A stretch of DNA of 42,503 nt, from NCBI GenBank assembly GCA_016931895.1, contig JAFGDY010000038.1:1-42503 (forward strand), written 5' to 3'. Shown one piece after another: positions 1-42,503 of this stretch. This stretch comes from Anaerolineae bacterium (lineage in GTDB: Bacteria; Chloroflexota; Anaerolineae; 4572-78; J111). How positions within the stretch are numbered: position 1 is the first letter of the stretch; every line of letters begins with the position of its first letter. Below the pieces are notes generated by a model. It did no database searches. It was not told the DNA's origin and saw only the letters and a list, made by a program, of their open reading frames with translations. The position numbers were made by a program, and so were the translations under genes.

Positions 1-565
1 ATCTTGAAGGCTATGCCCTTTTTACCTAATTGTTCCGTGACGCCCCTACTATATCTGGGGGCTCTCACGGATATTCTGAAAGAGCCATTATAGCTACTGT
101 ACAACGCAATATTGTAATTGAAGGTTTAGATGGGATGTTGTTAATATGTCACTATAACAACTTTACAGGAACGTGAACATTCGGCATCCTCCCCCTATAC
201 TGTGACCGGGGCGGGGACGCCGAAGGGAACGTGCCGCGTCCGGGCTGGCTCGGCGCTGCCCATGGGTCTATTCTAAACCCGTCTTGGTGAACAAATGCCC
301 TATCTCCTCCAACTGCCCGGCATCGGCTACTACCGTCCTCCAGCCTGCCCACCGCTGAAGACGAGGCGACTCGCCCGGCCTGAGCTGGTCCGGCGACACC
401 CTCCCGGCTGACCCGCCGGCGAGAGAGACAAAAAAAGAGACCCCACCGCCCTCCTCAAACCCTGGTTTGGGGGGCTTAGGGCAGGCTGTCCCTTTTTTCT
501 TTAATAAGGGAGCTTTTTCCTCAGTTTTAAGGTTTACCCCCTTGATACTTAACTACATCGGGAGG
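1..565. other. Stretch without a convincing gene
   Basis: No reading frame here has a plausible start, ribosome binding site and protein-like composition together. The first 28 bases could end a gene coming from outside the window (one frame closes with LEGYALFT and a stop), but this is too short to judge. A 66-codon open frame on the minus strand is rich in Arg, Pro and Gly and looks like a chance frame in GC-rich DNA. The only structured element seen is the hairpin near 448-498. Confidence 0.5.
448..498. terminator. Possible transcription terminator hairpin
   Basis: CCTCAAACC (453-461) pairs with GGTTTGGGG (464-472) with one G-U, and an outer GCCCT/AGGGC pair (448-452 with 478-482) extends the stem. 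A run of six T follows at 493-498, about ten bases after the stem, so it is not canonical. An A-run at 430-436 would give a U-tract on the other strand. It may end transcription entering from the left. Confidence 0.4.
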
Positions 566-568
566 CGG

Positions 569-593
569 TGGTCGTCATTGGTCATTCGTCGTC
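569..593. repeat. Solitary arm of the 7-bp-period repeat
   Basis: This is a short run of the same heptamer family (GTCGTCA, TTGGTCA, TTCGTCG) found as inverted pairs at five other places in the window. Here only one arm is present, so it cannot form the hairpin by itself. It lies just upstream of the promoter of the first gene. Confidence 0.6.
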
Positions 594-630
594 CCTGATA
601 GAGATTGGGCCAACAAAAATTTGCATTTTT

Positions 631-660
631 TTTACATTTTCCGGCCCAATATTTTACAAT
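631..660 (+). promoter_or_regulatory. Promoter with inverted repeat, upstream of the DUF2723 gene
   Basis: TTTACA (631-636), an 18-base spacer and TACAAT (655-660) form a good housekeeping promoter. A perfect 8-bp inverted repeat, ATTGGGCC at 604-611 and GGCCCAAT at 643-650, brackets the -35 box, with its right half inside the spacer, so a repressor or activator could act here. Predicted RNA start is near 667, about 64 bases before the gene. Confidence 0.55.
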
Positions 661-730
661 TTGGCGCTATGATGGGAGTATCCATAGAAAATCCTGAAAG
701 ACCGGAACTTTATTTTTCAAGCAGCGAGAC

Positions 731-2896
731 GTGTCCATGATGTCTAAAAACCACTCCCACCCTTACTGGATTGACCTGGGTATCACGGCGGCTCTGTTTA
801 GCTTGGCCCTCCTCGTCTACAACGCCACCCTTACCCCCAGTCTGAGCTACAAAAGCCCCGACGGTAACGAACTGGCCACCGTGCCTTACCTGTTGGGCCT
901 GGTCCATTCTACCGGCTATCCACTTTACACCTGGCTGGGCAAACTGTTTACCTTCATCCCCATCGGCGACGTAGCCCACCGCATGAACCTGATGAGCGCC
1001 ATCCTGGGCGCTATGGGCGTGGGGCTGCTTTATTTGATCATCATGTTGAATTCAGGCCAGTCTGGCGCCGGGTTATCCCCTCCGGCTGCTAACCGCCCCA
1101 TGCGCCGGATAACGGCTATGTTCACAGCCCTGCTGTTTGCCTTTTCCCTCACCTTCTGGTCGCAAACGGGCATTGCCGAAGTTTACGCGCCCAACGTATT
1201 TATGATTATCTTGACCCTCCTGACCCTCCTGATCTGGGCGCGACTGGAGGAGCGCGCCCGGGCGCGGTCAACCGCCGGGGTCTGGCGGCGATTTCTGCCC
1301 TCCGGGCGCTCCCTGGCCCTGCTGTTTATTTTTGGCCTGCTCTTTGGCCTGTCGTTGGGCACCCACATGAGCAACTTGGGCTTTGCCCCGGCTTTTGCTC
1401 TCTTTATCATATTGGTCAGTTGGCGCACGGCCCTGAGTCCGCTGGCCATTATGGGGGGCGGATTGGGCTTTTGCCTGGGCGTTTTGCAATTTCTGTGGCT
1501 GCCCTATAAAGCCGCCACCCTCAACGATCCCTTTATGCTACAACGCGCGCCGGCCACCCTGGCCGGAATCTATAACTACACTCTAGGCGCGTTCCCCCAA
1601 TTCAAATTTGCCTTTGCCTGGTGGCAATTGCCGGAACGTATTGTGCTTTACCAGGACATACTGCGCCAGCAGTACGGCCTGGGCAGAATTCTGCTGGGTC
1701 TGTATGGCATGGCCGAGCTGCTCTGGCGGCGGCCCAAACGATTTTTTCTCTTGATCGGGATGTACCTATTTCACGTTTGGTTTTTTATTCAATACCGTGT
1801 TTTTGATCTGGACGTGTTCTTCATCCCGGCCCACCTGCTTTACGTTATTTTCATCGGCTTTGGCGTCACCTGCCTGGGGGGATACGTGGTGAGCGGGTGG
1901 CGACATTCTACCCGGCGCAAATGGCTTTGGCTTGGCGCAACCGGCCTGCTGGCCGCCCTGCTGGGGCTGGCCGTAGCCGGGCAGGTCAAGGCCAATTGGG
2001 CGTCTAACGATTATTCCAAAGACACCGCCATCAACGATTTCTACCACAACGTCTGGACAATGCTGCCCGCGAACAGCGTGCTGCTGGGCCAGGGAGGCGT
2101 GTTTGGGTATGACATGTTCTACTGGCGACTGGTCTACAACGTGCGGCCCGACGTAACCCTGCCGATGATAGAAGGCCCCCGGCCCGATCCCAATATCCTG
2201 GCCGGGCGGACTCTCTACACCACCACCCCTACTAACTCAGGTGGGCCTCGAAATCTTGGCGGCCCGGCGCAACAAGGCCGCACGCCCTGGTCGCCGCCCG
2301 CCAACATGTCGCCCGCCGAAGCCTGGTACGTGCCGGTTTTAATTGGCGGCGGCGATGACGTTGGCGCCGCGCCGCGCCCCCGCCCCGGCCTCACCCTGTA
2401 CCGGGTGCAAAACGAGCCGCCGCAATTATCAACAGCACAGCCAACGCCCCAGTTCAGGGTTAACCAATCATTTGGCTCGTTAACCTTGCTTGGCTACGAT
2501 TTAGCCTCGGCCACGGCGCAGCCGGGGGGCCGCCTGGAACTGACCCTTTATTGGCAGGCTCAAAACCCGCCGCCGGAGTTGATTGCCACCAGCCTGGGAG
2601 AGTTGAGACTGGAGCAACATGAATTTGGCCTGGGAAACTTATCCCGCTACCTGGCCGAAGTCCAACCGCCCCCATCTGACGCGATTGTAGAATCGTATAC
2701 CGTGGTGGTGCCGTCTACCATCACGCCGGGGGAATATCCGCTGACGGTCAGTTTGCAAAGCCGGTGGCCGGTGGGGAGGCCTGGTTTGGCCGAGCCGGAC
2801 GGTAAGGTGAACCAACCCGCAGAAACCATCACCCTGGCCAACATTGTTATTCTGACGACCAACGACCACCGACCAACGACCAACAATGACCAATAA
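731..2896 (+). CDS. DUF2723 family membrane protein (TMEM260-like, putative glycosyltransferase)
   Basis: The 721-residue polytopic protein starts at GTG 731; ATG at 737 or 740 is possible. An early motif, SPDGNELATVPYLLGLVHSTG followed by YPLY (about residues 42-65), matches the DUF2723 signature (acidic residue plus a GxxHxxGYPL-type loop). About ten membrane segments follow to residue 430, then an extracytoplasmic beta-rich C-terminal part. The family includes TMEM260, a protein O-mannosyltransferase, so transfer of sugar from a lipid carrier outside the membrane is likely but unproven here. The last dozen residues (TTNDHRPTTNNDQ) and the stop codon are encoded by the left arm of a dispersed heptamer repeat, so the original C-terminus has been replaced or extended. 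Confidence 0.8.
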   Translation: MSMMSKNHSHPYWIDLGITAALFSLALLVYNATLTPSLSYKSPDGNELATVPYLLGLVHSTGYPLYTWLGKLFTFIPIGDVAHRMNLMSAILGAMGVGLLYLIIMLNSGQSGAGLSPPAANRPMRRITAMFTALLFAFSLTFWSQTGIAEVYAPNVFMIILTLLTLLIWARLEERARARSTAGVWRRFLPSGRSLALLFIFGLLFGLSLGTHMSNLGFAPAFALFIILVSWRTALSPLAIMGGGLGFCLGVLQFLWLPYKAATLNDPFMLQRAPATLAGIYNYTLGAFPQFKFAFAWWQLPERIVLYQDILRQQYGLGRILLGLYGMAELLWRRPKRFFLLIGMYLFHVWFFIQYRVFDLDVFFIPAHLLYVIFIGFGVTCLGGYVVSGWRHSTRRKWLWLGATGLLAALLGLAVAGQVKANWASNDYSKDTAINDFYHNVWTMLPANSVLLGQGGVFGYDMFYWRLVYNVRPDVTLPMIEGPRPDPNILAGRTLYTTTPTNSGGPRNLGGPAQQGRTPWSPPANMSPAEAWYVPVLIGGGDDVGAAPRPRPGLTLYRVQNEPPQLSTAQPTPQFRVNQSFGSLTLLGYDLASATAQPGGRLELTLYWQAQNPPPELIATSLGELRLEQHEFGLGNLSRYLAEVQPPPSDAIVESYTVVVPSTITPGEYPLTVSLQSRWPVGRPGLAEPDGKVNQPAETITLANIVILTTNDHRPTTNNDQ

Positions 2897-2937
2897 AAGT
2901 TCGTCGTTTGTCATTCGTCATTCGTCGTTCGTCGTCC
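2854..2937. repeat. Heptamer inverted repeat, copy A
   Basis: The left arm (2854-2892) repeats GACCAAC-like units every 7 bases. The right arm (2899-2937) is built of TTCGTCG/TTTGTCA units, the reverse-complement form, so the RNA could fold into a long imperfect hairpin. The left arm codes for the tail and stop of the upstream membrane protein. The right arm fills the gap to the next gene. Confidence 0.8.
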
Positions 2938-2963
2938 ATCTACCTTGATAGGAGTGAACCCAA

Positions 2964-3551
2964 ATGACTCTGGAACGAAAATTACTCATCGCTGTTGGAG
3001 CGTTTATTATCGCCCTCATTATTGCCGTAGGCGCTTTTTCCCTGGGACTTTACGTGGGACAAAAAGGTATTTTCCCTGACGCGCCCAATATCGCCGGGCC
3101 GGGTGGCGGGGGGCCGCCAGGCCAGCCGGGTCCAGCCGGTCAGCAACCCCGCGGTGAATCGCCAGGGGGCGGGACGGGTCAAGCAGCTCCCGAAGGGCTG
3201 GCCGGCTCCGGCAACCAGCCGCCGCAAAACAATTTCAAACCGTCTAACCTGCCCGCCGGGCCACCCGACCTGGTTGGCACGTTACGCTCGATGGATACGG
3301 AAGGGCTGACCATTGATACCCCGCCCGGCCCGCGCCTGGTCCAGTTAGCCGATAACCTGGAGATTTTTGATCCGCAGGGCAAATCCCTTACATTGGACAC
3401 GTTGCAACCCAACACCCACCTGGCCCTCTTTGGCCACTTTACCAATAATGGGCAAACCATGGTAGCCGAAACCGTTATCATCCTGCCCCAACCCGGCCAA
3501 CGCCCGGGGATGACGAACGACCGCCGACCAACGACCAATGACCAACAATGA
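2964..3551 (+). CDS. Membrane-anchored protein with Gly/Pro-rich linker
   Basis: Start ATG 2964 follows a clear GGAG ribosome site 8 bases upstream. Residues 7-32 form one hydrophobic segment, so the protein is probably anchored in the membrane with the rest outside. Residues 40-98 are a low-complexity Gly/Pro/Gln linker. Residues 100-175 form a small beta-type domain (DLVGTLRSMDTEGLTID, then TLQPNTHLALFG and a VAETVIIL strand) that resembles DUF5666-like or OB-like modules; this resemblance is a guess. The final residues MTNDRRPTTNDQQ and the stop come from heptamer repeat copy B, as in two other unrelated proteins here. Function is unknown. It probably shares a transcript with the DUF2723 gene 67 bases upstream. 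Confidence 0.65.
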   Translation: MTLERKLLIAVGAFIIALIIAVGAFSLGLYVGQKGIFPDAPNIAGPGGGGPPGQPGPAGQQPRGESPGGGTGQAAPEGLAGSGNQPPQNNFKPSNLPAGPPDLVGTLRSMDTEGLTIDTPPGPRLVQLADNLEIFDPQGKSLTLDTLQPNTHLALFGHFTNNGQTMVAETVIILPQPGQRPGMTNDRRPTTNDQQ

Positions 3552-3606
3552 CCGGAAAGTAAGTTGGTTGGTCGTTCGTCGTTCGTCATCCACCGTCATT
3601 GGTCAT
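3511..3606. repeat. Heptamer inverted repeat, copy B, shared by two convergent genes
   Basis: The left arm has GACGAAC, GACCGCC, GACCAAC and GACCAAT units; the right arm has GGTCGTT and CGTCGTT units. The element lies between two convergent genes and codes for the C-terminus of both: the plus-strand gene ends in TNDQQ and the minus-strand gene in TNDGG. It may serve as a two-way terminator. Confidence 0.8.
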
Positions 3607-4350
3607 CTGCACCAAGTTGTCAAAACTGACCTGCAAACTCGCCAGGGGGTCGCCGGGACAGGTATCTTGCTCAACGATGTACCACTTTGCGCCGCTTTCT
3701 TTGGCTGCGGCAAAAATACCGGGCCAATCCAAAACACCGGCGCCGACCTCGGCAAACGTGGGCGGCGTGCCGGCCGACATATCCTTCACGTGCACCAGCG
3801 GTACCCGGCCCGCCCAGCGACGCAGTATCTGCGCCGGGTCCAGGCCGCCGGCTTGCGCCCAATAAGTGTCGGTTTCAAGTTGCACATGGGCCGGGTCGCT
3901 GTTCCCCCACAAAATTTCCAAGCCGGTTTTGCCGTTGAATTGAACAAACTCAAAAGCGTGGTGATGATAACAGAACAGCAGGCCTTTGGCCCGGCAGCGC
4001 CGGCCAATATCGTTGAGTTCAGCGGCTGCGGCCCGATAGCGGGCTTCATCGCTGCGCTCATCCTGCGGCAGCGAAGGACACACCAGGTACTCCGCGCCCA
4101 GGGCCAGGTAAGTTTCAATCTGGCGGTCAAGATTGGCCCGCAAATCGGCCAGCGACACGTGGGCGCTGACCACTTTCAGGCCCAAATCAGCCAGGATTTG
4201 CTGTAACTCGGCAATGCTTAAACCAAACGTACCGGCCAGCTCTACCGCCGGATAACCGATCCGGGCCACTTGCCGCAACGCTCCGCGAAAATCCCGGGCC
4301 GCCGCCGCACGAACCGTATACATCTGCACCGCAATGGGTAATTTTGACAT
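3586..4350 (-). CDS. Sugar phosphate isomerase/epimerase (xylose isomerase-like TIM barrel)
   Basis: The 254-residue protein begins MSKLPIAVQMYTVR at ATG 4350, behind an AAGGAG site 7 bases upstream; an upstream in-frame ATG at 4416 lacks such a site. AVQMYTVR at the N-terminus, then VKVVSAHV-type and CYHHHAFEF, QLETDTYW and VHVKDM segments, give the His/Glu/Asp metal ligands expected for AP-endonuclease-2 family sugar epimerases. Such enzymes interconvert keto or inositol sugars in the cytoplasm; the substrate cannot be read here. The last five residues (TNDGG) lie in heptamer repeat copy B. Its promoter is divergent from the one for the neighbouring acyl-CoA synthetase gene. Confidence 0.8.
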   Translation of the reverse strand: MSKLPIAVQMYTVRAAAARDFRGALRQVARIGYPAVELAGTFGLSIAELQQILADLGLKVVSAHVSLADLRANLDRQIETYLALGAEYLVCPSLPQDERSDEARYRAAAAELNDIGRRCRAKGLLFCYHHHAFEFVQFNGKTGLEILWGNSDPAHVQLETDTYWAQAGGLDPAQILRRWAGRVPLVHVKDMSAGTPPTFAEVGAGVLDWPGIFAAAKESGAKWYIVEQDTCPGDPLASLQVSFDNLVQMTNDGG

Positions 4351-4374
4351 AATTTTCTCCTTATTTGCTCCAGC

Positions 4375-4403
4375 ATCATAGCCCTGATCAAACACTTGAG
4401 CAA
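4375..4403 (-). promoter_or_regulatory. Promoter of the sugar isomerase gene
   Basis: On the minus strand TTGCTC (4398-4403), a 17-base spacer and TATGAT (4375-4380) lie about 20 bases before the chosen start codon. This also supports the start at 4350, because the longer frame would begin upstream of the promoter. Confidence 0.5.
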
Positions 4404-4465
4404 GTTCAGCCGTCATTGGTCTGTTCTGGTTGAGGGGGGCGTCCGTTAGCCAATCGGGTCGCCAT

Positions 4466-4494
4466 TTGTATTCGCCGGGAGTTCGTGATACTAT
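4466..4494 (+). promoter_or_regulatory. Promoter of the hydrolase/acyl-CoA synthetase gene
   Basis: TTGTAT (4466-4471), 17 bases, TACTAT (4489-4494). Predicted RNA start near 4501 leaves about 20 bases before ATG 4522. Confidence 0.45.
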
Positions 4495-4521
4495 TTTACC
4501 TGCGCCTGACCGGCAAAAACA

Positions 4522-7071
4522 ATGGCAATGAAACGAAAACTACGCGGCCTCAAACGGACGGCCATTCAACTGGATTTTAATCTCTACCGGGTTGACGTGC
4601 CCATTCGCGGCCTGGCCGACGCCGAATTGAGCGTAATTGACATCTGGCCCGAAGGCGTCACCCGGGCCATGGTGTTTGTGCATGGCTACGCCGGCTGCGC
4701 CGAAACCTGGGAACATCAAATTAACTATTTTTCCCGCTCCTACCGGGTGCTTGTGCCGGATTTGCGCGGGCACGGCCAGAGCGGCGCGCCCCTCACCCAA
4801 TACACCATGCCGGAGTTGGTGGCCGACCTGGAGACCATCACCGCCGTCCTTAATCTACCGGATCAGTTCATTCTGATCGGTCACTCCTTTGGCGGCTCAA
4901 TTTGCGTGGAGTATGCCAACGCCCACCCGGAACGCCTGGAAAAGTTGGTCTTAATTTCTACGGCGGGGGAATACCCGCTGCCGCGCCGAGCCGCGCTGGC
5001 CTACCGCATCCCCAGCACTTTCCTGCGCCCCTTTTGGAGATTCCGGCCCCGCTGGAACGCCGAAATCCACGTAATGAAACGGATGATGCTCAACAACATG
5101 CGCCAATGGCAGGGCTGGCCCCTGCTTCGCAACCTCACCACCCCCACCCTCATTCTCACCGGCGAACGCGACCGCTATTTCCCGCGTTACGTTTTTGACG
5201 ACGTCGGCCAGATGGTGCCCGGGGCGGAAATTTACGACGTCGGCTCCGCCAAACACAAGGTTCAGCTAGAACGCCACCGGGCCGTCAACCGGGCCGTTGA
5301 GGGATTCATCGGCGATAGATACCGTTCCTGGCGCGACCTGGAGGGGGACAGCGGTGAACTTATTAAAAAGCGGCCCTGGCTGCCCAGTTATGGCAAAGAC
5401 ATTCCGCCTACCGTGCCCATTCCCCGCCAGCCTTTGCCCAAATTTTTAGAAGGCGCGGCAGATTGGCTGCCCAAACGCACGGCCACCATTTTTTACGGCG
5501 CGCGCCTCACCTATCAGCAACTTGACCGCCAGGTGAATCAATTTGCCCATGTTTTGCACGGCCTGGGGGTCAAATCAGGCGACCGGGTGATGGTGATTTT
5601 GCCCAACATGCCCCAGATGATTGTGGCCTATTATGGCACCCTCAAAATTGGCGGGGTGGTGGTCATGTCAAACCCCGAGGCCGACGCCGCCGAAATCACC
5701 CGGCAGATCAAACAAACCACGCCGGCCGTGTTGGTCACTCTGCGGGATTTTGCCCACCTGGTGGGGGAGATTCAACAGGCCACCGGCCTTGATAAAATCA
5801 TTTTGGCCGACTTGCGCGATGCCGTTTCCCCCGGCGTGTTTCGTAAACTACTGGCCCGCTGGGAACTCAAACGGCCCAAAGCCAAAAAGTCAGCCGAGAA
5901 TCTACCCCCCGGCTGCTGGTTGATGTCTGAACTGATGCTGGACGCGGCTTTAACGCCCCCGGCTGTTCCTGTGTCCAGTCAAGATTTGGCCGCCATCCTT
6001 TACACCAGCGGCACCACCGACGAGCCAAAAGGCGTGTGCCTGACCCACGCCAATCTGGTAGCCAACGCCCTGCAAACGCGCCATTGGATCAAGGACCTTT
6101 ATTATGGGGAAGAGACCTTTCTATCCGTGGTGCCGTTAACCCACAGTTACGGCATGACCAACGCCATGAACATCCCCCTGGCCCTGGCCGCCACCATTGT
6201 GCTGCTGCCGGTGTTTGAACTGGAACAGGTGCTCAAGCACATCAAAAAATACAAGCCCACGCTTTTTCCCGGGGTGCCGTCTATGTATACGGCTATCAAT
6301 CAAGCGCCCAACGTGCGTTCTTATAACTTAAAGTCTATTAAAGTCTGCGTTAGCGGCGCGGCGCCCCTGCCCATTGAAGTGCAGGAAGCGTTTGAAAAAT
6401 TGACCCGGGGCCGCCTGGTGGAAGGCTATGGGTTAACCGAAGCTTCGCCCGTAACCCACGCCAATCCGTTGTATGGCGTGCGCAAGGTGGGTTCCATTGG
6501 CGTTCCCATTCCCAACACGGATGTCAAAATTGTTGACCTGGCCACCGGCGCAGACCTACCGGCGCGGCAAATTGGCGAGTTGGTGGTCAAAGGACCGCAG
6601 GTGATGCAGGGCTATTGGCGCGACGAGGAGAGCACCCAAACCGTTCTCAAAAACGGCTGGCTCTACACCGGCGACGTGGCCGTGATGGACAACGAAGGTT
6701 ATTTTCAAATCATCAGCCGCAAACGCGATACCATTATGGCCGGGGATTACAGCGTTTATCCGCGGGATGTAGAAGAAGTGCTCTATGAAAACAGCAAGGT
6801 TTTAGAAGCGGCCGTGGTTGGCGTGCCCACCCTGGAAAACGGGCAGCCGGTAGCCAAAATCAAAGCCTTTGTGGTGCCGCGTCCCGGCACGCATCTTTCT
6901 CAAGAGGAATTGTTGGCCCTCTGCCGGCGACGGCTGGACGAATACGCCGTGCCCTGGGAGATTGAGTTCAGGCCAGAACTGCCCAAATCGTTTATCGGCA
7001 AAGTGCTGCGGCGGATGTTGGTTGAGGAATCGGTTGAAGAATCGGTTGAAGAAAATGAAACAAAAAAGTAA
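4522..7071 (+). CDS. Fused alpha/beta-hydrolase and acyl-CoA synthetase
   Basis: Residues about 35-275 are an alpha/beta-hydrolase: oxyanion region FVHGYAG, nucleophile in GHSFGG (Ser122), acid in LTGERDRYF and a His in the SAKHK segment. Residues about 310-840 are an ANL-superfamily AMP-binding enzyme: phosphate loop TSGTTDEPKG (from Thr495), EGYGLTEASP, YTGDVAVMD, the SRKRD hinge and catalytic Lys827 in FIGKVLRR. The synthetase activates a carboxylic acid, probably a long-chain fatty acid, to its CoA thioester through an acyl-AMP. The hydrolase could release the acid from an ester first, so one chain might scavenge and activate lipid. The order and substrate are inferred. The next gene, 42 bases downstream, is a patatin-like lipase, which supports a lipid role. 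Confidence 0.85.
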   Translation: MAMKRKLRGLKRTAIQLDFNLYRVDVPIRGLADAELSVIDIWPEGVTRAMVFVHGYAGCAETWEHQINYFSRSYRVLVPDLRGHGQSGAPLTQYTMPELVADLETITAVLNLPDQFILIGHSFGGSICVEYANAHPERLEKLVLISTAGEYPLPRRAALAYRIPSTFLRPFWRFRPRWNAEIHVMKRMMLNNMRQWQGWPLLRNLTTPTLILTGERDRYFPRYVFDDVGQMVPGAEIYDVGSAKHKVQLERHRAVNRAVEGFIGDRYRSWRDLEGDSGELIKKRPWLPSYGKDIPPTVPIPRQPLPKFLEGAADWLPKRTATIFYGARLTYQQLDRQVNQFAHVLHGLGVKSGDRVMVILPNMPQMIVAYYGTLKIGGVVVMSNPEADAAEITRQIKQTTPAVLVTLRDFAHLVGEIQQATGLDKIILADLRDAVSPGVFRKLLARWELKRPKAKKSAENLPPGCWLMSELMLDAALTPPAVPVSSQDLAAILYTSGTTDEPKGVCLTHANLVANALQTRHWIKDLYYGEETFLSVVPLTHSYGMTNAMNIPLALAATIVLLPVFELEQVLKHIKKYKPTLFPGVPSMYTAINQAPNVRSYNLKSIKVCVSGAAPLPIEVQEAFEKLTRGRLVEGYGLTEASPVTHANPLYGVRKVGSIGVPIPNTDVKIVDLATGADLPARQIGELVVKGPQVMQGYWRDEESTQTVLKNGWLYTGDVAVMDNEGYFQIISRKRDTIMAGDYSVYPRDVEEVLYENSKVLEAAVVGVPTLENGQPVAKIKAFVVPRPGTHLSQEELLALCRRRLDEYAVPWEIEFRPELPKSFIGKVLRRMLVEESVEESVEENETKK

Positions 7072-7113
7072 TACCAGGGAGAGGGTTCACGGATCAAGGA
7101 GCAACAAAGCTAC

Positions 7114-7980
7114 ATGCAATCACCTAAAATTGGTTTAGTTTTGGGCGGCGGCGGCAGTCGCGGCCTGGCCCATATTGGGGTACTGGAAGTTTTGCAGCGC
7201 GAGCAGATTCCCATTGACTTGATTGTGGCCACCAGTATGGGCGCGATCATCGGCTCGCTCTTTGCTTTGGGCCTTAGCCCGGCTCAAATAGCCGATGGGA
7301 TGCAAGCCTTACAGAGTAATTCTCTGGGCCTGAAGGTGGCCGGGGCGCGGACCCGGCAGCGGCTGGTGCGCAAACAATTGGCCGGGGTAATGGAAGGCAA
7401 AACCTTTGCCGATCTCAACTTGCCGGTCACCTTGATGGCCGTGGACATGATCCACGGTGAGGAAGTAGCCTTATCTCAAGGGCCGTTGCTGCCGGCGGTT
7501 TTGGCCAGCAGCGCCGTGCCCGGCGCTTTTCCGCCCCTCAAACTCAAGGGCATGGAACTGGCCGACGGCGGCGTGATTGACAGCCTGGCCACCCACGTGG
7601 CTTACGCCCAGGGCGCGGAAAAGGTGATTGCGGTAGACGTTTACCCGCCTCTGGAAAAGGATGACCCCTGGACCGACCCCATCAGCGCCATCTTGGGCGT
7701 GCAATTGCCTCCCCCTATTTTCAGCACCAACGGCAACGGCAAAAACAAAATCCCTACGGCGGCGGCTTCGATGTGGCGCTCGGTGCGGGTGATGACCTGG
7801 TATCTCCACCAACAACGCCTGGCGGCGCATCCGGCGCACGTGCTGCTCCGGCCCCAGGTAAATAATTACCGCTCCCTTGATTTTAAGGAGATTGACGCGC
7901 CTATTCAGGCCGGGGTGGCTGAAACGGAGCGACACCTGGCCGCCTTGAAAGCCCTCACAGAAACGCGCGCCAATGTTTAA
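7114..7980 (+). CDS. Patatin-like phospholipase (RssA/YchK type)
   Basis: The 288-residue protein has the glycine-rich oxyanion loop GGGGSRG (from Gly11), the nucleophile elbow ATSMGA with Ser41 and the dyad aspartate in DGG (Asp151). The elbow normally reads GxSxG; here the first glycine is alanine, a small substitution that may be tolerated. It probably hydrolyses acyl esters of membrane lipids. An AAGGAG sequence lies 12 bases before the ATG, a long spacing. It follows the acyl-CoA synthetase fusion in the same direction, so released fatty acids could be passed to that enzyme. Its stop codon overlaps the stop of the convergent ABC-F gene by four bases. Confidence 0.85.
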   Translation: MQSPKIGLVLGGGGSRGLAHIGVLEVLQREQIPIDLIVATSMGAIIGSLFALGLSPAQIADGMQALQSNSLGLKVAGARTRQRLVRKQLAGVMEGKTFADLNLPVTLMAVDMIHGEEVALSQGPLLPAVLASSAVPGAFPPLKLKGMELADGGVIDSLATHVAYAQGAEKVIAVDVYPPLEKDDPWTDPISAILGVQLPPPIFSTNGNGKNKIPTAAASMWRSVRVMTWYLHQQRLAAHPAHVLLRPQVNNYRSLDFKEIDAPIQAGVAETERHLAALKALTETRANV

Positions 7981-9629
7981 AAACGCGCCCGGATTTGCCC
8001 GTCCCGCAATTCCCAAATGCCCGTCGTAGCCCGGCGAATAAAAGCGCGGTCGTGGGCCACGGCCAACATTGTGCCGGGAAATTGAGCCAGGGCCTCTTCA
8101 AAACGCTCCCGGCTGGGGATGTCAAGATGATTGACCGGCTCATCGAGCAGTAAAAAATTACAGCCCTGCGCCACCAGCAGAGCCAGCATCAGCCGCGCCC
8201 GCTCGCCAAAACTAAGGTCGCCCACCCTCACAAACACGTCGTCGCCGCTAAAGAGGAAAAAGTGCAAAAAACGGCGTATCTCGGTTTGGTCCATCTTAAC
8301 GGCCTCGGCCCGGATAGTATCATAAGGGGTCAGGTCCGGCTCCAGAATCTCTTGCTCTTGAGCCATATAGCCCAATTTAACCCCTGCGCCCAACTGCACT
8401 TGCCCGGCTGTCGGGGCCAACTCCCCGGCGATGAGGCGCAGCAGGGTGGTTTTGCCTTCTCCGTTGGGGCCAACCAGGGCCGCCCGCTGGCCGTGGGTGA
8501 GGATTAAATTGACCCGGCTAAAAAGCGCCCGCTCCCCAAAAGCCATAGCCAGGTTTTCCAGGCGCAACACCTGGCGCGCGCCGCCGGCGTCGTCGGCAAA
8601 ATCAACTTTCAATTGCCAACGGCGCGACGGTTTATCAACGCGCTCTTCGGTGAGCAGTCGCTCTACCCGCCGTTCAATTTGTTTGGCCCGGGCCACCGTC
8701 CGGGTAGATTGGTCGGAAAAGAAACCCTTGGCAAACTTGTCGCCGCTGTCGCCTTTGCCGCCCCGTTTCATTTTGGCCTGACCCCGCAGCCGGCGGGCTG
8801 CGTTTTGCAGCCGGAAAACTTCGTCCTGTTGGTCCTGGTAGGCTTGCCACTGCCGTTCTATCTCGCGGGTCAGGGTTTCGGTGTAAGCAGTATAATTTCC
8901 GGCAAAGTCGCGCAGGGTGTGGGTGGCCGGGTCTATGACCAAGGTGCGGGTGGTGGCGGCATCCAAAAAGGCCCGGTCGTGCGACACCAGCAAAACCGCG
9001 CCATCGTAATTACGCAGCCATTCTTCCAGCCAGGCCAGGGCGTCAAGGTCAAGGTGATTGGTCGGCTCGTCCAGCAGCAGCAGGCACGGCCGGCGGGTCA
9101 ACAGCCCGGCCAAACCCAATCGTGTTTTTTGCCCGCCGCTTAATTTTTCAACCGGCAGGTCGCGCGGCACCTCGGCCAGGCCCAGACCGGTGAGAATGGC
9201 CTCCCGCCGGGCTTCCAACGTGTAACCGCCGGCAGCCTCAAAACGGGCTTCGGCCCCGGCGTAGGCGGTAGTGAGGGCGTCAAGCTGGGTAGCAGAAGCA
9301 GGTTTTGCCATCAGCCCGGCGTAATGCTGCATATCGGCCCAGGCCTGGCTATGCCCGGCCGTAGCGCGGGCCAGGGCCGCATTAACCGTTTCCCCGGCCT
9401 CAAAAATCAGGGCCTGGGCCAGGTAGCCCACCTCCAGTTCCGGCGGGTCAAACCGCACGCTGCCGCCATCGGCCTGCTCCTGCCCGGCGATGAGGCGCAG
9501 CAGCGTGGTTTTGCCGCAGCCGTTTGGCCCCACCAGGCCCACCCGCTCGCCGAAGTTGACGACAAAAGAGACATCGGCCAGAACGGTCTCCAGACCATAA
9601 CTTTTGCATAGTTTGGTGACGTGTAACAT
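7977..9629 (-). CDS. ABC-F family ATPase (ribosome protection/translation factor type)
   Basis: Two ABC cassettes lie in one 550-residue chain without membrane segments. Cassette 1 has Walker A GPNGCGKTT (Lys40), signature LSGGQ and Walker B LLLLDEPTNHLD. Cassette 2 has GPNGEGKTT, signature LSFGE (one residue off the usual LSGGE) and LLLDEPVNHLD. The charged linker between them, rich in Arg and Lys (about residues 240-330), is where ABC-F proteins reach into the ribosome. Members either tune translation or dislodge antibiotics; the subfamily cannot be set by eye. It is the second gene after an Eis-like acetyltransferase, 42 bases apart, behind a leader ORF and two terminators, a setting that favours a resistance or stress role. 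Confidence 0.88.
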   Translation of the reverse strand: MLHVTKLCKSYGLETVLADVSFVVNFGERVGLVGPNGCGKTTLLRLIAGQEQADGGSVRFDPPELEVGYLAQALIFEAGETVNAALARATAGHSQAWADMQHYAGLMAKPASATQLDALTTAYAGAEARFEAAGGYTLEARREAILTGLGLAEVPRDLPVEKLSGGQKTRLGLAGLLTRRPCLLLLDEPTNHLDLDALAWLEEWLRNYDGAVLLVSHDRAFLDAATTRTLVIDPATHTLRDFAGNYTAYTETLTREIERQWQAYQDQQDEVFRLQNAARRLRGQAKMKRGGKGDSGDKFAKGFFSDQSTRTVARAKQIERRVERLLTEERVDKPSRRWQLKVDFADDAGGARQVLRLENLAMAFGERALFSRVNLILTHGQRAALVGPNGEGKTTLLRLIAGELAPTAGQVQLGAGVKLGYMAQEQEILEPDLTPYDTIRAEAVKMDQTEIRRFLHFFLFSGDDVFVRVGDLSFGERARLMLALLVAQGCNFLLLDEPVNHLDIPSRERFEEALAQFPGTMLAVAHDRAFIRRATTGIWELRDGQIRARF

Positions 9630-9671
9630 TCAGCGTCTCTCTATTCTGAGTTAATCCAGACCCGGTCTTCG

Positions 9672-11027
9672 CTAGACCATTTGCATAACCCACGAGGCCT
9701 GCCGGGGAAAGAGCGCGTTGAGCAGCAGCGCCGGCTCTTCCTCGGCCCAACAATCGGGATAGGCGTTGCGCAGTTCGGCCAGGGAGCGATACCCAAAGAG
9801 CAGTTTCAAAAAGACCAGGGGCGGGAATCCGGCTCCGGCCCGTTCTTTTTCATCGGCAGGCTGCCGCCACGCTTCGGCAACAGCCAACCGGCCTTGCTCA
9901 AATACCAGGCGCAATCCGCCCCGGTAAAAGGTGATTTTTAATTCGCCGCTATAACCACTCATCACCGAATCGGCCAGTCGTTTTTCCAGGGCCGGGGCAA
10001 TATGGCGCATAAAACCCGGCACATCCGGCACGCGGATGTACCAGCCGTAAGGGTTCTGCAACTTATCCAATTGAGCGTCAAACGCTTCATAGGCCGGGTG
10101 GTCGGCGCCCAGGCCAAACCGAATGGTGGTGAATTCTCTCTTTGGGCCATCCTTGTTGTTTTCATTAAGGGCGGCCAGACGCGCTTCGCCGTGCGCCTTG
10201 AGCGCGCGCGCAACGGTAGGCAAAACCGTCCGTAGGGAAATCCCTTCGGCCACCGCCAGCGCCCAGGTTTCCACCCGGGACCCCCATAGTTCAGCCGAAT
10301 AGGAATAGGTGCCAACCACGTCGTTGTCGGCGTTGGTCAGGCAGTTGACCCGCCCCATAAAGTGGCGGTGTCTCAGTTCGTAGAGCCAGCGAGTCTCATC
10401 CATTGGCACGGTCACCAATTTGTCCACGGCGCAGCGTTGATAAAGACGGATCAGGGTAGGGATGTCGGCTTCCGTGGCCGGGCGAACCCGGTATGGTTCG
10501 GTTTCATCCTCTTTCAACTCCGGCACCCTGCTCACGGGTAAATTGCGACCGCCTCCCAAGTTCAGGGCGTACTCGTAACCAAACTGGCGGTAAAACCAGG
10601 GGATGCCGGTGATGCCCTGCACTTGATGGCCGTAGGCGTCGCTCAAGGTGTGAATGGCCTCAAAGACATGGCGGGCCAGGCCGCGCCGCCGGTAGGCCGG
10701 GTCGGTGCCGACCAGTTCGGGCTGGCCCATTTTAAAAGGAATGCCATGGTAATGCCATATTTGCGGAATAAGGCAGGTGGCGCTGACAATTTTGTGGGCC
10801 TGAGTATCTTCTACCAGCACAAAATCTTGGGCCAGCATGGTCGGGTGTTGGCCTAACATCAATACTCTGGTCCAGGCAGGTAAAAAGCTCATCGGCTCCC
10901 CGTCCATCAGATGAATCCGCGAGTTGAATTCGGCCACGGCTTCGGTATCCTCCGGGGCGGCCAGGCGCAGAACCAGGCCATCGCCCAGGGGGCGGGGTAG
11001 ATTTAGGGTATCGTGTGGTGCAGACAT
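9672..11027 (-). CDS. GNAT acetyltransferase with sterol-carrier-like C-terminus (Eis-like)
   Basis: ATG 11027 follows a GGAGG site. Residues about 15-160 form a GNAT domain with the acetyl-CoA loop in TDPAYRRRGLARHV, and about 175-310 a second GNAT-like half. The C-terminal 110 residues resemble the SCP2-like domain of Eis proteins. Eis enzymes acetylate aminoglycosides, polyamines or proteins at several amines using acetyl-CoA. The substrate here is not readable. The gene is co-directional with the ABC-F gene, and its long leader (11028-11320) holds a small ORF and two intrinsic terminators, suggesting control by transcription attenuation. Confidence 0.8.
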   Translation of the reverse strand: MSAPHDTLNLPRPLGDGLVLRLAAPEDTEAVAEFNSRIHLMDGEPMSFLPAWTRVLMLGQHPTMLAQDFVLVEDTQAHKIVSATCLIPQIWHYHGIPFKMGQPELVGTDPAYRRRGLARHVFEAIHTLSDAYGHQVQGITGIPWFYRQFGYEYALNLGGGRNLPVSRVPELKEDETEPYRVRPATEADIPTLIRLYQRCAVDKLVTVPMDETRWLYELRHRHFMGRVNCLTNADNDVVGTYSYSAELWGSRVETWALAVAEGISLRTVLPTVARALKAHGEARLAALNENNKDGPKREFTTIRFGLGADHPAYEAFDAQLDKLQNPYGWYIRVPDVPGFMRHIAPALEKRLADSVMSGYSGELKITFYRGGLRLVFEQGRLAVAEAWRQPADEKERAGAGFPPLVFLKLLFGYRSLAELRNAYPDCWAEEEPALLLNALFPRQASWVMQMV

Positions 11028-11069
11028 TTCATAACCTCCGGTAGTGTTTTAGGATTTTTGGATGACAAC

Positions 11070-11095
11070 AAAAAAGCCGCGAAAAGATTCCGCGG
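11070..11095 (-). terminator. Second leader terminator (T2) before the Eis-like gene
   Basis: On the minus strand a CCGCG/CGCGG stem with an 8-9-base loop (11077-11095) is followed by six T (11070-11075). It lies only about 45 bases before the start codon, so it must be bypassed for expression. Its 5' arm CCGCGG is self-complementary to the 3' arm of terminator T1. Confidence 0.7.
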
Positions 11096-11124
11096 TTTTG
11101 ATGACTCATCAACAGGTGAAGTTT

Positions 11125-11161
11125 CAAAAAATAAAAAACCGCGGGCGGAATGTGCCCACGG
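11125..11161 (-). terminator. First leader terminator (T1) after the 30-codon leader ORF
   Basis: On the minus strand CCGTGGGC pairs with GCCCGCGG (stem 11139-11161, one G-U, 7-base loop) and is followed by TTTTTTATTTTTT (11126-11138). This is a textbook intrinsic terminator placed 40 bases after the leader ORF stop. A GGGG/CCCC hairpin precedes it. Confidence 0.8.
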
Positions 11162-11200
11162 CTTGGGGACTAAACAAGTTGCCCCGTCAAATTGACATAA

Positions 11201-11293
11201 CTACAAGCCAGTAGACGCACTCCAACAAAATACGGCCGCATTGCCGCCGCCGAAATCTTGCGGGATGACCCGTTTAATCATTTTGTCACCCAT
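11201..11293 (-). CDS. 30-residue leader peptide of the Eis/ABC-F operon
   Basis: ATG 11293 has an excellent AAAGGAG site 9 bases upstream, and the RNA is predicted to start only 27 bases before it. The peptide starts MGDKMIKRVIPQDF and ends CWSASTGL; it matches no family I know. It is followed by terminator T1. An 8-base segment beside its ribosome site (AGACGCAC, 11297-11304) is exactly complementary to one in its last codons (11213-11220), so the RNA can close on itself around the ORF. The layout is that of a ribosome-sensing leader: stalling would change which hairpins form. That the signal is an antibiotic is inferred from the downstream genes. Confidence 0.65.
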   Translation of the reverse strand: MGDKMIKRVIPQDFGGGNAAVFCWSASTGL

Positions 11294-11326
11294 GGGGTGC
11301 GTCTCCTTTCCACGATGTTAGAGAAC

Positions 11327-11354
11327 ATTATATTGGATTGCGGGAATTTGTCAA
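11327..11354 (-). promoter_or_regulatory. Consensus promoter of the leader/Eis/ABC-F operon
   Basis: Minus strand TTGACA (11349-11354), 16 bases, TATAAT (11327-11332): both hexamers are perfect. A strong constitutive promoter followed by terminators is typical of attenuation. Confidence 0.8.
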
Positions 11355-11492
11355 TTTGCGTTTTCTATTAACCAAAGTTTGGCCGATGCCCTCGATTTTT
11401 TGGGTTTGATTTGCCAAATCTGTCTCTTCTTGACCACCAAATTAAGGAGATTCCTCGCTATCACTCGGAGCAACATGGGGGCTGAACAGTGA

Positions 11493-13088
11493 CTATTTTT
11501 CAGGCAAAGCAAGTTTAGGGAACAGGACGCCGTCAGGTTGCACCATTGTGCCGGCCGGGTAGCGGCCCCAGATTGACACTTCGGCCCAATCCCCGTTGGG
11601 TTCCAGAGCAAGGCCAAGTTGCCGGGCGATTTTTTCGCCGGTAGCCGGCAAGAAGGGATGGCAATAATCCGCCACCAACCGTAGCGTTTCGGCCAGGTTG
11701 TAGAGAGTTGTGGCCAATCTGGCCTCGATGGTCGGGTCTTGCCGACGCTGTTTGGCCAGAACCCACGGCTGTACCTCGACGATGTATTTGTTGGCTACAG
11801 CGATGAGGTCCCAAATCGCGGCCAGGGCCTCGTGCAAAGCAAACCGGGCGATAGCCGTGTCTACCCGTTCTGGCAGAGTCTGGGCGGCGTTGAGCAAGAG
11901 CTGGTCAATGGCTTCGGTTGGTCCCGGGGCCGGGACCAGGCCATCGTAATAGCGAGTGACCATTCCCACCACCCGGCTCAAGAGATTGCCCAACTGGTCG
12001 GCCAGGTTGGCGTTGTAGGCGCGGACGAACCGCTCCCAGGTGAAGTCGCCGTCTTCGGTGGCCTTGATTTCGCGGAGCAGGTAGTAGCGCAGGGCTTCGG
12101 CGCCGTATTGTTGGGCTACCGCCACCGGGTCAATGGCATTGCCCAGTGATTTGCTCACTTTTTCCCCGGCCAGGGTGATATAGCCATGAATGAAGATGGT
12201 GGTCGGCAAACGCACGCCCGCCGAAAGCAGCATGGCGGGCCAGTAGACGGCGTGAAAGCGGGTGATCCCTTTGCCAATCACGTGTACCCGGCAGGGGTTG
12301 TCCTGCCAATAACGCCGGTACAGGTCATCTTCCTGGGCATAGTTTAGGGCGGTAATGTAGTTGCCTAACGCATCAAACCAAACATACATAACCTGCCCAG
12401 GATCATGAGGCACGGGGATACCCCAGCCGTGCGCCCTGGCCCGGGAGCGGGAGATGCTGAAATCGTGCAAGCCGGCGTGGATGAAGCTGAGGACTTCGTT
12501 TTTGCGGGTGTCCGGCACAATGCGCAATTGGCCGGACTCAATCAGGGCGGACAGCGGGTCAGTGTACCGCGATAGGCGGAAGAAGTAGTTTTCCTCTGCG
12601 ATGAGTTCCGGCGGGAGGCGATGTTCCGGGCACAGGCCGTCAATTAATTCCTCGGCGGTGTAGAATTGCTCGCAGCCCACGCAGTAGAGACCCTGATAAC
12701 TGCGCCGGTAAATGTCGCCGTTTTGCTCGCAAGCCTGCCACAATTTGCGGACGCCGTCCAGGTGGCGGGCTTCGGCGCTGGTGCGAATGAAATCATCAAA
12801 CGACAGGTGCAACAAGTCGCGCAGGGCGTAAAAGTAGGCCGCGTTGCGATCAACCAGAGCCTGGGTAGAGACGCCTTCACGCTCGGCGGCTTGCACATTT
12901 TTGAGACTGTTTTCATCGGTGCCGGTCAAAAAGCGCACATCCTCCCCGTTGCGGCGATGGTAGCGGGCCAGGGCGTCGGTGAGAACAAATTCCAGGGCGT
13001 GGCCGATGTGAGGCCGGGCGTTCACGTAAGGAATCGCTGTGGTGATAAAATAGGGCGGTTTGGCACCGTTTGGATGTTGCTTGGTCAT
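11493..13088 (-). CDS. metG: Methionyl-tRNA synthetase
   Basis: This class I synthetase charges tRNA-Met with methionine. HIGH is at residues 27-30 (ARPHIGHALEF) and KMSKS appears as KVSKS from Lys310. A zinc-knuckle half, CVGC...CPEH, lies around residue 125-150. The start is ATG 13088, behind a strong GAGGAGG site; a longer open frame to 13190 runs through the terminator hairpin and is rejected. At 531 residues it has the catalytic core and anticodon-binding helices but no C-terminal EMAP-type tRNA-binding domain, as in many short bacterial MetRS. The gene sits behind a methionine-rich leader peptide and an intrinsic terminator, so charged tRNA-Met levels probably control it. Confidence 0.95.
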   Translation of the reverse strand: MTKQHPNGAKPPYFITTAIPYVNARPHIGHALEFVLTDALARYHRRNGEDVRFLTGTDENSLKNVQAAEREGVSTQALVDRNAAYFYALRDLLHLSFDDFIRTSAEARHLDGVRKLWQACEQNGDIYRRSYQGLYCVGCEQFYTAEELIDGLCPEHRLPPELIAEENYFFRLSRYTDPLSALIESGQLRIVPDTRKNEVLSFIHAGLHDFSISRSRARAHGWGIPVPHDPGQVMYVWFDALGNYITALNYAQEDDLYRRYWQDNPCRVHVIGKGITRFHAVYWPAMLLSAGVRLPTTIFIHGYITLAGEKVSKSLGNAIDPVAVAQQYGAEALRYYLLREIKATEDGDFTWERFVRAYNANLADQLGNLLSRVVGMVTRYYDGLVPAPGPTEAIDQLLLNAAQTLPERVDTAIARFALHEALAAIWDLIAVANKYIVEVQPWVLAKQRRQDPTIEARLATTLYNLAETLRLVADYCHPFLPATGEKIARQLGLALEPNGDWAEVSIWGRYPAGTMVQPDGVLFPKLALPEK

Positions 13089-13111
13089 GATATTCCTCCT
13101 CGGATAAAAAC

Positions 13112-13142
13112 AAAAAAGGGCCGCCCTCTGCCGGGCGGCCCT
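13112..13142 (-). terminator. Attenuator terminator of metG
   Basis: Minus strand AGGGCCGCCC and GGGCGGCCCT form a perfect 10-bp stem (13133-13142 with 13117-13126) with a 6-base loop, followed by six T. It lies 25 bases after the leader peptide stop and 24 bases before the metG start codon, so it can only be a regulated terminator for this gene. Confidence 0.9.
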
Positions 13143-13167
13143 TGAATTTTCACGGTTAGTTACTTCA

Positions 13168-13272
13168 TCAACTTTTGCGGGCAGCAGCAAGCATGGGCAA
13201 AATAAAGCGCGGCAGGCCGCGCATGCGCATACCCATGCTCATTAAGAAAATAACTGATAAAACGTTCAACAT
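13168..13272 (-). CDS. Methionine-rich leader peptide of metG
   Basis: This 34-codon ORF starts at ATG 13272 with a GAGG site 8 bases upstream, about 18 bases after the predicted RNA start. Six of 34 codons are Met, and codons 11, 13, 15 and 17 alternate Met with Ser, Gly and Arg (MSMGMRM). Codon 17 abuts a perfect 7-bp hairpin (GCGCGGC at 13207-13213 with GCCGCGC at 13216-13222). The 3' side of that hairpin also offers CTGCCG, complementary to CGGCAG in the terminator's 5' side and loop. A ribosome stalled for lack of Met-tRNA would cover the 5' side of the hairpin and free the 3' side. This is the geometry of amino-acid leader attenuators such as trp and pheST. The peptide is otherwise hydrophobic and has no known family. 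Confidence 0.8.
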   Translation of the reverse strand: MLNVLSVIFLMSMGMRMRGLPRFILPMLAAARKS

Positions 13273-13297
13273 TTCTGCTACCTCACGATCTGGTTAA

Positions 13298-13325
13298 ATT
13301 ATACCTGAATTGAGTTATTCGTCAA
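13298..13325 (-). promoter_or_regulatory. Promoter of the metG leader
   Basis: Minus strand TTGACG (13320-13325), 16 bases, TATAAT (13298-13303). It overlaps the divergent promoter at 13310-13338, so the two may compete for RNA polymerase. Confidence 0.8.
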
Positions 13326-13338
13326 GGGTTAGTATAAT
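13310..13338 (+). promoter_or_regulatory. Promoter of the AIR synthase-like gene
   Basis: TTGAGT (13310-13315), 17 bases, TATAAT (13333-13338); predicted RNA start near 13345, with a GGAG site before ATG 13362. It interleaves with the metG promoter on the other strand. Confidence 0.7.
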
Positions 13339-13361
13339 TAAAAAAGTTAGCGGAGTAAAAC

Positions 13362-14381
13362 ATGGCTACAAACCACCCTTACCCCATCGGTAAACTCCCC
13401 GTTGCAGACCTGGCTCAATTATTGGGCCGGTATGCTCCCGGCGACCCCCGGTTGATTGTGGGCGCAGCCATCGGCGAAGACGCCGCCGTGATTGAACTGG
13501 GCGACCGCTACCTGGTAGTTGCCACCGACCCCATTACTTTTGCCACGGATGAAATTGGCTGGTATGCGGTGAATATCAACGCCAATGATGTGGCCTGCAC
13601 CGGGGCCGCGCCGCGCTGGTTTCTGGCCACCCTGCTCTTGCCCGAAAATCGAACCTCGCCGGAATTGGTTGAGAAGATATTCAGCCAGATTACCTCGGCC
13701 TGCGAGGAGTTGGGCATCACCCTGGCCGGGGGGCATACGGAAATCACCTATGGGCTAAATCGCCCCATCATCGTTGGGCAAATGTTGGGTGAGGTTGCTC
13801 CGGCCAAAATGGTCAGCACAAACGGGGCGCAGGCGGGCGATGATTTGATTTTGACCAAGGGCATTGCCATTGAAGCAACAGCCATCATTGCCAGGGAAAA
13901 GCGGCAAGAGTTATTAGAACTGTTTGATGAAGATATCCTTACTGGCTACGCGAATTTCTTGCATGCGCCAGGCATCAGCGTGGTCAAAGATGCGGCCGTG
14001 GCCATGGCCGTTGGCGGCGTGCGCGCCATGCACGATCCCACCGAAGGCGGCGTGGCCGGCGGCCTGCACGAGTTGGCCGAGGCCGCCAACGTGGGCCTGG
14101 AAATCTTTGCCGCGAAACTGCCCTACCTGCCGGAGACGGTGGCGCTCTGCGAGCATTTTGGCCTGGACCCGTTGGGCGTTATTGCTTCCGGGGCGTTGCT
14201 CATTGCGGCGGACCCGCATTTTACCGGCGAAATTGTCAAACAATTAGCGCAAGCCGGTCTTGTCGCCGGCGTGATTGGCCGGACACAACCGCCGGAACAG
14301 GGGCGCATGCTGGTTGATCAAAACGGTTCGCATCCCCTGCCCGCCTTTGCCCGCGACGAGATCACGCGGTTGTTTGAATAA
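13362..14381 (+). CDS. AIR synthase-related protein (PurM/HypE superfamily)
   Basis: The 339-residue protein has the family layout: an N-terminal ATP-binding half with IGEDAAVIELGD and the NINANDVACTGAAPRWF motif, a GGHTEIT loop near residue 123, and a C-terminal half with MHDPTEGGVAGGL. These match HypE-type and PurM-type ATP-dependent enzymes, which activate an amide or thiocarbamate oxygen with ATP. The C-terminus ends in ITRLFE and lacks the terminal cysteine motif that HypE needs to carry a thiocarbamate, and no hyp genes are nearby, so it is not a classical hydrogenase maturation protein. The substrate is unknown. It stands alone, divergent from metG. Confidence 0.8.
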   Translation: MATNHPYPIGKLPVADLAQLLGRYAPGDPRLIVGAAIGEDAAVIELGDRYLVVATDPITFATDEIGWYAVNINANDVACTGAAPRWFLATLLLPENRTSPELVEKIFSQITSACEELGITLAGGHTEITYGLNRPIIVGQMLGEVAPAKMVSTNGAQAGDDLILTKGIAIEATAIIAREKRQELLELFDEDILTGYANFLHAPGISVVKDAAVAMAVGGVRAMHDPTEGGVAGGLHELAEAANVGLEIFAAKLPYLPETVALCEHFGLDPLGVIASGALLIAADPHFTGEIVKQLAQAGLVAGVIGRTQPPEQGRMLVDQNGSHPLPAFARDEITRLFE

Positions 14382-14402
14382 GGGTTGGGTTTTAGCCCTA
14401 AC

Positions 14403-14430
14403 TTGACCAATCACCCAAGCTGTTTATAAT
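14403..14430 (+). promoter_or_regulatory. Promoter of the HAD hydrolase gene
   Basis: TTGACC (14403-14408), 16 bases, TATAAT (14425-14430). Predicted RNA start near 14437 gives a 72-base leader. Confidence 0.65.
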
Positions 14431-14508
14431 TGAATCAGTCGTGGCCTATCTCACCAAGATTGCGCTTTTCAGCCAACACAGGCCAGACCTCGGGAGGTTG
14501 ACCCGCTT

Positions 14509-15210
14509 GTGACCCAAAAACGTCGTTATGATATGGTAATTTTTGATGTAGGCGGAACCCTGGTCGGCTTTGAAGATGACGCGCCGTTTGGCGAAGTGCT
14601 GGCCCGGATTGACCCGCCTCACCGTTTCACCTCGGCCAACGAATTACGCTTGAGCATGCTTCACACCCTCTCGGCCCGCCGCCACGAGGCCATTGGCATG
14701 GTTGACGACAACGAAATCAACAATTGGTGGCGCACTATCTTTGAAGAGCTTTTTCCGGGTAACCCCGCCGCCGCTATGCACATGTGGGAGCTGTTCAAGC
14801 ACAGTTATTTCGACAGCCTTTTTCCTGACACTTTGCCCACGCTCCGGCGGTTTCAAGAGTTGGGCGTGGGCATGGGCATTGTGTCTAATTACGGCGCTCA
14901 CCTAATTTACACGCTGTACAAACTCAATATTTATGATTACTTTAAATTTGTCATTGTCTCTTCCCTGGTAGGCGTGGCCAAACCCGATCGCGGCATTTTT
15001 GAAATAGCCATTGAAAAAGCAGGTGTTCCTCCGAACCGAATTCTCTACGTGGGCGACAACGTGACCGACGATATTGACGGCAGCCACAACGCCGGCCTTG
15101 ACGCCATCCTCATCAACCGCCCCGGTCGCAACCCCAGCACCGCCCCCCTTGTCATTGACAGCCTGCTTGAATTAGAGCGGTTTGTTTTCCCAGACAAAGC
15201 ACCGGCCTAA
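14509..15210 (+). CDS. HAD family hydrolase
   Basis: The start is GTG 14509 behind GGGAGG. The four HAD motifs are present: FDVGGTL (motif I, nucleophile Asp near residue 12), VSNYG (motif II Ser), a Lys in VAKPDRGIF (III) and GDNVTDD (IV). A helical cap lies between motifs I and II. In motif I the second Asp is replaced by Gly (DVGGT), seen in some phosphatase-like HADs and in groups with altered acid catalysis, so activity should not be assumed to be a standard phosphatase. The substrate is unknown. The helix-hairpin-helix gene follows 32 bases later and is probably co-transcribed. Confidence 0.82.
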   Translation: MTQKRRYDMVIFDVGGTLVGFEDDAPFGEVLARIDPPHRFTSANELRLSMLHTLSARRHEAIGMVDDNEINNWWRTIFEELFPGNPAAAMHMWELFKHSYFDSLFPDTLPTLRRFQELGVGMGIVSNYGAHLIYTLYKLNIYDYFKFVIVSSLVGVAKPDRGIFEIAIEKAGVPPNRILYVGDNVTDDIDGSHNAGLDAILINRPGRNPSTAPLVIDSLLELERFVFPDKAPA

Positions 15211-15242
15211 TTTAGGCCCAGACAGCATCAAAGGAAACCCCC

Positions 15243-15887
15243 ATGAGCAACACCCGTCAACTTTACATTTGGTTGGAAGGCAATTTTGAGCGTCCGCCCA
15301 AAATTGAAGCCAAAGTGGCCGCGACGATGCCTCTGCGCGAATTCAGAGAGAAATTCGTGGCTACCGATCAATCTTTTTTGATCATGCGTGTTTACGCCGC
15401 CGCAGATGACGAGGGCCGGCAATTTACCGTAAGTCTCCACCCCGCTCTGGAAAACCTGGAAACAACTAACGAAACCATCGCTGGCGCGACTCTCACCGGC
15501 ATCAAAGGCATTGGGCGCAAATACACGGCCATGCTGCGGGAAGCCGGGATAGAGTCTATAGAAGATTTGCGCGAAGCCGGGACCACGCCGGCCAAACGGG
15601 CCAGGTTGGCCCAAAAAACCGGGCGCAACGAAACTATCATTCTGCACTGGGTGCAACTGGCCGACCTCATGCGCCTTGAGGGGGTGGGCGAAGATTACAG
15701 CGCCCTGTTGTGGGAGGCCGGCGTCACCGCTCCCGCCGATTTGCCCAAACAAAACCCGGAACGCCTGCTCCAACTGCTCACCCGGGCCAATGCCGAAAAA
15801 CGCCTCACCCATCGTTTGCCCTCCCTGGGGCAAATCACCGCCTGGATTGAGCAGGCCAGGGAACTACCGGTATTGGTGAAAACATAA
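15243..15887 (+). CDS. Helix-hairpin-helix protein (DUF4332-like)
   Basis: Starts at ATG 15243 after AAAGGA. Residues 1-75 are a beta-rich N-terminal part without a known match. Residues about 80-200 contain two helix-hairpin-helix units, LTGIKGIGRKYTAMLREAGI and MRLEGVGEDYSALLWEAGV, each with the GhG hairpin, as in DUF4332 proteins. Such units bind DNA backbone or mediate protein contacts. No catalytic motif is seen. It ends three bases before the stop of the convergent AraC-type regulator. Confidence 0.65.
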   Translation: MSNTRQLYIWLEGNFERPPKIEAKVAATMPLREFREKFVATDQSFLIMRVYAAADDEGRQFTVSLHPALENLETTNETIAGATLTGIKGIGRKYTAMLREAGIESIEDLREAGTTPAKRARLAQKTGRNETIILHWVQLADLMRLEGVGEDYSALLWEAGVTAPADLPKQNPERLLQLLTRANAEKRLTHRLPSLGQITAWIEQARELPVLVKT

Positions 15888-15890
15888 AGC

Positions 15891-16748
15891 CTATTCCAGG
15901 GGAATATAAATTTTGCTTTCAACTTCCTCGCCCGCCGCGCCGCTAAAATCCTGTTCATAACATTCAATTTCCAGGGGATAAGCCAGGCTTTGGCCGGATT
16001 TTGGCAGCCAGGTTTGATAAATATAGTCCAGGGTAAGTTTGCGCTCCTGGTAAAGTCCCTTATGAATGAACCGGGCATACTTTAAGGGGGGAAGGGTTTT
16101 AACCACCAGGGCCGGGCCAACCGGCCGGGAGGGATCAACCTCTATCGCGGCCATGTAAAAATAACCGCCTGTTTCTGTATCTTGGGGGTAGCTGGTCAGC
16201 CCATAATATTTTTGGGGCTTCACTTTGTCGGCCAGCCCGGCTAATTCCTGCTTAAAAATTTTCCAGAGCGCCGAAATATCCGGTTGTTCATCCACCACCA
16301 GGGTCATCACCCCGGCCAGGCAAAAAGCCTCCTTTTTAACCAATACGGGTTTTAAATAATCCCCTTTGTTGATGTGTTGCAGATACACTGCGGTGAGCCG
16401 GGGCAGTAAAAAACGCCGGCCTATATTGTTTTGCCTTTTCCACTGGTTGGGCTGCATGTCAAACATGCGTTTAAAAGCGCGGGAAAATGTTTCGGGGTTA
16501 TTGAATTGATAGTCAAGGGCAATGTCAATGATCTTTTTATCGGTTTCAAGCAACTCGCGGGCCGACTCCGAAAGCCGGCGACGGATCAGGTAATCATATG
16601 GGGTATGATGCACAAACCGATTGAACATGCGGCAAAAATGATACAGCGAGGAAGAGACCGCTTCGGCCACGTCGGCAATGGTGATGGCTTCTTTGAGATT
16701 GTTTTCGATAAAGTCAATGGCCTGGACCATTGAGGCGATATGCGACAT
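15891..16748 (-). CDS. AraC family regulator with GyrI-like effector domain
   Basis: Residues about 8-105 are the two helix-turn-helix motifs of AraC/XylS regulators (ITIADVAEAVSSSLYHFCRMFNR, then DIALDYQFNNPETFSRAFKRMF). Residues about 120-285 are a GyrI-like ligand-binding domain, ending VESKIYIPLE. Rob- and MarR-type proteins of this plan bind small hydrophobic or cationic compounds and switch on defence genes. The upstream gene, 16 bases away, encodes a free-standing domain like its C-terminal half, so the two probably bind related ligands and are co-expressed. It is the second gene of a minus-strand pair. Confidence 0.85.
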   Translation of the reverse strand: MSHIASMVQAIDFIENNLKEAITIADVAEAVSSSLYHFCRMFNRFVHHTPYDYLIRRRLSESARELLETDKKIIDIALDYQFNNPETFSRAFKRMFDMQPNQWKRQNNIGRRFLLPRLTAVYLQHINKGDYLKPVLVKKEAFCLAGVMTLVVDEQPDISALWKIFKQELAGLADKVKPQKYYGLTSYPQDTETGGYFYMAAIEVDPSRPVGPALVVKTLPPLKYARFIHKGLYQERKLTLDYIYQTWLPKSGQSLAYPLEIECYEQDFSGAAGEEVESKIYIPLE

Positions 16749-16764
16749 TGACCATCCTCATTCC

Positions 16765-17298
16765 TTATGCCTGGGCAGCCTGACCGTTACTGCCCGCCGG
16801 TCTGATGGGCACGTAAACATCCAACTCCGACTCTGTCAGTTTGTCAACTCCCTTAAAACGCTGATCGTACCGTTGAAAATTAAAACGATAAGCTTCTTCA
16901 TACCCTGAGTTGGGCAGCCACTCCTGGTAAATCAAACGAGACCAATCAGAGTTAATGAGCGATCCTTTCAGAGTAAAAACCGCGTAGGCCGTGGGCGGCA
17001 AAATTTTGATCAGGGCTTCTACCGGCACATCCTCTAAATTGGCCAGCTCTATCCCCGCAAAAATGTCAAATTGCCCCTGGGTTTCGCTTTCTCCAGTCAT
17101 GCCCCATACCTCGTAGCCGACCCCGGCATGTTTGACATTCTTTAGCCGGTCACGATTGCGATTCAAAAAATCCTCAAACCGATGCCAGAGCCGGCTGATC
17201 TCATTTCCCTCCGTCCAGCCCGGACTGGTAAAGGGGTCCCCATAAAAACTAAACCCCAGCAGGATGATCTGTCCTTTTTCAACGATTGTTGGTTCCAT
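16765..17298 (-). CDS. Stand-alone GyrI-like small-molecule-binding protein
   Basis: The 177-residue protein is a single effector-binding domain without a DNA-binding part. Its C-terminal half (IYQEWLPNSGYEEAYRF, then ESELDVYVPI) is clearly similar to the C-terminal half of the adjacent AraC regulator (IYQTWLPKSGQSLAYPL, then ESKIYIPL), pointing to duplication. Stand-alone GyrI-like proteins can sequester or hydrolyse small cytotoxic compounds. It is first in the pair and the gene behind it starts 16 bases later. Confidence 0.75.
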   Translation of the reverse strand: MEPTIVEKGQIILLGFSFYGDPFTSPGWTEGNEISRLWHRFEDFLNRNRDRLKNVKHAGVGYEVWGMTGESETQGQFDIFAGIELANLEDVPVEALIKILPPTAYAVFTLKGSLINSDWSRLIYQEWLPNSGYEEAYRFNFQRYDQRFKGVDKLTESELDVYVPIRPAGSNGQAAQA

Positions 17299-17433
17299 TA
17301 TCTTATGCCTCGCTGCCGGAAAATGGCCCGGCGCAAATCATGTCAAAGACCCGTTATATTTGGGGCAATTATGGCCCTATTTTAGCAAATAATATCAAGA
17401 CAGGAAAGAGTGGATTTGGTAAGATAGATAAAC

Positions 17434-17520
17434 AACGAAGGACGATGGACGATGGACGAAAGACGATGGACGATGGATCAAAAGATTATTCATTGGTCGT
17501 TGGTCGTCATTGGTCATTCA
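17434..17520. repeat. Heptamer inverted repeat, copy C
   Basis: The left arm is a near-perfect tandem of GACGATG units with one GACGAAA; the right arm carries TTGGTCG units. It lies in the gap between the GyrI-like gene and trmO, just upstream of the trmO ribosome site, so it is probably in the trmO leader RNA. A 33-codon upstream extension of the trmO frame runs through the right arm and is not taken as coding. Confidence 0.75.
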
Positions 17521-17550
17521 CTATTCAAATTAATCACTATGGAGGAAACA

Positions 17551-18036
17551 ATGGATCATCAAACAAACAACTCAAAAACCGAAACCTTTAATATTTCTCC
17601 CATCGGCTACGTGCGCCGGAACAACGGCAAAACATTTTTAGAAATCCTGGAGCCTTATGTGCCCGCGCTCAAGGAATTAGAGCATTTCAGCCACGTGCAG
17701 GTATTCTGGTGGTTCAGCGAATTTGACGACGACATGTTCAGGCAAGTCACTCAAAGCGACCAAGCGCCTTACGAAGCCCCGGTTTTAGGCGTGTTTGCCT
17801 GCCGTTCGCCGGTTCGGCCCAACCCCCTGGCGTTGACCACGGCCCAAATCCTCAAGGTTGACCATCAACAGGGCCTGGTTGAAATTGCCAACATTGAAGC
17901 CTTTGACGGCACGCCGCTGCTTGATTTAAAAGCCTACATCCCTATGAACGACCGGGTGCAGCAGGTATCTGTTCCACCCTGGTGCGCCGACTGGCCGGAA
18001 TGGCTGCCGCCAGAGGGCTTAGGTTTAGAAGAATAA
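17551..18036 (+). CDS. trmO: tRNA (adenine-N6)-methyltransferase TrmO/TsaA-like
   Basis: The start is ATG 17551 after a strong GGAGG site; the longer open frame upstream is repeat-derived. The 161-residue protein has ISPIGYV at the N-terminus and the hallmark CRSPVRPNPLALTTAQIL near residue 90, then DLKAYIP. TrmO proteins use S-adenosylmethionine to add the N6-methyl group to t6A37 of threonine tRNAs. The C-terminal helical region of longer TrmO proteins is absent, as in many shorter homologues. It is followed 22 bases later by a DUF418 membrane protein. Confidence 0.85.
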   Translation: MDHQTNNSKTETFNISPIGYVRRNNGKTFLEILEPYVPALKELEHFSHVQVFWWFSEFDDDMFRQVTQSDQAPYEAPVLGVFACRSPVRPNPLALTTAQILKVDHQQGLVEIANIEAFDGTPLLDLKAYIPMNDRVQQVSVPPWCADWPEWLPPEGLGLEE

Positions 18037-18058
18037 AACAACTTAAAGAGGAGAAAAA

Positions 18059-19342
18059 ATGTCACAAACACAAATAACCCAACCTACCCGACCTTCGGAA
18101 CGCATTATGGCGTTGGATGCGCTCCGAGGGTTCGCCATTCTGGGTATTCTGATCATGAATATCCAGAGTTTTGCCATGCCTGAAGCCGCCTATCTCAACC
18201 CGGCAGCTTACGGCAATTTAACCGGCCTCAACAAATGGGTGTGGATACTCAGCCACACCCTGGCCGAGCAAAAATTCATGACCATTTTTGCCGCCCTTTT
18301 TGGGGCGGGGATTGTGCTTTTTACGGCCAGGCTGGAAAGCAAGGAGCGCCGGCCCCTGCCGTGGCATTATCGCCGCACGTTCTGGCTCCTGGTCATCGGG
18401 TTGCTGCACGCTTACCTGCTGTGGTATGGCGACGTGCTGGTTTCTTACGCTCTCTGCGCCCTGGTGGTGGTGTTGTGCCGAAAATGGTCGGCTCCTGTTT
18501 TGTTGATTTTGGGGCTGGCCGTGGTGGCCGTTGGCTCTCTGTTGTATCTCTTTTTTGGATTTTCCCTGGCCTATATGCCGCCCGAAGCCTACGCCGGGAT
18601 GCAACTGAGCTGGCAGCCGCCCCCCGAAATGATCAGCCACGAGTTGGCCGTTTATCAAAGCGGCTGGCTGACCCAAATGACGTTGCGTATTCCCTCCTCT
18701 TTGACGTTTCAAACGCTTGTCTTTTTGATTTTTAACATGTGGCGCGCCGGGGGGCTGATGCTGGTGGGGATGGCCTTATTCAAATGGGGCGTGCTGACCG
18801 CCGCGCGCTCCACGCGCTTTTATGGTCTGCTGCTCCTGGTTGGTTTTGGCCTGGGCCTGCCCCCGGTTATTTATGGCGTTGGCCAAAATTTTGCCGTCAA
18901 TTGGTCCATGGATTACGCCCGGTTCTTTGGCTCACAATTCAATTATTGGGGTAGTCTGCCGGTGTCGCTGGGCTACGTGAGTTTGGTGATGCTACTCTGC
19001 AAATGGCCAAATTTGACCCCTCTCACCGGCGTTCTGGGCGCAGTGGGGCGCATGGCTCTGACCAATTATTTGCTGCAAACCATCATCTGCACCACCATTT
19101 TTTACGGCCACGGCCTGGGGTTATTTGGCCGGGTAGAGCGCAGCGGGCAGATTTTGCTGGTGCTGGGAGTATGGACGTTCCAATTAATCATTTCCCCCTT
19201 GTGGCTGCGGTATTATCATTTTGGCCCGGCGGAATGGTTGTGGCGTTCCTTAACCTACTGGCAGCTTCAGCCCATCAGAACCGCCCGCACAAGCGCAGGG
19301 TCAAACATAGAGGACGCAGGGAGGCTTCAAGAAAGCCATTAG
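18059..19342 (+). CDS. DUF418 family membrane protein
   Basis: Starts at ATG 18059 after GAGGAG. The 427-residue protein opens with ALDALRGFAILGILIMN (DxxRGFAxxGI, the family signature), followed by about nine hydrophobic segments. The C-terminal DUF418 part contains GRMALTNYLLQTI. These YeiB-like proteins are distantly related to membrane acyltransferases that modify surface sugars, but their function is mostly unknown. Co-directional with trmO; no functional link is apparent. Confidence 0.85.
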   Translation: MSQTQITQPTRPSERIMALDALRGFAILGILIMNIQSFAMPEAAYLNPAAYGNLTGLNKWVWILSHTLAEQKFMTIFAALFGAGIVLFTARLESKERRPLPWHYRRTFWLLVIGLLHAYLLWYGDVLVSYALCALVVVLCRKWSAPVLLILGLAVVAVGSLLYLFFGFSLAYMPPEAYAGMQLSWQPPPEMISHELAVYQSGWLTQMTLRIPSSLTFQTLVFLIFNMWRAGGLMLVGMALFKWGVLTAARSTRFYGLLLLVGFGLGLPPVIYGVGQNFAVNWSMDYARFFGSQFNYWGSLPVSLGYVSLVMLLCKWPNLTPLTGVLGAVGRMALTNYLLQTIICTTIFYGHGLGLFGRVERSGQILLVLGVWTFQLIISPLWLRYYHFGPAEWLWRSLTYWQLQPIRTARTSAGSNIEDAGRLQESH

Positions 19343-19408
19343 CCAATACAGGGGAGGACGTCGCGTCACCGGGTTCTTTGCCCCTATAGTTGTTCAGTTA
19401 ATGTTTTT

Positions 19409-19441
19409 GGTAGGGACACAGGACAATGTCTTGTCCCTACC
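19409..19441. repeat. Palindromic hairpin between convergent genes
   Basis: GGTAGGGACA (19409-19418) and TGTCCCTACC (19432-19441) are perfect 10-bp complements, and the inner CAGGACA/TGTCTTG nearly pair as well. No T-run follows. It looks like a small dispersed palindrome, and sits between the convergent DUF418 and phosphatase genes, where it could stop transcription from both sides. Confidence 0.6.
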
Positions 19442-19463
19442 GGCTGAAAATCCAAATTCTTTC

Positions 19464-22388
19464 TCACACCCGCACCACCACCAGGGTCAAATCATCATGC
19501 GGCTCGGTGGGGCCAACAAAGGCGGTTACCTGGCGTTTCAAATGGCCCAGCATTGTTTCGGCGCTGAGGGCGGGGCCGGCGGCGACGGCCTGCTCTAACC
19601 GCTCAAAGCCAAAAATTTCGCCGGTCTGGTTCATGGCCTCAATAACGCCGTCGCTGGTCAAAATAACCAGATCGCCCGGGGCCAGGGGCAGCGTAACTTC
19701 CTGGTAGCCGCTTTCCGCCCCTAAACCCACGCCCAACGGCAGCCCGCCGACCTCAACCCATTCCACCGCGCCGTTGCCCCGGCGAATGATCGGCAGAACG
19801 CCGCCGGCGTTAGCCGCATGCAAAATTCGCCCCGGTTGGCCGTTACCGGCGGGTTTAAATTCCACGTAACACAACGCGCAATTTTGGCGCGTGGTTTGGG
19901 TGTAGTGGGCCAGCACCCGGTCGAGATGGGCCAGCAATTCGCCCGGGGAAAAGGATTGGTTAATCACGGTTTGCACCGAAGCCAGGCTGACGGCCATCAG
20001 CAACGCCGCGGGCATGCCCTTCCCCGAGATGTCGCCAACTACCAGGGCAAAACCGCCGGCCGTTTTACCGCCAGCCAACGGTTTGTCGTCAAGGGCGTGA
20101 TAAGCGTAAAAATCGCCCCCCACTTCCTGGGCCGGTTTGCTGTAACAGACCACGTCCGGGCCGCCCCACACCGGCTGAGGGGGCGGCAGCAGGCTCACTT
20201 GAATATTGCGGGCCATGTCCAGTTCGCGCTGAATGGCCGAGAGCTGCAAGCGCTCTTTTTCAGCCTGTTTTTGGGCGGTTATATCCCGGATGATGCCCTG
20301 GTAACCCAAAATGGTCCCATCCTCGGCCTGGCGCAGGGTGGCGGTAACCAGACCATCTATTTCGGCGTTATCCTTACGGCGGAGTTTTACTTCAAAATCC
20401 TTCACCGAACCATGAAGCTCCATCTCCTGTTGAAATCTGAGCCGGTCGTCGGGATTGGCGTAAACGTGAAATACGTTGCCGCGCTGGGTTTCTGCCTCAG
20501 TGTAGCCAAACAAACTCAAACCGGCCGGGTTCACGTCAATAATGTGGCCGGTGGGGTCGGTCAGGTAAATGGCGTCTTTGGAATCTTCAAAAAGAGCGCG
20601 GTATTTCTTTTCACTCTGCCGCAAATTGGTAATGTAAGTATTAAGGTTGGCGGTCAAGCTGTTGAAGGTTTCGGCCAGGGTCACCAACTCCTGGGGGCCG
20701 GCGGGCCGGGCCTGGGCGTCAAGATTACCCTCATTGATTTCTCTGGCCGTAGCCGTTAAATCCTCCACCGGCCGGGTGATGATTTTGGCCATGGTATTGG
20801 CCACAATGATGATGCCGGCCAGGGCCAGCAGGGCCACCAAAGTGGCTATTTCGGTGGAGCGGTTGACTTCGGCCAGGGCGTGGGCCTGGCTATCGCTAAC
20901 CAGCACAGTCCAGCCCAAACTGCGAATCCGGTCCAGATTGCTTTGGCTGGTGCTGTTCAGGCGGGAATAGGCCAAAACGGTTTGGCCCGGTTTCTCTAAC
21001 AACCAACCGGAGGGCGGCCCGGCCCGGTCGGCCTGCGCCGATAAAATATCCTTGAACAACGGCGGGGCGGGTTGGCCAATTTCGGTTTTGGTGGGACCGG
21101 CCAAAACAACGCCGTCCGCAGCCAGCAGCCTGACCTTGTGGGAAGCGTTTTCATTGGCCAGGGCAATAATCTGCTGAATGGATTGCAAATCATACGTTGA
21201 GGCCAGGGCCTCAATTGGTTGGTACGTTTTGGGGCTAACAATGCGCACGGCCATAAAGATGGAAACTTTTTGCGTGGCCGGATCATGGGTCAAGCGGCCC
21301 AGGTAAACCCCGTCCTGGGTCAGGTCCCACACCGTCTGCCACCAATCGTCGTCGCCATAAAAAAGTTTTTCCGGCTTCTCCCCGTGCGCGGCCACCAGGC
21401 CGCCCACCTGATCGGTAACAAACAAATTTTTGTGCGAATTATGGCTGCCCCGAAACGCGGTGAGGGCCATAACGGCCGGGCCGGTGCGGTATTGCAGCAC
21501 AAACTCGTCATTTTCCGCGGCGTGTCGCCAGCGATTTTCCTGGGTCCAAAGATACGAACGAATTAACGTTTTGTCATTGCCGGGATAACCGGCCCACACC
21601 TCCTCAACCCGGTTCAGGATGTCGGGGGATTGGCCCAGGTTGGCCAGGTCAATGATCTGCCGTTCCAAAATATTGCCTACCCGTTCCGCTTCAACCTCGG
21701 CCGTGGTTTGAAAGGTTTGGCCCACTTTTTTGATTTGGATATCGTGAATCTGGACGATCAACACCCCGGTGATAACCAAAATGGACAGGGCCAAAATAGC
21801 CGTAACCAATAGCGACAACTGGGTGGTCAAATTGGGCCGAACATAACAACACGCCTGGGGCCGCAACCGGACAAACCACAATAAAAAGATCAAACCGGCC
21901 AGATAAAGCACGCCGCCTGTCACGATCACCAGATAATGGGTTTGGGGCAGGGTGGTGAGAATCAGCAAACGGTTGGGCAGGGCCAGGAGATCAAGCCCAA
22001 TCATCAGAGAAGCCGCGAGCAAGGCCAGAATAACAAACCTGGGCATTTGCTGCAACTTGCCCGCTATGCCCGTTTTCAGGGGAACGGTAGCCATAATGAT
22101 CAAGCCGATCAACCAAAAATCGGCCACAAAGAGAGGCGCCAGCATCACGCCCATAATCTGCACGGCCATCACCAGCCCTAAACCGGTTTGCAAGCGTTTT
22201 TGAGTAAAAACCACCCAGGCGGCCACGCCATACGCCAACACCACCGTGCCCGTTATCCCGGCCAGGGCCAGGGCCGGCCATTGGCCGGTTTGGTTATAAG
22301 TCAACCCTAAAAAAATGGTAATGACGCATAGCAGCAAACCGGAGAAGAGGTTGGTAGACCAAAATAATTTCTGTTGGGTAAGTTTCAT
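19464..22388 (-). CDS. Membrane sensor with HAMP, PAS and SpoIIE-type phosphatase domains
   Basis: The 974-residue protein has six or seven N-terminal membrane segments (1-185) and a further one near 195-215. An extracytoplasmic sensing region of Cache-type appearance (about 220-510) ends at a membrane segment near 520. Then come a HAMP linker (RPVEDLTATAREINEGNLD), a PAS domain (about 600-710) and a PP2C/SpoIIE domain from about 760, with EVGGDFYAY, GDISGKGMPAALLM, TSDGVIEA and a final HDDLTLVVV supplying metal-binding aspartates. RsbU-like phosphatases of this plan dephosphorylate an anti-anti-sigma protein and so control a sigma factor. Its start overlaps the stop of the upstream lipoprotein gene by four bases, so the lipoprotein may deliver the signal. 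No partner anti-sigma gene is in the window. Confidence 0.88.
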   Translation of the reverse strand: MKLTQQKLFWSTNLFSGLLLCVITIFLGLTYNQTGQWPALALAGITGTVVLAYGVAAWVVFTQKRLQTGLGLVMAVQIMGVMLAPLFVADFWLIGLIIMATVPLKTGIAGKLQQMPRFVILALLAASLMIGLDLLALPNRLLILTTLPQTHYLVIVTGGVLYLAGLIFLLWFVRLRPQACCYVRPNLTTQLSLLVTAILALSILVITGVLIVQIHDIQIKKVGQTFQTTAEVEAERVGNILERQIIDLANLGQSPDILNRVEEVWAGYPGNDKTLIRSYLWTQENRWRHAAENDEFVLQYRTGPAVMALTAFRGSHNSHKNLFVTDQVGGLVAAHGEKPEKLFYGDDDWWQTVWDLTQDGVYLGRLTHDPATQKVSIFMAVRIVSPKTYQPIEALASTYDLQSIQQIIALANENASHKVRLLAADGVVLAGPTKTEIGQPAPPLFKDILSAQADRAGPPSGWLLEKPGQTVLAYSRLNSTSQSNLDRIRSLGWTVLVSDSQAHALAEVNRSTEIATLVALLALAGIIIVANTMAKIITRPVEDLTATAREINEGNLDAQARPAGPQELVTLAETFNSLTANLNTYITNLRQSEKKYRALFEDSKDAIYLTDPTGHIIDVNPAGLSLFGYTEAETQRGNVFHVYANPDDRLRFQQEMELHGSVKDFEVKLRRKDNAEIDGLVTATLRQAEDGTILGYQGIIRDITAQKQAEKERLQLSAIQRELDMARNIQVSLLPPPQPVWGGPDVVCYSKPAQEVGGDFYAYHALDDKPLAGGKTAGGFALVVGDISGKGMPAALLMAVSLASVQTVINQSFSPGELLAHLDRVLAHYTQTTRQNCALCYVEFKPAGNGQPGRILHAANAGGVLPIIRRGNGAVEWVEVGGLPLGVGLGAESGYQEVTLPLAPGDLVILTSDGVIEAMNQTGEIFGFERLEQAVAAGPALSAETMLGHLKRQVTAFVGPTEPHDDLTLVVVRV

Positions 22389-23440
22389 TTTACACCGGTC
22401 ACTGTTGGATCAGCCCTGATGGCCGTCATAGCGGCCTCCACTTTTTCCGCGCATCCTGCGGCAATGATCTTTTCCTGCCAGGCGTGATAAGGCGTTAAGC
22501 CCACGCCCCCGGTAGCCAGCGTTTTTGACTGAATCCCGGCCGCCAGTTCTCCTTTGGCAAATTGGATAACCACGTCGGCCACGGCCACATCAACAAATTT
22601 GGCCGTACTGGTGAGTAAAACGCTTCGCACTTCAGGGTAGGTGAAGTATTGGTCCACATCAACCCCAATGGCCATAATGCCGGCTTCATAAGCAGCCAAC
22701 AACCCCCCGTTGCCGGTATTGCCGCCAAAACCGGCGATAACATCCGCCCCTTGATTAATAAAATCCTGGCCCACCAGCTTGCCGGTGGGTAGGTCGTCAA
22801 AGTTGGGCACATATTGATTTAACACCACTATCTCCCGGTTAACCGATTTGGCCCCCTGCCGGTAGCCGGTAACCAGGCGCGCCACCGGCGGAATTTCCAT
22901 GCCGGACACGCTGGCAATCACCCCCGTTTGACTCATACAGGCCGCCAAAACCCCGGCCAAATAGCCCATCTGGTCTTCGGCAAAAACCAGGCTGGTTACA
23001 TTGGTCAGCCCGCCCTCGGCCGAATAACAATCTTCAACCGTTTCCGGGCAGCCCTGCCCCGGGAAATAAGGCACGTCCACAATCACAAAATGAACGTGGG
23101 GGTGATCGCGCGCCGCTTTGGCCGTGACTTCGGTAAAAAGGTAGCCGGGCGTAATCACCAAGTCCGCCTTACCGGCCATGTTCATCACGTTACGTTCGTA
23201 ATCGTCAATTGAGTCGGTGACCACATACTCAAAGGCCAGGCCGGCCTGTTCCGCCGCCTGCCTGGCTCCTTTCAGGGTATATTCGTTGAACGATTTATCA
23301 TTTTCCCCCCCCACGCCCAGCACCACGCCAACCTGCAAAGCCGATTTCGGGGCGACGGCAGGCGCGCTTCCCCCACAAGCAGGCAACAGGCCCCAAACCA
23401 TTAACAGCAAGGCTAAGGGAATTACAAAATGTCGGTTCAT
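22385..23440 (-). CDS. BMP family substrate-binding lipoprotein (nucleoside type)
   Basis: The signal peptide ends in a lipobox LPAC (Cys22), giving a lipid-anchored exported protein. The rest fits the BMP/Med/PnrA family: QVGVVLGVGGENDKSFNE, then VITPGYLF, FVIVDV, AEDQMGYLAGVLA, IAGFGGNTG and MAIGVDVDQYFTYPE. Members bind purine nucleosides for ABC import. No permease or ATPase gene is nearby; instead the stop overlaps the start of the membrane phosphatase gene. This suggests it serves as the ligand-binding half of a sensor rather than of a transporter. Start ATG 23440 has a GAGGAG site. Confidence 0.88.
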   Translation of the reverse strand: MNRHFVIPLALLLMVWGLLPACGGSAPAVAPKSALQVGVVLGVGGENDKSFNEYTLKGARQAAEQAGLAFEYVVTDSIDDYERNVMNMAGKADLVITPGYLFTEVTAKAARDHPHVHFVIVDVPYFPGQGCPETVEDCYSAEGGLTNVTSLVFAEDQMGYLAGVLAACMSQTGVIASVSGMEIPPVARLVTGYRQGAKSVNREIVVLNQYVPNFDDLPTGKLVGQDFINQGADVIAGFGGNTGNGGLLAAYEAGIMAIGVDVDQYFTYPEVRSVLLTSTAKFVDVAVADVVIQFAKGELAAGIQSKTLATGGVGLTPYHAWQEKIIAAGCAEKVEAAMTAIRADPTVTGVK

Positions 23441-23596
23441 CGCTACGGCTCCTCGCTAATACTACGAAACAAAACCCGATAAGTTGTTTTGCACAACCGG
23501 CCTCATTGTACCATAAAATAGCGCAACCGAGTATTGGACAAAGTTCTTAATTTTGCCGCCCCACCCGCCTTTCCGGCTAACCCATTTTAGAACACT

Positions 23597-23624
23597 TTGA
23601 CTTAACCGCCGCTTCGGGTATAAT
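23597..23624 (+). promoter_or_regulatory. Promoter of the CBS-korAB leader
   Basis: TTGACT (23597-23602), 16 bases, TATAAT (23619-23624). The RNA would start near 23631 and run about 80 bases into a terminator before any gene of normal size. Confidence 0.75.
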
Positions 23625-23630
23625 GCTATA

Positions 23631-23716
23631 CAGTCAAAAAAATGTGGCCCAATTATCAGCGTTGATGATAGCCCTAAACGATGATCCTCACCTGGTGGGC
23701 CGGTGGGGTTTTTTTA
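23631..23716 (+). ncRNA. Attenuator-like leader RNA upstream of CBS-korAB
   Basis: The short transcript ends in CCTCACC (23686-23692) pairing with GGTGGGG (23702-23708) and seven T, an intrinsic terminator. GGCCCA at 23646-23651 is complementary to TGGGCC at 23696-23701 in the terminator loop, so an alternative fold is possible. A 7-codon frame (ATG 23642, MWPNYQR) lacks a ribosome site. It could be a riboswitch, an attenuator or a small RNA; it matches no riboswitch class I know. The gene behind it also has a TATAAT at 23761-23766 with a poor -35. Confidence 0.5.
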
Positions 23717-23800
23717 TTGCCCGCCCTATTTTAATTTCCTAAAAACCCGGCTAAAATATTTATAATGGTTTTTATAAAAATTAGCAGTAAAGGAGACACC

Positions 23801-24268
23801 ATGAGCCTTGAGCAGGATTTACAATTAGAACAAGTCCAACACCTTGACCTAAAAAACTTTACTACGGTTGAGATTGGCACGTCGGTTAAAAAAACCGTTG
23901 AAAAAATGCGGGTCGAAAACCGACACTGCGCCATTATTGTTGACGAAGGAGAGCTGGTTGGCATTTTTACCGACCGGGATATTTTACGCAAAGTGGTTGA
24001 CGCCCGTGAAACCTGGGACTTGCCCATTGACGACCTGATGACATCCACTCCGCTGACCGTCCAAGCCAAAGATCGGGCCGATATGGCCCTGGCGTTAATG
24101 GACTTTAAACATTTTCGCAACGTGCCCGTTTTGGACGATGAGGGCAAAGTGATTGGCAATTTAACCCACCAGGCCATCATCAAATATTTGAGCGACCGTT
24201 TTCCAGAGTCGGTTTATAATCTGCCGCCCAACCCGGAACAAGCGACCCGGCAACGGATTGGCGCTTAA
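23801..24268 (+). CDS. CBS-domain-pair regulatory protein
   Basis: The start is ATG 23801 behind AAGGAG; an upstream in-frame ATG would include untranslated leader. The 155-residue protein is one CBS pair: CAIIVDEGELVGIFTDRDILR (about 38-60) and ALMDFKHFRNVPVLDDEGKVIGNL (about 100-125). CBS pairs bind AMP, ATP, SAM or related nucleotides and pass energy status to a partner. It lies 24 bases before korA, and the KorB protein carries its own CBS pair of similar sequence (FRHIPIVDSAGRV), so both probably sense the same ligand and act on the same enzyme. Confidence 0.85.
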   Translation: MSLEQDLQLEQVQHLDLKNFTTVEIGTSVKKTVEKMRVENRHCAIIVDEGELVGIFTDRDILRKVVDARETWDLPIDDLMTSTPLTVQAKDRADMALALMDFKHFRNVPVLDDEGKVIGNLTHQAIIKYLSDRFPESVYNLPPNPEQATRQRIGA

Positions 24269-24292
24269 GGGAGTAAAGAGAGGCAAGAAAAA

Positions 24293-26152
24293 ATGGCAGA
24301 CTTTAAACACATGGAATTTGAAGACGTAGAATCAATTACCATCCGCTTTGCCGGCGACTCCGGCGATGGCATGCAACTGACCGGCACCCAATTTACCGAT
24401 ACCAACGCCGTGTTTGGCAACGACATCAGCACCATGCCCGACTTCCCTGCCGAAATCCGCGCCCCGGCCGGCACGCTGGCCGGAGTCAGCGGCTTTCAGG
24501 TGAATTTTTCCAGTGAAGAGATCCTCACCCCCGGCGACGCGCCCCGCGTGCTGGTGGCCATGAATCCCGCCGCCCTTAAAGCCAACCTGCCCGATCTGGA
24601 CCCCGGCGGCAAAATTATCATCAACACCGACGCCTTTACCGAAGCCAATCTCAAAAAAGCCAACTACCAGCGCAATCCCCTGGAAGACCGCAGCCTGAAA
24701 GGTTACGAGGTGCATAAACTGCCCATTACCACCCTCAACCGCCACGCCCTGGAAGGCATTGAGGGCCTGAGCGCCAAAGACATTGACCGCTGCAAGAATT
24801 TTTTTGCCCTGGGCCTGACCTTTTGGATTTATGATCGCTCGTTAGACACCTCAATGAACTATATTGCCAAAAAATTTGCCAAAAATCCGGCCCTGGTAAA
24901 AGCCAACCAAACCGCGCTCAGGGCCGGCTATAGCGTGGGCCACAACACCGAAGCCTTCCAGACCCGTTACCGCATCAGCCGGGCCCATCTGTCCCCGGGT
25001 GTTTACCGCAAAATAACGGGGAATGAAGCCATGGCCATGGGCCTGGTGACAGCCGCCATAAAAGCAAACAAACCCTTGTTTTACGGCTCATACCCCATCA
25101 CCCCCGCCAGCGACATTCTGCACACCCTGGCCGGCCTGAAACATTTCGACGTCCGCACTTTTCAGGCCGAAGACGAAATTGCAGCCATAGGCTCCGTGAT
25201 TGGGGCGGCTTTTGGCGGCGCGTTCGCCGCCACCGGTACCAGCGGCCCCGGAGTGGCCCTAAAAAGCGAGGCCATTAACCTGGCCCTGATGCTGGAACTG
25301 CCCCTGGTGATTATTAACGTGCAGCGCGGCGGCCCCAGCACCGGCTTGCCCACCAAAACCGAACAGTCCGACTTGCTGCAAGCCATGTATGGCCGCAACG
25401 GCGAAAGCCCCATTCCCATCCTGGCCCCCTGTTCGCCGGCCAACTGCTTTGAAACAGCCATTGAAGCCTTCCGGTTGGCCGTGCGGATCAGCAGCCCGGT
25501 ATTTATTTTAAGCGACGGCTACCTGGGCAACAGCGCCGAACCCTGGCTCATCCCCAACCCGGACGAGATCGAGCCGATTAAGGTCAAACATCCTACCGCT
25601 TCCAGCAACGGCAGCAATGGCTTTAAACCCTACAAACGAGACCCCCAAACCCTGGGCCGGCCCTGGGCCATTCCCGGCACGCCGGGCCTGGAACATCGCC
25701 TGGGCGGCCTGGCCAAACAGCCGGAAACAGGCAGTGTTTCTTACGTGCCCAGCGAAAATGAACAAATGGTAGAAGAACGCGCCGCCAAAGTGGCCCGCCT
25801 GGTCAACTTTATCCCGGAACAGCCGGTTTTGGGGGCCCAGAGCGGCGACCTGCTGGTGGTGAGCTGGGGCAGCACCTTTGGCGCGGTTCGGTCCGCGGTT
25901 TTGCGCCTGCAAAAACGGGGCCAGCCGGTTTCACACGCCCATATTCGCCACATCAATCCCTTCCCCCGCAACCTGGGCGACATTCTTACCCGCTTTGAGC
26001 GCATCCTGGTTCCAGAAATGAACATGGGCCAGTTGATCATTCTGCTCAGGGGCAAATACGGCACGCACAATTTTATCCCCTTCTCCAAAGTGCAAGGCCG
26101 GCCTTTTGCCATTAAAGAAATCCTGTTAAAAATTGAATCAATGTTGGCCTGA
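24293..26152 (+). CDS. korA: 2-oxoacid:ferredoxin oxidoreductase, fused gamma-alpha subunit
   Basis: The 619-residue protein begins with the gamma domain ([16 protein letters not shown], about 1-200) and continues with the alpha domain carrying the pyrimidine-binding part of the thiamine site ([14 protein letters not shown] near residue 265 and [12 protein letters not shown]). The C-terminal domain ends with [17 protein letters not shown]. With KorB it oxidatively decarboxylates a 2-oxoacid, commonly 2-oxoglutarate, to the acyl-CoA and reduces ferredoxin; pyruvate or branched-chain oxoacids are not ruled out. Gamma-alpha fusion is usual for Kor enzymes of this group. It is 11 bases before korB. 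Confidence 0.9.
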
Positions 26153-26163
26153 CGGAGAGTACG

Positions 26164-27708
26164 ATGAGCGAAACCATTGAATTAACCCGCAAAGATTTTG
26201 TTTCCGATCAAACCGTGCGCTGGTGCCCCGGCTGCGGCGATTATGCCATTCTGGCCCAGATGCAAAAAGTGCTGCCCGAACTGGGCATCCCCCGGGAAAA
26301 ATTTGTCTTCATCTCCGGCATTGGCTGCTCCAGCCGTTTTCCCTATTACATGAATACCTACGGCATCCACAGCATTCACGGGCGCGCGCCCACCCTGGCC
26401 ACCGGCCTCAAAATTGCCAACCCCAACCTGAGCGTGTGGGTGATTACGGGCGATGGGGACGGCCTCTCCATTGGCGGCAATCATCTGTTGCACGTTGTGC
26501 GCCGCAATGTTGACCTTAACATCATCCTGTTCAACAACCGCATCTATGGCCTCACCAAAGGGCAGTATTCACCCACGTCGCTGCGCGGCACCAAAACCAA
26601 ATCCTCGCCCTTGGGCACGGTTGAACACTCTTTTAACCCTACCTCGGTGGTTATTGGCGCAGAAGCTACCTTTGTGGCCCGCACCGTTGACTCGCACGTT
26701 CAGCACATGGCCGAAATCTTCAAACGCGCCGCCGAGCATAAAGGCACCTCCTTTGTTGAAGTCTACCAAAACTGCGTCATCTTCAATGATGGCACGTGGT
26801 CTTATGCCACCGACCGCAACACCAAAGACGAAAATATTCTGATGCTGGAAGACGGCAAACCGATGATTTTTGGCAAAGATAAAGATAAGGGCATCCGCTT
26901 GAGTGGTTATTTGGAACCTGAAATTGTTTCCCTGGCCAACGTAGCCGAAGCCGACCTGCTCTACCATAATGAACGCGCCCCTTCCAGCCTGGCCTATATG
27001 TTGAGCCGGATGCGGCAGCCGGACTTTCCCGAGCCCATTGGCGTTTTTCGGGCAGTAGAAGAGCCGATCTATGAGGTGGGCGTGATGCGACAGATTGATG
27101 AAGCCATCAAACGCAGAGGCAAAGGCGATTTGCGTAAACTTTACCACGCCGCCGATACCTGGGAAGTTTTTCCCGATGCCGAACGCGGCAACGGCCACCA
27201 GGCTGGCGAAGACAGCCCCCCCCCCGGCGAGTTCGACGAGGCATACCCCGGCGTCGTTTTCCACGAGGAAGGGGGCCTTACCCCCGCCAAGCCCTCGCTC
27301 TTAACCGATACGTTGGCCGATCTCGACCCGCCCCCACCGCTCACCGCCCCCGTCACTATCTCGTTGGCCGAAGCTGTGGCCCGGCTGAAAAAATCAAACG
27401 TGGGCTTTATGGCCCTGCTGGACAACAACGACAAACTGGTGGGCGTTTTCACCGATGGCGACGTTTTGGCCAAAGTAGCCTGTCAAGTGGAACACCTGGC
27501 TGAAGAAAAAGTTAAAGATTATATGACCGCTTCCGTAACCACCCTCACCGGCCAGGCCACCATTGCCCAGGCCCTCCACCTGATGGCCCTGCACAACTTC
27601 CGCCATATTCCCATTGTAGATAGCGCGGGCAGGGTGGAAAGCGTGATCTCCTTCCGTTCGGTGGTGCGCTACCTGGGCCAGAATTTTTCGGCGGGCAACG
27701 GCCGGTAG
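26164..27708 (+). CDS. korB: 2-oxoacid:ferredoxin oxidoreductase beta subunit with C-terminal CBS pair
   Basis: Residues 1-300 are a standard beta subunit: WCPGCGDY (first cluster cysteines), ISGIGCSSRF, and the thiamine-diphosphate/Mg motif GDGDGLSIGGNH with NNRIYGLTKGQYSPT. Ordinary KorB ends near residue 300-340. Here a Pro-rich linker (about 340-390) leads into a CBS pair (about 390-510): LLDNNDKLVGVFTDGDVL and FRHIPIVDSAGRVES. The sequence of the CBS pair resembles the separate CBS protein encoded first in the operon. Adenine-nucleotide control of the enzyme is therefore likely, though the ligand is inferred. A strong terminator follows 17 bases after the stop. Confidence 0.9.
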   Translation: MSETIELTRKDFVSDQTVRWCPGCGDYAILAQMQKVLPELGIPREKFVFISGIGCSSRFPYYMNTYGIHSIHGRAPTLATGLKIANPNLSVWVITGDGDGLSIGGNHLLHVVRRNVDLNIILFNNRIYGLTKGQYSPTSLRGTKTKSSPLGTVEHSFNPTSVVIGAEATFVARTVDSHVQHMAEIFKRAAEHKGTSFVEVYQNCVIFNDGTWSYATDRNTKDENILMLEDGKPMIFGKDKDKGIRLSGYLEPEIVSLANVAEADLLYHNERAPSSLAYMLSRMRQPDFPEPIGVFRAVEEPIYEVGVMRQIDEAIKRRGKGDLRKLYHAADTWEVFPDAERGNGHQAGEDSPPPGEFDEAYPGVVFHEEGGLTPAKPSLLTDTLADLDPPPPLTAPVTISLAEAVARLKKSNVGFMALLDNNDKLVGVFTDGDVLAKVACQVEHLAEEKVKDYMTASVTTLTGQATIAQALHLMALHNFRHIPIVDSAGRVESVISFRSVVRYLGQNFSAGNGR

Positions 27709-27725
27709 TTTTTATTGGCAAACAA

Positions 27726-27757
27726 AACGGCCTCCTCAAAGGCGGAGGCCGTTTTTT
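27726..27757 (+). terminator. Terminator of the CBS-korAB operon
   Basis: AACGGCCTCC and GGAGGCCGTT form a perfect 10-bp stem with an 8-base loop, followed by a T-run (27752-27757). The queG start codon comes only 11 bases later. Confidence 0.9.
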
Positions 27758-27768
27758 ATGGTTCAACA

Positions 27769-28863
27769 ATGACTCTCACCCAACACATCAAAGAAAAAGC
27801 GTATCACCTGGGGTTTGACCTCATCGGCATCGCTCCCGCCCAACGCGCCCCCCACGCCGCCGCCTATCGCCGCTGGCTGGCCCGGGGGTACGCCGCCGAT
27901 ATGTCCTGGCTGGCCCGAGACCCTCACCGGCGCGAAGACCCTCGCCGGGTACTGCCCGGCGCCCAATCTGTGATTGTGGTGGGCCTTTCCTATTTTACGC
28001 TCAACCCCCCGCCGGAGCTGTGGAACGACCCCATGCGGGGGCGCATTGCCCGTTACGCCTGGGGGGTGGATTATCACGACATACTGCTGCCCCGCCTCCG
28101 TGAATTGGCCGAATTTGTGGCCAAAGAAGCGGATCGTTCGCTTGAACAGCGGGCCTACGTTGACACCGGCCCGGTATTGGAACGAGATTTCGCCGCCCAG
28201 GCCGGCCTGGGTTTCATCGGCAAAAATACGCTGCTAATTCATCCGCCATTGGGTTCTTATCTCTTTTTGGCTGAAATTTTGCTTGATCTGGAATTGGAGC
28301 ATGACGAACCGGCCCTTGACGGTGGAGCCGGTTGCCATTTTGGCTCCTCAGACAAGACCAAACGAAGGGGCGACTGCGGCCGGTGTACGCGCTGCCTGGA
28401 AATTTGCCCCACGCGCGCCTTTCCCGCGCCTTACATTTTAAACAGCAATCGCTGCATCTCCTATTTGACCATTGAACTGAAAGGCTCCATTCCGCTGGAG
28501 CTGCGTTCCCGGCTGGGCAATTGGATTTTTGGCTGCGACGCCTGCCAGGAGATTTGTCCCTGGGTGCGGCGTTACGCCCGGCCCGGCCGCCAGGATTTTC
28601 TTAAGTTCGATCCTGAATGGGCGGCGCCAAAACTGGTGGATTTGATGGCCATGGACGAAGCCGCTTTTCAAGCCCGTTTCCAGGACAGTCCGGTCAAACG
28701 CGCCAAACGACGCGGTTTTCTGCGCAACGTGGCGGTGGCCCTAGGCAACGCGGGCAATCCCGCTGCCTTGTCGGTTTTAGAGCAAGCCGCCACCCACGAC
28801 GCCGAGCCGCTCATCCGGGAACACGCGGCCTGGGCTATTGAACAAATCAAACGCACAAACTAA
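27769..28863 (+). CDS. queG: Epoxyqueuosine reductase
   Basis: QueG carries out the last step of queuosine synthesis in tRNA, reducing epoxyqueuosine with cobalamin and two 4Fe-4S clusters. Cluster cysteines are seen in CGRCTRCLEICP (Cys203, 206, 209, 213) and in CDACQEICPW, with CISYLTIELKG between. The N-terminal cobalamin-binding domain has FDLIGIAPA and GKNTLLIHPPLGSY. The last 50 residues form a HEAT-like helical tail (ALGNAGNPAALSVLEQA). ATG 27769 is chosen because an upstream frame passes through the terminator hairpin. No ribosome site is visible and the start is 11 bases past the terminator, so its own promoter is not evident. Confidence 0.9.
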   Translation: MTLTQHIKEKAYHLGFDLIGIAPAQRAPHAAAYRRWLARGYAADMSWLARDPHRREDPRRVLPGAQSVIVVGLSYFTLNPPPELWNDPMRGRIARYAWGVDYHDILLPRLRELAEFVAKEADRSLEQRAYVDTGPVLERDFAAQAGLGFIGKNTLLIHPPLGSYLFLAEILLDLELEHDEPALDGGAGCHFGSSDKTKRRGDCGRCTRCLEICPTRAFPAPYILNSNRCISYLTIELKGSIPLELRSRLGNWIFGCDACQEICPWVRRYARPGRQDFLKFDPEWAAPKLVDLMAMDEAAFQARFQDSPVKRAKRRGFLRNVAVALGNAGNPAALSVLEQAATHDAEPLIREHAAWAIEQIKRTN

Positions 28864-28894
28864 TAAAAACTTGTAGGTAAGCCTTCGCCTCCCC

Positions 28895-29158
28895 TTAGGC
28901 AAACATTTGCGCCCGCCACACTTTTCTAACCCGCCAGGTTAAATCTGTGCGGCGCAACAACAACTCAAAGCGGGTCCTGTCCCCGGCCTCGGCCATCACG
29001 TGGCGGCCGTCGTCTTCATCCCACTGGCGACCTACGGCCACAATGGTGTATGGTCTTTCTTTCCAGGTAAGATTTTTCAGATTAATTTGGCCCTGCTCAT
29101 CTATGGAACAAATTACCTTGATCGGATCGTCAAAAAATTCTGTATTTATTATCGGCAT
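28895..29158 (-). CDS. Small protein, possibly DUF6504-like
   Basis: The 87-residue protein starts at ATG 29158 after an AGGAG site with 7-base spacing, which supports that it is real. The pattern FFDDPIKVIC, then LTWKERPYTIVAVGRQW and a final LTWRVRKVWR resembles DUF6504, a small beta domain found alone and at the ends of some DNA polymerase IV-like proteins. This is a resemblance by eye only. It is a single gene on the minus strand between queG and a plus-strand membrane protein gene. Confidence 0.6.
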   Translation of the reverse strand: MPIINTEFFDDPIKVICSIDEQGQINLKNLTWKERPYTIVAVGRQWDEDDGRHVMAEAGDRTRFELLLRRTDLTWRVRKVWRAQMFA

Positions 29159-29206
29159 GAATATTCTCCTCGTCTAATTTGCCCGCCCCATCTGCCATAC
29201 GCCCCA

Positions 29207-29235
29207 TTGCTCCAATTAAGTTCATCTGATATAAT
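29207..29235 (+). promoter_or_regulatory. Promoter of the flippase-like gene
   Basis: TTGCTC (29207-29212), 17 bases, TATAAT (29230-29235). It fixes the start of the next gene downstream of about 29242. Confidence 0.6.
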
Positions 29236-29263
29236 CTTTGCCCGGATTGGGAGGCCAACCAAT

Positions 29264-30271
29264 TTGAACAAGCTATATCGCAAATTTGCCATTGGCCTGG
29301 CCCTGGGTTTTGCCGTGTTCCTGGGCCTGATGTTGTATGGCGACATCAAGGCCGTGGGCCAGTTGCTCCAGAGTTTTCGCTGGAGGCTGCTCCCCTTTAT
29401 CCTGGGGCTGACAATGTTTAATTATCTGCTGCGCGGGGTGCGTTTTCACTATTACCTGCGCCAAATTGGCCTCAAGCGCATCTCGTTTGGGGCCAGCCTG
29501 CGGGTTTTTATTGGCGGTTTTGCCTTAACCATCACCCCCGGCAAAGTGGGCGAACTGGTTCGCGTGCTCTGGCTCAAAAATATTGCCCAGGCCAACCCGG
29601 CTCAAACCGCCCCCGCCACCATCATTGACCGGATGGCCGACGCCCTGGCCATGGCTATTTTGGCCCTGTTGGGCGCGTTAGTTTACCCCCAGTACCGGCC
29701 CGCCGTGCTGTCTATTTTGGCCGGGCTGCTGCTGGCGGTTATCATTAGCCAGATTCGCCCCCTGGCCCTGTGGCTCTTGCGGCTCGGCGAGCGGTTGCCG
29801 GGAGGGGGAAATTTTGTTCGGCCGCTGCGCACCCTCTACGAAAGCACTTTTGAGTTGCTCCGTTTTAAAAACTTGATGATGGGTACGAGCATCGGCCTGG
29901 TTTCCTGGTCGGCGGAAGGTCTAGCCTTTTACCTGGTGTTGCGGGGACTGGACGCGCCCGGCTCCTTTGACCTGGCCCTGATTGCTATTTTCATCCTGGC
30001 CCTCGGCTCGATTTTGGGCGGGGCGTCAACCCTGCCCGGCGGCCTGGGCGCTGCCGAGGCCACCATGACCGTGTTGTTACAAACCCTGACGCATCTGCCG
30101 GAAACTGCGGCGGTTACGGCCACGCTGTTGATTCGCTTTTTTACGTTGTGGTTTGGCGTAACTTTGGGTATCTTGACCATAGCCCTCTGGCATAAGCTGC
30201 TTTTTGGCAGCGCCGGCGCAGAACCCAGCCTGGACCCTGCGGTCGGCCAAAAGACAGAGGCGGGCGTATAA
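29264..30271 (+). CDS. Lysylphosphatidylglycerol synthase/flippase-type membrane protein
   Basis: The start is TTG 29264, with GGGAGG 9 bases upstream and a promoter at 29207-29235; the open frame reaches back to 29000 but that part overlaps the minus-strand gene. The 335-residue protein has about eight membrane segments and the family pattern YLLRGVRFHYYLRQIG, FIGGFALTITPGKVGELVRVLWLK and STLPGGLGAAEATMTVLL. This matches the UPF0104/LPG-synthase membrane domain. Without the soluble aminoacyl-transfer domain it is more likely a lipid flippase or glycolipid enzyme. It precedes a diacylglycerol-type glycosyltransferase gene, which fits a role in membrane lipids. Confidence 0.82.
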   Translation: MNKLYRKFAIGLALGFAVFLGLMLYGDIKAVGQLLQSFRWRLLPFILGLTMFNYLLRGVRFHYYLRQIGLKRISFGASLRVFIGGFALTITPGKVGELVRVLWLKNIAQANPAQTAPATIIDRMADALAMAILALLGALVYPQYRPAVLSILAGLLLAVIISQIRPLALWLLRLGERLPGGGNFVRPLRTLYESTFELLRFKNLMMGTSIGLVSWSAEGLAFYLVLRGLDAPGSFDLALIAIFILALGSILGGASTLPGGLGAAEATMTVLLQTLTHLPETAAVTATLLIRFFTLWFGVTLGILTIALWHKLLFGSAGAEPSLDPAVGQKTEAGV

Positions 30272-30328
30272 ATTTAACAAAGTTTTCACGTTGCCTTTAC
30301 ATGTTCCTAACCCCGGCGTGATAAATTG

Positions 30329-30550
30329 ATGATGGACCCAACCGACATTCGTTTAGACGATATTGTCAGAATGAAAAAACCCCATCCCTGCGGCGGCACC
30401 GATTGGCGCGTGGTTCGCCTGGGCACGGATATTGGCCTGGTCTGCCTGACGTGCAAACACAAAGTATTAATTCCCCGGGGCAAATTCATTAAACAGGTCA
30501 AAACATTTTTGGAACGGGGGCCAAAAACGCCGCCGCTTACCCTGCCATGA
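30329..30550 (+). CDS. DUF951 family small protein
   Basis: The 73-residue protein contains the DUF951 core: [33 protein letters not shown] and IPRGKFIKQ. Three cysteines and His residues suggest a zinc or nucleic-acid-binding fold. Function is unknown. The in-frame codons TTG 30326, ATG 30329 and ATG 30332 are all possible starts, with no strong ribosome site. The stop overlaps the next start by four bases (ATGA), so the glycosyltransferase is translationally coupled. Confidence 0.85.
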
Positions 30551-31749
30551 AGACCCTTAAAAAAATGATAGCATTAAACCACCGGCCAAATATCCCCGGC
30601 AACGCCAAACGGGTGCTCATCTTGATGTCAAATACAGGCGGCGGCCACCAAACCGCGGCCAACGCTATTGCGGAGGCATTAACTTACCTTTACGGCGATG
30701 CCGTAACGGTTGACATTGTTGATGCCTGGCGGGATCACGTAGCCTGGCCGGTCAATTGGTCCAGCTATAGCTATGGTTGGATTGTTAATAAGGCCGTGTG
30801 GCTGTGGAAATTTTTTTGGTTGCTAGAAAAAAAACCGAACCTGGTTGATACGTGCCTCAAATTAGCCTATCCCCTGGTGGCCCCTGGTTTATTAAAACTC
30901 TTTCAGGCTTATCGGCCCGATGTCATCGTCTCCGTCCATCCCCTGATAACCCTGCTGCCCCTGCTTGTCCTGAAACGAGCCAAACTTGACCTGCCCTTTA
31001 TCACCGTTGTAACCGACATGGTGCATGGCTACCATACATGGTATCACCCTCAAACCACCCTCTGCCTGGTTTCCACAGAACCGGCCGGCCAACAGGCCAT
31101 CAGCTTGGGAATTCCGCCGGAAAGGGTAGAAGTGGTTGGCCAGCCCGTTGCCCTAAAATTTGCCGGCGGCATTGGCGAAAAAACCCATTTGCGGCGCAAA
31201 TTGGGCCTTGATTTGGACCGGCCCGCGGTGTTGTTGGTGGGGGGAGGAGAAGGTTACGGGCCTGTATTTGAAATTGCGCGATGTATCGCCCGGCGCGTGG
31301 CCCCGGCCCAACTTATTGTTGTGGCCGGGCGGAACCGATCCTTGCAAAAAAAGCTGGAAGCGGTCCGCTGGGAAATCCCCACCACTATTTACGGCTTTGT
31401 CAACAATTTACCAGAGCTAATGGGCGCAGCCGACGTTTTTATTAGCAAAGCCGGCCCCGGCAGCATCAGCGAAGCCTTTGTGGCCAAACTGCCCCTTATT
31501 CTTTTTGACTACATTCCGGGGCAAGAAGAAGGCAATGTGCATTATGTGGTTCAGCACCACGCCGGGGTTTACGTGCCGGAACCGGAAAAAATTGCCGAAC
31601 AATTAAGGGAGTGGCTGAAACCGGATAACTCCAGCCTGGCCCAAATGACCCACAATGCCGCCGGCCTGGCCCGGCCAGAAGCGGCCTTAACCATGGCCCG
31701 GCGGATATATGCACAGGCCGGTTCCGCTGAAACAAAAAATAACAAATAA
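30547..31749 (+). CDS. Diacylglycerol glycosyltransferase (MGDG synthase/UgtP-like, GT28)
   Basis: Residues 20-190 carry the N-terminal domain start [19 protein letters not shown], the usual MGDG-synthase motif, then the [10 protein letters not shown] and [15 protein letters not shown] segments. Residues about 195-390 hold the sugar-nucleotide part: [37 protein letters not shown] and the IPGQEEGNV loop. Enzymes of this type move glucose or galactose from a UDP-sugar to diacylglycerol on the inner membrane face. The sugar is not readable. Coupled to DUF951 and downstream of a flippase-like gene, it may be part of a glycolipid pathway. Confidence 0.85.
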
Positions 31750-31751
31750 AC

Positions 31752-32207
31752 CTATGCCCCCAGCCCCAACGGTTTTCGCCAATGTTTGAGCACAATGGTG
31801 GAATTGGTGTTTTTGTGGGCGGGCAGCACGCTCAATTTGTTATATAAAATCTCCCGCAAATGAGCCACATCCCTGGCCCACACCCGGATGTGCGCGTCAA
31901 CCTCGCCGGTCACGTTGGCCACATCCACCACTTCCTCAATTTCCAAAATATCCTTAACCAACTCGTCAAAATCAAACTGCTGGTCAACTTTGAGCTGCAC
32001 AATACAAAACACCCCTTGCCCCAACACGGCCGGGTCAATCACGACGCGATACCCCTTGATCACGCCGGCTTGCTCCAGGCGCAAAACCCGGTCTCGCACC
32101 CGGGTATGGCCCACGCCCAACTGCCTGGCAATGTTTACGTGCGAAGCCCGTCCATCCTCTTGCAAGATATTTAAGATTTGTTTATCCAACTTATCTAATT
32201 TATACAA
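31752..32207 (-). CDS. Lrp/AsnC family transcription regulator
   Basis: The 151-residue protein starts at TTG 32207 with a GAGGTG site. Residues 4-60 form the winged helix-turn-helix (LDKQILNILQEDGRAS, VNIARQLGVGHTRVRDRVLRLEQAGVI), and residues 65-145 the RAM ligand-binding domain. Such proteins form octamers that bind amino acids. It is divergent from kamA (lysine 2,3-aminomutase), so lysine or another amino acid is a plausible ligand and kamA a plausible target; this is inference from position. Confidence 0.85.
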   Translation of the reverse strand: MYKLDKLDKQILNILQEDGRASHVNIARQLGVGHTRVRDRVLRLEQAGVIKGYRVVIDPAVLGQGVFCIVQLKVDQQFDFDELVKDILEIEEVVDVANVTGEVDAHIRVWARDVAHLREILYNKLSVLPAHKNTNSTIVLKHWRKPLGLGA

Positions 32208-32400
32208 ATAGCACCTCAGATTTTACATATTTTTGTGCTTTTATTGATTTTCTACAAAAAATTATATCACAAAATCTCTATTTTTTACAATTTTTTGCGT
32301 AATTTTTTATATTTGGCGCAATTTTTACAAAAACAGTATTGACATTGGCCCAGGGAAGAAGTACAATATCTTATGAGAATTGTTGTAATTGGTAAAAGGT
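32208..32400. promoter_or_regulatory. AT-rich divergent control region of lrp-like and kamA genes
   Basis: The region is far richer in A and T than its surroundings. It holds the minus-strand promoter TTGTAA (32285-32290), 18 bases, TATAAT (32261-32266) and the plus-strand promoter TTGACA (32339-32344), 17 bases, TACAAT (32362-32367). Two direct copies of GCG(T/C)AATTTTT start at 32297 and 32316, 19 bases apart, and TTAC/GTAA half-sites occur around them. Such phased AT-rich repeats are typical Lrp-type operators; the assignment is inferred. Confidence 0.6.
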
Positions 32401-32410
32401 TACTGTCCCA

Positions 32411-32488
32411 GACGAACGACGATGGACGAACGACCAAATAGACTCTTCTTCGGTCGTTTGTCGTCGGTCGTTTGTCGTCGGTCGTTTA
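32411..32488. repeat. Heptamer inverted repeat, copy D, in the kamA leader
   Basis: Left arm GACGAAC, GACGATG, GACGAAC, GACCAAA; right arm alternating CGTTTGT and CGTCGGT. It lies between the kamA promoter and the kamA ribosome site, so it is transcribed and would fold as a hairpin in the 180-base kamA leader. Confidence 0.75.
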
Positions 32489-32553
32489 TTGCCGGTTATT
32501 TGACCCGGCCTGAGCAGTAACAATGAAATTATTGTAAAACAGGGAGAACCACT

Positions 32554-33960
32554 ATGTCAAAATTAACCCAGGCATGGGCCAGGGGGACCACCCCTCGCGC
32601 TCACATCTGGTCCGATGTGCCGGATGAAAAATGGAACGACTGGCGCTGGCAATTGAGCCATCGCGTGAATGATTTTGAAATCCTGGAAACCTTTATCAAG
32701 TTAACGCCGGAGGAAATTGAAGGTATTTGCGCCGACAACAAATTCCGCCTCGACATTACCCCCTACTTTGCCAGCCTGATTGACCCCGATGACCCCATGT
32801 GCCCCATCCGGCAGCAGATTATTCCCAAAGGCCGGGAATTGCAAGCTTTTGAAAGCATGATGAAAGACAGCCTGGCGGAAGACCGCCACAGCCCGGTGCC
32901 GGGGCTGGTGCATCGTTACCCGGACCGGGTATTAATGCTGATTACCACCCAATGCGCCAGCTATTGCCGTTACTGCACCCGCAGCCGCATTGTGGGAGAC
33001 GCGGCAGCTACCTTCAGCAAAACCGAATTTGAGTTACAACTTGACTATCTCCGCCGCACGCCGCAAGTGCGCGATGTGCTGCTTTCCGGCGGCGATCCGC
33101 TAACCCTTGCTCCCCGGCTGCTGGATTACCTGCTCAACGAACTCCGCCAAATTGAACACCTGGAAATTATTCGCCTTGGCAGCCGGGTGCCGGTTTTCCT
33201 GCCCCAGCGTATCACCGCAGAGTTGGGCGAAACCCTGGCCAAATACCACCCGCTCTGGCTCAATATTCACGTTAACCATCCCAAAGAAATCACCCCGGAG
33301 CTATACCGGGCTTGCGACACCTTGAGTCGGGCCGGGGTTCCCCTGGGCAACCAGAGCGTGCTTTTGGCCGGGATTAACGACTCGGTGCATATTCAGCGGG
33401 AACTGGTGCACCAATTGGTGCAAATGCGGGTGCGGCCCTATTATTTATACCAATGCGACCTGGTGGCCGGGGCCGGTCATTTTCGGACCACCGTGAGCAA
33501 GGGCATTGAAATTATTGAAGGGCTGCGCGGCCACACTACCGGCTTTGCCGTGCCCACCTATGTCATTGACGCGCCGGGCGGCGGCGGCAAAATCCCGGTC
33601 TCGCCCCAATACCTCATCTCTCAGAGTCCGGGCAAAGTTGTTCTGCGCAACTTTGAGGGCTACATCACCAGCTACACCGAGGCCGCCGACTACGACCCTG
33701 AAGCCATCAAAAATTGGGAAGCCAAGCTGCAAAAACGGGCAGAACCGGGCCAGGAAGGCGTTTCAAGCCTGCTGGCCGGCGAAAAATTAGCCATCAAACC
33801 CAGCGGCTTTGACCGCACCCATAAACGCAAAGCCGTCGCCCACCGCCTCAACCAGGATGAGAGTAAATGGCAACCCTACCATGCCAACGGCAACGGCAAA
33901 GCCCGGCGTCTCTCCCAAGTGACGAACGACGAACGACCGCCGACCAACAATGACCAGTAA
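32554..33960 (+). CDS. kamA: Lysine 2,3-aminomutase family radical SAM enzyme
   Basis: The radical SAM cluster motif CASYCRYC has Cys134, 138 and 141. The KamA features follow: DVLLSGGDPL, IIRLGSRVPVFLPQRIT, VNHPKEI, GVPLGNQSVLLAGIND, the YYLYQCDLV cobalt/zinc-site region and YVIDAPGGGGKIPV with PLP- and lysine-binding residues. The enzyme converts L-lysine to beta-lysine, for osmoprotection or lysine fermentation. No kamDE or other fermentation genes are in the window. Start ATG 32554 has GGGAG. The C-terminus is extended by about 30 residues and ends VTNDERPPTNNDQ, encoded with its stop codon by heptamer repeat copy E. Confidence 0.9.
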   Translation: MSKLTQAWARGTTPRAHIWSDVPDEKWNDWRWQLSHRVNDFEILETFIKLTPEEIEGICADNKFRLDITPYFASLIDPDDPMCPIRQQIIPKGRELQAFESMMKDSLAEDRHSPVPGLVHRYPDRVLMLITTQCASYCRYCTRSRIVGDAAATFSKTEFELQLDYLRRTPQVRDVLLSGGDPLTLAPRLLDYLLNELRQIEHLEIIRLGSRVPVFLPQRITAELGETLAKYHPLWLNIHVNHPKEITPELYRACDTLSRAGVPLGNQSVLLAGINDSVHIQRELVHQLVQMRVRPYYLYQCDLVAGAGHFRTTVSKGIEIIEGLRGHTTGFAVPTYVIDAPGGGGKIPVSPQYLISQSPGKVVLRNFEGYITSYTEAADYDPEAIKNWEAKLQKRAEPGQEGVSSLLAGEKLAIKPSGFDRTHKRKAVAHRLNQDESKWQPYHANGNGKARRLSQVTNDERPPTNNDQ

Positions 33961-34010
33961 AAGTTCGTCGTTCGTCATCCGTCGTTCCTCGTCCGTCGTT
34001 CGTCGTCATC
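33921..34010. repeat. Heptamer inverted repeat, copy E
   Basis: Left arm GACGAAC, GACGAAC, GACCGCC, GACCAAC; right arm TTCGTCG and TCCGTCG units. The left arm codes for the last dozen residues of KamA and its stop codon. The right arm reaches to within 20 bases of the start of the M48 protease gene. Confidence 0.8.
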
Positions 34011-34029
34011 CCGCCGGAGGTCAACCTAA

Positions 34030-35169
34030 ATGGCCCCAGAAGAAAAAGTAACGCTTGACCAAGAGCGCCAGCAGAAGGCTAAAGAGTATGCCCACCTCAG
34101 CCGCCGTTTGTTTGTGGTAGAGCTGATTTTGGGCGCAGTTTACGTGATCTTTTGGATTGTCAGCGGTCTCTCGCCCTGGCTGCGTGATCAGGTGCAGGGC
34201 GTTACCACCGCCACGTGGTTGAGCGTGCCCCTGTTTGCGCTGGGCTTTGGCCTGCCCTATGCCGTCCTCACTGCTCCGCTTGACTACTACAGCGGTTTTG
34301 TGCTGCCCCACCAATACGAACAGTCAACCCAAAGCCTAAAAGATTGGCTCATTGATAAACTCAAAAGCATTCTCATTGGCGGCGTTTTGGGTGTGATTGT
34401 GCTGGAAATCATCTATTGGCTGCTCACGATTGCGCCCCAAACGTGGTGGCTGTGGGCCGCGCTGGCCATGCTGGGCTTGACCATTATTCTGGGCAATCTG
34501 GCCCCGGTGTTGATTTTTCCCCTGTTTTATAAGTACCAACCGTTAGCGGATGAAGCCCTGGTTGACCGGCTCACCCGGCTGGCGGAAAAAGCCGGCGACC
34601 GCGTCAAAGGGGTTTATGCCTTTGATCTAAGCAGTAAAACCGTGGCCGCCAATGCGGCTCTGATGGGCCTGGGCCATACTCGCCGCATTATCATAGGCGA
34701 TACGCTGCTGGAATCCTTTTCGCCCGATGAAATTGAAACCGTGCTGGCCCACGAGTTGGGGCATCACGTTCATAAAGATCTGCCGCTGGGTATTCTGGTG
34801 CAAGCCGGGTTGACCCTGATCGGGTTTTGGCTGGCCGATCTGGTGATGCGCTGGGGCCTTGCTGTTTTTGGCTACAGCGGGATTACGGATCCGGCCACCC
34901 TGCCGCTGCTCATAATTGCGCTGAGTGTTTTTGGGTTGGTGACCATGCCCCTAGGCAACGCCTGGTCGCGCTGGCGAGAGGTGAAGGCCGATACCTACGC
35001 CCTGAAAATCACCCAAAAACCGCAAGCCTTTATTGACGCCATGACCCGGTTGGCCAACCAAAACCTGGCCGAAGCCGAACCGCCCGCCTGGGTGGAATTT
35101 TTGCTGCACAGCCATCCCTCCATCAACAAACGGGTGACCATGGCCAAAAACTTCAGCGTTGAGAGTTGA
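34030..35169 (+). CDS. M48 family membrane metallopeptidase (Ste24-like)
   Basis: Starts at ATG 34030 after GGAGG. The 379-residue protein has an N-terminal membrane segment (about 28-48), three more before residue 185 and two after the active site. The zinc motif HELGHH is at His241, Glu242 and His245, with the third ligand in EVKADTYAL about 80 residues later. The plan is that of Ste24/CAAX-type M48 proteases, which cleave membrane or misfolded substrates inside the membrane. It follows kamA after repeat E; a functional link is not apparent. Confidence 0.88.
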   Translation: MAPEEKVTLDQERQQKAKEYAHLSRRLFVVELILGAVYVIFWIVSGLSPWLRDQVQGVTTATWLSVPLFALGFGLPYAVLTAPLDYYSGFVLPHQYEQSTQSLKDWLIDKLKSILIGGVLGVIVLEIIYWLLTIAPQTWWLWAALAMLGLTIILGNLAPVLIFPLFYKYQPLADEALVDRLTRLAEKAGDRVKGVYAFDLSSKTVAANAALMGLGHTRRIIIGDTLLESFSPDEIETVLAHELGHHVHKDLPLGILVQAGLTLIGFWLADLVMRWGLAVFGYSGITDPATLPLLIIALSVFGLVTMPLGNAWSRWREVKADTYALKITQKPQAFIDAMTRLANQNLAEAEPPAWVEFLLHSHPSINKRVTMAKNFSVES

Positions 35170-35181
35170 ATAAAGTTGGAC

Positions 35182-36120
35182 TCACCTCAAACCGGCCAGC
35201 GCCGCCTGCAAATCGCCGGGCAGGGGGGCTTCTAATTGCAACATCGTTCCCCGGCGGGGATGCTCAAACCGCAGCCGCCAGGCGTGTAAAAACTGGCGTT
35301 TCAGGCCCAGCGCATTCTTCTGGCGGCCGTATACCGGATCGCCCACCACGGGGCATTTGAGCCAGGCCAGGTGCACCCGAATCTGGTGGGTCCGCCCGGT
35401 TTCCAGACCCACTTCCAACAGGCTGTACCGGCCAAAATCCTCCCTAAGCCGGTAGTGAGTGCGAGCGGGTTTGCCGCCGGGCCGGGGAGCGAACTTTTGC
35501 CGGTGGCGAGGATCGCGGCCCAGCGGCACGTCAATCACGCCCGCCGGCGCTTCGGGCCGGCCAAATACCAGGGCCAGGTAGGTTTTTTCCACAGCCCGAG
35601 TTTTGAATTGCCGGCGTAGATGTTGTAACGCCTGAGGGGTGCGGGCCACAATCATCAAACCGGAGGTGTCCCGGTCAAGGCGGTGTACCAGGCCGGGCCG
35701 GACCCCGGCATCCGCCTCGCGCAACCCGGCCAGATCAGGGTAACGGGCCAGCAAGGCGTTAACCAGCGTGCCCGCGGCGTGGCCGTGGGCCGGATGCACC
35801 ACCAGTCCGGCCGGTTTATTGAGCACTACTAAATCGTCATCTTCAAATACAATGTCAAGGGGCATTAATTCCGGTTGGAGGTCCTTTTCTGGCGCCGGGG
35901 GTAAGTGCAGGGTAATAACCTGGCCCGGCTGCACGCCGGCGCCGGGGCGAGTAATCTGGCAGGATTCGCGGTTGGGCGAGGTGGATAGGCAAACCTGTCC
36001 TTGCCGGATAAGTTTTTGAATTTGGGAGCGGGATAAATGGGGCATAGCCTCGGCCAAAAACCGGTCAAGCCGGGCGGCCGGGCGGTCAACCTGAATTTGG
36101 ATAGCTTGCTCCGGGGGCAT
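35182..36120 (-). CDS. rluD: RluD-type 23S rRNA pseudouridine synthase
   Basis: Residues 12-70 are an S4 RNA-binding domain (RLDRFLAEAMPHLSRSQIQKLIRQG). Residues 85-300 are the RluA/RluD catalytic domain, with HRLDRDTSG carrying the catalytic aspartate, then KTYLALV and TGRTHQIRVHL. Such enzymes isomerise uridines in helix 69 of 23S rRNA. RluD is the best guess because of the S4 domain and length (312). It is the last gene of a minus-strand operon with lspA and a small gene 7 bases upstream. No clear ribosome site is seen, which suggests translational coupling. Confidence 0.88.
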   Translation of the reverse strand: MPPEQAIQIQVDRPAARLDRFLAEAMPHLSRSQIQKLIRQGQVCLSTSPNRESCQITRPGAGVQPGQVITLHLPPAPEKDLQPELMPLDIVFEDDDLVVLNKPAGLVVHPAHGHAAGTLVNALLARYPDLAGLREADAGVRPGLVHRLDRDTSGLMIVARTPQALQHLRRQFKTRAVEKTYLALVFGRPEAPAGVIDVPLGRDPRHRQKFAPRPGGKPARTHYRLREDFGRYSLLEVGLETGRTHQIRVHLAWLKCPVVGDPVYGRQKNALGLKRQFLHAWRLRFEHPRRGTMLQLEAPLPGDLQAALAGLR

Positions 36121-36127
36121 AGGAGGG

Positions 36128-36412
36128 CTAAAGTTGTTGTTGCTGGCGGCGGGCTTTATTCAGCGCGTACCTGGCTACAGTGGAGCCAAGACCTCCGCCT
36201 TGTTGAAAAGTGCGCTGGCGCTGCACCAGCCGGTGATCGTGCCGCAGTTTCACGGGCAATGACCAGCGGTCAATTGGCGCGGTTGAACGCAAACGAAAAC
36301 CAAAAACCTTTTGGCGCGCCCGGCGGCCTAACTCGCCCGCTTTTTGGCTGTAAGTGTTAAGCCTGGCCAGGAGGGTCTTGCGTCCAAAAACATCATTCTG
36401 CCAATCACTCAT
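36128..36412 (-). CDS. Small basic protein between lspA and rluD, function unknown
   Basis: The 94-residue protein has many Arg and Gln and no membrane segment or known motif. Its start overlaps the lspA stop by four bases and its stop is 7 bases before rluD, so it is translated as part of the operon. I do not recognise the family. The high Arg content (for example GRRARQKVFGFRLR) would suit an RNA- or ribosome-binding role, but that is a guess. Confidence 0.5.
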   Translation of the reverse strand: MSDWQNDVFGRKTLLARLNTYSQKAGELGRRARQKVFGFRLRSTAPIDRWSLPVKLRHDHRLVQRQRTFQQGGGLGSTVARYALNKARRQQQQL

Positions 36413-36993
36413 GCCTGACCTCCCTCGGGGTTTAACCTCTCGGCCTGGTACTGTTCTTCATGCCAGAGATAATAGGCCAAAACACAAACCCCCATCACAA
36501 TTGACATGTCGGCCACGTTAAAAATAGGCCAAAAGCCAATGTCAATAAAATCAATCACCGTGCCGTCGGCAAAGAGGAGACGATGCATCAGACTGCTCCC
36601 GGTTTCCTCAACCCGCACAAAACGGTCCAACAAATTGCCCATGGCGCCGCCCAAAATCAAACCCAGGCTAAGGCGCACGCCAATATATTCAGTGGGCAGG
36701 TGGTGGTAAAAAGCAATAATGGCAATGATGACTAAAATAGCCACAAATTTAAAAATATTGCCCAACTCGGCAAAAGAGCCAAAGGCCGCCCCGGTATTGG
36801 TGATGTGGGTGAATTGAAACAATTTGGCCATAGCCGGGAAAAAACTCCACGACTCTCCCTCGGCCAGATTTTGCAAAACCAGAAACTTGGTGGCCTGATC
36901 CAGCGCAAACACTACCGCGGCCAGGCCCAAAATGGTGGGAAACGCCGAGCGTCTCCCGGCTTTTAAGTCGTCCGCCTGTTGAATTTTACTCAA
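36409..36993 (-). CDS. lspA: Lipoprotein signal peptidase
   Basis: LspA cuts the signal peptide of prolipoproteins. Membrane segments with DQATKFLV, ITNTGAAFG, GLILGGAMGNLLDR and FNVADMSI give the two catalytic aspartates (in NLLDR and NVADM). The open frame reaches 37143, but TTG 36993 is chosen: a GAGG site lies 7 bases upstream, a promoter lies at 37026-37054, and the length becomes 194, close to the family's 160-190. The upstream part would overlap the divergent YfhO-like gene. It could process the BMP lipoprotein of this window. Confidence 0.9.
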   Translation of the reverse strand: MSKIQQADDLKAGRRSAFPTILGLAAVVFALDQATKFLVLQNLAEGESWSFFPAMAKLFQFTHITNTGAAFGSFAELGNIFKFVAILVIIAIIAFYHHLPTEYIGVRLSLGLILGGAMGNLLDRFVRVEETGSSLMHRLLFADGTVIDFIDIGFWPIFNVADMSIVMGVCVLAYYLWHEEQYQAERLNPEGGQA

Positions 36994-37025
36994 AAAAATA
37001 CCTCGCCTGTGCGTAATACTTTTTA

Positions 37026-37054
37026 ATTGTACCTCACCCCGCCTCAATCGGCAA
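37026..37054 (-). promoter_or_regulatory. Promoter of the lspA-orf-rluD operon
   Basis: Minus strand TTGCCG (37049-37054), 17 bases, TACAAT (37026-37031). RNA would start near 37019, consistent with the TTG start at 36993. Confidence 0.55.
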
Positions 37055-37126
37055 TAATCTTTCCTTCCTAAAAAATAATGGTAGAATAAGCCCCCAGGCC
37101 CAAACACCCGGCGCAGGAGATATTTT

Positions 37127-39499
37127 TTGAAAAACTTTTTCAAACGCCTTGTTGTTCACCCGCTAACGTGGAGCGTTAGCTTATTTTTGCTGCTGCCGGT
37201 GTTGGCCTTTCCCGAAATCATTTTTGATCACCAAACGCTTTATTGGACCGATTTAAGCTGGATCCATTATCCTCGCCACATTTTTGCCGCCGAGGAATGG
37301 CTGGCCAGGCGCGTGCCCTTGTGGGACCCTTACGAGGACACCGGCATTCCCCTGCTGGCCGAAACCCAGGTGGGGGTGTTGTATCCCCTTAGCGTTGTGT
37401 TCCTCAGCCCGCTTTCGCCCTCGCTGGAGTTGTCGGTGTTCATTCTGATCCATTTCAGCCTGGCCGCCCTGTTCGCCCTTATTCTGGCTCGCTCGTTGGG
37501 CCTGGGTTGGGCCGCTTCAACCGTGGCCGGGCTATGCTTTGGTTTTGGCGGCGTTTTGATGGCCCAAACGCCCAATCTTAATATTATGACCGGCGCGGCT
37601 TGGCTGCCGTTGATCCTGGCCGCGGCCATCCAAACCACGCGACAGCGCCGGTGGTTCATCGCTCTGCTGGCCGGCATGCCCCTGGCCTTGCAAATTTTGA
37701 CCGCCCAGCCGCAAATTGTTTTTTATACCCTGGTCATTTTGGCCGGTTATGGGGCGTATCGGGTCATTGCCGATTTTTTGGCCGATGATCATCGTCGCCA
37801 TAACTTTAGATACGCCCTGCATACCGGCCTCTTGTTTAGCGTAACCATTTTGGGCGGCCTGCTGCTGGCGGCCCCGCAATGGCTGCCCACGCTTGAGCTT
37901 CAACAACTTTCAGTCCGGGCGCAAGAGCGCGGGCTGGATTTTCTCACCAAAACCTCGCTTGTCCCGGCTATGTGGCTCAACCTGCTGCTGCCCGGCGCTT
38001 TTGGCAACAACGTGGCCGGCTTCAAAGGGGGCGATCCTTTTCAAGAAGTCTTTATTTACCTGGGCTTGATACCTCTCTTGTTGGCCCCCTTTAGCTGGTC
38101 TCAACGCCGGCAACGAGATGTCCCCTTTTTCTGGCTTTTGCTGCTCGGCGGGATTTTAATGGCCATGGGGCGGTTCACGCCGCTGTATGCGTTTGTGGTG
38201 CAATATCTACCGGCGTTTGACCTGTTTCGTATCCCAGCCCGCTGGCTGATGGCGGTCAATCTGGCTCTGGCTATTTTGGCCGGGCTTGGCCTGGAAAGGC
38301 TACGGCAAAAGGGGTTATCTCGACGCGCCTGGGCCGCAATGTTCATTATCTGTTTATTATTAATAGGGGGCGTAATTTTAATATGGCAATTCCAGGCCAA
38401 CTTGCTGGCCTGGAACAACGAGCATTTGCAGCACAAACTCCTTTCCGCTTTTCTCAACAATGGATTTAACCTCAATCCCCTTTATGAAAACCGGCTCTGG
38501 CCGCGCCGGCTGATGGGGTTACACGTACCCGCCGTTTTGCTGGTCGCTAACCTCATTACATCCTTCGTCCTTTTTACGCTTTATGCTATGCGCCGAATAC
38601 CGGCTCGCGTTTTTAGCGTTTTGCTGATCATTGCCATTTCGCTGGATTTGATTGCGGCCGGCGGCACTACCATCAACCCTACCAAACCCGCCGAATGGTG
38701 GCAGCAGTTATCGGGGGGGGCGCAATTTGTGCTGGACCATGTGGGCCAGGCCCGCGTTTTTCCCCTGGGCATGGGCAGCGAGCAGGCAACGGTGAGCCAT
38801 TTGGGGCAATATTTCCCCTCGGTGTATCGCGCGCGCAGCGCCGGGGGGCACGGCTCATCCTTGCTGCTGGCCCGCTATGATACCTTTTTGCATAAAGCCC
38901 ACCCGGTGCAGGCCATCCAGGTAACGGGCACCCGTTATCTGCTCAGCCTGGGCCAAATGGGGGCCGACGTGGCCGCCACCTATCCCCTGGTTTACAGCGA
39001 CGAGGCTTCTTTTGTCTACGAAAACAAAAACCCGCTGCCCCGCGTTTTTATTGTCCATCAGGCCATCCAGGCCAACACTCCGGACGAGGCGTTGAGTTAC
39101 TTTCAGAGTCGCACCATTGACCCTGCCCAAACGGTTATCCTGGAAGCAGACCGGCCGGTCCCTATGCTCTCTTCTCCCGCGTCCCCCCAGGAAAAAAGCG
39201 TTGCCGCCATCACCTACGAAAATCCGCAAGTGGTTGAAATATCCGCCCGCCTGTCTCACGACGGCTACCTGGTTTTGCTTGACACCCACTATCCGGGCTG
39301 GATTGCCGCCATAGATGGTCAAGCCACACCCATCTACCGGGCCAATTATATTGGCCGGGCTGTTTTTGCGCCGGCCGGGGAACACGTGATCCGGTTTGCA
39401 TATCAACCGGGGTCTTTTAAGCTGGGCTTGGGGCTGGCGACATTGGTGGTGAGTACCCTGGCGATAATGGCTATTTTTTCCCTCACAAAAAAATCCTGA
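37127..39499 (+). CDS. YfhO-like large membrane protein
   Basis: The start is TTG 37127 after AGGAG with 7-base spacing. The 790-residue protein has about 13 membrane segments and a soluble C-terminal domain (about 560-760) before a last membrane anchor. The N-terminal pattern YWTDLSWIHYPRHIFAAEEW, RRVPLWDPYEDTGIPLLAE and LNIMTGAAWLPLILAAA fits bacterial membrane protein YfhO, related to GT-C glycosyltransferases. The C-terminal region has the usual GYLVLLDTHYPGWIAAIDG motif. YfhO proteins glycosylate cell wall polymers in Firmicutes; here the acceptor is unknown. A small hairpin (AAGGG/CCCTT, 39499-39516) follows the stop. Confidence 0.82.
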   Translation: MKNFFKRLVVHPLTWSVSLFLLLPVLAFPEIIFDHQTLYWTDLSWIHYPRHIFAAEEWLARRVPLWDPYEDTGIPLLAETQVGVLYPLSVVFLSPLSPSLELSVFILIHFSLAALFALILARSLGLGWAASTVAGLCFGFGGVLMAQTPNLNIMTGAAWLPLILAAAIQTTRQRRWFIALLAGMPLALQILTAQPQIVFYTLVILAGYGAYRVIADFLADDHRRHNFRYALHTGLLFSVTILGGLLLAAPQWLPTLELQQLSVRAQERGLDFLTKTSLVPAMWLNLLLPGAFGNNVAGFKGGDPFQEVFIYLGLIPLLLAPFSWSQRRQRDVPFFWLLLLGGILMAMGRFTPLYAFVVQYLPAFDLFRIPARWLMAVNLALAILAGLGLERLRQKGLSRRAWAAMFIICLLLIGGVILIWQFQANLLAWNNEHLQHKLLSAFLNNGFNLNPLYENRLWPRRLMGLHVPAVLLVANLITSFVLFTLYAMRRIPARVFSVLLIIAISLDLIAAGGTTINPTKPAEWWQQLSGGAQFVLDHVGQARVFPLGMGSEQATVSHLGQYFPSVYRARSAGGHGSSLLLARYDTFLHKAHPVQAIQVTGTRYLLSLGQMGADVAATYPLVYSDEASFVYENKNPLPRVFIVHQAIQANTPDEALSYFQSRTIDPAQTVILEADRPVPMLSSPASPQEKSVAAITYENPQVVEISARLSHDGYLVLLDTHYPGWIAAIDGQATPIYRANYIGRAVFAPAGEHVIRFAYQPGSFKLGLGLATLVVSTLAIMAIFSLTKKS

Positions 39500-39516
39500 A
39501 GGGTTGGCAATCCCTT
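39499..39516 (+). terminator. Weak hairpin after the YfhO-like gene
   Basis: AAGGG and CCCTT pair around an 8-base loop immediately at the stop codon. No T-run follows, so it may not terminate transcription. Confidence 0.3.
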
Positions 39517-39578
39517 AGGGCCTCTTGATTCTCGCCATCCTTCTTCCTCCTTCCAGGTGCGAGCCGTAAACAATGTGA

Positions 39579-40310
39579 ACAATCCCAGCGCCCGGGGTCG
39601 AAGCGGGGCCGGTGGAGGTCAGTGGAGTGAGCAAGTACTACACCTTCAACGGCCAGCGAGTGGCACTGCGCCAGGGGGATGTGGTATACTACCTGCACGG
39701 CGACCATCCTTCGGCTTTGCTCAGGACAGGCCTGGGCAGCACCTCTTTAACCACCGCCGGCACGGGCGCGGTGGTCTCGGAGGCGAGGTATTTGCCCTAC
39801 GGCCGGGAGCGGTGTGCAGACGGCGCGGCGGTGACGGACTTTGGTTTCACCTCCCAGCGGAAAGAGGGCTTTGGGCTTTACGACTACAACGCGCGGTATT
39901 ACAGCCCTTATCTTGGCCGCTTTATCTCGGCGGATACGATTGTCCCAAGGCCAAATAATCCTCAAAGCCTGAACCGATACAGCTATGTTTTGAATCGGCC
40001 GTTACAAGGGGGCGATCCTACTGGCCATAGTGGCCCTATCAATGATTTCCTGCAAGGGTTTGCCTATGAATTGGTGACCAATAATTATGATGCTGCCTTA
40101 CTCTCTTCTGAGTTCAGTTATAGGCAAAAAGCCGAGGCATTAGCCGTTGATAATCAGGATAATGTAGCCTTCCAGTCAGGAAGATTAGCCGGAGGAGTAG
40201 CAAGTGCAGTAGAGGGGGCGTTAGAGATCGGGGCGTCTGTCCCGATGATAGGTGGTGGAGGCTTAGAAGCAGGGGCTACGTCGGAGACCGTAGCAAGTAG
40301 GATGGGTTGA
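39579..40310 (+). pseudogene. C-terminal fragment of an RHS/YD-repeat protein
   Basis: The frame opens after a stop at 39576-39578 and has no ribosome site; GTG 39612 is only the first available start codon. It begins inside the RHS repeat core: YYTFNGQRVALRQGDVVYYL, a duplicated HGDHP segment, SEARYLPYGRER, GLYDYNARYYSPYLGRFISAD and LNRYSYVLNRP. Full-length RHS proteins have well over a thousand residues upstream. After GGDPTG the tail has the FQSGRLAGGVASAVEGALEI pretoxin-like stretch and stops at 40310 without a recognisable toxin domain. This is a decayed or displaced end of a polymorphic toxin. It marks the start of the accessory DNA at this end of the window. Confidence 0.75.
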
Positions 40311-40369
40311 CGAAAGGAAACCCATCATCCCCTTTGGGGCCGGGAACTCTCCCCCACCCCCGACCCCCC

Positions 40370-40694
40370 TGGGAAAAAATCGCCTCCCGGGCGTAATATG
40401 GCCGGTGTCTCTTCAACCTTATGTCCCCCAGGCGGCCATCTTATGTTTGCTGCAATTGAACAATTCAGCCAATGGCTGCGCCGCCAGCCCCAGGTTCGCG
40501 CCGGGTGGGGTTCCCCTTTCAACCCATTCCCATTCGGGCGGGGCAATTGTTGGGGGCTGCGGGAGCAGGGTCAAGAAACAGGGCGGGCAAACAGAATTGC
40601 CCGGCCCGGAATCTGAATCGCCCATTCGGTCAAGTTGTGGTAAACTTTCAACAGAAATGAGCAAGCTTTTGGCTGGAAACAAAGGAGATACGAA
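40370..40694. repeat. Direct repeat element, copy 1
   Basis: About 325 bases matching the sequence at 41458-41819 over nearly their full length, with an estimated 85-90 percent identity by eye and gaps of 3 and 28 bases. Features shared by both are AATATGGCCGGTGTCT near the left end, a hairpin CGGGCAA/TTGCCCG near the right end and a terminal AAACAAAGGAGATAC. The 28-base gap is not a multiple of three, so no long frame is conserved and the element is not a gene. In this copy the ribosome-site-like end is not followed by a start codon. Copy 1 lies 15 bases from the stop of hepT. Confidence 0.85.
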
Positions 40695-40709
40695 AAGGAT
40701 AGGGGTCAC

Positions 40710-41054
40710 TCACAAGCCAAATTCTTGGGTCAAAACGCGCGCAACCTTCACCCGCAAATCCGGCACGGCCTGGGTGGCAGTTTGCCAGATAATCCCCTGT
40801 TTCACCGAAAAGTAGGAGTGGACCAGAATATTGCGCATCCCCACAATCACCGGCCACTCAACTTCAGGGTGGCGCTGCCGAAACTCCGGTGAAATTTTCC
40901 CGGCTGCTTCCCCAATCACGCCTATCTTCTGCATCACCGCGCTCTGGCGCAATTCATCCGCCAGAAACGTTTCCCGATCAATGTCAGCCACAAAACGGGC
41001 AATCGCCTCCGCTGCCTCAACCATATCGGCCAGGTATTGTTGCTCAGAGCGCAT
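40710..41054 (-). CDS. hepT: HEPN-domain toxin (HepT/DUF86)
   Basis: The start is ATG 41054 behind GGAGG; the longer open frame is rejected. The 114-residue all-helical protein has the HEPN catalytic motif RX4HXY as RNILVHSY (Arg74, His79, Tyr81). HepT proteins cleave RNA, in some cases tRNA, and are silenced when the partner MntA nucleotidyltransferase adds AMP to the motif tyrosine. All three key residues are present. It overlaps the mntA gene by 11 bases. The pair lies between two direct repeats. Confidence 0.9.
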   Translation of the reverse strand: MRSEQQYLADMVEAAEAIARFVADIDRETFLADELRQSAVMQKIGVIGEAAGKISPEFRQRHPEVEWPVIVGMRNILVHSYFSVKQGIIWQTATQAVPDLRVKVARVLTQEFGL

Positions 41055-41349
41055 AAACCACCTCCAGGTTCGCCAGCACTTCATCCTTGATGAACGGCTT
41101 GAGACCATCACGCAGCACCAAATCAACCTCGCGCTCCAATATTTTTGACAACTCTATTTGCATCCCCGACAAATCCAGCAAGGTCAGTTCTTCCTCAATC
41201 CCCGGCTTGAACTCAACCAGCACATCCACATCGCTGTCAGGCTCAAAATCCCCTCGCAAAACAGAACCAAACAGGGCCAATTCACGGATTTGATGCCGCC
41301 GGCAGAAATTAACAATTTTGATGGTAGGTATATCTATCTTGACCGTCAT
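41044..41349 (-). CDS. mntA: MNT-domain antitoxin nucleotidyltransferase (MntA)
   Basis: The 101-residue minimal nucleotidyltransferase has LFGSVLRGDFEPDSDVDVLVEF: Gly28-Ser29 bind the nucleotide phosphates and Asp40 and Asp42 bind Mg. This matches MntA antitoxins that AMPylate HepT. Start ATG 41349 lies 5 bases after GGAG; the adjacent ATG 41352 is too close to it. It is upstream of and overlaps hepT, the usual order. A promoter with an operator-like palindrome precedes it. Confidence 0.9.
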   Translation of the reverse strand: MTVKIDIPTIKIVNFCRRHQIRELALFGSVLRGDFEPDSDVDVLVEFKPGIEEELTLLDLSGMQIELSKILEREVDLVLRDGLKPFIKDEVLANLEVVYAL

Positions 41350-41397
41350 CATAACTCCGGCAAACGTTGCTAACCGCAGAATTTTGTCTCTGAAGGC

Positions 41398-41434
41398 ATC
41401 ATAATGACAAAGACCTTGAATGTCAAAGTGACAT
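41398..41434 (-). promoter_or_regulatory. Promoter and palindrome of mntA-hepT
   Basis: Minus strand TTGACA (41421-41426), 17 bases, TATGAT (41398-41403). A perfect palindrome ATGTCA-AAG-TGACAT (41420-41434) covers the -35, and a further TGACAAAG half-site lies in the spacer, suggesting repression, possibly by the MntA-HepT complex. Confidence 0.65.
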
Positions 41435-41457
41435 AACCTGTTTTTGCAGAAACGATG

Positions 41458-41819
41458 AACGCCGGAAAAAACCGCCCCCTGGGAATAATATGGCCGGTGT
41501 CTATTCAACCCATCCTACCCCCCCAGGAGGCCATCTTATGCTGGCTGCAATTGAACAATTTAGCCAATGGCCGCGCCGTCGCCGTCCCCAGGCTCGCGCC
41601 GGGTGGGGTGGCGGGTATGGCCTCAAGCGGTTTGGGTTCCCCTTTCAACCCATTCCCATTTGGGCGGGGCAAGTGTTGGGGGCTGCGGGAGCAGGGTAAA
41701 GAGACAGGGCGGGCAAACAGAATTGCCCGGCCCGGAATTTGAATCGCCCCTTCGGTCAAGCTGGGGTAAACTTTCAACAGAAATGAGCAAGCTTTTGGCT
41801 GGAAACAAAGGAGATACAG
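41458..41819. repeat. Direct repeat element, copy 2
   Basis: Second copy, about 360 bases because of a 28-base insertion near 41605 and small gaps. It retains the CGGGCAA/TTGCCCG hairpin and the terminal AAAGGAGATAC, here followed by an ATG at 41820 and a 14-codon frame (MFGCTRQLPGGVLN). The end of the element thus looks like the leader and ribosome site of a gene whose body has been replaced. It sits upstream of the RHH/PIN pair in the same direction. Confidence 0.85.
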
Positions 41820-41903
41820 ATGTTTGGCTGCACTCGACAATTGCCAGGGGGTGTGCTAAACTAACCATAAAGATAGGACCGCATGAAGTTGATGAGGTGA
41901 ATG

Positions 41904-42233
41904 ATGAACCATACCAAGGAAATAACGGTCACGATTCCTGAATATCTCTACGAAGCCTCGCTGAGAATGATGGCCCTGGGCCTTTTTCGCGACTTGTCCG
42001 ATTTGATTGGGGCCGGCCTGCGGCGGGAGCTACGAGAAGCTCAACGACTCCTGGAACTGGAACCCGAACGCTGGCAAATCAGCCTGGAAAAACTACGGGC
42101 GCAAATTCAGCAAAAGCAAGCCGAACAGGGACATTCTTCTTTGAGCGAAGCAGAAGTGATGGCTCAATTACGAACAATACGCCAGGAGATTTGGGAGCAT
42201 GACTATCGGCCCTACTACACCTTTGATCCTTGA
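41904..42233 (+). CDS. Ribbon-helix-helix antitoxin
   Basis: ATG 41904 follows a GAGGTG site (ATG 41901 is also in frame). Residues 1-45 form a ribbon-helix-helix DNA-binding unit: TKEITVTIPEYLYEASLRMM followed by a helix with LSDLIGAGLRREL. The charged, Gln/Glu-rich C-terminal half (LEKLRAQIQQKQAEQG) would wrap the toxin. It overlaps the PIN-like frame by 35 bases, the usual order of type II antitoxin and toxin. Autoregulation is expected for the family. Confidence 0.75.
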   Translation: MNHTKEITVTIPEYLYEASLRMMALGLFRDLSDLIGAGLRRELREAQRLLELEPERWQISLEKLRAQIQQKQAEQGHSSLSEAEVMAQLRTIRQEIWEHDYRPYYTFDP

Positions 42234-42435
42234 TAGCAACGAATACATCTTTGGGTTGAGCGGGAGTAAGGCCAGTTGTGTCCAACTGCTTGATCGCCTT
42301 GACACATTACGGGTGCTGGTGCCCTTGATGGTGGTGCGGGAGGTGGAGCGCAATCTTGAGGTGATGTATAGCCTGAGCAGCGACTTCTTCCGGCTCATTG
42401 TAAACCGAAATAATATTAACCTCAGTTCGGGATAA
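42199..42435 (+). pseudogene. PIN-domain toxin, truncated
   Basis: The frame begins with PTTPLILDSNEYIFGLSGSK, giving the first acidic PIN residue, and continues to VPLMVVREVERNLEVMYS with the second conserved acidic position. It stops at residue 78, while PIN toxins have 120-150 residues and need two further acidic positions. The stop comes just before sequence of a different, repeat-like character (from 42436). The toxin is thus probably inactive. A frameshift rather than an insertion is possible, but little sequence remains to test it. Confidence 0.7.
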
Positions 42436-42503
42436 GGAAAGAGGACACAGATGAACACAGATTTCACGGATTTTTCTTTAGTTTTTTTGACATAATCTGT
42501 GTA
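42436..42503. repeat. Dispersed repeat with CACAGAT motifs (partial, at window edge)
   Basis: ACACAGATG and AACACAGATT occur in tandem, and AATCTGTGT appears inverted near the end, with T-rich sequence between. It is of the widespread intergenic repeat type and directly follows the truncated PIN toxin. The element continues outside the window. Confidence 0.55.

Follow-up and report, generated by a model that had tools for sequence, protein, structure and literature searches.

A Candidate Methionine-Sensing Leader-Peptide Attenuator of Accessory Methionyl-tRNA Synthetase Genes in Chloroflexota and Other Bacteria

Results

A Leader ORF and Terminator Precede an Accessory metG

The stretch of DNA analysed here, called the window, comprises 42,503 nt from an Anaerolineae bacterium (contig JAFGDY010000038.1) and carries a metG gene on the minus strand at 13088-11493. 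Its 531-aa product is predicted to be a type-1 methionyl-tRNA synthetase (MetRS): it scores 475.6 bits against TIGR00398 (cut-off 336), its nearest solved relatives (5xet, 6ax8, 4dlp and 4qrd) identify it as type 1, and the class I signature motifs PHIGH and KVSKS are present. One more metG is present in this genome, an unlike type-2 gene that is the main copy; neither a leader nor a terminator precedes it. The window leader thus controls an accessory MetRS, a point absent from an earlier sequence-only reading of this locus.

All features of the leader lie on the minus strand. A sigma-70-like promoter (TTGACG-16 nt-TATAAT, 13325-13298) matches the consensus at 11 of 12 positions. The leader ribosome site, GAGG in the stretch GGUAGCAG (13284-13281), stands 8 nt ahead of the ATG at 13272, where the leader ORF MLNVLSVIFLMSMGMRMRGLPRFILPMLAAARKS begins (13272-13168; 34 codons plus stop), an assignment based on its methionine enrichment relative to shuffles and on homologous leaders. 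The regulatory Met codons are 11, 13, 15 and 17 (13242-13240, 13236-13234, 13230-13228 and 13224-13222), and a further Met occurs at codon 27. An intrinsic terminator (13143-13116) with an 11-bp stem that includes 9 GC pairs, a 6-nt loop and a T-rich tail follows, and metG starts 27 nt past it at 13088. The neighbouring upstream gene is divergent, and the terminator therefore does not serve as the end of another gene. As expected of an attenuator, an ORF with its own ribosome site comes soon after a promoter, and an intrinsic terminator separates this ORF from metG.

Several segments of the leader could form alternative structures. Proposed region 1, AGCAUGGG (codons 12-14, 13239-13232), is by folding a perfect complement of CCCAUGCU in region 2. 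The leader hairpin (GCGCGG-CCUG-CCGCGC, 13222-13207) spans codons R-G-L-P-R and is kept in most window-type leaders. Region 2, the putative antiterminator strand GCCCAUGCUUGCUGCUGCCC (13198-13179), is the partner of region 3 (13142-13122), which consists of the terminator 5′ arm, the loop and the first bases of the 3′ arm. Compared with dinucleotide shuffles, the leader RNA of 179 nt folds 6.2 sd lower.

The sequence-only reading had already listed the promoter, the ribosome site, the 34-codon ORF with Met at 11, 13, 15 and 17, the terminator and metG in this order, and all of these are confirmed. Its two hairpins are present in somewhat different form. The leader hairpin, given as 7 bp, corresponds to an inverted repeat of 7 bp whose halves are 2 nt apart, but as RNA it has a 6-bp stem and a 4-nt loop; the terminator, given as 10 bp, does have a T-rich tail, but its stem is 11 bp with a 6-nt loop.

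A genome of the same genus (G001) has the leader MSIASFITTFFMMSMVMRMAGLPRFVLPMLAAAPIK ahead of its own accessory metG. Promoter, Met codons, region 2 (which is identical) and terminator are conserved between the two, and the G001 terminator stem contains a compensatory change from C-G to T-A. The window and G001 share the Met run and a block of 24 nt, TTTTGCCCATGCTTGCTGCTGCCC, and both ends of the leader ORF have diverged.

Methionine Codons Are Enriched Far above Chance

We gathered metG genes from a scan of 400 Chloroflexota genomes and from the GTDB contig collection, and derived the chance expectation for Met clusters from shuffled sequence upstream of the terminator. A terminator is present in 34 of 130 Chloroflexota metG upstream regions of the window type. 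The sequence-only reading had suggested a survey of such leaders, and a short ORF with at least 3 Met per 10 codons precedes the terminator in 24 of these 34, compared to 0.35 predicted from shuffles; at least 4 Met per 10 codons are found in 18 terminator-bearing regions versus 0.01 expected. These counts are not independent events, as the sequences within a clade are related, and recurrence in separate clades is the better evidence. No Met cluster was seen in the Chloroflexota metG upstream regions that have no terminator.

For the window itself, none of 200 shuffles reaches even 3 Met per 10 codons, and the observed value is 4. Met is the commonest leader residue, at 14.7% and 17.1% in two pooled sets, versus 1.1-1.6% expected from base composition. 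The run of cognate codons that characterizes an attenuator is therefore both above chance and conserved. Across lineages, the only shared features are the Met codons and their place before the terminator; the remaining peptide differs. The comparison strongly supports the earlier proposal of a Met-codon leader-peptide attenuator before metG, as Met is kept in peptides that otherwise differ.

The Leader Recurs on Accessory Copies in Several Lineages

The leader is found in about 34 genomes and in several MetRS lineages. Window-type leaders occur in G000, G001, G161, G244, G266, G326, G168, G176 and G353, and most contain the motif M-x-M-R-x-R-G-L-P-R. The GLPR part of this motif is kept while the third bases of the Gly and Leu codons vary in the hairpin loop (loci L032, L003, L034, L035, L036, L038 and L039), which hints at a coding constraint beyond what an attenuator would explain. 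A second leader type, ending in V-S-L-S or similar, precedes all 16 type-1 metG genes examined in family f62, whose genomes measure 5.7-13.7 Mb and which, by inference, corresponds to Ktedonobacteria. Further Chloroflexota leaders were found in G026, G237, G298 (weaker), G154 and G375.

The arrangement also occurs in other phyla, which the sequence-only reading did not mention. Two cases are alphaproteobacterial, Pelagibius sp. Alg239-R121 (L063: MLYARTFFTSNMMMPVTMTGAA) and a Rhizobiaceae MAG (L075: MTVSTTLINAKMMMPFTTMGAGFLDA); weaker ones come from a Latescibacterota MAG and a Gemmatimonadota MAG (L071 and L072). The two alphaproteobacterial copies cluster with the window clade in the MetRS tree (support 99/94), and this grouping suggests horizontal transfer. 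Among 385 genomes of the class to which Pelagibius belongs, the accessory MetRS was detected only in Pelagibius itself at the cut-off applied. On the MetRS tree, the leader label requires six changes, all of which are forced by well-supported branches and any of which could be a gain or a loss. No conserved gene neighbourhood was seen around the accessory metG, and the neighbours differ among loci. Inspection of ORF starts by eye places transposase-like and toxin-antitoxin-like genes close to the accessory metG at L063, L075 and L038, which fits mobility.

A second metG is present in 29 of the 34 leader-bearing genomes; those in which the leader-bearing gene is the sole copy are G161, G168, G026 and two incomplete drafts. 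Neither a terminator nor a Met cluster precedes the main metG in any of 14 leader-bearing genomes, and the leader was likewise absent from the main copies inspected in an earlier set. This pattern, in which the second copy is placed under the leader and the main copy is not, is that of an auxiliary-synthetase attenuator of the trpRS1 type.

A Putative Antiterminator Pairing Recurs in Two Clades

In most members of the window clade, a P/S-M-L-x-A-A segment of the leader pairs with the terminator 5′ arm, the loop and the first bases of the 3′ arm. The corresponding P-M-L-A-A-A segment in the window is region 2 (13198-13179), and the pairing recurs at the equivalent place. For the window clade as a set, region 2:3 pairing exceeds shuffles (combined p=0.002) and swapped partners (p=0.022), although an important caveat is that these p-values are somewhat optimistic, because region 3 was extended by 5 nt after we had seen the sequences; a first duplex test, in which region 3 was the 5′ arm and loop only, gave no support for this clade, and consistent pairing was obtained with the wider region.

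In a second clade, the Met run is followed by codons (GUGUCGCUGUCCUCUU and variants) that complement the 5′ arm and loop of the terminator. The leader segments GUGUCAU, GUAUCGC and UUAUCGC match the terminator segments AUGACAC, GCGAUAC and GCGAUA, and both sides have changed at 4 of 8 pairs (permutation p=5e-5). Pairing in this clade exceeds shuffles (combined p=1.6e-10) and is better with own-genome than with swapped partners (p=5e-5). A conserved or covarying competitor of the terminator is thus found for the family, whereas the window sequence alone, which is very GC-rich, does no better than its shuffles (p=0.36).

The sequence-only reading had called for an alternative structure in folds that mask part of the leader, and one appears for part of the Met run. 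When all RNA behind the ribosome is masked in the window, region 2:3 forms 14 bp with a ribosome at Met11 or Met13, but only 3 bp in free RNA or when the ribosome has reached Met15 or Met17. The same reading had the ribosome break the leader hairpin; in these folds the hairpin stays formed during a stall at Met11 or Met13. Masking of the ribosome footprint alone yields no predicted antiterminator for the window, as part of region 2 is then paired with the leader ribosome site. These folds imply that a second ribosome at the leader start would be needed to block this pairing. The terminator is the more stable form in most full-length folds, so that the attenuator model needs kinetic control.

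The stretch GGUAGCAG that holds the ribosome site can pair with CUGCUGCC of region 2 (swap p=0.05 in the window clade and p=0.012 in the second clade), and this pairing possibly shuts off re-initiation on the leader. Complementarity between region 2 and the leader's own ribosome site is seen at L190, L196, L182, L220, L032 and L035. The 1:2 hairpin of an attenuator would include regulatory codons and hold region 2; region 1:2 is an 8-bp perfect complement in the window, but the swap test gives this pairing no support (p=0.26 across the window clade; the other swap p-value is 0.84).

A Second Apparent Leader System and Other Synthetase Leaders

Between metG and a GNAT/ABC-F gene pair, the window contains a second apparent leader system (11340-11030, minus strand), with a TTGACA/TATAAT promoter, a short ORF (11293-11201; MGDKMIKRVIPQDFGGGNAAVFCWSASTGL) and two hairpins that resemble terminators and carry T runs. 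The ABC-F gene (7977-9629, minus strand) scores 428 bits (the NCBIfam cut-off for ribosomal-protection-like ABC-F proteins is 380), and a GNAT acetyltransferase gene (9672-11027) adjoins it. Judged by these matches, the pair is a possible antibiotic-resistance operon. The presence of this operon, with its own short ORF and hairpins, directly downstream of metG fits a resistance setting but does not prove one.

We found no convincing Trp- or Ile-rich leader at trpS or ileS in 20 leader-bearing genomes. The trpS of one of them, G401, is preceded by an Rfam T-box (105 bits; L297, 2600-2875), and a similar terminator precedes trpS in several G401 relatives. The same organisms therefore combine T-boxes for Trp with a peptide leader for Met.

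Discussion

A Model for Attenuation by Met-tRNA

With high confidence, we interpret the locus as a transcription attenuator that works through the ribosome, with Met-tRNA as its signal and an accessory MetRS gene as its target. In this model, transcription would begin just past the promoter and the leader ORF would be translated at once. When elongator Met-tRNA is ample, the ribosome would clear the Met run, and region 2 would then be held by region 1 and by the leader's own ribosome site; with region 2 held, the terminator at 13143-13116 would form and transcription would stop. When Met-tRNA is short, the ribosome would stall within the Met run and cover region 1. Region 2 would be free to pair with region 3 as the latter is made, the terminator would not form, and metG would be transcribed. 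We infer the stalling, the order of folding and the induction by Met-tRNA shortage. The system would probably serve to supply another MetRS in case of inhibition, damage or overload of the first.

Methionine is odd in principle as the sensed amino acid, because every leader is started by fMet-tRNA that comes from the same enzyme. Since the leader must begin with fMet-tRNA, it can respond only as long as charged initiator tRNA remains. A shortage of Met should, in addition, reduce initiation on the leader and favour termination, which counts against the attenuator model. With several Met codons, as many as ten in a leader, the response may come before initiation fails. The leader thus raises the question of whether, under MetRS limitation, charging falls at a different pace for initiator than for elongator tRNA-Met.

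Alternative readings differ in what the ribosome or the RNA would recognize. The sequence-only reading proposed the same Met attenuator with another switch, in which CTGCCG (13213-13208), once freed from the leader hairpin, pairs with CGGCAG of the terminator. This 6-bp match does exist in the window (5 of 6 in G001), and it is the best duplex when region 3 is restricted to the 5′ arm and loop (p=0.10). However, it is not conserved: among seven GLP-motif leaders it is perfect only in the window, with 5/6 matches in three others and 3-4/6 in three. The pairing also involves mostly the terminator loop, and the front of a ribosome at Met17 would cover CTGCCG, so we regard this switch as unlikely. 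It is quite improbable that a sequence-specific arrest peptide, for example around RGLPR, stalls on a drug or metabolite and that the Met richness is secondary. In window-type leaders, Gly-Leu of RGLPR is indeed retained although its hairpin-loop codons have changed synonymously, and the nearby operon resembles a drug-responsive leader system, but across lineages the Met codons and their position before the terminator are the sole common features of the leaders.

We give very little credence to a T-box or a SAM or Met riboswitch beside an incidental ORF: although T-boxes do occur in these bacteria, as at the one trpS leader, neither the window nor 20 metG loci have an Rfam match to a T-box or to SAM or Met riboswitches beyond weak, below-threshold ones. 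Short ORFs are common, and one with some Met codons could by chance precede an ordinary terminator; the shuffle and recurrence tests oppose this, as does the divergent upstream gene, which leaves no other gene for the terminator to end, and its probability is close to nil.

Comparison with Known Systems

Attenuators with leader peptides rich in cognate codons are known for the trp, his, leu, ilv, thr and phe operons (pheST). Predicted examples include Streptomyces trpS and leuS (PMC1262725) and hisS paralogues of bacilli (PMC2965389), and more regulatory codons give an attenuator greater sensitivity (PMC1183508). The metG leaders resemble these classical and predicted systems in having a short translated ORF, a run of cognate codons, a terminator and a competing antiterminator. 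They differ in that they sense Met, which is also the initiator, in that they occur in Chloroflexota and scattered other phyla, and in that they are attached to accessory copies and move with them. Our search of the searchable full-text literature, which is mostly without subscription papers, found no description of a Met leader of metG; among the papers outside it is Lopatovskaya et al. 2010, which reportedly surveyed attenuation at aminoacyl-tRNA operons. Attenuation by a leader peptide that senses Met seems new to the literature, although priority is not proven because of this coverage.

Like T-box leaders of synthetase genes, the metG leaders would sense tRNA charging and act via a terminator on a synthetase gene, but they have no T-box match, whereas one trpS of a leader-bearing genome does have a T-box. 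Two unlike MetRS types in one genome have a counterpart in Streptococcus pneumoniae, for which Gentry et al. reportedly described two distinct MetRS genes in 2003. MetRS1 and MetRS2 differ in their inhibitor spectra (PMC8165550). In the window genome, a type-1 accessory enzyme accompanies a main enzyme of type 2.

Selection for an inducible backup or resistant MetRS is suggested by the association with second copies, by the occurrence in several separate MetRS lineages and by the way the two alphaproteobacterial copies nest beside those of Chloroflexota. We tentatively raise the possibility, doubtful at present, that the accessory MetRS and its Met attenuator form a rescue cassette that recurs, moves horizontally and induces itself, and that it is turned on solely by failure of the resident MetRS. 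If so, soil and water would be expected to contain natural MetRS inhibitors that have so far escaped discovery.

By analogy, the nearest case in logic would be the auxiliary TrpRS (trpRS1) of Streptomyces coelicolor, whose attenuator Vecchione and Sello are said to have described in 2010 (J Bacteriol 192:3565) and which reportedly gives indolmycin resistance. There, too, a second, auxiliary synthetase is placed under a leader peptide with codons for its own amino acid, although the amino acid is Trp rather than Met, the phylum differs, and indolmycin resistance belongs to the Streptomyces system. An inducible backup or resistant MetRS would parallel this auxiliary TrpRS.
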